In this document: positions 1-64,000 of the stretch, piece after piece | Layout: every line of letters begins with the position of its first letter | How positions within the stretch are numbered: the first letter of the stretch is position 1 | Assembly: GCF_003073375.1 (NCBI RefSeq) | Contig: NZ_CP029002.1 | Location: forward strand, 358,001-422,000 | Direction of reading: 5' to 3' | Length of the DNA: 64,000 bases | Origin: Lysinibacillus sp. 2017 | GTDB lineage: Bacteria; Bacillota; Bacilli; Bacillales_A; Planococcaceae | Notes under the pieces: model-generated | What the model was told of the DNA's origin: nothing | What the model saw: the letters and a program-made list of their open reading frames with translations, nothing else | Database searches by the model: none | Translations under genes and position numbers: made by a program

Positions 1-1
1 T

Positions 2-1660
2 TCGAATGCAGTAGCCAAAGATGGTTATGTGTATGTAACGATTAGTCGTGATGTTTTAGAACTAGATACACAATTAACAATTAAAGGTCTTTCTTTAGGT
101 ACGATGGTTATTATTAACGTTGATGCAGCAGGAAGTGAAGTAATTAATACACGTAGTAAAATCGTCTTGAATTATAACGGTGTAGAACGAAATAACCGTG
201 AAAGTGAATACTTTGATGACAATGTTGTGCTTTGGAACTTTGTAAATGGTAGTCAATCGTTTAGTGGAACTGCTAATTTAATGAATACATGGCAAGGTTC
301 AATTTTAGCGCCGAATGCAGAGGTATCAAACTATCATAATGTAGATGGTAATATTATTGCGAAAAAGTTTAAAAATAAGGGTGGAGAAACGCATCGTTGG
401 GACTTCCAAGGTACTGTAGTAGAAGGAACAGAGGCAACGCCAGAAGAACCTGAAACAAATCCAGGAGCAGAGGTAACACCAGAAGAACCTGAAACAAATC
501 CAGGGGCAGAGGTAACACCAGAAGAACCTGAAACAAACCCAGGAACAGAAGTAACACCAGAAGAACCTGAAATAAACCCAGGAACAGAAGTAACACCAGA
601 AGAACCTGAAACAAACCCAGGAACAGAGATAACACCAGAAGAACCTGAAACAAACCCAGGAACAGAAGTAACACCAGAAGAACCTGAAACAAATCCAGGA
701 ACAGAAGTAACACCAGAAGAACCTGAAACAAATCCAGGAGCAGAGGTAACACCAGAAGAACCTGAAATAAATCCAGGAACAGAAGTAACGCCAGAAGAAC
801 CTGAAATAAAACCAGGAACAGAAGTGACACCAGAGCCTGAAGTTAACCCAGGAACAGAAGTAACACCAGAAGAACCTGAAACAAACCCAGGAACAGAAAT
901 AACACCAGAAGAACCTGAAACAAATCCAGGAACAGAAGTAACACCAGAAGAACCTGAAACAAATCCAGGAACAGAGGTAACGCCAGAAGAACCTGAAATA
1001 AATCCAGGAACAGAAGTAACACCAGAACCTGAAACAGACCCAGGAACAGAGGTAATGCCAGAACCTGAAATAAACCCAGGAACAGAAGTAACACCAGAAG
1101 AACCTGAAATAAACCCAGGAACAGAAGTAAAGCCAGAGCCTGAAGTTAACCCAGGAACAGAAGGAACGCCAGAGGAACCTGAAACAAATCCAGGAACAGA
1201 AGTAACACCAGAACCTGAAACAGACCCAGGAACAGAAGTGATACCAGAACCTGAAACAAATCCAGGAACAGAGATAACACCAGAACCTGAAGTAACTCCA
1301 GGAAAAGAAGGAACACTAGAGCCTGAAACTAACCCAGGAACAGAGGTAACGCCAGAACCTGAAGAAGTTCTAGGTACCAATGATATAGAAATACCTGATG
1401 AAGAAATAGAAGTATCGGTTGAAATTGGAAATGAACTGATGTCAGTGCCGAATGTATTTGCTGAAAGTGGAATGGCAACGAATAAAGAAATCGTAGAGGA
1501 AGTACCCGCTACTCAGACAATTACTACTGAGTCAGAAACGACAATTGAAAAATTACCACAAACCGATGGCGCATCTCAAAAAGGCATCATGTACACGGGT
1601 TTAGCTTTATTATTAGGCAGCGTGCTAGCGTTTGTAAAACGCCGTCATAAACAGTTTTAA
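2..1660 (+). CDS. Choice-of-anchor A domain cell-wall protein, 5' truncated by window edge
   Basis: The reading frame is open to the first base of the window, so the true start lies upstream; the ATG at 29 is internal. The visible N-terminal part (to about residue 140) resembles the end of a choice-of-anchor A adhesin-type domain (GSILAPNAEV, then NGNIIA-like and GETHRWDFQG). It is followed by about 24 copies of an acidic, proline-rich 13-residue repeat of the type TPEEPETNPGTEV, which probably acts as a stalk through the wall. The C-terminus has a sorting-signal layout: LPQTD, a hydrophobic stretch (YTGLALLLGSVLAFV) and a basic tail (KRRHKQF). The motif is LPQTD rather than the usual LPXTG, so the responsible sortase is uncertain. 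Surface location is inferred from this layout. A terminator follows. Confidence 0.8.
   Translation, partial: SNAVAKDGYVYVTISRDVLELDTQLTIKGLSLGTMVIINVDAAGSEVINTRSKIVLNYNGVERNNRESEYFDDNVVLWNFVNGSQSFSGTANLMNTWQGSILAPNAEVSNYHNVDGNIIAKKFKNKGGETHRWDFQGTVVEGTEATPEEPETNPGAEVTPEEPETNPGAEVTPEEPETNPGTEVTPEEPEINPGTEVTPEEPETNPGTEITPEEPETNPGTEVTPEEPETNPGTEVTPEEPETNPGAEVTPEEPEINPGTEVTPEEPEIKPGTEVTPEPEVNPGTEVTPEEPETNPGTEITPEEPETNPGTEVTPEEPETNPGTEVTPEEPEINPGTEVTPEPETDPGTEVMPEPEINPGTEVTPEEPEINPGTEVKPEPEVNPGTEGTPEEPETNPGTEVTPEPETDPGTEVIPEPETNPGTEITPEPEVTPGKEGTLEPETNPGTEVTPEPEEVLGTNDIEIPDEEIEVSVEIGNELMSVPNVFAESGMATNKEIVEEVPATQTITTESETTIEKLPQTDGASQKGIMYTGLALLLGSVLAFVKRRHKQF
435..1360 (+). repeat. In-frame 39-bp tandem repeats
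   Basis: About 24 copies of a 39-bp unit, with some 36-bp units that lack one Glu codon, encode the PEEPE(T/I)NPG(T/A)EV stalk. Copies differ mainly by single-base changes, typical of a length-variable surface-protein repeat. Long open frames on the other strand here are by-products of the repeat. Confidence 0.9.
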
Positions 1661-1671
1661 AAAGAAGAAAA

Positions 1672-1707
1672 GCGTAGCCACTTGTTTAAATGGATACGCT
1701 TTTTCTC
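1672..1707. terminator. Bidirectional intrinsic terminator
   Basis: Stem AAAAGCGTA.CCA / TGG.TACGCTTTTT between the wall protein and the convergent ywbE-like gene. It has T/A runs on both sides, so it can serve both genes. Confidence 0.75.
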
Positions 1708-1708
1708 A

Positions 1709-1906
1709 TCATTTCGGATATGTTTGACAAACGCGTCCAATTTGACCATCTGTTAAACGCACTTTAATGCCGTGTGGGTGAGAGCTACTATTCGTTAATA
1801 AATCTTTTACGATTCCGCGCGTTGTTGTACCTGTACGCTGATCCTTTTTCAAGACGATATCCACTTCTAAGCCAGCAAATACATCACTACGATTTTTTCC
1901 GTTCAT
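1709..1906 (-). CDS. ywbE: YwbE family protein
   Basis: A 65-residue basic protein that looks full length for the YwbE/DUF2196 family (MNGKNRSDVFAGLEVDIV, then KKDQRTGTTTRGIVKDLL and SSHPHGIKVRLTDGQIGRV). The family is widespread in Firmicutes and other bacteria. The small KOW-like beta fold suggests nucleic-acid contact, but the biochemical role is unknown to me. The start has a Shine-Dalgarno (AAAGGAG) on the minus strand. It is monocistronic, convergent with the wall protein upstream and followed by a shared terminator. Confidence 0.85.
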   Translation of the reverse strand: MNGKNRSDVFAGLEVDIVLKKDQRTGTTTRGIVKDLLTNSSSHPHGIKVRLTDGQIGRVCQTYPK

Positions 1907-1955
1907 CTACAAAACTCCTTTAAATCAACATTCACTCAGTATACCACGTGAAATG

Positions 1956-1981
1956 AAAAAAGCCTTGCAACAAAGCAAGGC
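1956..1981 (-). terminator. Terminator of M19 dipeptidase
   Basis: Read on the minus strand: GCCTTGC, loop TTTGTT, GCAAGGC, then a T run. It lies just after the dipeptidase stop. Confidence 0.75.
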
Positions 1982-1992
1982 GTACTAAATGA

Positions 1993-2913
1993 TTATTTCG
2001 GCAAATGAGTCAAAAAGTTCGCATAGGCAAAACCACGTACATCGGCTTCACTATAATGCTTTAATAATTCATTGATGAAGTTTTGATGCATTCCAGCGTG
2101 CTCAAGATCCACAATTTTATAGTCGATACCATCGAAGTCAGAGCCGATGCCAATTAAATGTTTGCCGCCCATTGCACAAATGTAATCCACGTGACGTAGT
2201 AAATCTTGCATAGTCGCATTGTTCGTACCTGTTGTAAATTCAGGGTAGTAAACAACATGAATCGGTGCATTTTTAGCAATCATCGCTTTAATTTGAGCGT
2301 CATTTAAATTGCGAGGATGGTCGCAAACGCGCTTTGCATTCGAATGCGTTGCAAGGACATAATCAGCATGTTCAAGTACATTCCAAAAGCTTTGGACATT
2401 TAAATGCGAGACATCTGTAAAAATTTTATACGCATTGTTAAGCCTTATGATTTCCTTGCCAAATGCTGTAACGCCACGTCCTAGATCACTACAAAGTCCA
2501 TCTGCTGCTTCGTTGGCTCCATTCCATGTCAGCCCAATTACGAGCACACCAAATTTTTGGAACTGGTGATAGATTTCAATATCGCCACCGAAAAAGCCAA
2601 CGCCTTCAATCGTTAAAAAGGCGCCGATTTGACCAGGACGCAGCTGATTAAAGTCAGCCCACTTTTTAATGTGTACGACGTTTTCACGAATGACCTGCTT
2701 GTTGAAATAGTCAACCTGTTTCAACGCGGCCGCTAATTTTTGCTCCTTTGACCAATCCGGCATTACAAAAATCGCAAATGCCTGTGCCTGAACATGACCA
2801 GCCTGCAATTTTTCAACATTCACATCAAGGTGAGGGGAAGAATAGAAATCGTAATCATGTTCATACATACGTAATAGTGCATCACAATGTAAATCAATAA
2901 TCGGAATCGCCAT
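1993..2913 (-). CDS. Membrane dipeptidase family (peptidase M19) protein
   Basis: A renal-dipeptidase-like zinc peptidase of 306 residues. The family hydrolyses dipeptides, including D-containing ones, with a binuclear zinc centre. Visible ligand motifs are HCD near the N-terminus (IDLHCDALL), the bridging Glu in TIEGVGFFGGD, a His in LATHSNAKRVCDHPRN and the Asp in IGIGSDFDGID. I chose the ATG at 2913 (MAIPIIDLHCD) because AAGGTAGG lies 7 nt upstream; a start 18 bp further out would put this SD inside the gene. There is no signal peptide, so a cytoplasmic enzyme is likely. Flanked by its own terminator. Confidence 0.88.
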   Translation of the reverse strand: MAIPIIDLHCDALLRMYEHDYDFYSSPHLDVNVEKLQAGHVQAQAFAIFVMPDWSKEQKLAAALKQVDYFNKQVIRENVVHIKKWADFNQLRPGQIGAFLTIEGVGFFGGDIEIYHQFQKFGVLVIGLTWNGANEAADGLCSDLGRGVTAFGKEIIRLNNAYKIFTDVSHLNVQSFWNVLEHADYVLATHSNAKRVCDHPRNLNDAQIKAMIAKNAPIHVVYYPEFTTGTNNATMQDLLRHVDYICAMGGKHLIGIGSDFDGIDYKIVDLEHAGMHQNFINELLKHYSEADVRGFAYANFLTHLPK

Positions 2914-2940
2914 AGTAAAACCTACCTTCATTGAAATTTA

Positions 2941-2972
2941 AAAAAGGCGAATGACCGAAATCATTCACCTTA
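2941..2972 (-). terminator. Terminator of ABC exporter
   Basis: Minus-strand stem AAGGTGAATGA / TCATTCGCCTT followed by T6, between the exporter stop and the dipeptidase start. Confidence 0.75.
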
Positions 2973-2990
2973 AATTGTATTCCTAGAGCA

Positions 2991-4694
2991 TTACGCATGA
3001 TGCAGGCCAGCAAAAATGCCGCCTTTTTCAACAAGCTCCTCGTATGTGCCGTGCTCTTCAATGCCATTTGGCGTCACAACAAAAATATAATCCGCATCAC
3101 GAATCGTTGCTAAACGGTGCGCGATAATGAGCGTTGTACGATTCTTCGCTAAATCATTGAGTGACTGCTGAATGATACGCTCTGTTGCCGTATCTAAAGC
3201 AGACGTCGCTTCATCTAAAATTAAAATCGGTGGGTTTTTCAGGAACATACGCGCAATCGCCAAGCGTTGTTTTTGTCCACCCGATAATTTCAGACCACGT
3301 TCACCGATTTGCGTATCGAAGCCTTCTGGTAATTGCTCGATAAATTCACGTAAATTTGCTTGTTCAGCCGCGGCTAAAATTTCTTCAAAGCTTGCGCCTA
3401 ATTTACCATATTCGATGTTTTCACGAATAGTTCCTGTGAATAAGAACACATCCTGCTGCACAGTACCAATTTGTTTACGAAGGGATTCCTGTGTATAGTC
3501 GCGGATATCCTCTCCGTCGATGGTAATCGCACCTGCTGTTACATCATAAAAGCGGGGGATAAGTGCACTAATTGTCGTTTTACCAGAACCTGATGGACCA
3601 ACGAATGCCACTGTTTTTCCAGCTTTTACGCTAAATGAAAGGTTGTTCAATACTTGCTTGCTATCGGCATAGTTGAAGCTTACATTTTTAAATTCGATAT
3701 CCCCGTTTAAATAGTCGACAGCAATTGCATTCGGACGATCGACAACAGTCGGCTCCTGATCAAGTAAATCGCAGAAGCGCTTAAAGCCAGCCATTCCTTT
3801 AGGGTAAAGCTCAAGTAGTGCACTAATTTTATCAATTGGTTTAATTAAAACGTTGGTAAATAGTACGAAGCTGACAAATTCACCAGGTTTTAAATCGCCT
3901 TGATATGAAAGCCAAGCCCCAACAACTAGTACAAGTAATGTCAGCAGACGCGTCAATAGATAGATACTTGAATGCGTGCCCGCCATGACTTTGTACGCGT
4001 AAATTTTCGCTTTACGGAACAAGGCGTTTTGCTCTTTGAAGCGGTTTTTTTCAAATTCTTCGTTCGTAAATGATTTCACCACGCGAATCCCTGAAAAGCT
4101 GTCCTCCACGCGACCATTGATGTTCGCAATCTCCCCATACATAACCGTCCAACCTTTTTTCATGCGCTTGTTGCTCATGTACATGACGATAATTAAAAAC
4201 GGAACAAAGATTAAAATAATCGTCGCTAAGGTTGCGTTGATGTTGTACATAATCGTGAATGCCCCGATAAATGTCATGATTGCGATGAATAAATCTTCTG
4301 GACCATGATGCGCGAACTCCCCAATATCAAATAAATCATTCGTGATCCGACTCATTAAATGACCGGTTTTGGTATTGTCAAAAAACGTATAAGGCTGACG
4401 CTGCACGTGATTGAACAGTTGCTGGCGCATATCGCTCTCGATATTCACCCCGAGCTTATGCCCTAAATAGTTGACGATAAAGTTCATTACTGTACTTAAT
4501 ATGTACGTCAGTAGGAGGAGTGCACTAATCTTTGTAATCATGCCCCAATCCCCAGTAGGTAACAATTCATCGATAAACCACTGCACGGCTACGGGGAAAA
4601 GTAATTCTAAAATCGCCACAAAAATCGCGCTTGAAAAATCGATGATAAACAGGCGCTTATGTGGCTTGTAGTACGTAAAAAATCTAGATAGCAT
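2991..4694 (-). CDS. ABC exporter, fused permease and ATPase (half transporter)
   Basis: 567 residues with the type IV (MsbA/Sav1866-like) half-transporter layout: six hydrophobic segments in the first 300 residues, then a nucleotide-binding domain with Walker A GPSGSGKTT, signature LSGGQKQRLAIAR, Walker B ILILDEATSALD and the H-loop AHRLAT. It probably works as a homodimer exporting a lipid, peptide or drug; the substrate cannot be read from sequence. The ATG at 4694 (MLSRFFTYYKPHKR) is preceded by AGAAAGGAC at good spacing; an upstream in-frame ATG at 4718 lacks an SD. It is a single gene with its own terminator. Confidence 0.9.
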   Translation of the reverse strand: MLSRFFTYYKPHKRLFIIDFSSAIFVAILELLFPVAVQWFIDELLPTGDWGMITKISALLLLTYILSTVMNFIVNYLGHKLGVNIESDMRQQLFNHVQRQPYTFFDNTKTGHLMSRITNDLFDIGEFAHHGPEDLFIAIMTFIGAFTIMYNINATLATIILIFVPFLIIVMYMSNKRMKKGWTVMYGEIANINGRVEDSFSGIRVVKSFTNEEFEKNRFKEQNALFRKAKIYAYKVMAGTHSSIYLLTRLLTLLVLVVGAWLSYQGDLKPGEFVSFVLFTNVLIKPIDKISALLELYPKGMAGFKRFCDLLDQEPTVVDRPNAIAVDYLNGDIEFKNVSFNYADSKQVLNNLSFSVKAGKTVAFVGPSGSGKTTISALIPRFYDVTAGAITIDGEDIRDYTQESLRKQIGTVQQDVFLFTGTIRENIEYGKLGASFEEILAAAEQANLREFIEQLPEGFDTQIGERGLKLSGGQKQRLAIARMFLKNPPILILDEATSALDTATERIIQQSLNDLAKNRTTLIIAHRLATIRDADYIFVVTPNGIEEHGTYEELVEKGGIFAGLHHA

Positions 4695-4877
4695 TTCAAG
4701 TCCTTTCTGTTTGACCATTCACTAAAGTGAACGCAACATGTTGTAGTTGGAATAGTTAGTAGGATTATAACATTTTTTAGAAGTTTTTCGAGAAACGAAA
4801 TAAGAGAGGCACATAACTTATAACGAATGGATGAACAATGGTAAACTAAATAAAACGACTAATTAAAGGGTGTTCGT

Positions 4878-5783
4878 ATGAATTTTTATATTGTAATGCA
4901 AGGCAAAACTTATGATGAGGCAAAAAATAAACAAGTAGTTTGGTGCTCAATTCTTGATAGCAGTGGACAAACACCGCATTCTTGGGAACGTATGAAGGAA
5001 GTCAAAAAGGGCGATGCGATTTTCCATTGTGTCAAAGGGGAAATTGTGGCGTTTAGTATCGCACAAGAAGATTGTCAACAAGGCATCGATCCATTAACGG
5101 GTTCAGGTCAAGTGGGTCATTTATTTAAATCGATTTATGAAGAACTTATATTCCCATTGAACATAAAAGTACATTTTGATGAGGTCCAGCCATTACTACC
5201 TACCAAGTACTCACCGTTCCAACAAAATGGTGATGGCAACCAAGGCTTTTTATATCCGTGCAACGAAATGTTAGCGATTAAGCTACTAGAACTGATTAGT
5301 GACGCCAATATTTACGAGGAAAACGAAGAGCAACTGGAATTCGCGATGGGGTTAATCGCGCAAAAAGAACGTAACACATTAGCCCCCGTACTTATTGAAA
5401 CAGAAGCAAAAGCCAAGGTAAAAATCCGCAAAGGTCAACAAAAATTCCACAAGCAATTAGCGCCGTTATGGGATCATCACTGTGCATTATGCGGCATTGA
5501 CCTACCTGAATTACTACGTGCCAGTCATTCAAAACCTTGGAAGGATTCAACGGATGAGGAACGACTAAATCCGTACAACGGCATTCTTTTATGCAGCAAC
5601 CATGACGCAATGTATGACAAAGGCTATATCGCTTTTGATGGTACTGGGAAGATTCATATTTCACCTGAGATTGAAAAGATTGATTATGTGAAATATGGGA
5701 TTCATGACAAGATGCGTGTTGCCAGGGTGGAAGAGAATAAGAGTTATTTTAAGTGGCATAAAAGGAATGTTTTTAAAGGATAA
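4878..5783 (+). CDS. EVE-like domain plus HNH endonuclease (putative modification-dependent restriction enzyme)
   Basis: 301 residues. The N-terminal ~130 residues resemble an EVE/PUA-type modified-base reader (HSWERMKEVKKGDAIFHCVKGEIVAFS). The C-terminal ~100 residues contain an HNH_2 nuclease: CALCGI, the catalytic region LRASHSKPW, and NPYNGILLCSNHDAMYDKGYI. Fusions of a base reader to HNH are known as type IV, modification-dependent restriction enzymes (EVE-HNH enzymes have been characterised, recalled from memory). Cutting of DNA with modified cytosines is therefore the best guess, not shown here. SD AAAGGGTG precedes the ATG. It is convergent with a helicase/NUDIX pair that also looks defensive. 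Confidence 0.75.
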   Translation: MNFYIVMQGKTYDEAKNKQVVWCSILDSSGQTPHSWERMKEVKKGDAIFHCVKGEIVAFSIAQEDCQQGIDPLTGSGQVGHLFKSIYEELIFPLNIKVHFDEVQPLLPTKYSPFQQNGDGNQGFLYPCNEMLAIKLLELISDANIYEENEEQLEFAMGLIAQKERNTLAPVLIETEAKAKVKIRKGQQKFHKQLAPLWDHHCALCGIDLPELLRASHSKPWKDSTDEERLNPYNGILLCSNHDAMYDKGYIAFDGTGKIHISPEIEKIDYVKYGIHDKMRVARVEENKSYFKWHKRNVFKG

Positions 5784-5786
5784 TAG

Positions 5787-5832
5787 AAAAGAGTTAGTGT
5801 GTGGGCAAGTACCACAACACTAACTCTTTTTT
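5787..5832. terminator. Strong bidirectional terminator
   Basis: 14-bp stem AAAAGAGTTAGTGT / ACACTAACTCTTTT between convergent genes, with T runs in both directions. Confidence 0.85.
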
Positions 5833-8701
5833 ATTCTTCCACTAGATAATGATAGATATCATATTGAACGGGCTGTTCTAATACCATTTCCATTGTGACA
5901 ACGGGGTATGCTTTATCATTTTCGATTACCTGATCTGGTCGAGCTGAACTTGGAATAACTTGTCCTTTACCTAGATAGTAGAAGTCTTTTCCGACACCAT
6001 TATCTTTCTTTACGAAAAGATAAACATTGGTGCCATTATCTACAGAATGAATAAGTGTTTTCATTTCTGGTGAATGGAGGTGACGATTTTTAGTTGAACA
6101 CCATCTAAAAGATTCGGTAGAAAGAAATTCATCCATATAGTTTGTTTCAATATCGTCTTCGTTATTTTTGTGATAGTTTACGAAAATAGGGAAGTCTCCA
6201 TGTTTAGGGCGACCACCATTCAGTGTGCCTTCCTCATTTTTCAGCCAATTTAATAAGCGGCATACTTCACGACGCGAATATTTTTGATAAAGGGTAAACA
6301 TTTCGGCATTATTATATTCTTTGTTTTTTTCAAACGCGCAATGAAGCAAATCAACAAGGTATTGTTTAAAATTGCTATCTTGCAGAGACTGTTGAAGTTC
6401 CTCATTGAATAGATAAGTATCGTTAACTTTAACGATAAAAGGCTTTAAACCGAATTTTTTACGATCATTTTCCACAAAAAAATCTAAAGAAAATACATTC
6501 TCAATAGATGCCATTGTATTTTCATCATAATAAATAGATTTAGCTTTTAATTGCTCAATGAACGCTTGCTTTGTAATGGATTCTTGCTGAGTAAGTAATT
6601 CCAACAAAAGAATTTCATGAATACGTTTGCCAGGCAATAGATCCTTGCCGATCATCATCAACACAGCTTTTTCATAATTAGTAATTGAAGGAATAGGCTC
6701 TTTTATCTTTACTAGAAAATCATAGTAAGTATTTGCATAGTTAATAATGACTTCTGGATCTAATGAGTCATGTTTCATGAAATCAAATAAAGTGGGCTGC
6801 GTACCAATTCTGTTTTTTAATGCATGATAGCTATCTTCTAAAATTTTCTTTGTTGATAATTGAACTTTTGTAATCGCATCAAAAATTTGCTTCTTCGCAA
6901 TTTCTTCAAAATTAATCGTCGAAACACCTTGAATGTAATCAGTATTTACTGTACGTCGTCGGACATTATCTTTGTTCATTGATTTATCACCAGAAAGGGC
7001 AATCGGAATTAAATAGTTGTTTTTATAGTTCCCAATAAAATCAATAATCGTCACGAATTCTTTCACATCATGTTTACGTAATCCACGACCAAGTTGTTGG
7101 ATGAAAATAATGCTCGACTGAGTTTGACGAAGCATAACAATTTGATTTAAGAAGGGAATGTCGATTCCCTCGTTGAAAATATCCACAGTTAAAATGTATT
7201 CTAATTCACCATTTTCTAATTTGGCAATTGCTTCTTCTCGTTCTTCCTGTGAGTTGTCCCCTGTAAGTGCAATGGTTTTGTAACCACGCATATTTAGTAA
7301 ATTTGAAAGGGAACGCGCTTCCTCTTTCGTACTACAGAACATTAAACCACGCACGCGATCACCAGAAAATCCATAATAAGAAACTTTATCGATAATATGG
7401 TCAATTCGTTCTTTGTGAATTAGTTTTTGTAAATCGGCCGTTTCATCAATTAATTCACCATCCAGCTCATAGTCCGTCACACCGAAATAGTGGAAGGGGC
7501 AAAGCATATCTTCTTCTAATGCCGCTTGAAGGCGAATTTCATAGGCAACATTGTAATCAAACAGCTCAAAAATATTAAAATTGTCTGTACGTTCTGGTGT
7601 TGCTGTCATTCCTAATAAAAATTGAGGCTCAAAATAATCCATAATTTTTAAATAAGATTCTGCTCCGGCACGGTGTACTTCATCAATTAAAATGTAATCG
7701 AAATGATCTTTAGCAAATTGTTGTAAAAAACGGTCATTTGACATTGTTTGAACTGTGGCAAATATATAACGGGCGTCCAGTTCTTTAGAATTTCCCGATA
7801 AAATGCCGTAATCATCTGGGTCACCTAATAATATATTTTTGAAATCTTGCATCGCTTTCTTTAAAATTTGTTCCCGGTGTACAATAAATAGCATTCTTTT
7901 AGGTGCGAAATTTCGAACATCAAATGCAGATAAGTATGTTTTTCCAGTACCGGTTGCAGAAATAATAAGCCCGCGCTTTGCATCACTATCACGGAGCAGC
8001 TTTAATTGCTCGAGAGCATCAGTTTGCATTTTATTTGGTTGGATTTTTAAGCTTTCTTGTAATGGATTTGTCATATAAAGAGGTGGAGAAGCGACTTTAT
8101 TTCTCGCAAATTCAGGCTTCTCGTAGATGGCATTATATTTTCCAACCCATTCTGCTGTTAAAGGAGTTGCTTTTTCCCACTCGTATTCAAATTGATTTTT
8201 AAAATGATTAATGACTTCCCCATTTTCAAGAGAAGTTAAGTATACATTCCATTCAAAATTCGCCTTTAATGCGCTATCTGTTAAATTTGAACTTCCCACA
8301 ATAAGCGAGTAATGCTGTTCATGCTCAAAAATATAGCCTTTTGAATGAAAGCCTTTAACATCTGTCACACGGACGTCTACATTTGTTAATTTCAATAATT
8401 CTTTAAACATTTTTGGTTGATTGAAGCTTAAAAATGTCGAAGTTAAAATGCGACCACGAATGCCTTTTCTCTCAAGGTCATAAAGCATTGTTTTAATCGT
8501 TGCAAGTCCACCTTCTGTGATAAAGGCGACAGAGAAGGTGAAGGTTTTACATGTTTTCATTTCTTGTAAAAGTGTTGTGAGGACATTTTCATGTGCCCTG
8601 TTTGATAATAATCTCGGTTTAAACTGAGAAGAAACGGCTTTGTTCTGGTCGATGAATCCTTTATGTAATGAATCTTCGAACTTACGTATAAGTTGCTCCA
8701 T
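5831..8701 (-). CDS. PLD nuclease - SF2 helicase - DUF3427 protein
   Basis: 956 residues in three blocks. Residues ~1-180 form a phospholipase-D-type nuclease module with one HKD-like motif (GFHSKGYIF, then VGSSNLTDSAL). Residues ~220-560 are a superfamily 2 helicase: Walker A SATGTGKT, DEVH box LIDEVHRAG, motif III MTATPER, and motif VI QQLGRGLRK. The C-terminal ~350 residues match the DUF3427 tail of such helicases. The architecture resembles restriction-type and anti-phage nuclease-helicases; the action on DNA is inferred. SD GGTGGAGA precedes the ATG. A NUDIX gene lies 18 bp upstream on the same strand, so the two are probably co-transcribed. Confidence 0.85.
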   Translation of the reverse strand: MEQLIRKFEDSLHKGFIDQNKAVSSQFKPRLLSNRAHENVLTTLLQEMKTCKTFTFSVAFITEGGLATIKTMLYDLERKGIRGRILTSTFLSFNQPKMFKELLKLTNVDVRVTDVKGFHSKGYIFEHEQHYSLIVGSSNLTDSALKANFEWNVYLTSLENGEVINHFKNQFEYEWEKATPLTAEWVGKYNAIYEKPEFARNKVASPPLYMTNPLQESLKIQPNKMQTDALEQLKLLRDSDAKRGLIISATGTGKTYLSAFDVRNFAPKRMLFIVHREQILKKAMQDFKNILLGDPDDYGILSGNSKELDARYIFATVQTMSNDRFLQQFAKDHFDYILIDEVHRAGAESYLKIMDYFEPQFLLGMTATPERTDNFNIFELFDYNVAYEIRLQAALEEDMLCPFHYFGVTDYELDGELIDETADLQKLIHKERIDHIIDKVSYYGFSGDRVRGLMFCSTKEEARSLSNLLNMRGYKTIALTGDNSQEEREEAIAKLENGELEYILTVDIFNEGIDIPFLNQIVMLRQTQSSIIFIQQLGRGLRKHDVKEFVTIIDFIGNYKNNYLIPIALSGDKSMNKDNVRRRTVNTDYIQGVSTINFEEIAKKQIFDAITKVQLSTKKILEDSYHALKNRIGTQPTLFDFMKHDSLDPEVIINYANTYYDFLVKIKEPIPSITNYEKAVLMMIGKDLLPGKRIHEILLLELLTQQESITKQAFIEQLKAKSIYYDENTMASIENVFSLDFFVENDRKKFGLKPFIVKVNDTYLFNEELQQSLQDSNFKQYLVDLLHCAFEKNKEYNNAEMFTLYQKYSRREVCRLLNWLKNEEGTLNGGRPKHGDFPIFVNYHKNNEDDIETNYMDEFLSTESFRWCSTKNRHLHSPEMKTLIHSVDNGTNVYLFVKKDNGVGKDFYYLGKGQVIPSSARPDQVIENDKAYPVVTMEMVLEQPVQYDIYHYLVEE

Positions 8702-8719
8702 TAAATCTCCACCTTACGA

Positions 8720-9112
8720 TTATGATTGTGAAATTTTTTCCACAGCAGGAATGTCCGCTGGTGCAAAGTCTAATGTTTTAAGTGCTTTGCGAGTTACCCA
8801 TTTTGTGTCTGCGTGTTCTAATGCAGTGGGTTCACCATTGATGATTTTGGCCATATATGTTTCAAGACGAACGATAAACGTACCGTAATCATAGGTTGTA
8901 TCTTCTACTTTTTCACCAACAGAAATTTCACAAGCAAATTCTTCGGAAATTTCTCGTATTAATGCTTGTTGAGGTGTTTCGTCTTTTTCAATTTTCCCAC
9001 CTGGAAATTCCCAATAGTTTGGCAACGACATTTTGGGACTACGTTGTGCACAGTAGATTTCATTTTGTTCGTTTTCAATAATCGCTCCAACAACGTGTAC
9101 TTGTTTTTTCAA
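8720..9112 (-). CDS. NUDIX (deoxy)nucleoside triphosphate pyrophosphohydrolase
   Basis: 130 residues, MutT/CTP-pyrophosphohydrolase type. The Nudix box reads GGKIEKDE, seven residues, REISEEFAC; the usual final Gly is Ala, as in several MutT-like proteins. FPGGK and the QRS region near the N-terminus fit hydrolysis of (d)NTPs, possibly oxidised ones, to the monophosphate. The best start is a TTG at 9112 (MKKQVHVVGAII), with only a weak SD. It sits 18 bp upstream of the nuclease-helicase gene. This pairing hints at a nucleotide-based role in the same system, or simple house-cleaning; I cannot tell which. Confidence 0.85.
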   Translation of the reverse strand: MKKQVHVVGAIIENEQNEIYCAQRSPKMSLPNYWEFPGGKIEKDETPQQALIREISEEFACEISVGEKVEDTTYDYGTFIVRLETYMAKIINGEPTALEHADTKWVTRKALKTLDFAPADIPAVEKISQS

Positions 9113-9210
9113 AGGTATCAGTCCAATCTTGTATTCCTCTCTTTATTATATAAAACGAAGTAGGTAAACGGTTATATTAATTTAAAGGATTTATTTAACA
9201 TTAATGAAAT

Positions 9211-9309
9211 TTATATATATATTATCGAAAGGATGGCATTCAGTTTTTGAAAATGCCTAAAGGTAACCAGCAATACAATAAGCGGCGAATCTTCAATAAG
9301 TAAATTCAC
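9211..9309 (-). pseudogene. Possible relic of a phage-type replication protein start
   Basis: A good SD (GGAGG, 8 nt spacing) precedes a GTG starting a 32-codon frame beginning MNLLIEDSPLIVL. From memory, this resembles the N-terminus of prophage DnaD/replisome-organiser-like proteins (EDSPLQVLPSLA type). The similarity stops after about 13 residues and the frame closes. I read it as a decayed start fragment; the assignment is weak. The rest of the 9113-9525 gap shows no gene or clear RNA apart from the SD of the next gene. Confidence 0.3.
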
Positions 9310-9525
9310 TTTTAATTCCTCCACAAAATTTAAACTGCATATAGGGAATTAAACGTTAAAAAGGGATGTTCCATGACAATAATTTTCTGATGGAAATACA
9401 AGCATCCATTTCATAGGGAAAGCACCCAAATAAAAATAGAACATTTCATCATTTTTAACATCATTTCAACCTCTTATCGATAAACTACTATAAAGAGATA
9501 ATAAATCATAGAAAGGGAGAAAACC

Positions 9526-10500
9526 ATGAAGCTATCATTTTATCAAAAAGTATTTATAATGCTCGTTTGTCTAGTTGGTTTACAGATGACATTAGGCAGT
9601 AATTATGAAGCGTCTCATTCAACACCGATTGTGCCGAAATATGTGGCCATTTCGTTTGAAACCAATGGGGGGACAAGTATTGATGAATTGAGCGTACCTT
9701 ACAATGACAAAGTGTATGATCTGCCAGTGCCACTAAAAGAGGGCTATCATTTTGAGGGTTGGTATGAAGATCGATACTTTTTATCACGCTGGGAAGATGG
9801 TTCGATTGCTAGAATAAACCTCACACTTTTTGCAAAATGGACAGCGTTACAACCAACACCTAACCCAAATCCAATGCCGACACCACAACCAATACCAAAT
9901 CCAGGTCCGAAGCCAATACCACCAACACCAACACCAACACCTAATCCAATTCCAGAGCCAAAGCCAGTACCACCAGAAATTCCTACAATTCAATTTAGCG
10001 ATACCCAAAACCACTGGGCTCAAGACATCATCGGGAAAATTGCAGCACAAGGCATTATCGATGGTTATCCAGACGGTAAATTTGGTCCGAATGATCCTGT
10101 ACGACGTGAACACATCGCAGTCATGATTCAGCGTGCAATGAAACTAGTTCCAACTAAAGAAATAAATGCGTTTAATGATGTCCCAAAAAGCCATCCAAAT
10201 TACGAAGCCATCATGGCACTTGCCAAAGCAGGGATTATTGAAGGCTATGCGGGTAAATTCAAACCAAATGCCCCAATGACAAGAGCGGAACTCGCAAAAG
10301 TGCTAGTCCTCGCATTTGATTTAACAGCAGGAGGAATTAGCACATTCGCCGATGTTTCAAGAAATCATTGGAGTGCATCTTATATCTCAGCACTTGCGGA
10401 TGCAGGAATAGCGTTTGGTAATAATGGGTTATTCTTACCAAACGAACCCGTAACCCGAGCACAATTTGTCGTGTTCTTGTATCGTGCGTTGAATATATAA
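9526..10500 (+). CDS. SLH-domain surface protein with InlB-type repeat and proline-rich linker
   Basis: 324 residues. An N-terminal hydrophobic signal (KVFIMLVCLVGLQMTLG) is followed by one Listeria-Bacteroides (InlB B) repeat: FETNGGT, then YHFEGWYED and LFAKWTA. A Pro/Asn/Thr-rich linker (~residues 105-155) follows, then three SLH repeats (FSDTQNHWAQDIIGKIAAQG; FNDVPKSHPNYEAIMALAKAG; FADVSRNHWSASYISALADAG). SLH trimers bind pyruvylated secondary wall polymer, so the protein should be exported and held on the wall non-covalently. SD GAAAGGGAG lies before the ATG. It is a single gene with its own terminator; the InlB repeat suggests adhesion, but this is inference. Confidence 0.9.
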   Translation: MKLSFYQKVFIMLVCLVGLQMTLGSNYEASHSTPIVPKYVAISFETNGGTSIDELSVPYNDKVYDLPVPLKEGYHFEGWYEDRYFLSRWEDGSIARINLTLFAKWTALQPTPNPNPMPTPQPIPNPGPKPIPPTPTPTPNPIPEPKPVPPEIPTIQFSDTQNHWAQDIIGKIAAQGIIDGYPDGKFGPNDPVRREHIAVMIQRAMKLVPTKEINAFNDVPKSHPNYEAIMALAKAGIIEGYAGKFKPNAPMTRAELAKVLVLAFDLTAGGISTFADVSRNHWSASYISALADAGIAFGNNGLFLPNEPVTRAQFVVFLYRALNI

Positions 10501-10505
10501 AAGAC

Positions 10506-10550
10506 AAACGTGATAGGGAGGTTCAATGTGACTTTCCTACCGCGTTTATT
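10506..10550 (+). terminator. Terminator of SLH protein gene
   Basis: Stem AAACGTGATAGG / CCTACCGCGTTT with one mismatch and one wobble, six bases after the stop codon. Confidence 0.55.
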
Positions 10551-10553
10551 AAA

Positions 10554-10652
10554 TTATTTATCCTTCAAAACCTTCGAATGCATCATAAATGCAAACCCCT
10601 CCAGCCCAAACCTAGCCAGTGCAAACAGCTTCACCGACACACAATTACTTTA
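10554..10652 (-). pseudogene. Relic of a DUF779 gene 3' end
   Basis: On the minus strand a short open tail ends GLEGFAFMMHSKVLKDK, stop. This closely matches the end of the intact DUF779 protein encoded at 25458-25784 (GEGFAFMMRSKVMK). At DNA level 24 of 26 bases match between 10571-10596 and 25468-25493. Upstream the frame diverges and is closed by a stop, so only the last ~20 codons survive. No aldehyde dehydrogenase partner is present here. Confidence 0.5.
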
Positions 10653-10931
10653 TGATAAGAAATTATCGAAACAATTTTAGCATAGATTATTAATACAGGG
10701 TATGAGGACAACACATTCCGCCTGAATAAAGGGCATTGCGGTAATGACAGCGTGCACTTGATTTACAACATATAACACGTCTTATAGCAAGAGTTGATGT
10801 GTAATTTATAGACGAAACAGAGTATTTTAAAATGGTTAAAAACTCGTAGTGGGAGGGGAATGTTAGATTTATATTAATAGAAAATATTAATTAAAGAAGA
10901 GAAAATGTAAAGATAACAAAAATTTCAGAAT
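10653..10931. other. Non-coding gap before the aromatic operon
   Basis: I see no gene, RNA or clear promoter here. It presumably holds the promoter region of the operon that starts near 11017, but no -35/-10 pair stands out. Confidence 0.4.
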
Positions 10932-10989
10932 ATTTCATATTGTGAAATTTAACTGTATATGCGTTATATCCTCCTTTGATATTATCAAA
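10932..10989 (+). promoter_or_regulatory. Two candidate operators before the aromatic-degradation operon
   Basis: Two palindromes lie close together: ATTTCA-TATTG-TGAAAT (10932-10948) and TTTGATA-T-TATCAAA (10975-10989), the latter 11 bp before the SD. The TTGATA/TATCAA half sites recur at 18341-18354 in another gap of the operon. An IclR-type regulator encoded at 13013 is the natural candidate to bind one of them. Binding is inference. Confidence 0.4.
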
Positions 10990-11016
10990 TCAATAAGATC
11001 AAGGGAGGTTTTTAAA

Positions 11017-11496
11017 ATAGACGGTAAGTTATTAAGAAGGGCTTTTGGAAAATTTCCGACAGGTGTAACAGTTGTGACTTGGTTCGATGAAGATGCCATT
11101 AATGGAATTACAGTTAACTCATTTACATCGGTGTCGTTAGAGCCACCACTTGCGCTTGTGTCGATTGATAAACAAGCAAATTCATATAAGCAGTTACAAA
11201 ACAAACCTTTCACGATTAATGTGTTAGCGGATGACCAAGAGGCGATTGCATGGCAGTTTGCGGGGCGCCCTCAAGAAGGGTTGGACATTACTTGGAATAC
11301 CAAGGGCGATTCTCCAAGTATTGGTGGTACATCAGGCTATTTTAAATGCAAGCAGTGGCAGCAATATGATGCAGGGGATCATGTGCTGTTTGTAGGAGAA
11401 ATTACAGAATTTGATTGCAAAAGCGGAAATTCATTAACATTCTTTGAGGGCAAGATGGGGTCAACGGAGACGTATAAGAGCCAAGAAGTGCAATAA
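11017..11496 (+). CDS. Flavin reductase (FAD/FMN, HpaC-like) of a two-component monooxygenase
   Basis: The protein (about 160 residues from the likely start) is a short-chain flavin reductase: RRAFGKFPTGVTVVTW, then NGITVNSFTSVSLEPPL and FTINVLADDQ. It should supply reduced flavin from NADH to the monooxygenase encoded 21 bp downstream. The expected start (family proteins begin just before DGKLLRRAF) falls on ATA at 11017, placed 8 nt after a perfect AAGGGAGG. No ATG, GTG or TTG lies between. A GTG at 10942 keeps the frame open but has no SD and would place the SD inside the gene. The coding assignment is firm; the start is uncertain. Confidence 0.85.
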   Translation: MDGKLLRRAFGKFPTGVTVVTWFDEDAINGITVNSFTSVSLEPPLALVSIDKQANSYKQLQNKPFTINVLADDQEAIAWQFAGRPQEGLDITWNTKGDSPSIGGTSGYFKCKQWQQYDAGDHVLFVGEITEFDCKSGNSLTFFEGKMGSTETYKSQEVQ

Positions 11497-11517
11497 GTTT
11501 AAAGGAGAGTGTACAAG

Positions 11518-12996
11518 TTGGGGATTCGTACTGGAGCACAATATATTGAAGCATTGAAGTCTCGTAAGCCGGAAGTTTGGTTGAACGGGAAAATCGTAGA
11601 AAACATTTTGGATGAGCCATATTTTAAACAACCTGCATTAGAAATTGCGAAATTGTATGATATGCAGCATGATCCAGCGTATCAAGAAGATTTGACAGTT
11701 GTATGTGAAGAAACGGGCGAGCGTATGGCGACATCGTTTTTAATGCCGCACAACTACGAAGATATTATGAAGCGTAGTAAGGCCTTTGAAGTTGTTGCAC
11801 GGCAAACATTCGGATTAATGGGTCGTACACCAGATTTTTTAAATACAGTTGTTACATCGTTAGCACAAAATTCTTGGTTTTTACGCAAATACAATGAAAA
11901 CTGGGCAACGAATATTGAAAACTACTATGAGCATTTACGTGATAATGATATTTTCCTAACGCATGCGATTGTGAATCCGCAAAATGACCGTAGTAAAAAT
12001 TCGCATGAGCAGGCAGATCAGTTTACGCATCTTGGAGTTGTAGAGGAGCGTGCTGAGGGGATTATTGTACGCGGGGCAAAAATGTTAGCAACATTAGCAG
12101 CCTTAACGGATGAAGTAATTATTTATTCATTTCCAGGTTTTGCACCAGGCGATGAGCGTTATGCGCTAGCGTTTGCTGTACCGGTTGATGTCAAAGGTTT
12201 GAAAATTATTTGTCGCGAGCCAGTACAAGATGGGACACGTTCGACATTCGACCATCCACTTGCATCACGCTATGAGGAAATGGATGCGCTACTTGTTTTT
12301 GAGGATGTACTTGTTCCTTGGGATAAAGTATTCCTTTACAACAACGTAGAGGCGGCAAATTTACTATATCCTATGACAGGTATTGCAGAGCAACCGGCCC
12401 ATCAATCAGGTGTGCGCGGCTATATTAAATTGAAGTTTGCAGTAGAAGTTGCTTGTAAAGTAGCAGATTCAATCGGGGCAGACCAATATTTGCATGTGCA
12501 ACGCGATTTAGGTGAATTAATTCAAAATACAGAGGTTATTCGTTCGCTACTGCGCACAGCTGAATGTGAATATACGATTACAGAGCATGGTGAGGCACGT
12601 TTGAATCCAGTCGTTTTGGAAACAATTCGCGGCATGATGCCAGATATGTATCCGCGCACAATTGAAGTTATGCAGGCGATTGGTGCAGGTGGCTTACTTA
12701 TGATGCCAACCGAAGCAGATTTCTTAAATGAGGAATTGCGACCAACGATTGATCGTCATTATGGTGGTCGTGCAGGTATCGATGCAGAGGCACGAATGAA
12801 AATCTTCAAGCTAGCTTGGGATTTATGTGGTGAGGCGTTCGGTATGCGTGCGTTACAGTATGAACGCTATTACACGGGTGATCCAGTTCGTAAGCGCGCA
12901 ATTTTCTACAACAAGTACAAAAAAGATAATGCACCTGAGCTAGCCGATGCAATTTTATCGAAAGAAGATACGGTAAAACAGCCACAAACAAACTAA
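11518..12996 (+). CDS. Flavin-dependent aromatic hydroxylase, HpaB family (probable anthranilate 3-monooxygenase)
   Basis: 492 residues, full length for the 4-hydroxyphenylacetate 3-hydroxylase (HpaB) family of reduced-flavin monooxygenases. It starts [20 protein letters not shown] and has the conserved N-terminal and C-terminal HpaB blocks (FRHP-like region, [13 protein letters not shown] end). The TTG at 11518 fits the family and follows AAAGGAG by 10 nt; the GTG at 11509 is too close to the SD. Because 3-hydroxyanthranilate dioxygenase and the rest of its pathway follow, the likely reaction is anthranilate to 3-hydroxyanthranilate. A similar two-component enzyme is described in Geobacillus thermodenitrificans (from memory). 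Other hydroxybenzoates cannot be excluded. Confidence 0.82.
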
Positions 12997-13012
12997 TCAG
13001 GAGGTAATGGGG

Positions 13013-13762
13013 ATGATCGCTTCTGTAAGTAAAATGGCACAAATTATTGATTTGTTTTTTGAAAGTGAGTCAGCTTTGTCCAACAAAAAAATTGCAGAAA
13101 TGCTAGATCTTCCTGTTAGCTCTGTACATCATTTTTTAAAGACGATGTGCGAGGAAAATATTTTAATGCAGGATAAAGACCGTAAATATCGTCTTGGTTG
13201 GCGCATTTTAGAGTGGAGCAACAAAGTAATGTACCAGCAGGACATGAATGAAAAGGTAGCACCTATTGCAGCAAGTCTAGTCAATAGTTTTAAGGGGAGT
13301 GTGCACGTTGGGATGTTTAATAACGGCGAAGTGCGCTTCATTTTTAAAACTGTTTCGTCACATACGGATGTATTGCCAACATATATCGGCGTAACGCGCT
13401 TCCCGGCTCATGCGACAAGCATCGGCAAAGTATTGCTTGCTTATAATCCTTCTTTTGTAAAGGCAGTTGAGCAATACGGGATGAAAAAGTTTACGGAAAA
13501 TACGATCACAGATATTGGCGTTTTGAAGAAGGAACTACAGGTGATTCATAAACAAGGATTTGCTATAAGTAACGGTGAAAATGAAACGGGTACATTTGGA
13601 ATCGCCGCCCCAATTAAAAGCTATAGTGGGCAGGTTATTGCGGCAGTCAACTTCGTATGTGATGTGGATTACATTCAGGGACATAATTATCAGCTTATTT
13701 TAAATGCGGTTATCCGCTCTGCGCAGGTTATATCGCGCGAGATTGGCTATATAACAATTTAA
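13013..13762 (+). CDS. IclR family transcriptional regulator
   Basis: 249 residues. The N-terminal winged helix-turn-helix (residues ~1-60: SVSKMAQIIDLFFES, KKIAEMLDLPVSSVHHFLKT) is followed by the IclR effector domain (GSVHVGMFNNGEVRFI, TRFPAHATSIGKVLLAY, QGFAISNGENETGTFGIAAPI). IclR proteins often control aromatic catabolism and bind a pathway metabolite. Start at 13013 has AGGAGG 8 nt upstream; the ATG at 13007 is too close. It lies 16 bp after the monooxygenase, so it is probably in the same transcript and may regulate the whole block. Candidate operators are at 10932-10989 and 18341-18354. Confidence 0.9.
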   Translation: MIASVSKMAQIIDLFFESESALSNKKIAEMLDLPVSSVHHFLKTMCEENILMQDKDRKYRLGWRILEWSNKVMYQQDMNEKVAPIAASLVNSFKGSVHVGMFNNGEVRFIFKTVSSHTDVLPTYIGVTRFPAHATSIGKVLLAYNPSFVKAVEQYGMKKFTENTITDIGVLKKELQVIHKQGFAISNGENETGTFGIAAPIKSYSGQVIAAVNFVCDVDYIQGHNYQLILNAVIRSAQVISREIGYITI

Positions 13763-13850
13763 AAACTGCTTTTGTGAGCTGCTTACTCTTTATCTTTATA
13801 AAGTTAAGTAAGAAAGAGCGAATAAAACAGAAAAAATAGGAGGTTTTACC

Positions 13851-14408
13851 ATGAATAATTCTACAGAAGTAAGCAAAATGCAGGCACGTGCTCAAAACAT
13901 TTGGAAAATTATTGAGGAAAATAAAGATTTATTAAAACCACCAGTAAATAATACTGTGCTATGGAATGATTCACAGTTTTTAGTAATGCTAGTTGGCGGT
14001 CCAAACGCGCGTCGTGAATTCCACGTGAGCCCTTCAGATGAAATTTTCTACCAAGTAAAAGGCTCTTGCTATGTTGAAATTATTAACGATGAAAAGAAAC
14101 GGGAAGTAATCGAAGTAAAAGAAGGCGAAATGTTTGTATTACCAGGCAAAGTACCGCATTCTCCGCACCGCGTAACTGAAACATACGGCATCGTAATTGA
14201 ATATAAACGTCAAGAAGGCGAATTAGAAGACTTAGTTTGGTTATGTGAAAAATGTGATCACGAAGTACACCGCGTAACATTACAAGTAACAAACATTGGG
14301 CAACAAATTGCAGAGGGTATTGCGAATTTCAACCAATCAGAAGAGTTACGTACGTGCGATAAATGCCGTCACGTAATGTCTGAAAAAGTTGAGGAATGGC
14401 AAGTATGA
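13851..14408 (+). CDS. nbaC: 3-hydroxyanthranilate 3,4-dioxygenase
   Basis: 185 residues, a cupin with the bacterial HAO layout. It opens the ring of 3-hydroxyanthranilate to 2-amino-3-carboxymuconate 6-semialdehyde using Fe(II) and O2. Visible features: the substrate-binding GGPNARREFHVSPSDEIFYQ (ligands His and Glu), PGKVPHSPHR (third ligand His), and a C-terminal rubredoxin-like second iron site CEKCDHEV ... CDKCRHVM, found in bacterial but not animal enzymes. SD AGGAGG lies before the ATG. An 88-bp gap separates it from iclR; the downstream gene overlaps it by 4 bp (ATGA). Confidence 0.95.
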   Translation: MNNSTEVSKMQARAQNIWKIIEENKDLLKPPVNNTVLWNDSQFLVMLVGGPNARREFHVSPSDEIFYQVKGSCYVEIINDEKKREVIEVKEGEMFVLPGKVPHSPHRVTETYGIVIEYKRQEGELEDLVWLCEKCDHEVHRVTLQVTNIGQQIAEGIANFNQSEELRTCDKCRHVMSEKVEEWQV

Positions 14409-15409
14409 GAATCGATTTCCACACGCACATTTACCCGCTAAATTTACCGAACTTTGCGGAGAAATATGGCAATGATAAATGGCCAGTAATGGAACAAAAA
14501 TGTTCGTGTGGCGCGGACATTATGGTCAGTGGCAATCTATTTCGCGAAGTAACCGACCAGGCGTGGAATCCGAAAAAGCGCATTGAAGATATGGCAAGAG
14601 AAGGTGTCGATATGCAAGTGATATCGCCTGTTCCTGTAACATTTTCGTACTGGGCACCGGTTGAGCAAGCGCTCGAAATGGCACAGTTTCAAAATGATTT
14701 CATTGCGGACACAGTAAATGAGTATCCAGCGCATTTTGTTGGGTTAGGTACAGTGCCCATGCAAGATGCAGAGGTAGCAATTGCAGAAATGCGTCGTTGC
14801 AAGGAGCTTGGCTTAGCGGGTATTGAAATTGGTACAAATGTCAATGGCGAAAACTTAGATGCAGACTATTTGTTACCATTCTTCCAAGCGGCGGAGGAGC
14901 TAGAAATGCCGCTTTTTATCCACCCGTGGGAAACGATGGCGAAAGAACGCACACCACGCCATAATTTTATGTATACAGTTGGGATGCCAAGTGAGACAGC
15001 TCTTGCTGCTGCAAGCTTAATTTGGAGTGGTGTGATGGAAAAATATCCGAACCTTAAAGTATGCTTTGCGCATGGCGGCGGGTCATTTGCCTATATTTTA
15101 CCGCGCTTAGATCAAGGGTGGGAAGTATGGCCACATTTACGTTTGACAGAGCACCCACCAAGCTATTATGCGAAAAAGTTTTACTTCGATTCACTCGTAT
15201 ATGACAAAGATAATTTTGCCTTTTTATTACAGCGCTTTGGTCATGACAAAATCATTATGGGCTCAGATTATCCGTTCTTACTACGTGAAATTAATCCCGG
15301 TAAAGTCATAGATGAATCGCTACAGCTTTCAGACGAAGTGAAGAAGGCTGTGCTCGGTGAAAATGCACGTCAGTTTTTAAATTTAGCAAAGAGTGGTGTA
15401 AGTAAATAA
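14405..15409 (+). CDS. nbaD: 2-amino-3-carboxymuconate-6-semialdehyde decarboxylase (ACMSD, amidohydrolase 2)
   Basis: 334 residues of the amidohydrolase superfamily. Zinc motif HTH at the start (MRIDFHTHIYP), PVTFSYW, IHPWE (second His site), FAHGGGSFAY and the catalytic Asp in MGSDYPF. It removes CO2 from the ring-opened product, giving 2-aminomuconate 6-semialdehyde and diverting it from quinolinate formation. Start at 14405 overlaps the dioxygenase stop by 4 bp, typical of translational coupling; GAGG is 11 nt upstream. The ATG at 14396 is possible but less well placed. Confidence 0.92.
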   Translation: MRIDFHTHIYPLNLPNFAEKYGNDKWPVMEQKCSCGADIMVSGNLFREVTDQAWNPKKRIEDMAREGVDMQVISPVPVTFSYWAPVEQALEMAQFQNDFIADTVNEYPAHFVGLGTVPMQDAEVAIAEMRRCKELGLAGIEIGTNVNGENLDADYLLPFFQAAEELEMPLFIHPWETMAKERTPRHNFMYTVGMPSETALAAASLIWSGVMEKYPNLKVCFAHGGGSFAYILPRLDQGWEVWPHLRLTEHPPSYYAKKFYFDSLVYDKDNFAFLLQRFGHDKIIMGSDYPFLLREINPGKVIDESLQLSDEVKKAVLGENARQFLNLAKSGVSK

Positions 15410-15870
15410 TGATGAATGGTACACAAACACCAGAATCGCAATTGGAGAAGCTTGGCATTACGCTTGGTACGCCACGCTTGGCAGTTGGAAATTATGTAAG
15501 CTGTGTACGCACAGGAAATTTAATTTTCACATCGGGCCAGGGGGTTGATCAATATCACGGTAAGCTTGGTGCGGATTTAACAGTTGAGGATGGCTATGCT
15601 GCATCACGTCAATCAATGATTAACTTACTAACAGTGTTAAAGCACGAGCTAGGTGATTTGTCGAAGGTGAAGCGCATTGTGAAAATTTTAGGAATGGTCA
15701 ATTCTGCTCCGGATTTCACACAACACCCAAAGGTTATGAATGGTGCATCAGATTTACTTGTCGAAGTGTTTGGTGAAAAAGGAAAGCATGCACGTTCAGC
15801 AGTAGGAATGGCACAGTTGCCAAATAATACAGCAATCGAAATTGAAATGATTGTTGAAGTAGAAGAATAA
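15409..15870 (+). CDS. RidA/YjgF-type 2-aminomuconate deaminase
   Basis: 153 residues of the YjgF/YER057c/UK114 (RidA) family: GNLIFTSGQGVDQYHGKLGADL, then MNGASDLLVEVFGEKGKHARSAVG with the conserved Arg, and IEIEMIVEVEE at the end. In nitrobenzoate/aminophenol clusters a protein of this family (NbaF) deaminates 2-aminomuconate to 4-oxalocrotonate. Position after the decarboxylase and before the semialdehyde dehydrogenase supports that role. It may also simply remove reactive enamines. It overlaps the previous stop by one base. Confidence 0.82.
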   Translation: MMNGTQTPESQLEKLGITLGTPRLAVGNYVSCVRTGNLIFTSGQGVDQYHGKLGADLTVEDGYAASRQSMINLLTVLKHELGDLSKVKRIVKILGMVNSAPDFTQHPKVMNGASDLLVEVFGEKGKHARSAVGMAQLPNNTAIEIEMIVEVEE

Positions 15871-15880
15871 CTAACAGCGC

Positions 15881-15936
15881 GTAAGGCAGCTTTAAGGAAG
15901 TCACAGTTAAATCTTCTTTGAGGCTGCTTTATTTTT
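15881..15936 (+). terminator. Terminator-like hairpin inside the operon
   Basis: Stem AAGGCAGC...AAGGAAG / CTTCTTTGAGGCTGCTTT with G-U pairs, then TTATTTTTTAT. It may cause partial termination before the semialdehyde dehydrogenase gene. Confidence 0.5.
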
Positions 15937-15987
15937 TATACATCGATGTAAAGCGAGGTGAATCCTGCACAAAGGTGTAGGAATGAT

Positions 15988-17448
15988 ATGCGACAAGTAC
16001 AGGTAAAAGGAATTGATTGCCGCAATTTCATTAACGGTCAATATGTAGAGGCGGCTGAAGATCAAAAGTTTTTGAATATTAATCCAGCAACTGAAGAAGT
16101 AATTGGCTGGGTAGCAGAGGCCACACAAGATGAGGTTGATTTCGCGGTGAAAGCGGCAAAGGCAGCATTAAAAGGTGAATGGTCTGCGTATACAGTGAAG
16201 CAACGCTCGCAAATTCTCCGCAAAATCGGCGATCTTATTTTAGAAAATGTCGAGGAATTTGCGATGCTAGAAGCGCTTGATACAGGCAAGCCTTACGTAT
16301 TAGCGATGGAGATGGATATTAAACGCGCGGCACATAACTTCCACTTTTTTGCGGATTATGTTACCTCGTTAGGAAATGAGGCTTATAACCAGGACAATAT
16401 CGCGCTGCATTATACAGTAACACGTCCAGTAGGTGTTGTGGCAATGATCAATCCATGGAACTTACCACTTTTATTGTTAACGTGGAAACTTGCGCCATGT
16501 TTAGCTGCAGGCAGTACAGCTGTTATGAAACCGGCAGAGTTAACACCGATGACGGCAACGAAGCTAGCAGAAATTTGTAGGGAAGCGGGCGTACCAGATG
16601 GTGTTGTCAATGTTGTCCATGGTTTCGGAAGAGATTCGGCAGGGGCATTTTTATCTGAGCATCCACTTGTAGATGCGATTACATTCACTGGTGAAACGCG
16701 TACAGGAACAACAATTATGAAAGCAGCTGCACCAACGTTAAAGAAAGTGTCATTTGAGCTAGGTGGTAAAAACCCTGCCATTATTTTTGCGGATTCGGAT
16801 ATCGAAGAAGTAGTGGAAACGACGCTGCACTCAAGCTTCCGTAATCAAGGGCAGGTGTGCTTATGTGCGTCACGCATTTACGTTGAGCGTTCTATCATGG
16901 CTACTTTTTTAGAGAGGTTTGTAGCGCGCACAGAAGAACTTGTTGTCGGTGATCCATTCGATGCCAGTACGAATATCGGGTCCGTTGTAGGGAAAGAACA
17001 TTACGAAAAAGTCATGCACTATATTGATATTGCAAAACAAGAAGGCGGTACGATTTTAACAGGTGGTAAACGTCCAGCACATATGGAAAAAGGCTACTTT
17101 ATCGAGCCGACGATCATTGTTGGTTTAGATGAAAATTCACGCTGTGTAAAGGAAGAAATTTTTGGTCCAGTCGTTACAATATTGCCCTTTGATTCAGAAG
17201 AAGAAGTGATTGGTTATGCGAATGATACAACGTATGGCTTAGGGGCAACTATTTGGACGAATGATTTACGTCGTGCGCATCGTGTAGCAGGGCAAATTGA
17301 ATCAGGCATCGTATGGGTGAATACATGGTATTTACGCGATTTACGTACACCATTTGGTGGCATGAAGCAAAGTGGAATCGGGCGTGAAGGCGGAGCACAT
17401 AGCTTTGAGTTTTATTGTGAGCAATCGAACGTAACAATCAAATTATAA
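15988..17448 (+). CDS. 2-aminomuconate 6-semialdehyde / 2-hydroxymuconate semialdehyde dehydrogenase
   Basis: 486 residues of the NAD(P)-dependent aldehyde dehydrogenase superfamily. Motifs: PWNLPLLLLTWKLAPCLAAG, FTGETRTGTTI, catalytic Glu in FELGGKNPA, catalytic Cys in RNQGQVCLCASR, and EEIFGPVV. It is closest to the DmpC/XylG/NbaE group and so should oxidise 2-aminomuconate semialdehyde to 2-aminomuconate. I prefer ATG 15988 (MRQVQVKGIDCRNFING), preceded by TAGGA; the frame is open to a GTG at 15958 without proper SD spacing. Confidence 0.88.
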   Translation: MRQVQVKGIDCRNFINGQYVEAAEDQKFLNINPATEEVIGWVAEATQDEVDFAVKAAKAALKGEWSAYTVKQRSQILRKIGDLILENVEEFAMLEALDTGKPYVLAMEMDIKRAAHNFHFFADYVTSLGNEAYNQDNIALHYTVTRPVGVVAMINPWNLPLLLLTWKLAPCLAAGSTAVMKPAELTPMTATKLAEICREAGVPDGVVNVVHGFGRDSAGAFLSEHPLVDAITFTGETRTGTTIMKAAAPTLKKVSFELGGKNPAIIFADSDIEEVVETTLHSSFRNQGQVCLCASRIYVERSIMATFLERFVARTEELVVGDPFDASTNIGSVVGKEHYEKVMHYIDIAKQEGGTILTGGKRPAHMEKGYFIEPTIIVGLDENSRCVKEEIFGPVVTILPFDSEEEVIGYANDTTYGLGATIWTNDLRRAHRVAGQIESGIVWVNTWYLRDLRTPFGGMKQSGIGREGGAHSFEFYCEQSNVTIKL

Positions 17449-17464
17449 AAGTAGGTGACGCACG

Positions 17465-18244
17465 ATGAGTGTAAATTTAATTGAATGGTCAAGTAAAATT
17501 TCACAAGCAGAAAAAACGTGTCAAGGTATCGCCCCGTTAACAGAGCAAATCGACAGCTTAAGCCTGAAGGATGCCTATTCGATTCAGCTTGAACAAGTAC
17601 ATCGTAAAGTAAATGCAGGCGACCAGATTACGGGTAAGAAAATTGGCTTAACATCACTTGCAATGCAACAACTTCTAAAAGTAGATGAGCCAGATTATGG
17701 TCATTTGCTGGCATCGATGGCTATTACAGACAATGTACTTGACTGCAGTGAGTGCATTAAGCCACGTGTAGAGGCAGAAATTGCGTTCGTCATGAAAGAA
17801 GAATTAATCGGTCCGAATATCACGTTAGAGCAAGTAGTTGCAGCAACCGATTATGTCGTTGCGAGTCTTGAAGTCGTCGATAGCCGTATTAAAGATTGGA
17901 AGATTAAGCTACTAGATACGATTGCGGACAATGCATCGTCAGCCAAATATGTGTTGGGTGTCATAAAGAAGCCACTCGATATGATTGATTTACCCGGAGT
18001 GAAAATGGACTTTTATAAGAATGGTGAGCTTATGAATAGCGGCAAAGGAACAGATGTATTAGGTAACCCAGCAGCTTGTGTTGTATGGCTCGTAAACCGT
18101 TTGGCTGATTTTAATATTGGGGTGAAAAAGGGCGAAGTGATTTTATCAGGCGCCCTATCTGCTGCACTTGATGCAAGCCCAATGGACGAATTTGTAGCGG
18201 ACTTTGGAGATACGCTCGGAAAAATTCAATTAAGCTGTCGCTAA
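17465..18244 (+). CDS. 2-oxopent-4-enoate hydratase (XylJ/MhpD type)
   Basis: 259 residues of the fumarylacetoacetase-like hydratase/decarboxylase family. The signature TGKKIGLTSLAMQQLLKVDEP followed by DYGHL matches hydratases (MhpD has GRKIGLTS..Q..LGVD.PDFG), and metal ligands lie in PRVEAEIAF and SLEVVDSRI. It adds water to 2-oxopent-4-enoate to make 4-hydroxy-2-oxovalerate, the aldolase substrate. A paralogue at 20272 carries the decarboxylase-type signature, so the two divide the two steps. SD is AGGTGACG, 16 bp after the previous gene. Confidence 0.86.
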   Translation: MSVNLIEWSSKISQAEKTCQGIAPLTEQIDSLSLKDAYSIQLEQVHRKVNAGDQITGKKIGLTSLAMQQLLKVDEPDYGHLLASMAITDNVLDCSECIKPRVEAEIAFVMKEELIGPNITLEQVVAATDYVVASLEVVDSRIKDWKIKLLDTIADNASSAKYVLGVIKKPLDMIDLPGVKMDFYKNGELMNSGKGTDVLGNPAACVVWLVNRLADFNIGVKKGEVILSGALSAALDASPMDEFVADFGDTLGKIQLSCR

Positions 18245-18293
18245 TAGCGGTACATCAATCCAGTTTTTATAGCAGTATATTACTACTACACAA

Positions 18294-18336
18294 CATGCCA
18301 AGTGAACCCACTTCGTAAGAAAATAAAAGTGGCATG
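18294..18336. repeat. Inverted repeat in operon gap
   Basis: Arms CATGCCA / TGGCATG (7 bp) enclose an alternative CCACTT / AAGTGG pairing. There is no T run, so it is not a typical terminator; a processing or regulatory hairpin is possible. Confidence 0.35.
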
Positions 18337-18340
18337 AGTT

Positions 18341-18354
18341 ATTGATATATCAAT
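18341..18354. promoter_or_regulatory. Palindrome ATTGATATATCAAT upstream of acetaldehyde dehydrogenase
   Basis: A perfect 14-bp palindrome 18 bp before the next start. Its half sites TTGATA/TATCAA match the palindrome at 10975-10989 before the first gene of the block, suggesting a shared regulator such as the local IclR protein. Confidence 0.45.
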
Positions 18355-18371
18355 ATTTATAGGGGTGTTCT

Positions 18372-19265
18372 ATGGAAAAGGTGAAGGTAGGAATTATTGG
18401 TTCGGGCAACATTGGTACCGATCTTATGAAAAAAGTAATGCGCTCTGATTCTTTAGAAATGTCAGTGTTAATCGGCATTGATCCAGCATCTGACGGATTA
18501 AAACGTGCGCAAGAGGCTGGTATACGCACCATTTCAAATGGAATCGAAGGATTTTTACAGCAGCCAGAGCTAGCAGATATTTTATTTGATGCTACATCAG
18601 CAAAAGTACATCAAGCACATCTTGATGCATTGGTGCCACTAGGCAAGCGTGTCATTGATTTAACACCTGCAGCAATCGGACCCTTTGTTGTTCCAGCAGT
18701 TAATTTGCAAAAGCATATCCAGCAAGCTGTTGTGAACATGATTACATGCGGTGGACAAGCAACTATTCCGATTGTGTATGCGATTCAGCGTGTACAAAGT
18801 GTAGCCTATGCAGAAATTGTTGCAACTATTGCTTCAAAGAGCGCTGGTCCTGGGACGCGAGCTAACATTGATGAGTTTACGGAAACAACAGCGCGTGCTA
18901 TCGAGCAAGTAGGCGGTGCAAAGCAAGGAAAGGCAATTATTATCTTAAATCCAGCAGAGCCACCAATGCTTATGCGTGATACTGTGTCTTGTTTATTAGA
19001 AGAAGAAGTGAAAAATCCTATGCAAATTAAGCAATCAATTGAGGAAATGGTGCAGGTAGTCAATTCCTATGTGCCAGGATACCGATTAAAAATCGAGCCA
19101 TTAATCGATGGACGCGAAGTAAAAGTATTTTTAGAAGTAGAAGGGCTTGGAGATTATTTACCAATTTACGCCGGTAACTTAGACATTATGACGGCTGCAG
19201 GCTTGAAAGTGGCTGAAATGATTGTACAGCAGCAGCTCCAGCAAAAAGGGGTGCAAATTTCATGA
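18372..19265 (+). CDS. Acetaldehyde dehydrogenase (acetylating)
   Basis: 297 residues, DmpF/XylQ/MhpF type. The N-terminal Rossmann motif is [14 protein letters not shown]; the catalytic Cys is in [14 protein letters not shown]. It turns acetaldehyde, CoA and NAD into acetyl-CoA. In the known complexes it channels acetaldehyde from the aldolase, here encoded immediately downstream with a 4-bp overlap (ATGA). SD AGGGGTG precedes the ATG. The 127-bp gap upstream is the largest in the distal part of the operon and carries the palindrome described above. Confidence 0.95.
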
Positions 19266-20275
19266 AAAAGTTGTTGATAACAGAAGTAGCGTTACGTGAT
19301 GGAAGCCATGTTGTAGGGCATCAATTCACAAAAGAGCAAGTACGCACTGTAACAAAACAACTAAGCGCTGCCGGTGTTCCTTATATTGAAGTGACGCACG
19401 GCGATGGTTTAGGTGGCTCCTCTTTACAGTACGGCTTTTCAAAGGAATATGACATCGAGCTTGTGAAGGTAGCAGTGGAAGAAGCGGGCAATTCAATAAT
19501 TTCTGTTTTGCTGTTACCTGGTATCGGTACAATCAAGGATTTAGAAAAGGCATACGATGCGGGTGCTCGCATGGTACGAGTAGCAACACATGTAACAGAG
19601 GCGGATGTTTCAAAGCAGCATATTGAAACAGCAAAAGAGATGGGGATGGAGGCTGTTGGCTTTTTAATGATGGCGCACAGTGCCCCACCAGAAGTTGTTT
19701 TGGAGCAGGCAAAGCTCATGGAATCGTACGGGGCAAAAGTTGTTTATGTTACGGACTCTGCAGGTGCAATGCTGCCGAATGATGTAACAGCACGTATTAG
19801 TTTGCTAAAGGCGCATTTGTCTGTAGATATCGGCTTTCATGCGCACAATAACCTTTCATTAGCGGTGGCCAATACCCTCGCAGCAATTGAGGCAGGCGCA
19901 ACCTATATTGATGGGAGCGTGTGCTGTTTAGGTGCAGGTGCAGGAAATACGCAAACAGAAGTGTTAGTTGGTGTATTAGACCGCTTGGGTTATGAAACGG
20001 GCATCGATCTTTACAAAATGCTCGACTTAGCAGATGATGTGCGCGCCAATATTTTACCAGCTCCACAAGATATCACGAGCGGTAGTTTCATTATGGGCTA
20101 TGCCGGCGTCTATTCAAGCTTCTTGCGTCATGCAGTCGTAGCAGCCGAAAAATTTGATGTAGATGCACGCGATATTTTAGTCGAGCTTGGTAAGCGTGAA
20201 GTCGTCGGTGGACAAGAAGATATGATTATTGAAGTAGCACAACAAATGGCGGGAAAAAGGGTGAGTGTATTGTGA
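19262..20275 (+). CDS. dmpG: 4-hydroxy-2-oxovalerate aldolase
   Basis: 337 residues, a DmpG/MhpE-type divalent-metal class II aldolase with an HMGL-like TIM barrel ([15 protein letters not shown] at the start, containing the catalytic His and Asp; [14 protein letters not shown] with the metal-binding HxH) and the C-terminal communication domain. It splits 4-hydroxy-2-oxovalerate into pyruvate and acetaldehyde, and is expected to form a channelling complex with the acetylating dehydrogenase. It overlaps both neighbours by 4 bp, a tight translational unit. Confidence 0.95.
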
Positions 20276-21045
20276 GTACAATTTATGAATACGTAGAGCG
20301 CGTTGCAACTGCACAATCGAAAAAAACAGTAATTGAAAAAATTACGAATAGTAACCCAGCTTTGACGCTAGAGGAAGCTTACGAAATTCAACGTCTTAGC
20401 ATCGAAAAATCAATTTCAGCAAGCAATGCATTTATAGGATGGAAGATGGGGTTAACGAGTAGAGCGAAGCAACTTCAAGTTGGTGTTGACTCAACGATTT
20501 ACGGGCGTTTAACGAACAATATGTTGATGAATTGCAATGAAATTATAGCGGCAGATCACATTCATCCGCGCATCGAACCAGAAGTTGCTTTTACATTCCA
20601 AAAGCCGATTGCTGGTGAAAATTTAACGCCATATGAAGTTTGGTCAGCGGTTGAATATGTTTATTTGGCACTAGAAGTAATTGATAGTCGCTACGAAAAC
20701 TTTGCATTTTCTTTAATGGATGTTATTGCGGATAATGCTTCTTCTACAAAATTTTTAATGGGAAGCCAGCCATATGCACCGACAACGACGGATTGGGCGC
20801 AAATTAAAGTGGATTTGTATCACAATGGGGAGTTGAAATGTGAAGGGGTTGGTGCAGCAATTTTAGATCACCCGATTAATTCAGTTATTGAGCTACTGAA
20901 TATGTTGAGCAAAGAAGGGCGCGGTATTCAGCCAGGCGAACTTGTATTAGCGGGCGCAATGACTGACGCAGTAGCTGTGAAGTCAGGGGATACAGTGATA
21001 GCAGATTATGGTGCATTAGGCAGTTTAATGATTAATGTGAAGTAG
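20272..21045 (+). CDS. 4-oxalocrotonate decarboxylase (XylI/DmpH type)
   Basis: 257 residues, paralogue of the hydratase at 17465. The decarboxylase-type signature is GWKMGLTSRAKQLQVGVDS then TIYGRL, with metal ligands in HPRIEPEVAF and LEVIDSRY. It should decarboxylate 2-oxo-3-hexenedioate (the keto form of 4-oxalocrotonate) to 2-oxopent-4-enoate. It starts on GTG (GTGAGTACA) overlapping the aldolase stop by 4 bp, with SD AAAGGGTG inside the aldolase gene. The hydratase/decarboxylase split rests on signature residues; a swap is possible but less likely. Confidence 0.86.
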   Translation: MSTIYEYVERVATAQSKKTVIEKITNSNPALTLEEAYEIQRLSIEKSISASNAFIGWKMGLTSRAKQLQVGVDSTIYGRLTNNMLMNCNEIIAADHIHPRIEPEVAFTFQKPIAGENLTPYEVWSAVEYVYLALEVIDSRYENFAFSLMDVIADNASSTKFLMGSQPYAPTTTDWAQIKVDLYHNGELKCEGVGAAILDHPINSVIELLNMLSKEGRGIQPGELVLAGAMTDAVAVKSGDTVIADYGALGSLMINVK

Positions 21046-21058
21046 CGGTGATCACCAT

Positions 21059-21259
21059 ATGCCAATTGTACAAATCCAATTATTAGAAGGTCGCAGTGCG
21101 GAACAAAAACGACGTATTATTTATGAAATGACGGAGACGCTTGCACAAGTTGCTGACGTTCCGAAAGAAAGCATTCGCATCATTATTCAAGAAATCCCAT
21201 TAGATCATTGGGGTATTGCGGGTGAGACAATGACCGAGTTTCGAAAAAACAAAGGGTAA
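21059..21259 (+). CDS. 4-oxalocrotonate tautomerase
   Basis: 66 codons. After removal of Met the chain starts PIVQIQLLEGRSAEQK, with the catalytic N-terminal Pro and the conserved Arg near position 11; a second Arg lies at SIRIIIQEI. The family works as a hexamer, converting 2-hydroxymuconate to 2-oxo-3-hexenedioate, which feeds the decarboxylase encoded just upstream. Gap to the decarboxylase is 13 bp. It completes the set of steps needed from 3-hydroxyanthranilate to pyruvate and acetyl-CoA. Confidence 0.92.
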   Translation: MPIVQIQLLEGRSAEQKRRIIYEMTETLAQVADVPKESIRIIIQEIPLDHWGIAGETMTEFRKNKG

Positions 21260-21274
21260 AGGGGAGTCAATTTC

Positions 21275-22300
21275 ATGAAAAAGTTTTTAAGTTTTGCAGT
21301 AATGCTTATGTTACTTCTAGTTTTAGCGGCATGTAATAACGATAAAGAAACTTCAGGTGGTACAGCAGGCGACGGCTCAACAGGATCAGGCGATTATCCG
21401 GAAGTAACGTTTAAATTAGCGCATATTACACCAACAGATCACATGTGGCATCAAGCCTCTGAAAAATTCAAAGAAGAACTTGAGTCGATTACAGGTGGTA
21501 AAATGTCTGTTGAAATTTACCCAGCGAGTCAATTAGGTTCTGAGGCGGATATGGTACAGCAAGTTGAAGCTGGTTCAGTTGATATGGCGATGATTACAGC
21601 GGCATATTTAACATCTCGTACACCAGAAATGGCTGCATGGTTTGCACCATATTTATTCGAGACGTTAGAAGAAGCAAATACCGCAGCACAATCAGATTTA
21701 GGACAGCAAGTATTAAAGAAAGTAGAAGGTACAGGTCTTAAAGGTTTAACATACCTATTCGCAGGTCAACGTACGATGGTAACAAAGGACGTAAAAATTA
21801 ATTCTACAGCGGATTTAAACGGCTTGAAATTACGTGTAACACCAAGTCCAGCACTACAGTCATTCTATCGTAATGCAGGTGCGGCGCCAGAGTCGTTATC
21901 ATTAACAGAAGTATATTCAGCATTACAAACAGGCGTTATTGATGGGATGGACATGGATTTAGACGCAACAATTACAAATAAATATGCTGAAATCGCAAAA
22001 TATGTTGCAGTAACAAACCATATGGTATGGCCATCTACAATTTTAACAAATGAGAAAAAATTCAATGATCTTTCAAAAGATGCACAAGATGCGATAACAC
22101 AAGCTTGGAAAGTAGCGAGTGATTACGCAGTAACAACGCGTTCTGGTCAAGAAGAAGAGTTCCGCAAAGAGCTTGAAAGTCAAGGTATGGAAGTATATGA
22201 CTTAGATGAAAGCTTGTTTGCGAAACAAATTGAAGCATTCGATAGTGAGTATGGTAGTCAGTCGGATTTAATTAAGCAATTTATTGAAGCGAACCGTTAA
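21275..22300 (+). CDS. TRAP transporter substrate-binding lipoprotein (DctP family)
   Basis: 341 residues. A lipoprotein signal (MKKFLSFAVMLMLL, lipobox LAAC) is followed by a Gly/Ser linker and a DctP-type solute-binding domain (FKLAHITPTDHMWHQ, GGKMSVEIYPASQLG, GLKLRVTPSPALQSFYR with the carboxylate-binding Arg). It should capture an organic acid outside the membrane and hand it to the DctQM permease encoded next. Only 15 bp separate it from the tautomerase gene, so the ligand is plausibly anthranilate, 3-hydroxyanthranilate or a related acid; this is inference from context. SD AAAGGGGAG. Confidence 0.9.
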   Translation: MKKFLSFAVMLMLLLVLAACNNDKETSGGTAGDGSTGSGDYPEVTFKLAHITPTDHMWHQASEKFKEELESITGGKMSVEIYPASQLGSEADMVQQVEAGSVDMAMITAAYLTSRTPEMAAWFAPYLFETLEEANTAAQSDLGQQVLKKVEGTGLKGLTYLFAGQRTMVTKDVKINSTADLNGLKLRVTPSPALQSFYRNAGAAPESLSLTEVYSALQTGVIDGMDMDLDATITNKYAEIAKYVAVTNHMVWPSTILTNEKKFNDLSKDAQDAITQAWKVASDYAVTTRSGQEEEFRKELESQGMEVYDLDESLFAKQIEAFDSEYGSQSDLIKQFIEANR

Positions 22301-22337
22301 TCAAATGTAGTATTCGAACAGATTTGGAGGGTGTAGG

Positions 22338-22847
22338 ATGACGAAGCTCAGCAATATTGTTACTAAAGTAGAGGAAGTTATTATGGGCGTTTTAATGGCG
22401 ATTTTAACGATCATCATGGTAACAGCAGTATTTTTTCGCTACGTATTATCTGATCCACTCCCTTGGGCAACAGAAGTTTCGATTTACTTATTCATTTGGT
22501 TTTCATTTATAGGTGGTAGCTGGGGCTTGAAGTATGGTACACAAGCCGCAGTTACTTTTTTACTTGATGCTTTATCAGAGAATAAGCAAAGAATTTTAAA
22601 AATTGTCCAAGATGTGATTATGTTAGCTTTTTTAATCATTATTTTAGTATATTCCGTGAAGTGGCTTATACTACCTTCAACGATGCTCCAAAAATCTACG
22701 TCGCTTGGTATGCCAATGTGGATTCCCTATAGCGCTGTGCCGACGGGAATTTTATTTGCGATGATTCATATTGTTGCTCGTCTAATTCGTCTATTTAAAA
22801 ATGAAGAAAAACCACAAGAAAAAGAGATTGGAGATGAGTTAGTATGA
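22338..22847 (+). CDS. TRAP transporter small permease (DctQ family)
   Basis: 169 residues with four hydrophobic segments, the DctQ pattern: MAILTIIMVTAVFFRYVL, PLPWATEVSIYLFIWFSF with the typical W-E-, then a G-rich region and two more helices. It forms the membrane complex with the large permease and uses an ion gradient. SD TTTGGAGGG precedes the ATG; the last codons overlap the next start (GTATGA). Confidence 0.88.
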   Translation: MTKLSNIVTKVEEVIMGVLMAILTIIMVTAVFFRYVLSDPLPWATEVSIYLFIWFSFIGGSWGLKYGTQAAVTFLLDALSENKQRILKIVQDVIMLAFLIIILVYSVKWLILPSTMLQKSTSLGMPMWIPYSAVPTGILFAMIHIVARLIRLFKNEEKPQEKEIGDELV

Positions 22848-24124
22848 CATTTATTACGATAGCTATATTTGTCATTTTATTAATTTTAGGTATTCCGATT
22901 TCTTTAGTATTGGGGATTACGACAGTAGTTTACTTTTTGATTAATGGGCAAGCTTTACTGCTTAATTCGACGCCGATGCGCATGTTTTCAGGGCTCGAAA
23001 ACTTTGGCTTATTAGCAATTCCGCTGTTCATGTTAATGGGTGAAATTATGAATGAAGGCGGTATTACAACACGTCTCGTTAATTTTGCAAAGTTAATTTT
23101 GGGGCATTTTCGTGGTGGGTTGGCGTATGTGACAGTAGTAGCGAATATGTTTTTAGCGTCTATTTTAGGCTCTGCCAATGCACAAGCCGCGATGATGAGT
23201 AAAGTTATGGTGCCACAAATGGAAAAAGAGGGCTATAAACGTGAATTTGCAGGGGCAATTACGCTGGCTTCATCAATTATTGCACCAATTATTCCACCGA
23301 GTATGATTTTCATTATTTATGGAACGCTGTCGAGCACATCGATTGGTGCAATGTTCATGGCGGGAATTATCCCAGGAATTTTGTATGGATTTGCGTTTAT
23401 GGGGATGATTGCGTTTATGGGATATAAAAATAATTTTCCAAAAAGTAAACGCCATTCTTTAAAGGAGATTTTGCAAGGAACAGTAAAGACAATACCAGCG
23501 TTATTAATTCCTTTAATAGTAGTAGTGGGGATTTTACGCGGTATTTTTACAGCAACAGAATCGGCAGCTATTGCGTGCTTTTTAGCAATTATTATCGGAT
23601 TATTTGTTTACCGAGAGCTAGATATTAAAAAGTTCCCTAAAATGCTTGTTAACACCGTAACAAACACAGCGACGGTGACGTATTTAATTATTATGGCGAA
23701 CATTTTTGGCTGGATGATTGCATTTGAGCAAATTCCACAATTAATGGCCGACTTAATTCTAAGTTTCACAGAAAGTCCTTGGGTGTTCTTACTATTAGTT
23801 AACATTTTATTATTAGTTGTCGGCATGTTAATCGATGGTATTGCAGCGCTTGTTATTTTAGTACCAGTATTAATGCCACTTGTTCACGCGCTTCAAATCG
23901 ATCCAGTACACTTTGGAGTAATTATTTGTATTAACTTAACGTTAGGTTTATTAACACCGCCAGTAGGGACAGGGCTATTCATCGTATCATCGATGGCAGA
24001 TATTAAGTTTGAACGACTAGTAAAGGCGGTTTTCCCGTTCATTATCATATCGGTTGTCGTATTATTTATTATTACGTATATTCCGAGTCTAGTATTGGCC
24101 GTTCCAAGGATGCTAGGGTTCTAA
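22844..24124 (+). CDS. TRAP transporter large permease (DctM family)
   Basis: 426 residues, about 11-12 hydrophobic segments, full length for DctM. Conserved blocks include AIPLFMLMGEIMNEGGIT, GSANAQAAMMSKVMVPQM, IIPPSMIFIIYG and GLLTPPVGTGLF. It is the ion-coupled channel subunit. The 4-bp overlap with the small permease, and MFS gene only one base after its stop, show one transcription unit with the aromatic genes. Confidence 0.92.
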   Translation: MTFITIAIFVILLILGIPISLVLGITTVVYFLINGQALLLNSTPMRMFSGLENFGLLAIPLFMLMGEIMNEGGITTRLVNFAKLILGHFRGGLAYVTVVANMFLASILGSANAQAAMMSKVMVPQMEKEGYKREFAGAITLASSIIAPIIPPSMIFIIYGTLSSTSIGAMFMAGIIPGILYGFAFMGMIAFMGYKNNFPKSKRHSLKEILQGTVKTIPALLIPLIVVVGILRGIFTATESAAIACFLAIIIGLFVYRELDIKKFPKMLVNTVTNTATVTYLIIMANIFGWMIAFEQIPQLMADLILSFTESPWVFLLLVNILLLVVGMLIDGIAALVILVPVLMPLVHALQIDPVHFGVIICINLTLGLLTPPVGTGLFIVSSMADIKFERLVKAVFPFIIISVVVLFIITYIPSLVLAVPRMLGF

Positions 24125-24125
24125 T

Positions 24126-25325
24126 ATGAAGCGGCTAAGATCGCTTGTTTTGCTCATTGTTATGGCTCAACTACTAACCGCGTTTATTGGTCGGAGCCTA
24201 AATCCTTTTGCAGCCTACATTGGAGAAAGCTTTGCGCTGACAAATTTTCAAATTGGCTTTTTACCAACAGCGTTGTTCGTTGGACAATTTATAGCGACAT
24301 TACCGATGGGATTTATGGCTGATTATACGGCAACCCATCGACTTTTGCTGCTATTGATGTCAATTGTAGGTAGTGGATTTTTGTTACTAGCGACAATTGA
24401 TGGGGGCTATTTTTTAGCGCTTCTTTTTATTATGTTAGCGGGGCTTGGTTATGGCGGGATGCATCCTGTAACGAATAAAATGCTTGTACAGCTTTATCCC
24501 ATTCAAAAAATAGCACTACCAATGGGCGTGAAGCAAATGTCGATTACGCTTGGCTCAGCTATGGCAAGTATTGTGTTGATTGCTATTGCAGAGCGCATCG
24601 GTTGGAAACCAACGATTGCAATGGCATCACTTTTATTATTGGGAATGGGCGTAATTATATATTTACTTTTGAAGCCGCATGAGGAAACATTTCGTTCACA
24701 TAGTGCAACGGAAGTCTCCTTAATTTCGCAACTAAAAAAACTAATGAGTTCAACACCGCTTTTCTTTGCTACATTAATTGCGCTCATGTTAATGGGGTTG
24801 CAAGTTACGTTTAATACGTATCTTCTATTATATTTAATAGAGGTGAAGGTATGGGCTATTTATTTAGCTGGTTGGGCGCTTGCATGCTCTGAAATTTTTG
24901 GTGCACTCGGTCGCGTTTTATGGGGTTCAGTTAGTGATAAATTTTTAAATAGCAATCGCTGGTTAGCGCTGTTGATAATTGCGCTTTGGCTACCGCTCGC
25001 TTTATATGGTTTACATATAGTGCAAGATCAATTGCTGGTGTTTCTCGTCATCGCAACAATTGGCTTTTCACTTTCGGGATTTAATGGTGTGTGGATGAAC
25101 TTAGCTGTTGAAAGTGTCCCGAAAACATTAAGTGGCTCAGCAAGTGGCTATAGCGTGACATTTGCGTCGGTAGGGGTCTTTATTATCCCGCCGTTTTTTG
25201 GTTTTATTTTAGATAAAACAAGTTATGTACATGCAGGGGCCTTTTTAGCGTGTGTAAGCAGCTTATGTGCACTCATTATTGGAGCAATGCTTTTTAGTAA
25301 AAAGAAGAATAGTGTCATAGATTAG
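24126..25325 (+). CDS. MFS transporter
   Basis: 399 residues with 12 predicted hydrophobic segments. The loop 2-3 motif GFMADYTATHRL and repeat-type GRVLWGSVSDKF mark the major facilitator superfamily. It begins one base after the TRAP permease stop, so it is translated from the same message. It could import the aromatic substrate, or export toxic intermediates. The substrate cannot be read from sequence. The strong terminator downstream closes the operon. Confidence 0.85.
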   Translation: MKRLRSLVLLIVMAQLLTAFIGRSLNPFAAYIGESFALTNFQIGFLPTALFVGQFIATLPMGFMADYTATHRLLLLLMSIVGSGFLLLATIDGGYFLALLFIMLAGLGYGGMHPVTNKMLVQLYPIQKIALPMGVKQMSITLGSAMASIVLIAIAERIGWKPTIAMASLLLLGMGVIIYLLLKPHEETFRSHSATEVSLISQLKKLMSSTPLFFATLIALMLMGLQVTFNTYLLLYLIEVKVWAIYLAGWALACSEIFGALGRVLWGSVSDKFLNSNRWLALLIIALWLPLALYGLHIVQDQLLVFLVIATIGFSLSGFNGVWMNLAVESVPKTLSGSASGYSVTFASVGVFIIPPFFGFILDKTSYVHAGAFLACVSSLCALIIGAMLFSKKKNSVID

Positions 25326-25417
25326 AGGTATATTCGATTACATCGAAGCTTCTTAAAAGCGAATGCATTTCGGGAATTCATAGTAATTAATTTTGGTTTT
25401 CTTGATTTTATAAAAAT

Positions 25418-25458
25418 AAAAGTCGATTCATACTAAGTTCTAGTATGAATCGACTTTT
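25418..25458. terminator. Strong bidirectional terminator closing the aromatic operon
   Basis: 18-bp stem (AAAAGTCGATTCATACTA and its complement) with a 5-nt loop. It ends at the stop codon of the convergent DUF779 gene. Confidence 0.9.
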
Positions 25459-25784
25459 CATTTCATTACCTTCGAACGCATCATAAAAGCAAAACCTTCT
25501 CCACTTTCTAATGAAAAAGAAGCGCCTTGACCTTCAATGGCATCGACAATGATTTGCATATGCTTTAAATAGTCATTTTGATTTTTATCAATGTAGTACG
25601 GTACACCAGAAATTTCGCCAACCAACACATTTTGACTGCTTATATAATGACCATCCGCTTCAAAGCACATCGGCACCGTTCCATCACAGCAACCGGATGA
25701 TTGTTGAAATACTAGATTCCCATGTTTTTTTTTCAATAGTTCAATGACCTCAACTGCTTTTTCAGTAGCAATTAATTTTTCCAT
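25458..25784 (-). CDS. DUF779 family protein
   Basis: 108 residues: MEKLIATEKAVEVIELLKKK, SSGCCDGTVPMCF with two adjacent Cys, VLVGEISGVPYYI, and the end GEGFAFMMRSKVMK. Genes of this family typically accompany AldB-type aldehyde dehydrogenases, as here; the function is unknown, and a metal or cofactor role for the CC motif is only a guess. The ATG at 25784 has TAAGGAGG upstream; a longer frame starting at 25832 runs into a terminator hairpin and is rejected. A relic of a second copy lies at 10554-10652. Confidence 0.85.
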   Translation of the reverse strand: MEKLIATEKAVEVIELLKKKHGNLVFQQSSGCCDGTVPMCFEADGHYISSQNVLVGEISGVPYYIDKNQNDYLKHMQIIVDAIEGQGASFSLESGEGFAFMMRSKVMK

Positions 25785-25803
25785 TTGAAATACCTCCTTA
25801 TCA

Positions 25804-25842
25804 AAAAAAAGAGGATGCGCTTTTAACAGCACATCCTCTTTG
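25804..25842 (-). terminator. Hairpin between aldehyde dehydrogenase and DUF779 genes
   Basis: Stem AAAGAGGATGTGC / GCGCATCCTCTTT on the minus strand followed by a T run. It should limit read-through from the dehydrogenase into the DUF779 gene, giving unequal expression. Confidence 0.75.
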
Positions 25843-25862
25843 GTTTAATTTAGCTTTTCGGC

Positions 25863-27383
25863 TTAGAAGAAACCTTGAGCGTTTTTGTTGTAGCTTACTA
25901 ACATACATTTAGTTTGTTGGTAATGATCTAACATCATTAAGTGGTTTTCGCGACCAATACCTGATTTTTTGTATCCGCCGAAAGCAGCGTGTGCAGGGTA
26001 TTGGTGGTAAGTGTTAGTCCAAACACGACCAGCTTGGATACCACGAACTGCGCGGTAAGCTGTATCCATGTTACGAGACCATACACCAGCACCTAAACCG
26101 AACTCAGTGTCGTTAGCAATTTCCATTGCTTCTTCGAAAGTAGAGAATGTAGTAACAGATAATACTGGACCAAAGATCTCTTCTTGGAAGATACGCATTT
26201 TGTTGTTACCTTTGAAGACAGTCGGAGCTACGTAGTAACCTTCACCTTGGTCGCCTTCAAGTTTGTTTTGTGTACCACCGATTAATAATTCAGCGCCTTC
26301 TTCTTTACCGATTTCGATATAAGAAAGGATTTTTTGTAATTGTTCATTTGAAGCTTGTGCACCCATCATTACTTCAGTATCAAGAGGGTTACCGATTTTA
26401 ATTGCTTTTACGCGTTCTAATACACGTTCCATGAATTTGTCATAGATTGATTCGTGGACTAATGCACGAGAAGGACAAGTACAAATTTCGCCTGAGTTTA
26501 ATGCGAACATTACTAAACCTTCAATTGCTTTGTCTAAGTATTCATCGTCATGATCCATTACGTCTGGGAAGAATACGTTTGGTGATTTACCGCCAAGTTC
26601 TAATGTTACAGGGATGATGTTTTCAGTAGCATATTGCATGATTAAACGACCAACGCCAGTAGAACCAGTGAAAGCAACTTTGTTGATACGTGGGTTCGTA
26701 GCAAGTGGTTTACCAACTTCTACACCTAAACCGTTAACAATGTTGAATACACCTTTTGGTAATAAGTCTTGAATAAGTTCCGCTAATACTAAAATAGAAG
26801 CTGGAGTTTGCTCAGCTGGTTTCATAACGATGACGTTACCAGCAGCTAATGCAGGAGCAATTTTCCAAGAAGCCATAAGTAATGGGAAGTTCCAAGGAAT
26901 AATTTGACCTACAACACCAATTGGTTCATGGAAGTGGTAAGCAACTGTATCGTCATCAATTTGAGAAATACCACCTTGTTGTGCACGAATGGCACCAGCG
27001 AAGTAACGGAAGTGATCCACTACTAATGGAATATCAGCATTTAATGTTTCGCGAACTGCTTTACCGTTGTCCCAAGTTTCAGCAACAGCAATTGTTTCTA
27101 AGTTTTCTTCGATGCGGTCAGCAATTTTATTTAAAATATTAGCACGGTAAGCAACAGAAGTATGAGCCCAAGCGTCTTTAGCTGCATGTGCTGCATCTAA
27201 TGCTAACTCAATATCTTCTTCAGAAGAACGAGCCACACGTGTGAATACTTTACCTGTAATAGGAGATTTTACGTCTAGATATTGGCCTTTAACTGGGGCT
27301 ACCCATTCACCATTAATGAAGTTTTCGTAGCGCTCTTTGAAATTTACAACAGCGCCTGTAGTATTAGGATTTGCATAAATCAT
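25863..27383 (-). CDS. Aldehyde dehydrogenase (AldB/acetaldehyde type)
   Basis: 506 residues, full length. Motifs: [33 protein letters not shown], catalytic Glu in LELGGKSPN, catalytic Cys in [19 protein letters not shown] and the C-terminal [20 protein letters not shown]. The CTC active-site context and DUF779 neighbour fit the AldB/ExaC-like group that oxidises acetaldehyde and related aldehydes to acids with NAD(P). SD AGAGGTG precedes the ATG. It is separate from the aromatic operon, though it could back up aldehyde removal. Confidence 0.92.
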
Positions 27384-27882
27384 ATATATACACCTCTATA
27401 ATAGATTTAAAGTTTGTTAACTTTATAATTTGATTATGCGATTATATATGCATTATTACAAATGAAAAGTCTTATCATTAATCTTTGAAAATTATACTTA
27501 TAGAGTAATGTTGTATATTAATTGCAAATAATTATATAACCGTTTGTACTGATACAGTGGTATTTTTGTAAGTAAGTAAAATGTTAGAAACATAGCGCCA
27601 ACGTTATAATATGATAATTTCTGTTATTGTATAACAAAGAAGTACAGTGAATTTAATTGCATAATTATTCAATTACAAAAATAAAAATTCTTTCATAAAA
27701 ATATTTTATAGTAATAAATACCTTAGGGAAAATACCTTAATGAGTAAAAGGGATGACTTATTGTGGAAAGGGCCGAACCAATATAAACGCTATACTACTC
27801 ATAGAAGTTTGTTAACTCATTCGCATTTCGAAATAATTTTCGCTAAAATAAAAACAAAACATTTATAGAAAGGAAATTCGAC
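27384..27882. other. Very AT-rich intergenic gap
   Basis: Divergent promoters for the aldehyde dehydrogenase and the AbrB-type membrane protein must lie here. I see no gene, terminator or recognisable RNA. I looked for a sigma-54 TGGCAC/TTGCA pair upstream of the dehydrogenase and found none. Confidence 0.5.
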
Positions 27883-28890
27883 ATGTTATTAGTTTTCATC
27901 ATTGCATTAATCGGAGCATTCCTTTTTAATGTGTTATCGCTACCGATTCCATGGCTACTTGGACCGATATTTTCTGTACTAGTTGCGCAGTTCTTTATAA
28001 AAGACCGACTTCGTTGGCCAGTGATTCTTCGTAATACCGGGTTAATTGTTGTCGGTTTGTCTATTGGGCAACAATTTGATTTAGGACTTTTTCAAAATTT
28101 TCATGAGTTATTCTTTTTTATGATTATCGTCAATCTTCTATTGTTTGGTTTTTGTTTAGGGATGGCGTGGATTGTTTCGCGTGTGACCGGGATGTCATTT
28201 AAAACATCTGTTGTAGCGAACGTACCAGGTGGTTTATCGCAAATTGTAGTTTTTGCGGAGGAAGAGGAAGATGTTAACTTAACGCAGGTGACCTATTTTC
28301 ATATTATCCGCGTGTTGGGGGTCGTGCTACTTATCCCGTTTCTAATATCGGGACATGCTGTCAGTGGGGGAAAGGTTCCGATTACCGCCGATTCATGGCA
28401 AGTTGTCCTTCTAATACTAGTTGCAGCGGCACTTGTACCGCTTGGTAAGAAACTTAAATTTCCTGTTGCTTATTTTTTAACGCCCATCCTATTTATTATT
28501 ATCATAAAGTTATTCCATGTTGAGACACCAGAAATGCCGAGTGACGTGTTGCATGTCGCGCAAATTTTAATTGGTTCGTACATTGGACTTTTATTAAAAC
28601 CAGAAACGCTACGCCTGCCGTTAAAAGTCTTAGTAACGGGTCTTTTAAGTACAGTTGCGATGGTTGCGGTTTCGTACGGTACAAGTATACTTATCGCACA
28701 ATATTTAGATTTAAGCTTTGCAACAAGTTTCCTTAGTACTGCACCAGGTGGCATTGATCAAATGGGCTTAATTGCATCTTCTGTCCATGCAGATATTTCT
28801 GTCGTGACGGTATTTCAGCTGTTTCGAATGCTATTTATCTTTTTATGTATCATCCCAGTTATTAAATGGTTTACACGTACAAAAAAATGA
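27883..28890 (+). CDS. AbrB-type membrane protein (COG3180 family)
   Basis: 335 residues, hydrophobic throughout, with about 10 membrane segments arranged as two similar halves (PIPWLLGPIFSVLVAQFF and GSYIGLLLKPETLRLPLK; VVANVPGGLSQIV and FLSTAPGGIDQMGLIA). This duplicated PGG pattern marks the family often labelled 'AbrB' or 'ammonia monooxygenase', unrelated to the Bacillus DNA-binding AbrB. The function is unproven; a small-molecule transporter is likely. SD GAAAGGAAA precedes the ATG. It appears monocistronic. Confidence 0.8.
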   Translation: MLLVFIIALIGAFLFNVLSLPIPWLLGPIFSVLVAQFFIKDRLRWPVILRNTGLIVVGLSIGQQFDLGLFQNFHELFFFMIIVNLLLFGFCLGMAWIVSRVTGMSFKTSVVANVPGGLSQIVVFAEEEEDVNLTQVTYFHIIRVLGVVLLIPFLISGHAVSGGKVPITADSWQVVLLILVAAALVPLGKKLKFPVAYFLTPILFIIIIKLFHVETPEMPSDVLHVAQILIGSYIGLLLKPETLRLPLKVLVTGLLSTVAMVAVSYGTSILIAQYLDLSFATSFLSTAPGGIDQMGLIASSVHADISVVTVFQLFRMLFIFLCIIPVIKWFTRTKK

Positions 28891-28983
28891 AAATATTAGA
28901 AAAAAGACGCGTATCTTGACCGTTTCTCTCAACTTTAAGGTATACTAGTGAGAGTGATTAATTGAGGAAGTAGGACTAGGAAC

Positions 28984-29880
28984 ATGCAAACGCAATCGAA
29001 ACGACAATTGTGGGCGCAAGCTGTGAAAACCGGCATTATTAAGTCAAATTTAATTCCGATGATCGCGGCACTTATGCTCGCACTTTACACATATGAACTA
29101 AATTTTATTGAACATATTCCAGCAATTATTTATTCGATTCTTGGTTCAGCAGCAGTCATTGCAGCAGCTGGTGCGTACAATAACGTATATGACCGAGATA
29201 TTGACATAATTATGCCACGTACGAAAACTCGTCCGACTGTAACTGGGGAACTGTCAGCGAAAACGGTGTTAGTAGTTGCGACGCTGTTATTAATCGTAGG
29301 GCTAGTCTTGTTATATCTGGCAACACCACTTGCAGCATTGATGGGCTTTTTAGGCGTATTTTTCTATGTAGTACCTTATACAATGTGGACAAAACGCCGT
29401 ACGATTTGGAACACCGAAGTCGGTAGTATTTCAGGCGCGATGCCACCGTTAATCGGATGGGCAGCCGTTGCTCCAGACATTTGGCATCCAGCCGCATGGG
29501 CACTGTTTTTAATAATGGTCATTTGGCAAATGCCACACTTTTATGCCATTGCCATTCGTAAAAAAGAGGATTACGCTGCAGCAAGTATTCCGATGCTCCC
29601 TGTTGCAAAAGGGGAACGCCGCACATATATTCAATCGAATGTCTACTTAGTCTTACTAAGTCTTTCTAGCTTTTTATTTTTACCATTAAGCTTAGGATTA
29701 ACAATTGTTTCGTTCGTGCTTAGTGTCATTTGGCTTTACATGAGTATTTTAGCATCGAAACAAAAAGAAGAGAAAAAATGGGCCAATAAAATGTTTGCTT
29801 ACTCGTTATTCCATATGATGGCTGTTTTCGGAACAGTTATTATTTATGCGACAGTCGGCATGATTTTAAATGCACTCTAA
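28984..29880 (+). CDS. ctaB: Heme O synthase (protoheme IX farnesyltransferase)
   Basis: 298 residues, UbiA-type prenyltransferase with about nine membrane helices. The first Asp-rich motif is NNVYDRDIDIIMPRTKTRP; the second region KKEDYAAASIPMLPV is typical of CtaB/CyoE. It farnesylates heme B to heme O for terminal oxidases. It stands alone rather than beside the cytochrome oxidase operon. A TTGACC -35-like element lies at 28916-28921; SD GAGGAAGTAGGA precedes the ATG. Confidence 0.95.
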   Translation: MQTQSKRQLWAQAVKTGIIKSNLIPMIAALMLALYTYELNFIEHIPAIIYSILGSAAVIAAAGAYNNVYDRDIDIIMPRTKTRPTVTGELSAKTVLVVATLLLIVGLVLLYLATPLAALMGFLGVFFYVVPYTMWTKRRTIWNTEVGSISGAMPPLIGWAAVAPDIWHPAAWALFLIMVIWQMPHFYAIAIRKKEDYAAASIPMLPVAKGERRTYIQSNVYLVLLSLSSFLFLPLSLGLTIVSFVLSVIWLYMSILASKQKEEKKWANKMFAYSLFHMMAVFGTVIIYATVGMILNAL

Positions 29881-29883
29881 AAT

Positions 29884-29922
29884 AAAAAAGCTGTACAGCT
29901 ACATACTGTACAGCTTTTTTTT
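29884..29922. terminator. Bidirectional terminator between ctaB and tetR
   Basis: 15-bp stem AAAAAAGCTGTACAG / CTGTACAGCTTTTTT between convergent genes. Confidence 0.88.
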
Positions 29923-29932
29923 ATGTAATTAT

Positions 29933-30514
29933 TTAACTAAGGTTAATAAGTTGTTCGAAATATGCCCAAGAAATTTCAAGTCGCTCTTGTGTGCAATAGC
30001 CACCACCTAAAAATTGATCTACCTGGATTCCTTGTAATAGGACACAGTATAAATGGGTGAAGTCATTTTTTTGTTTATCAGAAAGTGTGCTAAAGGCGTC
30101 ATGAGTTTGTAAGTAATCGATAAACTGACCTTGCAACTTCGAAAAATAATGTTCAGCTTTTTCTACCAATAGCTCTTTTAAATGATGCGGTGGAAACACG
30201 ATAAAGCGAAATAAAAATTGTGAAGATAAAATATTTTTTGCACGGTAGGCATTGTATTTGATATAGGCTTTTAACTGTGAAAGTAATTCATCTGGTTGGA
30301 TGGGCTTTGAAAAAAAGTCCTTCATAGCGTTAAGTTCATCTATAATACATGACTCATAAATTGATAAAAATAAATCGTCTTTACTTTTATAATGATTGTA
30401 GATTGAAGATTTTTTAATGCCAACATCTGCAATAATATCAGCAAGTGATGCACCTTCATATCCTCTTTCTGTAAATAAACAAAGCGCGGATGCTTTAATA
30501 CGTTGCGATGACAT
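29933..30514 (-). CDS. TetR/AcrR family regulator
   Basis: 193 residues. The N-terminal HTH reads RIKASALCLFTERGYEGASL, then ADIIADVGIKKSSIYNHYKSKDDL; the C-terminal ligand domain is generic. SD AAAGGAG precedes the ATG on the minus strand. No obvious target gene is divergent nearby. A 12-bp palindrome, CCTAAATTTAGG, lies 33 bp upstream and may be its own operator. Confidence 0.9.
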   Translation of the reverse strand: MSSQRIKASALCLFTERGYEGASLADIIADVGIKKSSIYNHYKSKDDLFLSIYESCIIDELNAMKDFFSKPIQPDELLSQLKAYIKYNAYRAKNILSSQFLFRFIVFPPHHLKELLVEKAEHYFSKLQGQFIDYLQTHDAFSTLSDKQKNDFTHLYCVLLQGIQVDQFLGGGYCTQERLEISWAYFEQLINLS

Positions 30515-30546
30515 AGTTCAAAGCTCCTTTCTTATATGAAAATGGC

Positions 30547-30558
30547 CCTAAATTTAGG
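30547..30558. promoter_or_regulatory. Candidate TetR operator
   Basis: Perfect palindrome CCTAAATTTAGG between the start of the tetR gene and its presumed promoter. The match to autoregulation is positional only. Confidence 0.35.
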
Positions 30559-30890
30559 CGGTAGAGAAGTTCAAATTAATATTTTAAAATTCTAACAAAT
30601 TGATTTAATTATACTAGAAAATGGGTGGATTAATCAACTAAAGATATGAAATAACTAGGGATAATAAACTATGATTTTTAGCATTTTTATAGAAAAGTTA
30701 AGAAATTGTGAACATATTTGTGATAATAATATGACAATCACTCGGCGAATATATTACCGGAATCCTGTAGATGCTATGATGAATTTATCGAGCGTAGCAC
30801 CTTGCTCGCATGAATGATTTCACACTTATTAAGAGATTGCAGATTTTACTCACTTAACTTCGTATACGACATCGACAACATATAAAACCC

Positions 30891-30962
30891 CCTATTTTTA
30901 TATGGTCAAGTACGGAAAAATAGGAAAAACTCCAATGCATAGTGGGTATTGGAGTTTTTTTG
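30891..30962 (+). terminator. Two consecutive hairpins ending in an orphan terminator
   Basis: CCTATTTTT / AAAAATAGG (about 30894-30923) is followed by AAAAACTCCAAT / ATTGGAGTTTTTTT (30925-30962). No gene on the plus strand precedes this terminator, so a small RNA may end here. The 30560-30890 stretch shows no protein gene. Confidence 0.55.
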
Positions 30963-30980
30963 TTTATATTTATATAAGAA

Positions 30981-31021
30981 AAAGCACCGTCTCCCATAAC
31001 ATTTGAGGGGACGGTGCTTTC
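30981..31021 (-). terminator. Terminator of M20 dipeptidase
   Basis: Minus-strand stem AAAGCACCGTC / GACGGTGCTTT then a T run, directly after the dipeptidase stop. Confidence 0.85.
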
Positions 31022-31026
31022 ACATT

Positions 31027-32409
31027 TTAAAATTTAAGTGATGCTACTTCGAACATATAGTCGCCAAGCACGCGTAAGCCTTGGTCAAAGTTTTCTAAAT
31101 GGAAGTGTTCGTTTGGCGCATGGAAGTTTTCACTTGAAAGTCCGAAGCCCATTAACACTACAGGTAAATCTAAAATTTCATCGAAGGCTGCAACGATTGG
31201 AATCGAGCCACCACCGCGTGTATAAGCTGTTGGCACGTTATAAACTTTTTCGTAAGAACGGCCAGCTGCTTGAATTAGTGGGTGATCGAATGGAGTTAAG
31301 TAAGGTTTTCCTTTATCAAATTCAGAAACTTTTACTTCAACACCTGTTGGTTTGTGTTTTTCAATATGCGCTTTTAGTAAAGCAACGATTTCTTCAGGGT
31401 CTTGATCTGGAACAAGACGGCATGTAATTTTCGCGCCCGCTTCAGCAGGTAATACCGTTTTAATCCCTTCACCAGAGAAGCCACCGAATACGCCGTTAAT
31501 TTCTAATGTTGGACGTGCCCATGTTTGTTCAAGGTAAGAATAACCAGCTTCACCGAATAATTCTTTTACGCCAACTTCTTCTTTAATCGCAGCTTCATCA
31601 AATTCTAATTCACGGTAAGCTTGGCGCTCTTCATCAGATAATGGAAGCACGTTGTCATAGAAACCATCTACTTGAATCGTACCGTGCTCATCGCGGAATG
31701 ACGCTAAAATTTCTGTTAATGCGTGGATCGCATTTTGAACACCGCCACCATAAAGCCCTGAGTGTAGGTCACCTTTTGCACCGCGCACATCAATTTGAAC
31801 GCCCGTTAAACCGCGTAAGCCATAGCATACTGCAGGTTTACCTTTTGCATAAAGACCTGTATCTGAGATTAGGATTAAATCCGCTGCTAATTTTTCTTTA
31901 TTGTCTTCTGTGTATTGTGGTAAAGAAGGGCTACCGATTTCCTCTTCACCTTCATAAATGAATTTAACGTTTACAGGTAATGTGCCTTCTGTTGCAAATA
32001 ACGCTTCAATCATTTTTAAGTGCATGAATACTTGGCCTTTGTCGTCTGAAGAACCACGCGCAAATAGCTTGTTATCACGAATAGAAGGCTCAAATGGTGG
32101 CGTTTCCCATAAGTTAAGTGGGTCAACGGGTTGCACGTCGTAGTGACCGTAGAAAAGGATGGTTGGTTTGCCTTCTGCATGTAACCATTCACCATAAACA
32201 ACTGGGTGTCCCGCTGTTTCTTCTACTGCAACGTTTTCAATGTTTAACGTTTTTAAGTGGTCAGCTAACCATTTTGCCGCTGTTTGCATATCGGCTTTAT
32301 GATCCGATAAGGCAGAAATACTAGGAATGCGTAAAAACTCGGTTAACTCTGCTAAATGACGCTCACGATTTTCTGTAAAATAAGCATCTAATGTTTGTAA
32401 ATGACTCAT
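31027..32409 (-). CDS. M20 family dipeptidase (CNDP/carnosinase-like)
   Basis: 460 residues. Zinc-ligand motifs: FYGHYDVQP, RGSSDDKGQ, EGEEEIGS (catalytic Glu), LISDTGLY and the late SSENFHAPNEHF. The central dimerisation domain is present (GAKGDLHSGLYGGG). It is expected to cleave dipeptides in the cytoplasm. I start it at ATG 32409 (MSHLQTLDAYFTENRERHLA) with GGGAGG 11 nt upstream; the frame is open for 32 codons further but that stretch is leader with hairpins and has no SD. Monocistronic with its own terminator. Confidence 0.9.
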   Translation of the reverse strand: MSHLQTLDAYFTENRERHLAELTEFLRIPSISALSDHKADMQTAAKWLADHLKTLNIENVAVEETAGHPVVYGEWLHAEGKPTILFYGHYDVQPVDPLNLWETPPFEPSIRDNKLFARGSSDDKGQVFMHLKMIEALFATEGTLPVNVKFIYEGEEEIGSPSLPQYTEDNKEKLAADLILISDTGLYAKGKPAVCYGLRGLTGVQIDVRGAKGDLHSGLYGGGVQNAIHALTEILASFRDEHGTIQVDGFYDNVLPLSDEERQAYRELEFDEAAIKEEVGVKELFGEAGYSYLEQTWARPTLEINGVFGGFSGEGIKTVLPAEAGAKITCRLVPDQDPEEIVALLKAHIEKHKPTGVEVKVSEFDKGKPYLTPFDHPLIQAAGRSYEKVYNVPTAYTRGGGSIPIVAAFDEILDLPVVLMGFGLSSENFHAPNEHFHLENFDQGLRVLGDYMFEVASLKF

Positions 32410-32502
32410 AACTTGTATGGCCTCCCTTTTTCCCGAATTAACGGGTAGTAACAATTTAAATAGAAATTGACTGCCCATAAAATTCCGACTGGTGAAGCCT
32501 AA

Positions 32503-32529
32503 CAATCAATGGAAGAGAACCATTGATTG
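32503..32529. repeat. Perfect hairpin in the leader of the M20 dipeptidase gene
   Basis: 10-bp stem CAATCAATGG / CCATTGATTG with a 7-nt loop, about 95 bp before the start. No T run follows, so it is more likely an operator or leader structure than a terminator. No known riboswitch core was recognised. Confidence 0.4.
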
Positions 32530-32612
32530 AAGGTTCACTATGTTTCGAATATGGAAATAAGTATAGCATATGTCTCGATTTTGTAGTGTTGCCGATGTAC
32601 TGAAAAGGGATT

Positions 32613-32643
32613 AAAAAACAAGGAGCTGTTGTTTAGCTACTTG
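32613..32643 (-). terminator. Terminator of DUF4275-like gene
   Basis: Minus-strand hairpin ACAAGTAGCT / AGCTCCTTGT with one bulge per arm, then TTTTTTAAT. Confidence 0.65.
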
Positions 32644-32653
32644 TTCGTATAAG

Positions 32654-33184
32654 TTATTTTGCCTTAAGGTCATTCCAAATAAAATAAGGTCCAATCGAAT
32701 CTTCATGTGTATGGATATACGTCCAGCTAAATGTTTCATCGAACACGTAAATATCATCTTGTGAGTCAAGATCTGTTGAGGTCATGGTTGATGCATGTTG
32801 AAACGTTTGAACATTTCGAGCATGTTCATACATGAAAAATAATGTGGATTTTTTTACCTTGTCAAAAGCTTCACGTGCTGCTTGTCTATCTAAACAGCTA
32901 ACCTTATCATAGCTACAAATATGCCATCGATAGCTATAAAAATAAATCGCACGCTTTTCATCCTCAGTAAGAGTAGCGAATGTTTTATCCCACTTTCGTT
33001 GTAATTGTAGGGAATTCCAGTCCGTATCTAAATTTAAATCTAGATTTCCAATTTGAATGCCCTTTTTTGCTAAATGACGTTCGAATTGAAATTGGCAGTT
33101 TAAATCTTCGAGTACATAATAGGTACGGTCCAATTCTTCTTCTGAAAATTCGTTTAATAGTTCATCAATATATTTACGAGACAT
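32654..33184 (-). CDS. DUF4275-like hypothetical protein
   Basis: 176 residues, soluble, acidic. The region WDKTFATLTEDEKRAIYFYS followed by RWHICSYDKVSCLDRQAAREAFD looks like the DUF4275 family as I remember it (W..F, WH.CSYEK..CL..EA..AF). No catalytic motif is recognisable and the function is unknown. SD AGGAG is just upstream of ATG on the minus strand. It has its own terminator and stands alone between the dipeptidase and the divergent plsY-like gene. Confidence 0.7.
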   Translation of the reverse strand: MSRKYIDELLNEFSEEELDRTYYVLEDLNCQFQFERHLAKKGIQIGNLDLNLDTDWNSLQLQRKWDKTFATLTEDEKRAIYFYSYRWHICSYDKVSCLDRQAAREAFDKVKKSTLFFMYEHARNVQTFQHASTMTSTDLDSQDDIYVFDETFSWTYIHTHEDSIGPYFIWNDLKAK

Positions 33185-33329
33185 AGAAAAACTCCTATCT
33201 AAGCTTTTAATTTACCGTAACATCTTATCTAGATACATACAATAAGTTCACGGAAAATTCGGAATTCCATTGCGTAGTAAAATACGATACGATTAGTAAA
33301 TAAAATTCAAATGAACTAAGAGGTGACGT

Positions 33330-33890
33330 ATGCAAGTACTCTACATTCTCCTTAGCTATTTGCTCGGAACCGTTTTAATGGCGGCTATTGTAGGCAAATT
33401 TAAAGGAGTCAATTTACAAAATGAAAATAGCGGGAATCTCGGCGCACGAAATGCTGGAAGAACACTCGGGAAATCAGCATTTGTCATGGTTGCAGTTGGA
33501 GACGCGTTAAAAGGGGCTTTCGTTGTAGTAGCTGGACGTATGCTAGAACTGCCTGAACTAACTATTGCACTTGCAGTCATTGCTGTTACCATCGGACATC
33601 TCTACCCGTTTTGGAATAAAGGAAAAGGTGGTAAAGGGGTAGCAACGATTGTTGGCGCGATGCTCTTGTTTTCACCTTTCTATACCATTTGGTTAATTGT
33701 CGGATTTTTAGGAGGCATGCTTTTCACAAAAAGTGCAACATTGAGTATGGTTGTGGGCTTTGCGCTTTACGGTGTGCTCGTTTCTTGGAAATTAGAGGGC
33801 GGCATTATTTTGTGTATAGCTCTGTTACTCGTTATTTGGAAACAACGAAATAGCATAATAGAAAGAGTGAAGCCGAATGTATTGGAGTAA
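33330..33890 (+). CDS. PlsY-like glycerol-3-phosphate acyltransferase paralogue
   Basis: 186 residues, five to six membrane segments. PlsY motifs are visible: SGNLGARNAGRTLG (standard is GATNxxR; here Arg replaces Thr), GDALKG, IGHLYPFWNKGKGGKGVAT. PlsY uses acyl-phosphate to acylate glycerol-3-phosphate. The altered first motif, and coupling (14-bp overlap) to an unusual GNAT-aminotransferase gene, suggest a specialised paralogue with a different acceptor rather than the housekeeping enzyme; this is inference. SD AGAGGTGA precedes the ATG. Confidence 0.8.
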   Translation: MQVLYILLSYLLGTVLMAAIVGKFKGVNLQNENSGNLGARNAGRTLGKSAFVMVAVGDALKGAFVVVAGRMLELPELTIALAVIAVTIGHLYPFWNKGKGGKGVATIVGAMLLFSPFYTIWLIVGFLGGMLFTKSATLSMVVGFALYGVLVSWKLEGGIILCIALLLVIWKQRNSIIERVKPNVLE

Positions 33891-35403
33891 AATAGCGACA
33901 GCAAACCAAGAATTTGATGCGATTGCAGCACTGAACTATGAAACATTTGTTGAAGAGATTCCCCAGCACGAGCAAAATGAATCACATCGTTTAATCGATA
34001 AATTTCATGAAGAAAACGTCTATCTTATTGTCTACAAAAACACGGAAATCGTTGGAATGGTTGCCTTTCGAGATGTTCGACCATTTTCAATTGATCAAAA
34101 ACTAGGTGGAGTCGAGCACTATTTAGATGCAAACTTATGCGGATTTTTATGTGAGCTACGCCTCCTTGCAGTGAAAAAAGCACATCGCAACGGGCGTGTT
34201 TTTGCAAAGCTATCATCTGCTATCTATCGTTATGCTTATGATAAAGGGTATACGGCCTGCGTTATTTCTGGGACAGTGCGTGAAGAAAGATTATATACGC
34301 AAATGGGTTTCCGTCAATTCGCATCACCAGTAGGAACAGAAGAAGCACGGTATTTACCAATGGTGCTAACGCGTGAGGCAAGTAGCGTGTTTCGTGAACG
34401 ATTACGTGAGCAAACGGCGGTGTTTTACCCAGGTCCTGTTGCACTACAATCCCCACTTGAGCAGTCGATTGTATCGCATCGCTCTAAAAAATTTCAGCAA
34501 GAGCTCCATTTGATGAAAGAAAAGCTATTTAAATTAGCAAAAACGAATGTCGTCATCCCACTTGTTGGCACAGGGACACTTGCCAATGATGCAATGCTTG
34601 GACAATTGAAAAGTGAGTTTGGAATGGAAAAAGGGCTTGTCCTTATCAATGGGGAATTCGGCAGTCGCTTGAAAAAACAAGCACAGCAGTGGAATTTGCA
34701 AATGGATACGCTTGATTTCGGTTGGGGGAACTCTTTTGACATCACCTTAATTGAACAATCACTAAAAACGAATGCTTACAGCTACGTAATTTTCGTTCAC
34801 GGTGAAACGTCCAACAGTGCATTAAATCCACTTGAAAAATTAGCCGAGCTTACAAAGCGCTATCATGTAAAACTTTGTGCAGACTGCATTAGCTCATTTG
34901 GATCACTTCCTTTTTCAATGGAAGATTTACATTACGCGACGGCAGTAAGTGGCAAGTCACTCGGAACAATCGCCGGTCTTTCTTTCATCTTTTGTAAGGA
35001 AGCACCAACAAAAAGTGAAGCACCACTTTATATGAACTTACCTTATTCTATCGAAAAAGAAATCCCATTCACGCTGCCTCATCATTTGATCGTAGCAGTA
35101 AGTGAGGTGTTAAAGGCTTATCCGGAACGCTATGAAATACTAGTAAATCGTATGGAACAAGTGAAAAATTCAAGCTTCGCGCCATTTATAGTAGGGGATG
35201 TACATCCGATGATTGCAACGATACAGCATGAAAAAATGCCACAAATCATAGAAACTTGCGAATTAAACGGCTTTTTACTACATAGTGAAAGTACCTATTT
35301 AAAGGAACGAAACCTTGCACAAATTAGTGTAATTCAACCGAGCTTTGAAAAAGATTTTAAAAAGTGTAATGCGTTATTTTCATGCTTAGTGGAAACATTG
35401 TAA
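33877..35403 (+). CDS. GNAT acyltransferase - class V aminotransferase fusion
   Basis: 508 residues. Residues ~1-170 form a GNAT-like acyltransferase (VGMVAFRDVRPFSID, CELRLLAVKKAHRNGRVFAKL, VREERLYTQMGF). Residues ~180-508 are a PhnW/serine-glyoxylate-type PLP aminotransferase: YPGPVALQ, VHGETSNSALNPLEKL, CADCISSFGSLPF (Asp binding PLP nitrogen), and the PLP Lys in AVSGKSLGTIAG. It overlaps the PlsY-like gene by 14 bp and so is translationally coupled. A joint role in making an acylated amino compound or aminolipid is possible, but no substrate is known to me. Confidence 0.78.
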   Translation: MYWSKIATANQEFDAIAALNYETFVEEIPQHEQNESHRLIDKFHEENVYLIVYKNTEIVGMVAFRDVRPFSIDQKLGGVEHYLDANLCGFLCELRLLAVKKAHRNGRVFAKLSSAIYRYAYDKGYTACVISGTVREERLYTQMGFRQFASPVGTEEARYLPMVLTREASSVFRERLREQTAVFYPGPVALQSPLEQSIVSHRSKKFQQELHLMKEKLFKLAKTNVVIPLVGTGTLANDAMLGQLKSEFGMEKGLVLINGEFGSRLKKQAQQWNLQMDTLDFGWGNSFDITLIEQSLKTNAYSYVIFVHGETSNSALNPLEKLAELTKRYHVKLCADCISSFGSLPFSMEDLHYATAVSGKSLGTIAGLSFIFCKEAPTKSEAPLYMNLPYSIEKEIPFTLPHHLIVAVSEVLKAYPERYEILVNRMEQVKNSSFAPFIVGDVHPMIATIQHEKMPQIIETCELNGFLLHSESTYLKERNLAQISVIQPSFEKDFKKCNALFSCLVETL

Positions 35404-35555
35404 GGTGAGGGGATAGATGGAAAACGCGTAGTATGTAGAGGAATGCACATTTCATATAATCAAATGATTACTCTATAACTTACATCATTGTAAGGTAATT
35501 GAAAGCCAATCCGATAGAGTGTAAGCATTTATTTTGGGAAAATAAAGTCACAAGG

Positions 35556-35610
35556 AAATAAACTTTATCAAATTAAACATAAATTGACTTTACATAAAAT
35601 AAACTTTATC
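35556..35610 (+). repeat. 14-bp direct repeats before the ECF sigma gene
   Basis: AAATAAACTTTATC occurs at 35556-35569 and 35597-35610, 41 bp apart, the second abutting the SD GGAGG. They could be binding sites for an activator or an element of an autoregulated promoter. Confidence 0.45.
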
Positions 35611-35623
35611 GGAGGACAATATC

Positions 35624-36172
35624 ATGAACGAACTATTAAACAACTTGTACGAAGAATACAACCGTTACATTTATCACCTATGCCTAAAATTAACACGTAA
35701 TCAAAATGAAGCAGAAGACTTAATGCAAGAAGTTTGGGTAAAGGTTGTACGCTACGAAGCATCTGTAACAGAAGTGGACCACGTGAAAGCATGGCTTACA
35801 ACGATTACAATGAATACATTCCGCGACCGCTATCGCAAAAATGTTCGTCGTAGCAAATATATGATGAATCAACCTGAACAATTAGACGTACCGATTTTAG
35901 ATTTGGTTCCCAATAATGAAATTTCTACAGAAGAAATGATTGAAAAAACAGAGATTACAAAAATAGTTCAAGAAAAAATGGTCCAATTGGATTCAATTTA
36001 TCAAAAAACATTATGGTATTTTTACGTGGATCAATTTTCATTAGCTGAGATTTCAGAGCTGATGAAAGTATCGATTGGTACGGTTAAGTCTCGTTTATTC
36101 CGAGCAAAAGCACGCTTAAAGGAAATTCTATTATCTGATGTTGGCGTGAAAGACGCATTATTACCAGCTTAA
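35624..36172 (+). CDS. ECF-type RNA polymerase sigma factor
   Basis: 182 residues, sigma-70 family group 4. Region 2: YIYHLCLKLTRNQNEAEDLM, QEVWVKVVRY, then KAWLTTITMNTFRDRYRK. Region 4: QKTLWYFYVDQFSLAEISEL, MKVSIGTVKSRLFRAKARLK. It should redirect RNA polymerase to a stress or envelope regulon. No anti-sigma gene lies next to it: a terminator follows at once. Control is therefore unclear; see the direct repeats upstream. SD GGAGGACAAT precedes the ATG. Confidence 0.9.
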   Translation: MNELLNNLYEEYNRYIYHLCLKLTRNQNEAEDLMQEVWVKVVRYEASVTEVDHVKAWLTTITMNTFRDRYRKNVRRSKYMMNQPEQLDVPILDLVPNNEISTEEMIEKTEITKIVQEKMVQLDSIYQKTLWYFYVDQFSLAEISELMKVSIGTVKSRLFRAKARLKEILLSDVGVKDALLPA

Positions 36173-36183
36173 TAAATAGAACG

Positions 36184-36217
36184 AAAGCCATGGCAAAAGG
36201 TTGCCATGGCTTTTTTA
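36184..36217 (+). terminator. Terminator of sigma factor gene
   Basis: 12-bp stem AAAGCCATGGCA / TGCCATGGCTTT then T run. Confidence 0.85.
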
Positions 36218-36259
36218 ATACGCAAGCCATTGTGAATTTGGAATAATTTAAATTGAAAG

Positions 36260-36274
36260 TGAGAATCATTATCG
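36260..36274. promoter_or_regulatory. Candidate Fur box
   Basis: TGAGAAT-C-ATTATCG matches 13 of 15 bases of the Bacillus 7-1-7 Fur consensus TGATAATNATTATCA. It lies 63 bp before the ferredoxin-NADP reductase start. Confidence 0.65.
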
Positions 36275-36336
36275 ATATACTAAAGGCAATGAGATATATG
36301 AAATAGGATGTTAATGATACTTTTGGAGGAATACAG

Positions 36337-37374
36337 ATGGAACTTTATGATGTAACAATTATTGGTGGCGGTCCTGCTGGTTTATATAGTGCATTTTATA
36401 GCGGTTTACGTACGATGAAAACAAAAATACTTGAATTCCAACCCGAACTTGGAGGGAAAGTTAATATTTATCCTGAAAAAATGCTTTGGGATATCGGAGG
36501 ACAACCGCCCATTCAAGCACAATACTTTATTAAAAACTTAATCGAGCAAGCGCAAATCTTCTCACCAACGATTTGCTTAAATACGAAAGTAGATACAATT
36601 AAAAAAGAAGAAAAGTATTTCGTTATTGAAACGGCAACGGGCGAAAAACATTATTCGAAAACAATTATCGTAGCAGTCGGTGGGGGGATTTTAAGCCCAA
36701 TTAAGCTTGATATTGAAGGTGCAGAAAAGTATGAAATGACGAACTTGCATTACACAATTTTAGGGCTAGAACGTTTCCGTGATAAATCAGTTCTTGTATC
36801 TGGTGGCGGGAATGGCGCGATTGATTGGGCAGTGGAATTATTATATGTGGCAAAGGAAGTAACCGTTGTTTATCGAAAAGATCAGCTTACTGCACATGAA
36901 GCGCAAATCGAAAAATTAAAGCAGCATGGTGTGACTATCATGCTAAATGCTGAAATTCAAACAGTCCTATCTAACCGTGAAAAAACGGCTATTGAGCAAG
37001 TAATCATTGATCAAAATGGTGAAAAGCATACGTTGACAGTAGATGATGTGTTAATCAGCCACGGGTATAACCGTGAAACTTCATTAACTTATGATGAAAA
37101 AAATCATCCGGATTTGAAAGATGACTATTATTTAATGAGTGAAGGTAAATGTAAAACGTCAGTACCTGGAATTTTTGGAGCAGGGGACATTATTAGCTAC
37201 GATGATAAAGTGAACCTTCTTGTCGGAACTTTCCAAGATGCCGTATTAGCAGTGAATAGTGCGAAATTATATATTGAACCTGAAGCCAATGCGTACGGAA
37301 TGGTGTCGTCACATAATGATATGTTCAATGAAAAAAATCGTAAAATTTTAGAAGAGACTTTTGCAAAACAATAG
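36337..37374 (+). CDS. Ferredoxin/flavodoxin-NADP(+) reductase (thioredoxin-reductase-like, YcgT/YumC type)
   Basis: 345 residues. FAD motif TIIGGGPAGLYSAFYSGLR at the N-terminus, NADPH motif VLVSGGGNGAIDWAVELL, and GIFGAGDIISYDDKVNLLVG near the C-terminus. The CxxC pair of true thioredoxin reductases is missing, as expected for this FNR type, which passes electrons between NADPH and ferredoxin or flavodoxin. The Fur box upstream suggests induction in iron limitation, as recalled for B. subtilis ycgT, perhaps for iron release from siderophores or heme. SD GGAGG precedes the ATG. Confidence 0.9.
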   Translation: MELYDVTIIGGGPAGLYSAFYSGLRTMKTKILEFQPELGGKVNIYPEKMLWDIGGQPPIQAQYFIKNLIEQAQIFSPTICLNTKVDTIKKEEKYFVIETATGEKHYSKTIIVAVGGGILSPIKLDIEGAEKYEMTNLHYTILGLERFRDKSVLVSGGGNGAIDWAVELLYVAKEVTVVYRKDQLTAHEAQIEKLKQHGVTIMLNAEIQTVLSNREKTAIEQVIIDQNGEKHTLTVDDVLISHGYNRETSLTYDEKNHPDLKDDYYLMSEGKCKTSVPGIFGAGDIISYDDKVNLLVGTFQDAVLAVNSAKLYIEPEANAYGMVSSHNDMFNEKNRKILEETFAKQ

Positions 37375-37376
37375 AC

Positions 37377-37412
37377 AAAAAAATGCTAGCCATCATTGGC
37401 TAGCATTTTTTA
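37377..37412. terminator. Bidirectional terminator
   Basis: 15-bp stem AAAAATGCTAGCCA / TGGCTAGCATTTTT with a 4-nt loop, between the reductase and the convergent marR gene. Confidence 0.88.
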
Positions 37413-37835
37413 TAGTCTCGCACATTTTTCGAATATATTGGTTAAGGTTTTTAGTTCATCTTCGGACAACATGCCAAACAGATTCTCTAATACGGCATCC
37501 ACTTGCTGGCGCGTATGTTCGAGCATTTGGATACCGGCACCTGTAATATGAATTTGAGAAGCGCGGCGATCCGTTTCATGTTGCGTCTTTTCGATTAATC
37601 CTGCTTTAATCAGCTTCGTTGTTAAAACCGTGACACCACCCGTAGTAACCTTTAACTTTTCAGCAATGGCAGAGGGGCGCTTCGGACCTTCTGTGTGAAG
37701 GAAAGCCAATATCAAAATATGAGATTTAGAAAAGCCAAGCAGATCGTGACTGTTCCATTGATTCGCAATTTTGCGTTCTAAAGAAGTCATCGTTTCAAAA
37801 AGTGTCGATAATTGCTCGCGTTTAGGCTCATTCAT
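37410..37835 (-). CDS. MarR family regulator
   Basis: 141 residues. Winged HTH: FLHTEGPKRPSAIAEKLKVT, TGGVTVLTTKLIKAGLIEK, wing with TDRRASQIHITGAG. MarR dimers usually repress genes for stress or efflux and respond to small molecules. The ATG at 37835 has TTGGAG upstream; a TTG further out would overlap this SD. It follows the Spx-like gene by 24 bp on the same strand, so the two are probably co-transcribed. Confidence 0.88.
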   Translation of the reverse strand: MNEPKREQLSTLFETMTSLERKIANQWNSHDLLGFSKSHILILAFLHTEGPKRPSAIAEKLKVTTGGVTVLTTKLIKAGLIEKTQHETDRRASQIHITGAGIQMLEHTRQQVDAVLENLFGMLSEDELKTLTNIFEKCARL

Positions 37836-37859
37836 AAGTGTCAACTCCAAATGTAATCG

Positions 37860-38261
37860 CTATTCTACGGCCAGTTGTTGTAGTGCATTTAATTCAAATG
37901 CACGCACCTTACGTGGAATGAAACGGCGAATGTCCATTTCGTTATAGCCGATTTGAATGCGTTTTTCATCAAGTAAAATAGGGCTACGCAACATACGTGG
38001 ATGTTGCTGAATTAAATTATAGAGCTCTTGAATTGAAAGTTGGTCGATATCAACGGCTAAGTTTTTGAAATCATTTGAGTTTGTTGCAATGATTTCATCG
38101 GTGCCATCTTCTGTCATACTTAAAATATGTTTAAATTCAGCTAATGTTAAAGGTTGAGAAGTTGTTCTCTTTTCCGTGTAAGCAATGTTGTTTTCATTTA
38201 ACCATTTTAATGCTTTTCGTGATGAGGAACAGCTTGATTGAGTATAGATTGTTACTGTCAT
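37860..38261 (-). CDS. Spx/ArsC family protein with CSSS motif
   Basis: 133 residues. It matches Spx closely in the second half (RSPILLDEKRIQIGYNEMDIRRFIPRKVRAFEL) and in TDEIIATNSNDFKNL. The N-terminal redox site is CSSS (YTQSSCSSSRKALKWL) instead of the CxxC switch of Spx, so it has lost the disulphide partner. It may still bind the RNA polymerase alpha C-terminal domain, or act with other thiols. ATG at 38261 has GCGAGGA upstream. It is first in a likely two-gene unit with marR. Confidence 0.85.
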   Translation of the reverse strand: MTVTIYTQSSCSSSRKALKWLNENNIAYTEKRTTSQPLTLAEFKHILSMTEDGTDEIIATNSNDFKNLAVDIDQLSIQELYNLIQQHPRMLRSPILLDEKRIQIGYNEMDIRRFIPRKVRAFELNALQQLAVE

Positions 38262-38330
38262 GTTTTTTCCTCGCTTTCCCATAATCGTTTGGTGATAGCT
38301 TAGTTGTAAGACATTTATCTGTAAATATAT

Positions 38331-38342
38331 CTTACCAGTAAG
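38331..38342. promoter_or_regulatory. Possible operator upstream of spx-marR pair
   Basis: CTTAC-CA-GTAAG inverted repeat 69 bp before the spx-like start, with another GTAAG nearby at about 38307. It could bind the co-encoded MarR protein; only symmetry supports this. Confidence 0.25.
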
Positions 38343-38473
38343 CTACTTGTGTTGCAACTGTTATTTGAGTTTTATTTCCATTATATGTTTACCCGTTTTA
38401 CTAATAATTTATACGTATTTGAAAATAAAAAGTTTCAGTTTTTATATTACAGTTTTGTAAAGAAACTGTGACA

Positions 38474-38735
38474 GTGTTGCAAGCAAAGGCGCCGTTTGTT
38501 TAATAGAACGAATCTGCTAAATATAGTGAGGCAAGGGAATTGTCATAGCTAGTCCTATTTAAGGGGCTAAGGAAGTGTATGGGGTTTGGCGGGCTAAGTG
38601 CATGAATCGCACAGCTTTGTTGCACAAATCTGTACGACTCATCTTTGCGCTTTATGCAAAGCCTGCCAAATAAGGCATAGTCTATTAAATTGTGTTTAAA
38701 GAAGTAAGGCACTGTTGCAAGCAAAGGCGCCGTTC
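38474..38735 (+). repeat. Structured repeat, single A-type unit
   Basis: GTTGCAAGCAAAGGCGCCGTT occurs at 38476-38496 and 38714-38734 (period 238). Between them is a long hairpin (38585-38670) with outer arms TTTGGCGGGC / GCCTGCCAAA, a GTTGCAC loop and TGTACGACTC. This is the same family as the array at 54065-55560. It is non-coding. Confidence 0.8.
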
Positions 38736-38810
38736 ATAAATAAAATGAATTTGCTAAATAAAGCAATTGAAATGCAGTGATAATACCTTAATCATTTACA
38801 TAGGAATAGC

Positions 38811-39400
38811 TATTTTTTTTAGAAGACCGCGCCTTGCTTAGCATAGCGCCTACGGTATTTTAAAAAGGTTGGTAAAGACACACCTGATATCGGCGGGCCT
38901 TACACACAGCACAAAGAACATTCGCGAAAGACTCTGCAAAGAGGCTTTGTGAATGTGTGCTGAGCCCGCCGAATGACTATCCCCAAATCCCCACTATTTT
39001 AGAAGGAAATGCTTTGATATATAGAAAAACCTGCGCCTTGCGATAGCACAGCGCCTACGATATTTAAAAAGGTTGGTAAAGACACACCTGATATCGGCGG
39101 GCCTTACACACAGCACAAAGAACATTCGCGAAAGACTCTGCAAAGAGGCTTTGTGAATGTGTGCTGAGCCTGCCGAATGATTATCCCGAAATATCCACTA
39201 TTTTAGAAGGAAATGCTTTGATATATAGAAAAACCTGCGCCTTGCGATAGCACAGCGCCTACGATATTTAAAAAGGTTGGTAAAGACACACCTGATATCG
39301 GCGGGCCTTACACACAGCACAAAGAACATTCGCGAAAGACTCTGCAAAGAGGCTTTGTGAATGTGTGCTGAGCCCGCCAAATGACTACCCCAAATCCCAC
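38811..39400 (-). repeat. Three tandem 204-bp structured repeats (D type)
   Basis: The string AAAAAGGTTGGTAAAGACA starts at 38862, 39066 and 39270, an exact 204-bp period. Each unit has a hairpin with outer stem GGCGGGCC / GAGCCCGCC and long inner stem CAGCACA...CATTCGCGAAAG / CTTTGTGAATG...TGTGCTG, plus a smaller GCGCC...AGCGC hairpin. The reverse complement ends TTCTTTGTGCTGTGTGTAAG, then GCCCGCC, as in A-type units, so these lie in opposite orientation. No gene is credible in 38262-39486. Confidence 0.85.
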
Positions 39401-39439
39401 TTTATTAGAAAAACAAGCATTTATGAAGTTGCCCAATAG

Positions 39440-39472
39440 AAAAAAGCACCCCCAATAAAAATTGAGCGTGCT
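39440..39472 (-). terminator. Terminator of ABC-F gene
   Basis: Minus strand AGCAC..CAAT / ATTG..GTGCT then T6, 15 bp after the stop. Confidence 0.65.
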
Positions 39473-39486
39473 AACTACTGAAATTA

Positions 39487-41067
39487 TTACTTAAATTCGT
39501 TTAACTCGTTTGTTTCACCCGTTGTGAACCAATCTTGGACGTTCCAAATTTTCGATACTAATCCGTCGTAGAATTCAGGTTCATGTGATACGAGAACGAT
39601 TGTCCCTTTGAATTCTTTCATGGCACGTTTTAATTCTTCTTTTGCATCCACGTCTAAGTGGTTTGTTGGTTCGTCAAAGATTAAGATGTTCGCAGGGTCC
39701 ATCATTAATTTACATAAACGTACTTTTGCTTGTTCCCCACCTGATAATGAGTTCAATGGGCGTGTAATGTGATCTGTTTTTAAACCAGCTTTTGCTAATG
39801 CTGCACGGACAGATGCTTGCTCCATAGAAGGGAAGGCATTCCATACGTCGTCAATTGGTGTAATTTTGTCTGCTTTTACTTCTTGTTCGAAGTATGAAGG
39901 CTCCAGATAATCACCTAAAATAACCTTCCCATCAAGTGGTTGTACTTTACCAAGCATTGTTTTTAGTAATGTTGATTTACCAACACCGTTCATGCCGACA
40001 AGGGCAATCTTTTCACCGCGCTCGATTTCGAATGTAAGTGGTGGAAGTAAAGGTTTTTCTTTATCGTAACCAATGACTAAGTTCATTGCTTCTACTACAT
40101 AGCGGCTAGGTGTGCGCGCTTCTTTAAAGCCAAATTCAGGCTTCACAGCTGTTTCAGGGCGGTCAATACGCTCTAAACGGCCAAGTTGTTTTTCGCGAGA
40201 TTTTGCACGGCCAGAAGTTGAATAACGCGCTTTGTTACGATTGATGAAGTCTTCTTGTTTTTTGATGAACTCTTGTTGCTTTTCGTATGCGTCGATATGC
40301 TGACGTTTATTGATCTCAGCAAGCTCTAAGAATTTTTCATAAGTTGCTGTGTAACGTGTTAATTTAGAGAACTCCAATTGGAAAATGACATCTACCGTTT
40401 CATTCATAAATTCTGTATCATGCGAAATTAAAAGGAATGCATGTGGATAGTTTTTCAAATAGTTCTTTAACCAAGTGACATGCTCTTCATCAAGATAGTT
40501 GGTAGGCTCATCTAGTAATAATACTTTTGGTTTTTCAAGTAAAAGTTTTGCTAGTAAAACTTTCGTACGTTGACCACCAGAAAGGGCTGCTACATCACGT
40601 TCAAGGCCAATAGCGTCTAAACCTAAACCACGTGCTACATCTTCGATTTTCATATCTAATGTGTAGAAATCACCTGCATCTAGTGCATCTTGAATTTCAG
40701 CCATATCTGCTAATAATTGGTCAAAATCAGCGTCTGGCTCAGACATTTTCGCTGTGATGGCATTTAATTCTTCTTCTTTTTTGTATAAAGGAAGGAAGGC
40801 ATCGCGTAAGGCGTCGCGCATTGTACGGCCGGCAGTAAGGACAGTATGTTGATCTAAATAGCCGTAATGTGTATTTGGTAGCCATTCTACTTTCCCTTCA
40901 TCATGAATGGCTTGGCCAGTGATGATGCTCATTAATGTTGATTTACCAACACCATTTGCACCAACTAAACCAATGTGATCACCTTCAACTAAACGAAACG
41001 TTACGTCTTTAAATAATGTACGGTCACCAAATGAATGACCTAAATTTTCAACTGTTAAAATTGCCAT
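39487..41067 (-). CDS. ABC-F family ATPase
   Basis: 526 residues, two ABC domains and no membrane segment. Walker A GANGVGKSTL and GMNGVGKSTL, signatures LSGGQRTK and LSGGEQAK, Walker B LLLDEPTNYLD and LIFDEPTNHLD, joined by a charged linker (residues ~240-310, NKARYSTSGRAKSREKQLGR). ABC-F proteins act on ribosomes, relieving stalls or protecting against antibiotics. There is no sign of a resistance-type extended linker or attenuator leader, so a housekeeping paralogue is more likely. SD GGAGGAATAT precedes the ATG. Confidence 0.92.
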   Translation of the reverse strand: MAILTVENLGHSFGDRTLFKDVTFRLVEGDHIGLVGANGVGKSTLMSIITGQAIHDEGKVEWLPNTHYGYLDQHTVLTAGRTMRDALRDAFLPLYKKEEELNAITAKMSEPDADFDQLLADMAEIQDALDAGDFYTLDMKIEDVARGLGLDAIGLERDVAALSGGQRTKVLLAKLLLEKPKVLLLDEPTNYLDEEHVTWLKNYLKNYPHAFLLISHDTEFMNETVDVIFQLEFSKLTRYTATYEKFLELAEINKRQHIDAYEKQQEFIKKQEDFINRNKARYSTSGRAKSREKQLGRLERIDRPETAVKPEFGFKEARTPSRYVVEAMNLVIGYDKEKPLLPPLTFEIERGEKIALVGMNGVGKSTLLKTMLGKVQPLDGKVILGDYLEPSYFEQEVKADKITPIDDVWNAFPSMEQASVRAALAKAGLKTDHITRPLNSLSGGEQAKVRLCKLMMDPANILIFDEPTNHLDVDAKEELKRAMKEFKGTIVLVSHEPEFYDGLVSKIWNVQDWFTTGETNELNEFK

Positions 41068-41107
41068 GTATATTCCTCCGAATGTTTAAAATATCTATTA
41101 TTTACTC

Positions 41108-41139
41108 AAAAAAAACTCGCAGGCCTATAATGCTGCGAG
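41108..41139 (-). terminator. Terminator overlapping the SE1832 gene end
   Basis: Minus strand CTCGCAG / CTGCGAG hairpin followed by T8; the stem begins inside the last codons of the gene. Confidence 0.8.
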
Positions 41140-41310
41140 CTGTTTATTTAGTTCTGCAAGTCTTACTTCCATATTTTCAAGACGTACAAGCGCTTGTTTC
41201 ACTGAATCTGGATGACCGACTGATTCTAGCTTTTCCATATCGCCTTGAAGATTGATATAATCCATCTTTAATTCAGCGATTTCTTGTTGTAGCTGGTCCT
41301 TTGTTAGCAT
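41125..41310 (-). CDS. SE1832 family protein
   Basis: 61 residues, almost entirely helical and charged (MLTKDQLQQEIAELKMDYIN, LQGDMEKLESVGHP, LVRLENMEVRLAELNKQL), a likely two-helix coiled coil. It matches the small SE1832 family of Staphylococcus and Bacillales as I remember it; the function is unknown. SD AAGGAGC lies before the ATG. Its terminator is embedded in the gene end, separating it from the ABC-F gene. Confidence 0.75.
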   Translation of the reverse strand: MLTKDQLQQEIAELKMDYINLQGDMEKLESVGHPDSVKQALVRLENMEVRLAELNKQLAAL

Positions 41311-41379
41311 TGTGATAGCTCCTTCTGATAACCAAAATTATTCTTTTAGTATTGTATCACAAGGCACAAGTTTTTTTCA

Positions 41380-42414
41380 CTATATGAGTGCAATATTATG
41401 ACGAGAATAAGCTAAATCGAGTAGCAAAGTTTGTAAAATTTCATTGTTCGTTAAGATTTCGAGCGAACGCTGCTTACGAACGGCTCTTTCTCGGCGTTGA
41501 TCATGTAATAACAGTTCCATGACAGCATTTTGCAAAATCGATTGTTTCATTTTTCTACCGAGCCCAATATGAATAAAACCATTAGCCTCTCGTGAAAATG
41601 CATAGCCTAGTTCAGATTCATGCTGTGCGGTTGTAATGCACGGAATACCAGCCGCGGCAATTTTATACGGTGTGTAATTCGAATTACAAATGATTAAGTC
41701 TGCTTGTGGCATTAGGTGAAGTAGGGCATCTGGACGTCGAACGATTTCGGTGTTACGTCGACTTAGGGCCATCATTTGCAAACTATCAACATCATGATGA
41801 TAGTCATCATCCACTGCAACGGAAATTTTCAACGGAATCTGAAGTTGTGTTAAATGACGTAGTGTACGGTACGTTAAATTATTTGCGTCCCCATCTTCAA
41901 ATGCAATGACGATATGAGGCAACGTATCTTTAATTGAACAATCAGGATTGGCGAGGATTCGTTTTGCGGTTGCTTCTAAGTTTGGTGGTACGGCAAATGC
42001 ATAGCTACCCGCAAGCTCATGTGCGAGTGGCTGCTCATAGGATTCTTCAAATAATGCGATTAAATGACAGTCTGTAAGCTGTGCACCGAGTCCAAAATCA
42101 TCAAAATGGACAAGCGTTGTGCAAAACGGACGAATCATTTCAATTTGCTCTACTTGCGTATCTTTTCCATCATGAATTACTAATTGCGGTTCGAGCTCCC
42201 GTAATTTTTTCTTAATTTCGTGAAAATGATCGAACAAAATAATCGTTAACTTCGTCTGTGCCAATTCATTAATGATTCGCGTATTGTTTGTCTTTATAAA
42301 AAGAAAAACGGTTTCCTCCTGCAAAAGGTTTGCTAAAGTGACCGCTCGTTCGAATGCATAAGTACCTTTCGTTTCGCAATGCTCCACGATCCATACAATT
42401 TTCTTTTTTGGCAA
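41380..42414 (-). CDS. PseG/SpsG-like glycosyltransferase-fold protein
   Basis: 344 residues with a GT-B-like plan: N-terminal Rossmann half (KKKIVWIVEHCETKGTYAFE), a middle linker, and C-terminal half with ADLIICNSNYTPYKIAAAGI, PCITTAQHESELGYAF, GFIHIGLGRKMKQ. This resembles PseG/SpsG nucleotide-sugar hydrolases or glycosyltransferases of surface-glycan pathways, but no sugar genes are adjacent. I start at TTG 42414 since AAAGGATGGG lies just upstream; the frame is open to 42576 but that part lacks an SD and looks like promoter DNA. An IS element lies just upstream (42691). Confidence 0.6.
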   Translation of the reverse strand: MPKKKIVWIVEHCETKGTYAFERAVTLANLLQEETVFLFIKTNNTRIINELAQTKLTIILFDHFHEIKKKLRELEPQLVIHDGKDTQVEQIEMIRPFCTTLVHFDDFGLGAQLTDCHLIALFEESYEQPLAHELAGSYAFAVPPNLEATAKRILANPDCSIKDTLPHIVIAFEDGDANNLTYRTLRHLTQLQIPLKISVAVDDDYHHDVDSLQMMALSRRNTEIVRRPDALLHLMPQADLIICNSNYTPYKIAAAGIPCITTAQHESELGYAFSREANGFIHIGLGRKMKQSILQNAVMELLLHDQRRERAVRKQRSLEILTNNEILQTLLLDLAYSRHNIALI

Positions 42415-42559
42415 TACAATCCCATCCTTTCCGCTATCCCTATAAAATATGGTAATTTGTCCGAAAGTATGTATAGAGAGAATATGGGATAAGGAAGAAA
42501 AATTTGAAAATAAAGGATCGTCGCCATAAGTTGGAGATGACATAATTTTGATTGAAAGT

Positions 42560-42690
42560 GATTCCTTTTTAATCAAGTCCGTTCTGCTACGCTACGGGGG
42601 ACGCTTTCCTGGGGGCGTGGCTCCATCTAACTTGTTACTTGCCTCTACGGCGGCAAGCAACAAGTGGATATTCCGCACACGCTTAATCGA
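42560..42690 (+). repeat. Left half of a GC-rich palindromic repeat split by the IS
   Basis: Contains GGGGGCGTGGCTCC (42611-42624) and a hairpin ACTTGTTACTTGCC / GGCAAGCAACAAGT (42630-42665). Its presumed other half, GGAGTCGCCCCC, is at 44349-44360 beyond the IS, so the IS seems inserted inside this element. Confidence 0.6.
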
Positions 42691-44332
42691 GGGCACTGAA
42701 AAACTATCGTTTTTTAGATTGAATCCCTTTTGACATAAAAAAATAAGGCATGTTCGGTTCAATTTCAACAGAAAATGTCTTATTACTTTGTCTATTCCTT
42801 ATTCTTTTAAGTTTATTAGTTTTAATATCCGTTTTAAATTGACCGCAAAGATGGTTGTGGCACTTTGTATTTCCATGCCAAATAGACCCGTGCTATTTGC
42901 CGTATGATAGCCGTGCCCATTCTTTAATTCACTATTTTTTGCCTCAATTTTATAACGTTCTTTAGAAAGTTTTTTGAATTCCTCCGTATTTTGAAATTCT
43001 TCCTGTTCTACATGCTCTGTTGATTTAATTGTTACGTTATAGGTTTTTGTTCTAGCACCTTCTTTATAACAATTTTCTTTGATAGGGCAAACCTTACATT
43101 TTTTAATATCGAAGTAATATTTCAATTGATCGTTTCTTTTGGATTCGTCAGGTCTTTTCACAATCGCTTTTCTTTTTGCTAAATGCCCTGCTGGACATAC
43201 GTATAAGTCAGCGTCTTTATTGAAAGTAAATAAGTCATTTTTTTTATGTCCATTCGTAATTAATGGGTGTAGTTTTGATACGAGTTGAATTTTTTCATCT
43301 TTGACATAGGTTAAATTCTCTTTACTTGAATACGCTGTGTCTGCTAATAGGGTATCGAATGCCATGCCTGTGCTTTTACTTTTTTCAATTAACTCTTTCA
43401 AGTAGTGCCCGTCGCTTGCTTCGCCCGTCGTTACCACTGCCGCTGTAATAATTCGTTCATCACTCATCGCAATATGGGTTTTGAATCCAAAGAAAGAGGA
43501 GTCCGCTGTTTTATGACCAACACGTGCATCTGGGTCACTTGAGTAACTAAGATGAAAGTTTGTATCTTCAATCACTTCTTTTAAAACATTTAACTTTTCT
43601 TGTACAGCTGGAACTTGTGCCATTTTTGATTGTGTTTCAACGACTTGTACCACTTGATGGCAGTAAGCTAATTCATCTTCTAGCTCATTTGTTGTTGGCT
43701 TGACAGGAAATTTTTCTTTCATTTGTTCATCAATTTGATAAACAGCTTTACGCACATTTTTCGCTTTTTCTTGTAAAAATTCTTTAGGAGATTTCTGATT
43801 AAAACGTGCTTTTGTATGTGTTGCGTCGACTATAAGCATTTTACTCGTAAGAATGTCTTTTTCTAAAGCAACTTCAACGGTCTTTTGAATTAATAAATCT
43901 AAGAGATTCACATCTTGAAGTCGAAGACGACGGAATTTTGTGAGAGAACTTGGATTAATGACTTCATCTTCTGGCGCCATATCTAAGAAATATTTGAATG
44001 ACATATCATATTTTGAACGTTCAACTAAATCTACATCCGATAGATCATGTATCACTTTTAAAAGTAGATATTTAAACATACGAATCGGTGGGATGGCATT
44101 TCGACCATTATCTAAACAATATTTATTTTTTAGCTCATCCAAAATAAATGAAAAATCAACAAGTTCATTGATTTGGCGAAGCATATTATCTTTTGGAATG
44201 ATTAAATCATAAAGAGCCATATAAGGGCTTAAATTTAGGGTTTCTTGTTTAGGAATCATGGTCACACCGCCTGTAATTAATTAATTTTATTATACTATGA
44301 AAAAAAGCGACTGCGGGACTTTTTCAGTGCCC
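42691..44332. mobile_element. IS1182-type insertion sequence, complete
   Basis: 1642 bp bounded by perfect 13-bp terminal inverted repeats GGGCACTGAAAAA (42691-42703) and its complement (44320-44332). It contains one intact transposase on the minus strand. No immediately flanking target duplication is clear, though CGCTTAATC occurs close to both ends (42680-42688 and 44335-44343). Confidence 0.9.
42799..44259 (-). CDS. IS1182 family transposase
   Basis: 486 residues. N-terminal DUF772-type domain (NAIPPIRMFKYLLLKVIHDL, DEVINPSSLTKFRR), then a DDE catalytic domain: first Asp in LIVDATHTKARF, second in LLADTAYSSKENL, Glu in YKIEAKNSELKNGHG. A zinc-like Cys cluster (CPAGHLAK, CKVCPIKENC) sits between. 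The frame is intact, so the element may be active. ATG 44259 follows AGGCGGTG; a GTG two codons earlier overlaps that SD. The strand is opposite to the plus-strand flanking oxidoreductase gene. Confidence 0.93.
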   Translation of the reverse strand: MIPKQETLNLSPYMALYDLIIPKDNMLRQINELVDFSFILDELKNKYCLDNGRNAIPPIRMFKYLLLKVIHDLSDVDLVERSKYDMSFKYFLDMAPEDEVINPSSLTKFRRLRLQDVNLLDLLIQKTVEVALEKDILTSKMLIVDATHTKARFNQKSPKEFLQEKAKNVRKAVYQIDEQMKEKFPVKPTTNELEDELAYCHQVVQVVETQSKMAQVPAVQEKLNVLKEVIEDTNFHLSYSSDPDARVGHKTADSSFFGFKTHIAMSDERIITAAVVTTGEASDGHYLKELIEKSKSTGMAFDTLLADTAYSSKENLTYVKDEKIQLVSKLHPLITNGHKKNDLFTFNKDADLYVCPAGHLAKRKAIVKRPDESKRNDQLKYYFDIKKCKVCPIKENCYKEGARTKTYNVTIKSTEHVEQEEFQNTEEFKKLSKERYKIEAKNSELKNGHGYHTANSTGLFGMEIQSATTIFAVNLKRILKLINLKE

Positions 44333-44695
44333 TCCGCTTAATCCCCAAGGAGTCGCCCCCTGCGCTTCGCGTCACTCTATTTGAAATACAATTTTTTTAA
44401 TAAGTTGTTTTTAGAAAAGATTTATTCGATAAAGTATCTTTTATAAAAATTAAAATAGTTTATAGGAAAGTGTGTTCATCATAAATAAACCATGGCATTC
44501 ACTTTCATTTTAATAACGAACTATGATTCAAAATTCACTAAGAATAGAGGATAAACTTGATCAATACCCACCGCCTCGCGATAGCGCAAGCGGTATTATC
44601 AGACGCATTTAACCAGGTTAAATGAATGACACTACGAATACAAATAAAAATCAACCTGATGTTACTGTGATGAACCAAAAGAAAGGGTGAAGGTA
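44333..44695. other. Gap right of the IS element
   Basis: Begins with the right half of the interrupted GC-rich repeat (GGAGTCGCCCCC, 44349-44360). Around 44570-44595 a hairpin ACCGC...GCGGT with CTCGCGATAGCGC resembles the small hairpin of the repeats near 39040. I see no gene. Confidence 0.45.
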
Positions 44696-45505
44696 ATGAA
44701 AGAAATGCGCTCAGCTTTAGTCGTTGGAGCAACAGGATTGGTCGGTTCGACATTGGTGAAATTATTGTGCGAAAGTGAAGAATATGCTGCGGTTAATGTT
44801 ATTTCACGAAGACCACTCGATTATTTTCATCCAAAATTAATCGTGACATTGCGTGAATTTGATCAAATTGCTGAAAGTGATATTGAATTTGCACATGAAG
44901 TATTTTGCTGTTTAGGGACAACGATAAAAAAAGCAGGGACACGAGAAGCGTTTGAAAAAGTGGATTTTGAGTATCCTATGACCATTGCAGCACTCGCAAA
45001 AAATAAAGGTATCGGACATTTTATCGTTATTTCTGCCATGGGAGCAGACGAAAAAGCTCTTGCATACTATAGTCGTGTGAAAGGCAAATTAGAAACAGGG
45101 CTTATTAAAATGGATTTCTCGAGATTATCGATTGTCAGGCCTTCACTAATTACAGGAAACCGCAGTGAATTTCGTCTCGGGGAAATGATAGGGGCCAAAG
45201 CACTTAGTGTGATGAATCCACTATTAGTTGGACCACTAAAAAAAGTTCGCTCGATTCCTGCAGAGCAAATTGCCTTAGCAATGAAAGTGATGGCGCTACA
45301 CGGAAAGCAAGAAAAGGTCGCCATTTATTTATCCGATGAAATTGTAACGATGAAAATGCCAATCTCCGAAGAAAATCCAGAGCATTTTACTGAGGAAGAG
45401 GTCGGTTTTAATTGGAACAAGTATAAAAAGGATGAACTACCACCAGTTGATAAGGAAGTTGTGTTTGATCGCAGTAAAATAAATGAGGTGGACCGAGATA
45501 ACTAG
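44696..45505 (+). CDS. NAD(P)-binding oxidoreductase (atypical SDR, HTATIP2/YraR-like)
   Basis: 269 residues. Rossmann motif LVVGATGLVGSTLVKLL at the N-terminus, then CCLGTTIKKAGTREAFEKVD, HFIVISAMGAD, and YYSRVKGKLE with the Tyr-x-x-x-Lys pair; SIVRPSLITG is typical. It probably binds NADP(H), but the substrate is unknown. The frame is open to a GTG at 44687; I prefer ATG 44696, 8 nt after AAAGGG, although ATG 44705 is also possible. A single gene. Confidence 0.8.
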   Translation: MKEMRSALVVGATGLVGSTLVKLLCESEEYAAVNVISRRPLDYFHPKLIVTLREFDQIAESDIEFAHEVFCCLGTTIKKAGTREAFEKVDFEYPMTIAALAKNKGIGHFIVISAMGADEKALAYYSRVKGKLETGLIKMDFSRLSIVRPSLITGNRSEFRLGEMIGAKALSVMNPLLVGPLKKVRSIPAEQIALAMKVMALHGKQEKVAIYLSDEIVTMKMPISEENPEHFTEEEVGFNWNKYKKDELPPVDKEVVFDRSKINEVDRDN

Positions 45506-45668
45506 CATTATCCGGCAGTAGGAATCCTATTGGTTGAAGGGTTACTCTATCTTAAAATAACGATGTCGGCCGAAAGACTGAAATTGAACTTTTGCAAGCA
45601 ACTACCTATAATAACTATGCTCCGTTCTGATACAATATGAGTAGAATTCGTTATATGGAGGAACAACT

Positions 45669-46223
45669 ATGAAAATTTTACTTGTTGACGGCACAATTTT
45701 TGGTCGTAAAACTGGCGTCGTTTTAGAGCAGGTTCAACAATATATTCAAGCTTTCAATCCAGAATTAGAGTTAGAAATTTTATATTTCTCGAAACTAAAA
45801 CACCAAATTTTAGACGGTAGTCCGCTAAATGATGATATGAAAATGATGATTCAAAAATTTGAGGAAGCAGATGGCTATATCTTTGCTTCACCAATTTTCC
45901 AAGCCTCTATCCCAGGTGTATTAAAAAATGCATTTGATATGATTCCACCGAAAGCAATGCGTTATAAACCAGCTGCAATCGTTGGAAATGGTGGTACTTA
46001 CCAACACCATTTAGTATTAGAAAATCAATTACGTCCCATTTTAGATTACTTCCGTTGTTTAGTGACACCAAACTATGTGTACACACACGCAGATCATTTC
46101 GATAAAGATAACAAAATTATCGATGAAGAGGTACACAATCGTTTACGTGAATTAGCACGTGTATTCGTTCAATATTGCGAAATGACCAAAACATTATCAA
46201 AGCAAGCCGTTGATATGCAGTAG
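45669..46223 (+). CDS. NAD(P)H-dependent FMN reductase family flavoprotein
   Basis: 184 residues, flavodoxin-like: MKILLVDGTIFGRKTGVVLE (phosphate loop), ADGYIFASPIFQASIPGVLK with the SP-Y/F-type FMN contact, and PAAIVGNGGTYQHH. It resembles SsuE/YwqN-type reductases, but no sulfonate genes are near, so the electron acceptor is unknown. SD TGGAGGAAC precedes the ATG; a terminator follows. Monocistronic. Confidence 0.82.
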   Translation: MKILLVDGTIFGRKTGVVLEQVQQYIQAFNPELELEILYFSKLKHQILDGSPLNDDMKMMIQKFEEADGYIFASPIFQASIPGVLKNAFDMIPPKAMRYKPAAIVGNGGTYQHHLVLENQLRPILDYFRCLVTPNYVYTHADHFDKDNKIIDEEVHNRLRELARVFVQYCEMTKTLSKQAVDMQ

Positions 46224-46227
46224 TCAT

Positions 46228-46277
46228 GAAAAAGGAATCCCTCGTGCAATTAAACTGCCGGGGAGATTCCTTTTTTA
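46228..46277. terminator. Bidirectional terminator
   Basis: Stem AAAAAGGAATC / GATTCCTTTTTT with an inner CCTC/GGGG pairing, between convergent genes. Confidence 0.75.
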
Positions 46278-47321
46278 TTAGCCTAAAACTGCTGCTTTTT
46301 CATTGATACACGCTAGGATTTCTTCTGCTACATTGTGAGCAAGCTCTAATTCAGAAGTAAAGCCAACACATGAACAGTTCATCTCACCTAAAATGTACGT
46401 ATCTTGACCTTTTTCATCTGTATCTAAAATGAAGTCTGCTGTCCAAATAAGTGGTAAATCATAGCCACCTAATAGCTCCGTTATTTCACTTAGCTGACCC
46501 AAGAAACCATGTACAAGCGTCGCCCATTCATCCGGACTATCATAACGATACTGAGCGCCAGAGAATAATGTCGCACTGAATGCATCTGCATCTTCTGCTG
46601 GCTTTTTGTGTACGACGTTAATTGGCTTATCACGAAGCATGAATAAGCGAATTTCGCCTTCTTTAATGCGCGGTAGGAATGTCATATCAACGAGCATGCC
46701 GTTTGCGCCAACGATGTATTGCTCACAAAATGTCATAAATGCATTAAGCTCATGGTACTCAACGTGATTGTCTTTTGCTTCTGTGCATTTCACTTTCGCG
46801 TTTAGTGGCACTTCTGTAACATCATCTTCTAATGCATCCACTAATTGCACACGCCAAATGCCTTCACCCGTAGATCCACGGTTTTGCTTTAATACGCGCT
46901 CACCTTTAGCTAATGATGTCGGGAATATTTCTTTAAACTCTTCAATCGTATAGTAGGCATACGTATCTTCAGGCACTAAAGATGTATGACGTAATTTTAC
47001 TAACGCATCTTTCGCACCGTAACCGATCATCGCATCAGGGTGTGGCATACCAATCACACCTTCTACACATAACTCACGTAGCATTTCAAAGTACTCCGCT
47101 TCATACTTTAAGTTCCCTGGATTGATACGAGAAACATAAGCAATGGCATTATCTTTTACATAATTAAAAATTTCATCACGCTTTTCGTTTTCAAAAAACA
47201 GGACCTCTGCTTCTTGCCCGCGCTCCTTTAATGCCTCAACCATTGGCATCGTATCTTTGCGATGACCATCTGGACCTTTATCGCTTCCACCTTGTACTTC
47301 AAAAAATATGACTTTTTTCAT
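46278..47321 (-). CDS. Cj0069 family protein, ATP-grasp-like
   Basis: 347 residues starting MKKVIFFEVQGGSDKGPDGH and matching the Cj0069 family. ATP-grasp features: a substrate part (RKDTMPMVEALKERG), LKQNRGSTGEGIWRV like a nucleotide-binding loop, and late acidic residues (WTADFILDTDEKGQ, LGEMNCSCVGFT) in metal-binding positions. It may ligate a carboxylate to an amine using ATP, but the substrate is unknown. ATG 47321 follows AAAGGAG; the frame extends 14 codons further without support. Monocistronic. Confidence 0.75.
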   Translation of the reverse strand: MKKVIFFEVQGGSDKGPDGHRKDTMPMVEALKERGQEAEVLFFENEKRDEIFNYVKDNAIAYVSRINPGNLKYEAEYFEMLRELCVEGVIGMPHPDAMIGYGAKDALVKLRHTSLVPEDTYAYYTIEEFKEIFPTSLAKGERVLKQNRGSTGEGIWRVQLVDALEDDVTEVPLNAKVKCTEAKDNHVEYHELNAFMTFCEQYIVGANGMLVDMTFLPRIKEGEIRLFMLRDKPINVVHKKPAEDADAFSATLFSGAQYRYDSPDEWATLVHGFLGQLSEITELLGGYDLPLIWTADFILDTDEKGQDTYILGEMNCSCVGFTSELELAHNVAEEILACINEKAAVLG

Positions 47322-47963
47322 AATGACTACTCCTTTCGAATTATGTATTTCTCTTTTCATCATAACGTGGAATTTTGATTATTAATGGATTAAAATGTAG
47401 CTAAATTGTTACGAAATGCTAGAAAGTGAATGAAAATGGCTCGATTAAATCATAGTATGCTAGTAGAGATTGATGCTTTAAAATGTATAAAATTGGTTAT
47501 TTACAGTAATTATCGAACTACGCTAAAGTGAAATAAAAATGAAATTTATGCAAAAAAAAACAAAATTTCAATCGAAATATAAGGAAATAAAGAGACCTAA
47601 CCAAAAATAAACATTTCAAAGTCTTTTTCTCAAATGCCAAGAAAATAGGAAGAAATGGGCAATATGAAATAAATTTTTGTGTTCGAAAAAAGCAATTCAA
47701 ATATGAACAAAATGTGTCGTTAGGACTTTTTTTGAAATAGTAGCGATGGCATTTTAAAAAGGGCGAAGAAAAACGGAGGAAATAGACGAGATTTGAATCA
47801 CGAGACAATTTGATGTAGCATATATTTTTACGTGAATTTGTAAATTTGGTGGATAATAAAGAATCAGCTTTCAAAGAATCCACATAAAAAAACATCTAAT
47901 CGCACACGTTTTATAACGAGATATGTTTTCTAATTTTCGACAGCAAGTGGGGGCGAATCCAAT
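47322..47963. other. AT-rich gap with divergent promoters
   Basis: Lies between two divergent genes. A 125-codon frame on the minus strand (47518-47895) is Phe/Lys-biased with no SD and no recognisable family; I do not accept it. No RNA or repeat seen. Confidence 0.5.
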
Positions 47964-50156
47964 ATGGAACAAACAATTTGGCAACAAGAACAAGCACATT
48001 TGAAGCAAATGAGCGAGCTATTAAAAAAGCAGGTCGAGGCATTAGAAATCCAATTAAAAAGACAAAAGGGCGACATTGTGGAAGAGCGTACGCAAGCGTC
48101 TTCTGAATTTAATGATGTATCAGGAGAAAATGCGATTCAGTTTTCGCAAATGCTACAAACGATGCAACTGCGAGAACGTGAATATTTAAATGCGAGCGAA
48201 CAATTAGCCAAGACAAAAATCTTATATAAAAGTCCCTATTTTGGGCGTATTTCAATTGAAAACGAACAAGGCGAAAAAGAGCATTTATACATTGGCTTAT
48301 CGACATTTCGCGAGCCAGAGACAGATGATGTATTAATCTTTGACTGGCGCGCACCAATCTCGAGTCTGTTTTATGAAAACAAGGTCGGATTATCGCGCTA
48401 TCAAATTCCAGACGGGGAATATATCGATGTTGTGATTGAAGGTCGTCGTCAATATAAAGTGAAGTATGATGAACTCATTCAGTTATTTGATGCGGATGTT
48501 TATGTTGGCGATGAGGTATTACAAGGATTACTAGCAGATACAGCGAAGGAAAAAATGAAGTCGATTGTCGCAACGATTCAAAGTGATCAAAATGCCGTTA
48601 TTCGTTCATCAAATCAGGATAATTTAATCGTGCTCGGACCTCCTGGTAGTGGGAAGACGTCGGTTGCGATGCAGCGAATTGCCTTTTTACTTTATGAATA
48701 CCGTAAAACGATGAATGCGCGCAGCATCTTACTAATTTCACCGTCTGATTTGTTCAATGACTATATTTCGAATGTCTTACCAGAGTTAGGCGAGGAAAAC
48801 GTGCAGCATACGACTTACTACCGATTATTACGCGATTTAAAATTATCGCGCTACGACTGTGAGACGAATTATGAAAATATCGAACGCCTGCAAATAGCAG
48901 ACGAAGTAGCTCGTGAGCATTACGCATTTAAAGGGTCACATTTGTATGTGAAACAATTATTAAATTATATGGAGAGCATTAAAAAAGCAGGGATGCCGTT
49001 CTACAATTTGAAAATGGGGGATGACGTGTTTGCCTCAGCGAAAAAAATCTCACAGCTATTTTATGAAAAGTTTGGCGGGCTAGATGTTGATTTTCGTCTG
49101 AAAAAAATTCGTACCTTGCTACAAACGAAATTGCAGGAGCGCAAAAATAAAGAACAGCGCAAGCGTATAAAAGAATTGCGCGCGGTTAACGCCTATATTG
49201 GTTCCGATAAGGAGCTGGAGCAACAAGCCTATCAAGATGTACAAAAGAAATACGGTAAGCTCGAAGTGACGATAGAACAGCTCGGCTTTGTTAATTTGAA
49301 CAAAATGTACTTGCAATCACTAACGTTTCGTAATGACAATTTATTCACGCAGAGCATCCAAGCAACAACTGCAGAAAAGCTAAAGCAGCATAAGCTGTTA
49401 TATGAAGATCTAGCACCAATCATGTATTTACAAGCAGTCATTAAAGGGCTCTATACAGACAAAACAATTAAACATATCGTAATTGATGAAATTCAAGATT
49501 ACTCGTATCTCCAATTATTAACGATTAAAGCGATGCATCCAAAAGCGCATTACACATTACTCGGAGACAAAAATCAAATGGTGCATCCACAAATGAAGGA
49601 TTCACTAGCAGGTCCATTATCAAAGCATTTTAAAGTAATCGAATTAAACAAATCATACCGTTCAACCAATGAAATTACGGACTTTATGAGCGCTATTCTA
49701 CACAACACAACGACGCTTTCACTGGGTGTTTCAGGGGACAAGCCGCAATTGATTGAAACGAAAGCGCTCCTTGAAACGATTCAGCAATTAGTCGTTGCCC
49801 ATTATGAACAAGATGATAGCTTTGTGATTTTGTGCAAAAATAGAGCCGCAAGTGAACGGTTATATAATGATTTAAAATCACTTATCCCCACATTGCAGCT
49901 CGTAACAGAGGAACAAAAAGTGTATATGAAGGGCATTTTAATCATGCCAGGATATATGGCGAAGGGCTTTGAGTTTACAACGGTTGTATTAGCGGATGCC
50001 AGTGCGCATGTATATCATGAGGAGATGGATGCATATCTTTTATATACGATTGCTTCTCGTGCAACACGAAAATTATTTTTATTATCAGATGGCACATTAC
50101 CAAAGGCGCTAGCACACATTAGTGAACAGTATTATCTTAAAAAAGTGACTAACTAA
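47964..50156 (+). CDS. helD: RNA polymerase recycling helicase-like ATPase HelD
   Basis: 730 residues, UvrD/Rep-like superfamily 1 fold. The N-terminal coiled coil (~1-90, rich in Gln/Glu/Lys) matches the arm that enters the RNA polymerase secondary channel. Walker A VLGPPGSGKTSVAMQRIAFL at about residue 225, DEIQDYS (motif II), GDKNQMVHP (motif III), NKSYRSTNEI (motif IV) and a late KGFEF plus TIASRATRKLF. HelD removes stalled RNA polymerase from DNA and nucleic acids using ATP. SD GTGGGGGCG is modest before ATG. Length is near that of B. subtilis HelD (about 770). Confidence 0.88.
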   Translation: MEQTIWQQEQAHLKQMSELLKKQVEALEIQLKRQKGDIVEERTQASSEFNDVSGENAIQFSQMLQTMQLREREYLNASEQLAKTKILYKSPYFGRISIENEQGEKEHLYIGLSTFREPETDDVLIFDWRAPISSLFYENKVGLSRYQIPDGEYIDVVIEGRRQYKVKYDELIQLFDADVYVGDEVLQGLLADTAKEKMKSIVATIQSDQNAVIRSSNQDNLIVLGPPGSGKTSVAMQRIAFLLYEYRKTMNARSILLISPSDLFNDYISNVLPELGEENVQHTTYYRLLRDLKLSRYDCETNYENIERLQIADEVAREHYAFKGSHLYVKQLLNYMESIKKAGMPFYNLKMGDDVFASAKKISQLFYEKFGGLDVDFRLKKIRTLLQTKLQERKNKEQRKRIKELRAVNAYIGSDKELEQQAYQDVQKKYGKLEVTIEQLGFVNLNKMYLQSLTFRNDNLFTQSIQATTAEKLKQHKLLYEDLAPIMYLQAVIKGLYTDKTIKHIVIDEIQDYSYLQLLTIKAMHPKAHYTLLGDKNQMVHPQMKDSLAGPLSKHFKVIELNKSYRSTNEITDFMSAILHNTTTLSLGVSGDKPQLIETKALLETIQQLVVAHYEQDDSFVILCKNRAASERLYNDLKSLIPTLQLVTEEQKVYMKGILIMPGYMAKGFEFTTVVLADASAHVYHEEMDAYLLYTIASRATRKLFLLSDGTLPKALAHISEQYYLKKVTN

Positions 50157-50193
50157 ATGCATGTACGCAATACTAATGTTTTAGGAGATTTCA

Positions 50194-51009
50194 ATGGAAA
50201 ACTTTGATTTAATTTTAATTTTAAAGCACTTAATTATCGGTTTAGTGCAAGGCTTCACAGAACCGATTCCAGTTTCTTCGAGTGGTCACGTCATGATTGC
50301 TAGTGAAGTTTTAGGGATGGGGGAACAAGGATTTACATTTGCCATTTTAACCAATACGGCAAGTCTGCTTGCGATAATGTTCATTTACCGCGAGGATATT
50401 ATTCGTTTAATTACAGGGTTTTTACTGTTTATTAAAACACGTAATCCGCGTTACCGCACAGATTTTAATTTTGCCTTGTATGTGATTATCGGTTCGATTC
50501 CAGCAGGTGTATTAGGCGTATTACTAAGTGACATCATTGCGGATAGCGTGAGCATGACGACTATTGCTTGTATGCTATTTGTAACAGGTATCGCATTATG
50601 GTTGATCCGTAATCTACGTGGTTCGAAGCGTGATGGGGATTTAACAGCAAAAGATGCGTTTATCGTTGGGTTAGGGCAAGCTGTTGCATTAACGCCAGGA
50701 ATTAGCCGCTCGGGTGCGACGATTATTTCAGCAATCGGCGTTGGCATGAACCAAGAAACGGCGTTACGCTTTTCATTCATGCTTTATATTCCGGTAAGTC
50801 TTGGCGGTGTTGTACTAGGAATAAGCGATTTTCTAGATGAGCCAAACAAAATGGATCTCGCGTTACCTTATGCAGTGACATTCTTCGCAACATTATTCAT
50901 GACCTACTTCGCGATGCGTTGGTTCATGGGTATCATGAAAAATGGGAAGTTACATTACTTCACCTACTACTGTTTCTTAGTAGGTATTTTATTATTAATT
51001 TTCTTTTAA
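50194..51009 (+). CDS. uppP: Undecaprenyl-diphosphate phosphatase UppP/BacA
   Basis: 271 residues with about eight membrane helices. Signature 1: GLVQGFTEPIPVSSSGHVMI (usual form EFLPVSSSGH; here EPIP); signature 2: LTPGISRSGATIISAIGVGM. It dephosphorylates undecaprenyl diphosphate, recycling the wall-lipid carrier, and gives some bacitracin resistance. SD TTAGGAGAT precedes the ATG. It lies 37 bp after helD, possibly in the same transcript, and ends with its own terminator. Confidence 0.9.
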   Translation: MENFDLILILKHLIIGLVQGFTEPIPVSSSGHVMIASEVLGMGEQGFTFAILTNTASLLAIMFIYREDIIRLITGFLLFIKTRNPRYRTDFNFALYVIIGSIPAGVLGVLLSDIIADSVSMTTIACMLFVTGIALWLIRNLRGSKRDGDLTAKDAFIVGLGQAVALTPGISRSGATIISAIGVGMNQETALRFSFMLYIPVSLGGVVLGISDFLDEPNKMDLALPYAVTFFATLFMTYFAMRWFMGIMKNGKLHYFTYYCFLVGILLLIFF

Positions 51010-51019
51010 AATAGTATTT

Positions 51020-51061
51020 AAAGGCGATGAAATCGTATGCGAATTTCATCGCCTTTTTTTT
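51020..51061 (+). terminator. Terminator of uppP
   Basis: Stem AAAGGCGATGAAAT / ATTTCATCGCCTTT then T run. Confidence 0.88.
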
Positions 51062-51067
51062 ATTCTA

Positions 51068-51118
51068 TTGACATTCATGCTATTTTTCTGTTTAATTAGT
51101 TAGGCTAACTAACTAATT
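51068..51118 (+). promoter_or_regulatory. SigA promoter overlapped by a perfect MarR-type operator
   Basis: TTGACA (51068-51073), 17-bp spacer, TTTAAT (51091-51096). Overlapping the -10 and start region is AATTAGTTAG-GCTAA-CTAACTAATT (51094-51118), a perfect 10-bp inverted repeat. The next gene encodes a MarR protein, so self-repression of the marR-MFS operon is the simple reading. Confidence 0.75.
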
Positions 51119-51135
51119 TCCTTGGAGGATTAAAG

Positions 51136-51555
51136 ATGACATTCTTTTTACAAGTGCATCGTTTTCATAGAAAATATATGGCGCACCTTTCAGCGTTATT
51201 GGCACCATATGAGCTATCAAGCTCGAACTGGTCATTACTAAATTTTTTATACGAAGAGCAAGTAGCGACGACAAGTCAAATCGCAAAATATTGGGATGTT
51301 GAAAAGCCAACTGTATCAGCTAATGTAAAAACGCTTATGAAACATGAACTTGTCCAAACAAAGCAAGGGGAAGACAAACGCGAAAAATATTTAAGCCTGA
51401 CAGAAAAGGGCGAAAAATTGCACGAAACTATTTCCCCGGAAATTAAAAATCTACAAAAACATTTATTAAGCGTGTTAACACAACAGCAAAAGGGCGAATT
51501 TCAGCAAGTGCTGTTCGACATGGAGGCACGTTTGAAGGAGGATTTTAATGAGTGA
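51136..51555 (+). CDS. MarR family regulator of an MFS operon
   Basis: 139 residues. Winged HTH: EEQVATTSQIAKYWDVEKPT, VSANVKTLMKHELVQT, wing GEDKREKYLSLTEKG. It starts 17 bp after a perfect inverted repeat that overlaps its own promoter, and its end overlaps the MFS gene by 8 bp. Likely a ligand-responsive repressor of the transporter. SD TTGGAGGA precedes the ATG. Confidence 0.92.
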   Translation: MTFFLQVHRFHRKYMAHLSALLAPYELSSSNWSLLNFLYEEQVATTSQIAKYWDVEKPTVSANVKTLMKHELVQTKQGEDKREKYLSLTEKGEKLHETISPEIKNLQKHLLSVLTQQQKGEFQQVLFDMEARLKEDFNE

Positions 51556-52731
51556 AGTAAAAGAATCCATTTGGACGAAGGATTTCATTATCGTTTCAGT
51601 TATTAACTTTATGTCGATTTTGATGTTTTTCTTACTTATGGTAACAATATCGAGCTATGCGGTTGAAACGTACAGTGTTTCAACAAGTATCGCAGGGCTT
51701 GTATCGAGTATTTTTATTATCGGTACATTAGTAGGTCGACTTGGAGCAGGTCGACTAATCGGGGCAATTGGACCTCAAAAAATATTATTAATCGGTCTGA
51801 TTGGATTATTTATTATGTCAGCACTTTATTTATTAGAGTGGGGCGTTGGTTATTTATTAACAATTCGTTTACTACAAGGGATTGCAGTCGGAACAATTGG
51901 GACAGCGACAGGTACCATTGTTGCGTACATTTTACCAGCATCACGTAAAGGGGAAGGAATTGGCTACTTTAGTTTAAGTGCCATTTTAGCCACAGCGATT
52001 GGACCGTTTATCGGGATGTTCTTAATGAAGCTAGAAAACGGCTTTGATGTGATTTTCTATTTAAATATTATATTATCAGTCCTTATTTTAATCGGCTTCT
52101 TCTTCGCAAAAATTACAATTACGATGAAAAAGGTAGATCCAAAAGAAGAAAAGAAATTGTCTTTACTTGAAAAATTCATCGAACCAAAAGCAATTCCTGT
52201 GTCATTTATTGCGTTACTAATTGGTTTCTCATATTCAGGGTTATGTCATTCATAACATTTTATGCGAAGCAAATCGATTTAGTGGAGGCGGCAAGCTATT
52301 TCTTCTTAGTGTATGCCATTGTTATTATTTTCTCACGTCCATTTACAGGGAAGTTGATGGATTCGCGCGGGCCCAATTTAATTGTGTACCCGTGTATAAT
52401 TGTCTTTGCTCTCGGCATGGTGCTATTTAGCCAGGCATCTGCAGGTTGGATGTTACTTGTCGCTGCGGCGTTAATTGGTTTTGGTTACGGGAACTTTAAC
52501 TCGATTGCACAAACCGTTGCTGTAAAAGTAACAGAGCCACACCGTTTTGGTTTAGCAACATCAACATACTTTATTTTATATGATTTAGGTTTAGGGGTTG
52601 GTCCGTTCATCTTAGGCTTTATCGAGCCACATACGACGTATCGCATGATTTTCACAATGATGATTCCAATTATTATCATCTGTATCCCGCTTTATCATTT
52701 ATTAGTAGGCCGCAAACAAAAAGCATTATAA
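51548..52731 (+). pseudogene. MFS transporter gene with a frameshift near 52240
   Basis: The first frame (51548-52255) encodes helices 1-7 of an AraJ/YfcJ-like MFS protein (MSEVKESIWTKDF to LIGFSYSG), then goes out of frame and stops. The remaining helices continue in another frame (MSFITFYAKQIDL to LLVGRKQKAL, stop at 52731). Adding one G to the GGG at 52238-52240 restores SYSGVMSFITFYAKQ, giving a 394-residue transporter. So one base is missing: a true inactivating mutation, phase variation in a short G run, or a sequencing error. Both halves otherwise look intact, which favours a recent event or an error. Coupled to marR by an 8-bp overlap. Confidence 0.85.
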
Positions 52732-52764
52732 AACATCACGTATTCGTGTCATAGTTTTACTAGA

Positions 52765-52806
52765 AATAGGCATGTATCAACTTAAATTGGTACATGCCTA
52801 TTGTTT
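52765..52806 (+). terminator. Terminator of marR-MFS operon
   Basis: 12-bp stem AATAGGCATGTA / TACATGCCTATT, then TGTTTG, a weak T tail. Confidence 0.7.
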
Positions 52807-52863
52807 GTATAGAAATAAAATGATAAAATTTTGAAAATTACAAATAAGGGAAGAGAATCGATT

Positions 52864-54030
52864 ATGCAATATTCTGATAGTATTTTAAACACACCATCTT
52901 CATTCATTCGCAACATTTTAAAAGTAACCGATGCAGACGATGTGATTTCGTTTGCGGGGGGCTTACCAAACCCAATTTCATTTCCAATGGAGCAAATTAA
53001 GCAATCGGTCACACACGCGATTGATGAAAGTGGAGCGAAGGTTTTCCAATATTCAACAACACAAGGTTATTTACCACTTCGTCAGTATATTGCAGATAAA
53101 TATAATAAAAAACAACCCGGTTTAGACTTTAAACCTGAAGACGTACTTATCACAACAGGCTCTCAGCAAGCGTTAGAGTTAATTTCAAAAGTGTTATTAA
53201 ATAAAGGGGATGGGGTTATTATTGAAGAGCCAGGCTATCTTGGGGCTATTCAAGCCTTCACTTTACGTGAACCAACATTCCATGGTGTAACACTAGAGAC
53301 AGAAGGGATAAATGTTGCCGAACTAAAAGCGGCATTAAAAGAGCCTAATGTCAAAATGGTCTACACCGTACCCAACTTCCAAAATCCAACGGGCCTCACT
53401 TACACAAAAGAACGTCGAGAAGAAATATATGAAGCAATTAAAGATGAGGATGTTATTTTCATCGAGGACGATCCATACGGCGAACTGCGATTTACTGGCG
53501 AGCACTTACCTTATGTCGCAGCTGGAAAAATGACAAATAGTGTTGTATTAGGGTCATTTTCTAAAACCGTTACACCTGGTATGCGTTTAGGTTATATTTT
53601 AACGAAAAACCATGAGCTATTAGACCATATTGAAACAGCGAAACAAGCATCAGATCTTCATACGAACATTTTTGCACAATATATTTTACATGATTATTTA
53701 ATAAACAATGACTATGAAGCCCATGTTGAAAAAATTACAGCACTTTATAAAGCACAAGCAGATACGATGCTTGCAGCGATGGATAAATACTTCCCATCGC
53801 ATGTAACCTATACAAAACCAGAAGGCGGCATGTTCATTTGGGTAACGATGGAAAATGGCGCCAACGCACTCGATAAATTCCATGAAGCCATGGATCAAAA
53901 GGTAGCGTTCGTACCAGGCAATCCATTCTATACGAATAAATCTGAAGTCAACACGATGCGCCTAAACTACACAAATGCCACACCTGAAGTAATTGAAGAG
54001 GGCATTAAGCGTTTAGGGCAAATTTTATAA
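52864..54030 (+). CDS. PLP-dependent aminotransferase, class I/II (2-aminoadipate aminotransferase-like)
   Basis: 388 residues, fold type I. FAGGLPNPISFP near the N-terminus, TTGSQQALELISKVLL, VPNFQNPTGLTYTKERR, DDPYGELRF and the PLP Lys in LGSFSKTVTPGMRLGYI. This matches the LysN/MocR-like aminotransferase group without the GntR DNA-binding domain. It could act on 2-aminoadipate, aromatic or branched-chain amino acids. ATG 52864 (MQYSDSILNTPSSFIRN) with AAGGGAAGAG upstream; the frame is open further without a good start. A terminator follows. Confidence 0.88.
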   Translation: MQYSDSILNTPSSFIRNILKVTDADDVISFAGGLPNPISFPMEQIKQSVTHAIDESGAKVFQYSTTQGYLPLRQYIADKYNKKQPGLDFKPEDVLITTGSQQALELISKVLLNKGDGVIIEEPGYLGAIQAFTLREPTFHGVTLETEGINVAELKAALKEPNVKMVYTVPNFQNPTGLTYTKERREEIYEAIKDEDVIFIEDDPYGELRFTGEHLPYVAAGKMTNSVVLGSFSKTVTPGMRLGYILTKNHELLDHIETAKQASDLHTNIFAQYILHDYLINNDYEAHVEKITALYKAQADTMLAAMDKYFPSHVTYTKPEGGMFIWVTMENGANALDKFHEAMDQKVAFVPGNPFYTNKSEVNTMRLNYTNATPEVIEEGIKRLGQIL

Positions 54031-54033
54031 AAC

Positions 54034-54066
54034 AAAAAAGGCCATCACAATTTGTGGTGGCTTTTG
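54034..54066 (+). terminator. Terminator of aminotransferase gene
   Basis: Stem AAAAGGCCATCACA / TGTGGTGGCTTTT, four bases after the stop codon. Confidence 0.8.
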
Positions 54067-55560
54067 AATTTAGCAAAGGGATTGTCAGAGCTAGTCATCT
54101 TCTAATAGAGATGTTATGAAAGTGTATCATGTATTGGCAGGCTGGGCGCCCAGAGTCGCAAAGATATGTTGCACATATCTGTACGACTCTTCTTTGCGCC
54201 TTAGGCTAGGCCTGCCAAATCAAAGGATAGTCAATTCTACTTTTGCATGTATTCAGGGGCGGCGCTGTTGGCGAGCAAAGGCGCCGTTTTTCTTTAAAGC
54301 GAGTCCGTTGAATTTTGTGGGTTGAAGGGATTGTCAGAGCTTAATCATCTTCTAATAGTGATGTAATTAAAGTGTATCGTGTTTTGGCAGGCTGGGCGCC
54401 CAGAGTCGCAAAGATATGTTGCACATATCTGTACGACTCTTCTTTGCGCCTTGGGCTAGGCCTGCCAAATCAAAGTGTAATCCATTATGCTTTTGCATGT
54501 ATTCAGGGGCGGCGCTGTTGGCGAGCAAAGGCGCCGTTTTTCTTTAAAGTGAGTCTGTTGAATTTATGGGTTGAAAGGATTGTCAGAGCTTAATCATTTT
54601 CTAATAGAGATGTTATGAAAGTGTATCGGTTTTTGGCAGGCTGGGCGCCCAGAGTCGCAAAGATATGTTGCACATATCTGTACGACTCTTCTTTGCGCCT
54701 TGTGCTAGGCCTGCCAAATCAAAGTGTAATCCATTATGCCTTTGCATGTATTCGGGTGCGGCGCTGTTGGCGAGCAAAGGCGCCGTTTACTTTTAAAGTG
54801 AGTCCTTTGAATTTTGTGGGTTGAAGGGATTGTCAAACTAGTCATCTTCTAATAGAGATGTTATGAAAGTGTATTGGGTTTTGGCAGGCTGGGCGCCAGA
54901 GTCGCAAAGATATGTTGCACATATCTGTACGACTCTTCTTTGCGCCTTGTGCTAGGCCTGCCAAATCAAAGGATAGTCCATTCTGCTTTTGCATGTATTC
55001 AGGGGCGGCGCTGTTGACGAGCAAAGGCGCTGTTTACTTTTAAAGCGAGTCCGTTGAATTTGGTGGGCTGAAGGTATTGTCAGAGCTAGTCAAATTCAAA
55101 TAAATATTCTATTAAGGTGTTTCGTATTTTGGCAGGCGACCGCATATCAGCAGCAGGGTCACGTGGTACGTGTCCCTACTACTGATACTGTTGCGGTATG
55201 CTAGGCCTGCCAAATCAAAGGATAGTCGATTCTACTTTTACATGTATTCAGGTGCGGCGCTGTTGACGAGCAAAGGCGCCGTTTTTCTTTAAAACGAGTC
55301 CGTTGAATTTTGAGCAAGGGGATTGTCAGAGCTAGTCAATTTCATAAATATTCTATGAAGGTGTTTCGTATTTTGGCAGGCGACCGCATATCAGCAGCAG
55401 GGTCACGTGGTACGTGTCCCTACTACTGATACTGTTGCGGTATGCTAGGCCTGCCAAATCAAAGGATAGTCGATTCTACTTTTGCTTGTATTCAGGTGCG
55501 GCGCTGTTGGCGAGCAAAGGCGCCGTTTACTTTTAAAGGAGTCCGTTGAATTAAGTGAGA
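54065..55560 (+). repeat. Six tandem ~248-bp structured repeats (A and B types)
   Basis: Outer-stem hairpins TTGGCAGGC...GCCTGCCAA lie at 54134-54218, 54384-54468, 54633-54717, 54881-54964, 55129-55213 and 55373-55457, a 244-250 bp period. Each is followed by GGCGCTGTTGRCGAGCAAAG then GCGCCGTT or GCGCTGTT, a second hairpin. The first four carry an A-type interior (GAGTCG...ATATGTTGCACATAT...CGACTC); the last two carry a different B-type interior (GACCGCATATCAG...CTGATACTGTTGCGGT). Short open frames inside repeat with the units and look like by-products. No SD or family supports coding. Confidence 0.88.
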
Positions 55561-55737
55561 AAGGGACTGCCACAGATTCTCTTTTTATAAAGGGATGAAT
55601 ATACGGATAGGGTTCAATAGTTGTCAATGCCTTCATTTTCTATAATGGCAGGATTGCCTTTTCTACTAAAACTCTAGATAAATGAGTTCACAGTATTTAG
55701 ATGATAAATAAATACATTGTAATTTTACCTATTTTAT
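55561..55737. other. Gap between repeat arrays
   Basis: AT-rich, with a degenerate repeat end (ATGGCAGGATTGCC, about 55644-55657). No gene seen. Confidence 0.4.
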
Positions 55738-56228
55738 AAAAAGATTCGCCTAATAAAAAGACTGGCGCCTACCACTGTAAGCGCCAGCACGTGAATATAA
55801 GTAAAAGGAAAATGGATACACCTTATATTGGCAGGTCTTTCACGAAGCACAAAGGCGAGTCGTACAGGCATGTGCAACATGGCTGTGCGGCTTGCGTGCG
55901 AAGAACCTGCCAAAAATGACTACACCTGAATAACCTTTTCATTAGAAGACCGTAAGAGGCTTTGTGAATGTGTGCTGCGCCCGCCCAAACGAAACACCCG
56001 AATACCCCTATAACAAAGGATGAATTCACTATGATAAACCCTACTGTATAAAAAGATTCACCCAATAAAAAGACTGGCGCCTACCACTGTAAGCGCCAGC
56101 ATGTGAATACAAGCAAAAGGAAAATGGATACACCAAGTATTGGCGGGTCTTTCACGAAGCACAAAGGCGAGTCGTACAGACATGTGCAACATGGCTGTGC
56201 GGCTTGCGTGCGAAGAACCCGCCAAATG
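55738..56228 (-). repeat. Two inverted-orientation structured repeats (C type), period 311 bp
   Basis: Copies at about 55738-55915 and 56049-56228 share a GCGCC-rich hairpin (CTGGCGC...GCGCCAG) and an 85-nt hairpin at 55829-55913 and 56140-56225. Outer stems are GGCAGGT/ACCTGCC in one and GGCGGGT/ACCCGCC in the other, a compensatory change. Their reverse complement contains ATGTTGCACAT and CTGTACGACTC, as in A-type units, so they are the same family on the other strand. Between them (about 55943-55985) lies the 3' half of a D-type hairpin. Confidence 0.85.
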
Positions 56229-56334
56229 ACTACACCCGAATAACCACTTTAATATATCCAACTTTATTAGAGAAAGAATGAATTTAATGAAAGAAGCTTT
56301 ACAATGTTACACTCCAGTGGCGAATTAAATGCAT

Positions 56335-56372
56335 AAAAAAAAGAGGCATACTCGTTTGAGTATGCCTCTTTC
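56335..56372 (-). terminator. Terminator of cold-shock gene
   Basis: Stem AAAGAGGCATACTC / GAGTATGCCTCTTT with a 4-nt loop; the T run follows on the minus strand. Confidence 0.88.
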
Positions 56373-56403
56373 CAGCTAACTATCTGAACTTAATTCGTTG
56401 GAA

Positions 56404-56604
56404 TTAAAGTTTTGTTACGTTAGTAGCTTGTGGTCCACGGTTACCGTCTTCCACTTCGAATTCAACTTTTTGACCTTCGTCTAAAGATTTGAATCCTTCA
56501 CCTTGGATAGCTGAGAAGTGAACGAATACGTCGTTACCGCCTTCAACTTCGATGAAACCGAAACCTTTTTCTGAGTTAAACCATTTTACTGTACCTTGTT
56601 GCAT
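56404..56604 (-). CDS. Cold-shock protein (CspA/CspB family)
   Basis: 66 residues, a single cold-shock domain. RNP1 KGFGFIEV and RNP2 [10 protein letters not shown] bind single-stranded RNA and DNA; the start is [16 protein letters not shown]. It acts as an RNA chaperone. SD TTGGAGG precedes the ATG on the minus strand. The gene has a long AT-rich upstream region with a very stable hairpin at 56657-56708, probably in the 5' UTR, which fits cold-regulated translation. Confidence 0.96.
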
Positions 56605-56656
56605 GAGAGAAAACCTCCAAAAATAAATTAAATTAATTTGCTAAATGTATAAAAAA

Positions 56657-56708
56657 ATTCACACATTAAAAAAGGGAGCGTAGACGTTCACTTTTTTAAT
56701 ATGTGAAT
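56657..56708 (-). promoter_or_regulatory. Long hairpin in the likely 5' UTR of the csp gene
   Basis: Arms of 18 bp (ATTCACA.ATTAAAAAAG and complement, one G-U) with a ~16-nt loop containing TGAACGTCTACGCTCC, 53 bp upstream of the start codon. The stem is almost all A-U, so its stability should depend strongly on temperature. Confidence 0.55.
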
Positions 56709-57118
56709 AATCGTTAACAGCTTAAGCAATTTAATTACTCTTATTGTATAACAAATTCATTTAACTGTCTACAAAATTTTCTGTGTATGGTGATGAAAAT
56801 TTTGATTTTTCTTACAAATGAAGTGAAATCAACGGGGATTTTATTTAGTTGTTCTTATCTATTATTTATTGTACCACCGACTTTTATTATTTAAACACCG
56901 AAAATTCAAAAAATAAATGTAGGAAAAACAAATCTTCAATTAGAATGTAATTATTTTCCTATAATTAACGATTGACTTGTTATCTCATGTAACTAATTTA
57001 GACTCTAGTAAGAAAGATTTAAATTATTTTTGAAAATTTTGATGACTTATAGACTATATTAAGTTTATAATTTCAATAGTGATTAAATTCCAAAATTTAT
57101 CTATAGGAGGTCTAGTAA
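56709..57118. other. AT-rich gap with divergent promoters for csp and chemoreceptor genes
   Basis: I see no gene. The plus-strand end holds SD AGGAGG (57105-57110) for the chemoreceptor. No SigD-like motif (TAAA, GCCGATAT) was found before that gene. Confidence 0.45.
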
Positions 57119-58801
57119 GTGAAGTTTTCTATTTCAAAAAAATTGTGGCTTTCATTTTCAGCTACAATTGTATTAATACTAATTATCAACACGGTCGGCT
57201 CAATTGCGATTAATAGTGTAAAAAACCGATATGAAGAAGTATTGGATAATGATGTTGCACGTATTAACTTTGCTCGTGATTTGGAAGTTGCACAGAAAGA
57301 TTTAGCAACCAATTTATTAGAATTTGTAACGATTAATAAGGCAACAGCAAAACAAGAAATGGAGAAAGAAATCGAGAACGGGTCAACTGCTGCAAGAGGA
57401 CTGATTGCATTAAGCACTGACGAAGCCTCTCTTAAGCTTTTAGAGGATTTAAAAGAAAAAACATTACTATTATTCGATTCAAATAATCAAATAGTAGAGT
57501 TAAAAGAAAGTCGAAAAGATATGTCTGCTGCTCAAGCAACATCTATGACTTTAAATAGTGACGTATTAACAATTATCGATGAAATCGTTGAATTACAGCA
57601 GCAAAATATCACAAAAACACGTGCTGAGATAAACGCTTTCCAAAAAACGGCAATAACGACGATGGTTATTTTAACGATTATTGCAATTATTTTAGCAATC
57701 GGTATTTCATATCTCATGAGCAGACATATTTCAAGACCAGTTGGCATAGTGACAGCGGCTCTTGGTGATATTGCAAAAGGTAACTTAACAATTGAACCAC
57801 TTCAAATTAAAAACCGTGATGAGATTGGTGTCATGGCGAAAAGCTTTAATGTCATGCTAGAGGACTTACGTAATATTGTTGCTAGTGTTAGTGATTCATC
57901 AATGCAAGTAGCAGCAAATGCAGAGGAACTTTCAGCAAGTTCTCAAGAAAGCTTAGCTTCTTCTCAAATGGTTGCAACATCGGCAGAAAATCAATTACAT
58001 ACAAGTACAGAACAAGCTCGTTATATGAATTCTTCGATTGAGTCGATGAATGAATTACGTACAAGTATTGATCAAATTTCAGGCGATAATGAGCAAATGC
58101 TTCAAGCCACAAATGGAGTTAAAACGTTAATTGATAAAGGGGCAACATCGATTAAAAACGTTGTTGATCAAATGGAGACAATCCATGAGACATTTACTGA
58201 AACAACTGAAATGATGCGAGCAATGGAGCAACATTCAAATAGCATTCAAAATATTACAGGTTTAATTACTGATATTGCAGACCAAACAAACTTACTAGCA
58301 TTAAATGCAGCGATTGAGGCCGCACGTGCTGGTGAGCATGGTAAAGGCTTTGCAGTTGTAGCTGATGAAGTTCGTAAGTTAGCAGAGCAATCGAAAAATT
58401 CAGCAACTGAAATTGGTAGTATGGTAGAGCAAATTCAACAAACTTCAAGCCAAGCAACGAAAACAATCGTTGAAGGCGGTACAAAAGTCGATGTTGGAAT
58501 GAACAAAACAACAGAATCTTTACACGTATTCAAAAATATCGAAACAGGTATTGGTGAAGTCGTGTTCCGTGTTGAATCTGTTTCCGCAGCAGTAGAGGAA
58601 ATTCAAGCAATGACTGGCTCTGTAACAGAAAGCGTGAGTCATGTTCAACAGTTGGCTACTCAAACTGCTGATACAGCAGGTGATACAAGTGCTGCAACAG
58701 AAGAACAGTTAGCTGCGACAGAGGAAATTTCTCACAATGCACATTCTTTATCTGAACTTGCAGAACAACTACAAAATGAAGTAAATCACTTCAAACTATA
58801 A
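57119..58801 (+). CDS. Methyl-accepting chemotaxis protein
   Basis: 560 residues. TM1 at ~10-30, a ~145-residue helical extracellular sensor (four-helix-bundle type), TM2 at ~180-202, HAMP (~203-255, [18 protein letters not shown]), then the long cytoplasmic coiled coil with the highly conserved tip [20 protein letters not shown] and [18 protein letters not shown]. It passes a ligand signal to CheA/CheW; the ligand is unknown. GTG start, with AGGAGG 8 nt upstream. Terminator follows. It implies the organism is motile or once was. Confidence 0.95.
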
Positions 58802-58811
58802 TATGCTAAAC

Positions 58812-58846
58812 AGCCTGTGATGAAAAATTCACAGGCTATTTTTATT
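58812..58846 (+). terminator. Terminator of chemoreceptor gene
   Basis: 9-bp stem AGCCTGTGA / TCACAGGCT followed by ATTTTTATTT. Confidence 0.82.
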
Positions 58847-58921
58847 TGCATTTCCAAAAGCAGATACAACAAAATTTTCTATGCTATAGTAAACACAAGG
58901 ATTTATGAAAGGGTGTAAACA

Positions 58922-61108
58922 ATGGCTAAAAGTTTAGTATTAGCAGAAAAACCTTCAGTCGCGCGCGATATTGCCAATGTGCTGAAGTGTACTAAAAAAG
59001 GAAATGGTTTTTTAGAAGGAGACAAATATATCGTCACTTGGGCGCTAGGGCATTTAGTGACATTAGCAGATCCAGAAAGCTATGATGAAAAGTATAAAAA
59101 GTGGAATTTAGAAGATCTACCGATGCTTCCAGAACGCTTAAAGTTAATGACAATTAAACAAACGAGCAAACAATATAATGCAGTAAAATCTCAATTGACA
59201 CGTGCAGACGTGAATGAAATTATTATTGCTACCGATGCTGGGCGTGAAGGGGAATTAGTAGCACGCTGGATTATTGACCGTGCAAAAGTAAACAAACCCA
59301 TTAAACGCTTATGGATTTCATCTGTTACTGATAAAGCCATTAAAGAAGGCTTTGCAAATTTAAAGCCAGGGAAAGCCTATGAAAATCTTTATCAAGCAGC
59401 AGTAGCTCGTAGTGAAGCAGACTGGTATATCGGTTTAAATGCAAGTCGCGCACTTTCTACAAAGTTCAATGCACAATTAAATACGGGGCGTGTTCAGACA
59501 CCGGTTGTCGCAATGGTTGCTGCACGCGAAGATGAAATAAAAAATTTCAAAGCCCAAACGTATTACGGCATTGAAGCACAAACAAAAGAACTTAAATTAA
59601 CATGGCAAGATGCAAACGGTAATTCACGTAGCTTCAATAAAGAAAAAGTGGATGAAATCGTTCATTCTCTTGAAAATCAAGACGCTAAAGTAATTGATAT
59701 CGAGCGCAAGCCGAAGAAATCATTCTCGCCAGGTCTTTATGACTTAACAGAATTACAACGTGATGCCAACAAAATATTCGGCTATTCAGCAAAAGAAACA
59801 TTAAATATTATGCAAAAATTATATGAGTCTCATAAAGTATTGACGTATCCTCGTACGGATTCACGATACCTTTCTTCAGATATCGTAGGTACTTTACCAG
59901 AGCGCTTAAAAGCTTGTGGTGTTGGAGAATATCGCGCACACGCCAATAAAGTGTTAACAAAGCCAATCAAAGCGAACAAATCATTCGTTGACGATAGCAA
60001 AGTAAGTGATCACCACGCCATTATCCCAACTGAGGAATATGTGAACTTCGCAAACTTTACTGATAAAGAGCGTAAAATTTATGATTTAGTCGTAAAACGT
60101 TTCTTAGCGGTACTTTTCCCAGCCTACGAGTACGAGCAATTAACATTACAAGCACAAATCGGCAAAGAAAAATTTATCGCACGTGGGAAAACAGTCCTTG
60201 TTGCGGGTTGGAAAGAAGTCTATTCAAATCGTTTTGATGATGAAGAATCAAACGAAGAGGTGAAAGAACAATTACTACCTCGCCTTGAAAAGGGGCAAAT
60301 CTTAAAAACGAATTTGATTGCCCAAACTTCAGGTCAAACAAAGCCACCTGCACGCTTTACAGAGGCAACATTACTAACAGCAATGGAAAATCCAACAAAG
60401 TATATGGACACACAAAACAAACAGTTAGCTGATACATTAAAATCGACTGGTGGTTTAGGAACAGTTGCCACGCGCGCGGATATTATTGAGAAGTTATTCA
60501 ACTCATTCTTAATCGAAAAACGTGGAAAAGATATTCATATTACATCAAAAGGTCGTCAGCTTCTTGATTTAGTACCAAGTGAATTAAAATCACCTGAAAC
60601 AACGGCTCAATGGGAACAAAAGCTAGAGCAAATTGCTAATGGTAAACTGAAAAAAGAAACTTTCATTAATGAAATGAAGCAACATACACAAGCAATCGTT
60701 TCAGACATTAAAAAGAGCGATAAAAAATTCAAACACGATAATATTTCTACGAAGTCTTGTCCTGATTGTGGGAAACCAATGCTAGAAGTGAACGGCAAAA
60801 AAGGCAAAATGCTCGTGTGCCAAGACCGTGAATGTGGCCACCGTAAAAACGTATCACGCGTAACGAATGCTCGCTGTCCACAATGTAAGAAAAAGCTTGA
60901 GCTACACGGACAAGGTGATGGGCAAATTTTCGTATGTAAATGTGGTCACCGTGAAAAACTATCTGCCTTTGAAGCACGCCGTAAAAAAGAAGGTGGCGGC
61001 AAGGTCGATAAGCGCAGTGTTCAAAAGTTCATGAAAGAACAGCAAAAAGAGGAAGAACCGATTAATAATGCCTTTGCTGACCTATTAAAAGGGATGAAGT
61101 TTGATTAA
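58922..61108 (+). CDS. topB: DNA topoisomerase III
   Basis: 728 residues, full length for TopB. Toprim domain: LVLAEKPSVARDIANVL and IIATDAGREGELVARW (acidic metal ligands). Catalytic Tyr in VLTYPRTDSRYLS. The C-terminal ~120 residues carry zinc-ribbon pairs (CPDCGKPM...CQDRECGH; CPQCKKKL...CKCGH). A type IA enzyme relaxing negative supercoils and separating linked daughter DNA in the cytoplasm. SD GAAAGGGTG precedes the ATG. Monocistronic, followed by a strong terminator. Confidence 0.96.
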   Translation: MAKSLVLAEKPSVARDIANVLKCTKKGNGFLEGDKYIVTWALGHLVTLADPESYDEKYKKWNLEDLPMLPERLKLMTIKQTSKQYNAVKSQLTRADVNEIIIATDAGREGELVARWIIDRAKVNKPIKRLWISSVTDKAIKEGFANLKPGKAYENLYQAAVARSEADWYIGLNASRALSTKFNAQLNTGRVQTPVVAMVAAREDEIKNFKAQTYYGIEAQTKELKLTWQDANGNSRSFNKEKVDEIVHSLENQDAKVIDIERKPKKSFSPGLYDLTELQRDANKIFGYSAKETLNIMQKLYESHKVLTYPRTDSRYLSSDIVGTLPERLKACGVGEYRAHANKVLTKPIKANKSFVDDSKVSDHHAIIPTEEYVNFANFTDKERKIYDLVVKRFLAVLFPAYEYEQLTLQAQIGKEKFIARGKTVLVAGWKEVYSNRFDDEESNEEVKEQLLPRLEKGQILKTNLIAQTSGQTKPPARFTEATLLTAMENPTKYMDTQNKQLADTLKSTGGLGTVATRADIIEKLFNSFLIEKRGKDIHITSKGRQLLDLVPSELKSPETTAQWEQKLEQIANGKLKKETFINEMKQHTQAIVSDIKKSDKKFKHDNISTKSCPDCGKPMLEVNGKKGKMLVCQDRECGHRKNVSRVTNARCPQCKKKLELHGQGDGQIFVCKCGHREKLSAFEARRKKEGGGKVDKRSVQKFMKEQQKEEEPINNAFADLLKGMKFD

Positions 61109-61126
61109 TTAAGTACTATAAAAAGA

Positions 61127-61168
61127 AGGGATGTCTCGTAAGCTTCAAACTTACAGGACATCCCTTTT
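61127..61168 (+). terminator. Terminator of topB
   Basis: Stem AAGGGATGTC..GTAAG / CTTAC..GACATCCCTT then TTTT. Confidence 0.85.
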
Positions 61169-61356
61169 GTATTAGAAAAGATGGAACTTATCGATTAAAG
61201 CGTATTTTTGCCCCAAAAAATTCTCTGTAAATAACGGTGAAAATGTTTTTTGTTAAATCATCTCGGGTATTTAATAGTAATTATGAATATTTGGAAATGT
61301 TTATAGGTACAAATTACTTTTTATATAGTAATAAAGGTTTAAATATGAACAATTAA

Positions 61357-61383
61357 TGAATATTTTGCGTCTTTCCCCGATAT
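61357..61383 (+). promoter_or_regulatory. Candidate SigD promoter
   Basis: TGAA (61357-61360), 15-bp spacer, CCCGATAT (61376-61383); the B. subtilis SigD consensus is TAAA-N15-GCCGATAT. It lies 58 bp upstream of the next start. The rest of 61169-61441 is AT-rich and empty. Confidence 0.5.
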
Positions 61384-61441
61384 TAACATATAAATACAAC
61401 GTAAATATTAATAGATTACGAACAAAGTAGAGGTGAATGAT

Positions 61442-62206
61442 ATGAAAGTCGCTAGCTTGTTGCATCAAATGAGTCCAGATTTTGAAGAAAGAAAACGCTC
61501 ACTTCAACGCAAAGAGGTTGGAGATGTTTACAAAAAGCATGCCAAATATGCGGATGCAAGTAAAAATCCAATGCTTCAAGCGCTTGAAAATTTACTTTCT
61601 GGTAAAACGGAAAAGGATTTACACGAGGCAGATGCAGCTGTCCGTAAAGAAACTCAAGCATCATCAGTTGAAGTAAGAGAACGATTTTTTGAGCAGCCTA
61701 GTATTAATGGACAGCTACAGCAAACGAATAAAGACGTCATTGCCCCTGAAACTGAAAATGAAGTAACAGGAGTCAATGGGTCAGTTGCCGTTGCAAGCGC
61801 AATGCCAATTAGTAACGAAGAATCGGATGACACGGGTGCACTGCTAGAAAAATTACGCCAGGCAGCATTAGCACCTGCACAACCTTCACCTCAAGATTTA
61901 CGTGTCGCAGCAAGTGCCTCAGCACAACTTCAACAAGTACGCGCCGAAAAAACCGGCGAACCAGTTGAAGAACTAGAGGAATTGGCACCGCATGCAGAGG
62001 AAGATTTAACATTTACGATGCCAGAGCGCTTTGAAAAAGATTTCGCTCGTGATCCACAGGAGAAAACGGTATTTGGTCAAGATTTAGAAAAGCTCTTATT
62101 TAAACGGACCTTTAATAATGCCGCAACCAAATATAACTCTCATGTCGCGATGGTGAAAAACGGCTATCGTCCGGTATATGAACCAATATTTTCTCAAATC
62201 GCATAA
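61442..62206 (+). CDS. Uncharacterised protein, possibly motility-linked
   Basis: 254 residues I cannot place in a family. It begins MKVASLLHQMSPDFEERKRS. The middle (~85-175) is low-complexity, Glu/Gln/Ala/Ser-rich and probably disordered. The ends are more ordered, e.g. the C-terminal KTVFGQDLEKLLFKRTF and NAATKYNSHVAMVKNGY. No signal peptide or membrane segment. Start at ATG 61442 with GAGGTGA upstream; the GTG at 61433 overlaps that SD. A SigD-like promoter suggests expression with flagellar genes, which is inference only. Confidence 0.65.
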   Translation: MKVASLLHQMSPDFEERKRSLQRKEVGDVYKKHAKYADASKNPMLQALENLLSGKTEKDLHEADAAVRKETQASSVEVRERFFEQPSINGQLQQTNKDVIAPETENEVTGVNGSVAVASAMPISNEESDDTGALLEKLRQAALAPAQPSPQDLRVAASASAQLQQVRAEKTGEPVEELEELAPHAEEDLTFTMPERFEKDFARDPQEKTVFGQDLEKLLFKRTFNNAATKYNSHVAMVKNGYRPVYEPIFSQIA

Positions 62207-62212
62207 TGTACC

Positions 62213-62249
62213 GACTCGCTCAAATAACTTTGGGCGAGTTTTTATTTTG
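62213..62249 (+). terminator. Terminator of the uncharacterised gene
   Basis: Hairpin ACTCGC.CAAA / TTTG.GCGAGT followed by TTTTATTTT. Confidence 0.75.
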
Positions 62250-62307
62250 TTCCCAACTAAGGCAGTGTATACTGTTTACAAAGTTGAAAGAATAGGGAGT
62301 GAATGTC

Positions 62308-62793
62308 TTGGCGAAAAAGCAGGCAAAAACCAATGCGGTGCGTTTAATCGAGCAACAAAAAATCCCGCATGAAGTATTTGAATATACAACAGAAGACGGT
62401 GGAGCAGTAGATGGCATTACGGTTGCCAACAAAATTGGACAGCCAGTAGAACATGTATATAAAACATTAATCGCCACAGCCGGTAAAGGACACTATTTTG
62501 TATTCGTTATTCCAGTCGCAGCGGAACTTAATTTAAAAGCAGCGGCAAAAGCAGTTGGTGAGAAAAAAGTTGAAATGATTCCGGTAAAGGAATTACTTGG
62601 CTTAACGGGCTATGTGCGCGGGGGGTGTTCACCAATTGGCATGAAAAAACCATTCCCAACGTATATCGAGCAAGCTGCGGAAACACTAGATTATCTACTC
62701 GTGAGTGCTGGAAAAATCGGTATGCAACTCAAGCTTTCACCAATCGATTTAGCAAAAGCAGCCCACGCACAATTTGCATCAATTACTATGTAG
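62308..62793 (+). CDS. Cys-tRNA(Pro)/aminoacyl-tRNA deacylase, YbaK/EbsC type
   Basis: 161 residues of the YbaK/ProX editing family: [60 protein letters not shown] with the conserved catalytic Lys region, and [14 protein letters not shown]. It hydrolyses Cys mis-attached to tRNA(Pro). I choose TTG 62308 (MAKKQAKTN), 8 nt after AGGGAG; the GTG at 62299 abuts that SD and is unlikely. 23 bp separate it from the next gene, so they are probably co-transcribed. Confidence 0.9.
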
Positions 62794-62816
62794 GTTATAG
62801 AGAGAGAAGGTTTGCT

Positions 62817-63434
62817 ATGTCGAAAAAATTTAAATGGCAGTGGGGTAGCTTTTTTGTAGGGTTAATCGTCATGTCACTTGGCATTACGATGACGATTAAA
62901 GGAAATGTCGTCGGCACAGGCCCGTGGGATGTTTTCCATATTGGTCTTTTTAAACAATTTGGATTAACAATTGGTTCTTGGTCGATTTTAACGGGACTTT
63001 TAATTATTTGCACGACGTCGCTTTATTTAAGAAGGTTTCCGAAGTTAGCGACTTTATTAAATATGCTATTAATTGGCTCATTTATTGATGTGTTTAACTG
63101 GCTGTTACCAGAAGTACATGCATTTGGCTTTGAACTCGCATATTTTGTAGCAGGCTTTTTGGTGATGAGCGTAGGGTGTGGTCTTTATATCGCGGCAAGT
63201 CTTGGTGCGGGTCCCCGTGATACCGTGATGATGATTATTGCGAGCAAGGGTTATTCAGTCAAAACAGGACGAATGGTGATGGAGGTATTTGCCGCAGCTG
63301 CAGGGTGGTTACTTGGTGGTCCAGTCGGTATTGGAACGGTCATTTTAGCGCTCGGCACTGGCTACATTATTCAGCCATCATTATTTTACTTTAAACAGAA
63401 GCTTGAACAAATTATTGGAGAGCCACTTACATAA
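62817..63434 (+). CDS. YczE/YyaS-type integral membrane protein
   Basis: 205 residues, about five hydrophobic helices: FFVGLIVMSLGITMTIKGNV, GTGPWDVFHIGLFKQFGL, LYIAASLGAGPRDTVMMIIA, and the end GTVILALGTGYIIQPSLFYF. It matches the YczE/YyaS family (related to YitT but without the DUF2179 tail); the function is uncertain. ATG 62817 follows AGAGAGAAGG; the frame is open back to 62625 inside the previous gene, which I do not accept. Confidence 0.85.
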   Translation: MSKKFKWQWGSFFVGLIVMSLGITMTIKGNVVGTGPWDVFHIGLFKQFGLTIGSWSILTGLLIICTTSLYLRRFPKLATLLNMLLIGSFIDVFNWLLPEVHAFGFELAYFVAGFLVMSVGCGLYIAASLGAGPRDTVMMIIASKGYSVKTGRMVMEVFAAAAGWLLGGPVGIGTVILALGTGYIIQPSLFYFKQKLEQIIGEPLT

Positions 63435-63505
63435 AGAAATAATGCGGAAAATTTCTGTCAATATGCTAAAATGGGGCTAACCTTGAAATCGAAAGGATGA
63501 ACAGC

Positions 63506-64000
63506 ATGTCAAACGTATTAACGACTTTTTTAGATGAAAATTTAGACGCGTTACGCTCGCAAGGTTTATACAATGAAATCGACCCTGTAGAAGGTGCAAA
63601 CGGTCCGATTATTCAAGTTGCAGGCAAAAAGTTAGTGAACTTATCATCAAACAACTATTTAGGCTTAGCAACTAATGATGAGTTAAAGAAAATTGCCCAA
63701 AAAACAATTGATACATACGGTGTGGGTGCAGGTGCCGTTCGTACAATTAACGGAACACTGGATTTACACGTAAAATTAGAAGAAACACTCGCAAAATTTA
63801 AAGGTACAGAAGCAGCGATTAGTTATCAATCAGGCTTCAACTGTAATATGGCGGCGATTTCAGCTGTTATGGATAAAAACGACGCGATTTTATCTGATGC
63901 ATTAAACCATGCGTCGATCATTGATGGCTGTCGTTTATCAAGAGCGAAAATTATACCGTTCGCCCACTCTGATATGAATGATTTACGCGAAAAAGCAAAA
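63506..64000 (+). CDS. kbl: Glycine C-acetyltransferase (2-amino-3-ketobutyrate CoA ligase), 3' truncated by window
   Basis: The first 165 residues of a PLP enzyme of the alpha-oxoamine synthase family. [87 protein letters not shown]. The NEI/GPxI region and INGT fit Kbl better than BioF. It converts 2-amino-3-oxobutyrate and CoA to glycine and acetyl-CoA in threonine breakdown; the usual partner threonine dehydrogenase would lie outside. SD GAAAGGATG precedes the ATG. The PLP lysine is beyond the window end. Confidence 0.88.

Follow-up and report, generated by a model that had tools for sequence, protein, structure and literature searches.

Among the palindromic repeats of bacteria, REP elements and BIMEs are the best studied. 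One account ties them to a known transposase partner and describes extragenic palindromic units that occur in composite arrays, in opposite orientations and with tandem repetition (PMC2817692). Bacterial MITEs such as bcr1-bcr3, RUP, ERIC and NEMIS are portrayed as intergenic, non-coding and hairpin-forming sequences that reach high copy number in one lineage (PMC3446304, PMC3733652). Here, we describe a repeat of Lysinibacillus sp. 2017 that appears to be a new relative, of unusual size, of the known bacterial palindromic repeats. By analogy, its nearest known kinds appear to be REP/BIMEs and bacterial MITEs. The open-licence part of the PMC literature yielded no description of it, and absence there is no proof.

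The repeat was found in the window, the whole 64,000-nucleotide stretch of DNA that was analysed. An initial annotation had described six tandem units of about 248 bp, in which a constant frame with a common outer stem and a second GGCGC/GCGCC hairpin carries one of two exchangeable inner hairpins of nearly equal length, the first in units 1-4 and the other in units 5-6. This description holds in every part. Tandem Repeats Finder (TRF) returns a period of 249 with 6.0 copies and 89% matches at 54076-55552, and the starts of consecutive units (A units) lie 247-249 bp apart. The outer stem TTGGCAGGC/GCCTGCCAA is found in 6/6 A units, and the second hairpin in all six, with one mismatch in unit 4. 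The inner hairpins span 80-81 nt in units 1-4 (alpha core, loop TGTTGCACA) and 81 nt in units 5-6 (beta core, CACGTGGTACGTG core). Absent from that annotation were a minus-strand array facing the first at 55740-56277, an island at 38475-39409, and a genome-wide family. The tandem array is one half, the left arm, of a larger composite structure in which A units and B units point towards a centre from opposite sides. Its parts in the window are as follows.

54075-55558, plus strand: A array of six units (54075-54320, 54324-54569, 54573-54819, 54822-55066, 55069-55313 and 55316-55558), from nhmmer with the unit alignment, TRF and alignment
54133-54219, plus strand: large hairpin (HP1) of unit 1, alpha core, with the other alpha HP1s at 54383-54469, 54632-54718 and 54880-54965, from covariance model R1 and a palindrome scan
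54258-54287, plus strand: short hairpin (HP2) of unit 1, GGCGC..GCGCC and then a T run, recurring in units 2-6, from sequence and conservation (0.957-0.964)
55128-55214, plus strand: HP1 of unit 5, beta core, with that of unit 6 at 55372-55458, from the palindrome scan
55559-55739, no strand: centre between the facing arrays, 181 bp, belonging to the same family as 13 other island centres
55740-56277, minus strand: B array, a pair of related units that point at the A array (55740-55949 and 56092-56277), from nhmmer
55761-55788, minus strand: HP2 of the inner B unit, loop TTACAGTGGTA and then CTTTTTATT, with a second at 56073-56100, from a terminator-like scan
55827-55914, minus strand: HP1 of the inner B unit, with the outer B HP1 at 56139-56226, from the palindrome scan and R1
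38475-38758, plus strand: A side of the window's second island, made up of one incomplete unit and another that has diverged (HP1 38585-38670)
38822-39409, minus strand: B side of the second island, three units of about 204 bp with a gamma core, from TRF, nhmmer and the palindrome scan

Each A unit runs from an AT-rich leader through HP1 and a linker to the short, GC-rich HP2. The A and B units share a single design, of which they are distantly related copies: a TTCTAAT-type leader is followed by HP1 (about 80-88 nt), then by a linker (about 40-50 nt) and finally by HP2. Both units that were folded do so better than their dinucleotide shuffles (unit 1, z -2.4, with 1/200 shuffles as good; unit 5, z -2.9, with 0/200). 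The terminator-like scan flagged HP2 in units 1, 2, 3 and 6. A general role of HP2 as an intrinsic terminator was rejected, as its T run is present in the window and missing from several relatives. Directly adjoining the island is a match to the cspA thermoregulator (RF01766, 92.4 bits) at 56339-56675 on the minus strand. Elsewhere in the window, a 39-bp tandem repeat of 24.6 copies at 424-1357 appears coding-like by eye, one frame of its consensus reading EVTPEEPETN.

The repeat is present at about two dozen intergenic places in its genome (G000). A single unit gives 136 BLAST matches there, and R1 finds at least 135 at E<=1e-4, a count that beta cores may escape, R1 having been built from alpha-type hairpins. 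In 18 stretches around the own-genome matches plus the window, 178 non-overlapping nhmmer hits form 28 clusters. Units face each other in 24 of these; the remaining four comprise one cluster of B units only, one of A units only, and two single hits. Positions in G000 are strongly non-random, which simple transposition does not predict. The gene dnaA lies at base 487 of the 3.74-Mb contig, which therefore begins at the origin. The BLAST matches listed all fall 0.27-0.95 Mb to the right of dnaA or 0.48-0.80 Mb to its left (0.27-0.95 and 2.93-3.26 Mb in contig coordinates), and none of those listed is in the terminus half. We give no p-value for these origin-proximal arcs, since the pattern emerged in retrospect and one island cannot be counted as independent of another.

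With REP/BIMEs, this family shares more than 100 extragenic palindrome copies, composite arrays, opposite orientations and tandem repetition. It differs in scale and arrangement: the palindrome is 20-40 bp in REP elements and about 80-88 nt in HP1, and the units here are of about 250 bp and form two inward-pointing arrays rather than alternating. A short REP-sized palindrome is lacking, as HP1 measures 73-82 nt between stem cores in the own genome, and HP2, at about 29 nt, is merely part of the unit. Further, REP/BIMEs have a RAYT partner, and the IS200/RAYT partner suggested in the initial annotation did not materialise, a search of G000 for the Y1 (RAYT-type) transposase domain PF01797 giving no match; PF01797 is matched in 9/16 genus genomes. 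With MITEs, the family shares non-coding, dispersed and hairpin-forming copies in intergenic sites. It differs from them in having two facing tandem arms around a common centre, and in the weakness of its terminal inverted similarity, which among the 17 islands for which it was computed reached p<0.05 against shuffles in ten and not in seven. Bacillaceae-1 RNA (RF01690) is likewise a dispersed hairpin repeat of the same genomes (16/16 genus genomes, 3 to 107 matches in each and 13 in the window's genome), but is a separate family with no gathering-level match inside the window array. Its role as a facing partner in the genus relative G011, suspected from locus L047, was discarded after 20 G011 loci gave no gathering-level match. 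Pneumococcal BOX elements are modular repeats with fixed ends and a variable interior. Likened by description, they differ in that the BOX interior is repeated, whereas that of the present repeat is replaced. We do not file the family under REP/BIMEs, on account of its palindrome size and the missing Y1 transposase, or under MITEs, for which terminal repeats, target duplication and an autonomous partner give a mixed picture. A Bacillales family with facing-arm islands, swappable cores and hairpin constraint, yet no RAYT-type gene in its richest genome, offers a clean system for asking what sustains bacterial hairpin repeats: selfish copying, gene conversion or host function.

Islands are copied as units, as follows from both full-length alignment and the kinship of their centres. 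The window island (54073-56253) aligns through arms and centre, at 88.5% identity, with an island 97 kb away at 508.9 kb, which continues with extra B units beyond the alignment; the A arms of both have the core order aaaabb. Among 21 centres compared, 14 belong to one family, three to a second and two to a third. This comparison left out islands L003, the first of L005 and L008, as well as the four clusters without facing units. Local scores within the 14-centre family range from 31 to 191, whereas the highest among 60 shuffled pairs is 22.5. Scored against the same family, the remaining centres give borderline values of 20-30 (L005) and at most 34 (the second of L001).

Cores move between frames. 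Core order differs among the 16 arms of full-length A units (aaaabb, ababbb, aabbb?abaa and others), and frames are alike whatever core they carry: frame similarity between different arrays is 0.844 for alpha-beta pairs and 0.853 for alpha-alpha pairs, and slightly higher, 0.874, within one array. A constant frame with an exchangeable core is thus the right description of these arms. The movement would represent recombination or conversion, a mechanism that we infer. Two B units of L013 (5917-6050 and 6690-6820) have a further core, a GTGACTGTCGCTTCGCTTTCGTCAC-like hairpin, with a second nested palindrome, GATAATGTCACAA/TTGTGACATTATC.

Both hairpins are conserved far beyond the DNA around them, with 96-99% pairwise identity compared with 81-87% in the remainder of the unit. 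In 44 of 48 alpha units (four divergent units were left out, as was one without a classifiable core), mean pairwise identity is 0.975 for HP1 and 0.957 for HP2, and 0.854, 0.875 and 0.843 for leader, linker and tail. In 23 beta units, the values are 0.986 and 0.964, against 0.813-0.874 outside the hairpins. When nearest pairs are compared (35, all independent), the fraction of differing sites is 0.027 in HP1, 0.042 in HP2 and 0.087-0.104 in the three non-hairpin segments. The constraint on HP1 persists in the 16 closest pairs (21/1357, or 0.0155, against 113/2165 in the non-hairpin segments, or 0.044-0.059), and is consequently recent and acts on individual copies. HP2 is again intermediate (16/447, or 0.036), and in these pairs it seems only mildly constrained. 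Either purifying selection or hairpin-specific conversion can account for the constraint on HP1.

In the aligned sequences, the predicted large hairpin HP1 also covaries across genera. The initial annotation had named a lack of structural covariation as grounds against its proposal, and the opposite was found. We aligned 47 distinct HP1s, chosen by hand from retrieved loci and covering three of the four genera (own, Lysinibacillus and g7). Of their cells, 91.1% pair, compared with 77.0% after shuffling; two-sided changes occur in 20 of the 29 pairs and amount to 201 cells (56.7 shuffled). The covariation score is 0.409, compared with 0.138 for shuffles, 0/500 of which matched it, and with just 0.039-0.092 for slid structures. 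The count of further pair types in this set (35) does not exceed that of shuffles (38.1). Outer-stem variants with matching partners include TTGGCAGG, TTGGCGGG, GTGAGCGG, GTGAGAGG and TAGGCTGG.

Such covariation, together with the uniformity of cores, might be a by-product of DNA metabolism with no selected function, in which imperfect palindromes are corrected by template switching and copies are homogenised by gene conversion. Template-switch mutation at quasipalindromes has been described, and in that account could make the arms of an imperfect palindrome covary (PMC7202029). Changes on the unit strand are in keeping with this, being mostly from one Watson-Crick pair to another and seldom one-sided (201 against 9 cells). 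We nevertheless regard a pure by-product as distinctly improbable: it leaves unexplained the loop bases and fixed-position mismatches conserved across genera, and the better conservation of HP2 than of linkers in all copies.

Covariation could also reflect RNA, with each unit making a small structured transcript read from HP2 towards HP1, in the direction leading away from the island centre. In the inner stems of the 47 HP1s, A-C outnumbers G-T on the sense strand by 52 to 6. As A-C on the unit strand is G-U on the other, the opposite strand would be the RNA. Predicted RNA folding is likewise better on the opposite strand in 8/8 distinct beta hairpins, 26/45 own alpha, 5/8 gamma and 39/58 related alpha hairpins. 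However, three column pairs account for 47 of the 52 inner A-C cells, which are largely common by descent, and the outer stem has no strand bias, with G-T and A-C counts, which include some wrongly anchored stems ('other' cells), of 23 and 28 in 147 own copies and of 12 and 10 in 61 relatives. HP2 with the TTACAGTGGTA loop leans by eye to the opposite strand from HP1. As a test of RNA against DNA, the strand comparison was thus set aside as mixed. The outer stem covaries without strand bias, so hairpin covariation by itself does not prove RNA. Promoter-like sites show no excess (7, against 5.9 in shuffles), and the spacing of the best of them, on the minus strand of the centre, is not kept in all islands. 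A catalogued family, which the initial annotation had held would count against it, did not emerge: neither the array nor 20 G011 loci has a gathering-level Rfam match. In 12 loci of relatives searched at E<=5, the sole overlapping match was to the plant microRNA model MIR403 (in L029; 23.2 of the 70 bits needed, E 2.3), a chance-level overlap, and membership of an Rfam family was rejected. On balance, we consider a structured RNA unlikely.

The distribution of relatives is patchy. R1 matches occur in 15/16 genus genomes at E<=1e-4 (own included), ranging where present from 1 to at least 135. In a sample of the family, searched at E<=1e-5 and filtered in a way that misses weak matches, they occur in 26/200 genomes and in 4/19 genera including Lysinibacillus. 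An order-level search gave no additional genus, as the order comprised the same 19 genera. A degenerate pattern recovered 21 stretches in three Lysinibacillus species (GTDB 220). Facing units also occur at loci of the genus relatives G005, G006 and G014. Lysinibacillus endophyticus has both facing units (L030, 12588 on the plus and 13344 on the minus strand) and a tandem array (L029), and in G011 one unit is present in each of 20 retrieved stretches, all about 2 kb long.

The junction occupied by the window island provides a more local comparison. The aminotransferase gene and cspA are adjacent in 6/15 genus relatives, 136-723 bp apart, where G000 has the 2.2-kb island, and neither R1 nor the A-unit profile detects a unit in these six junctions. 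In the other 9/15, no cspA lies within 1.5 kb of the aminotransferase. A weak 44-base R1 match in L076 is upstream of the aminotransferase, outside the junction. Insertion of the island in its own lineage would be the simpler reading of these sequences, with loss as the alternative. The initial annotation had proposed looking for copies beside empty sites; island-free junctions do exist, but are too diverged to reveal a target-site duplication.

These comparisons bear on whether the host maintains the units as DNA sites that serve chromosome topology or bind a nucleoid protein, as with the gyrase-binding BIME-2 arrays of E. coli. Constraint in close as well as distant copies, the prevailing facing orientation and the two origin-proximal arcs among the matches listed would suit such a role. 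Yet G012, which has the closest aminotransferase (89%) and a 332-bp gap at the junction, has no R1 match in its genome; R1 copies within the genus range from 0 to at least 135; and the copies listed for G011 and G149 occur all along the chromosome. Nor is there a preference for convergent gene pairs, a candidate rejected on 8/29 rows in G000, where counts are rough because the ORF rule missed small genes such as cspA, and on 1/20 in G011. We judge host-kept sites of this kind to be very doubtful. A broader proposal is that facing arrays are functional chromosomal sites across a conserved centre, maintained with hardly a change in well over 100 copies and restricted in this species to two origin-proximal arcs, read by a putative protein or giving a putative RNA, and spread jointly through Lysinibacillus and relatives. 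We offer it only tentatively, as an improbable alternative.

We favour, as probable, a composite, non-autonomous BIME/MITE-like repeat with hairpins as its working parts. This overlaps with the by-product, RNA and host-site explanations, and the four are not mutually exclusive. Among the three possibilities raised initially, namely a mobile element, a structured RNA and protein-binding sites, the non-autonomous element, mobile or dispersed, gives the best fit, given the whole-island copies, the patchy distribution and the absence at the orthologous junction; the structured RNA is left without clear promoter or Rfam support. Under the mobile-element model, a whole island would spread to intergenic positions in the manner of bacterial MITEs and BIMEs, by a presumed transposition route, and each arm would lengthen or shorten by tandem duplication. 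HP1 cores would be swapped between frames, probably through recombination at the common outer stem. A putative trans-acting factor may recognise the hairpins in the form of DNA, extruded or single-stranded, or of RNA, and such recognition would keep them conserved while spacers drift. The constraint across so many copies exceeds what is expected of a purely selfish, decaying element, and gene conversion or host function could be its source. Discrete unit ends were dismissed as proof of precise insertion: the 5' flank of several islands retains part of the unit 3' tail before the first unit, and the ends are hence fuzzy.

Apart from a nested IS3-type insertion, the retrieved islands include no candidate for an autonomous copy; the genome-wide search was that for PF01797. 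In 4/28 clusters there are ORFs of 100 aa or longer: those of the IS3-type insertion, and three with no match above the Pfam cut-off. One of the three, of 276 aa in L013, plainly reads through near-identical B repeats. A phage, plasmid or viral origin was rejected, with no BLAST match containing two units in phages or plasmids and no exact pattern match in viral contigs. What had seemed a gene-bearing core in a split unit of L002 is an IS3-type OrfA/OrfB insertion (Pfam HTH_Tnp_1, rve), located at L002:3520-4985 (about 291.5-293.0 kb in G000) where it interrupts the HP1 core of a single A unit, with ACTACCCTTGG on both flanks. Separately, G000 has four equal-scoring matches to a DnaA-like ATPase in 253-aa frames (C1 615397, 775707, 2090452 and 2203180), perhaps an IS-borne ATPase, and two of the four are close to islands. 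G011 and L. antri contain a further dispersed hairpin repeat, with a CTCCTRCRGGAACAGC-like core and no gathering-level Rfam match in the G011 loci; it lies roughly 280-400 nt downstream of the HP1-HP2 unit in L037, L049, L050 and L054, in the last two as judged by eye.
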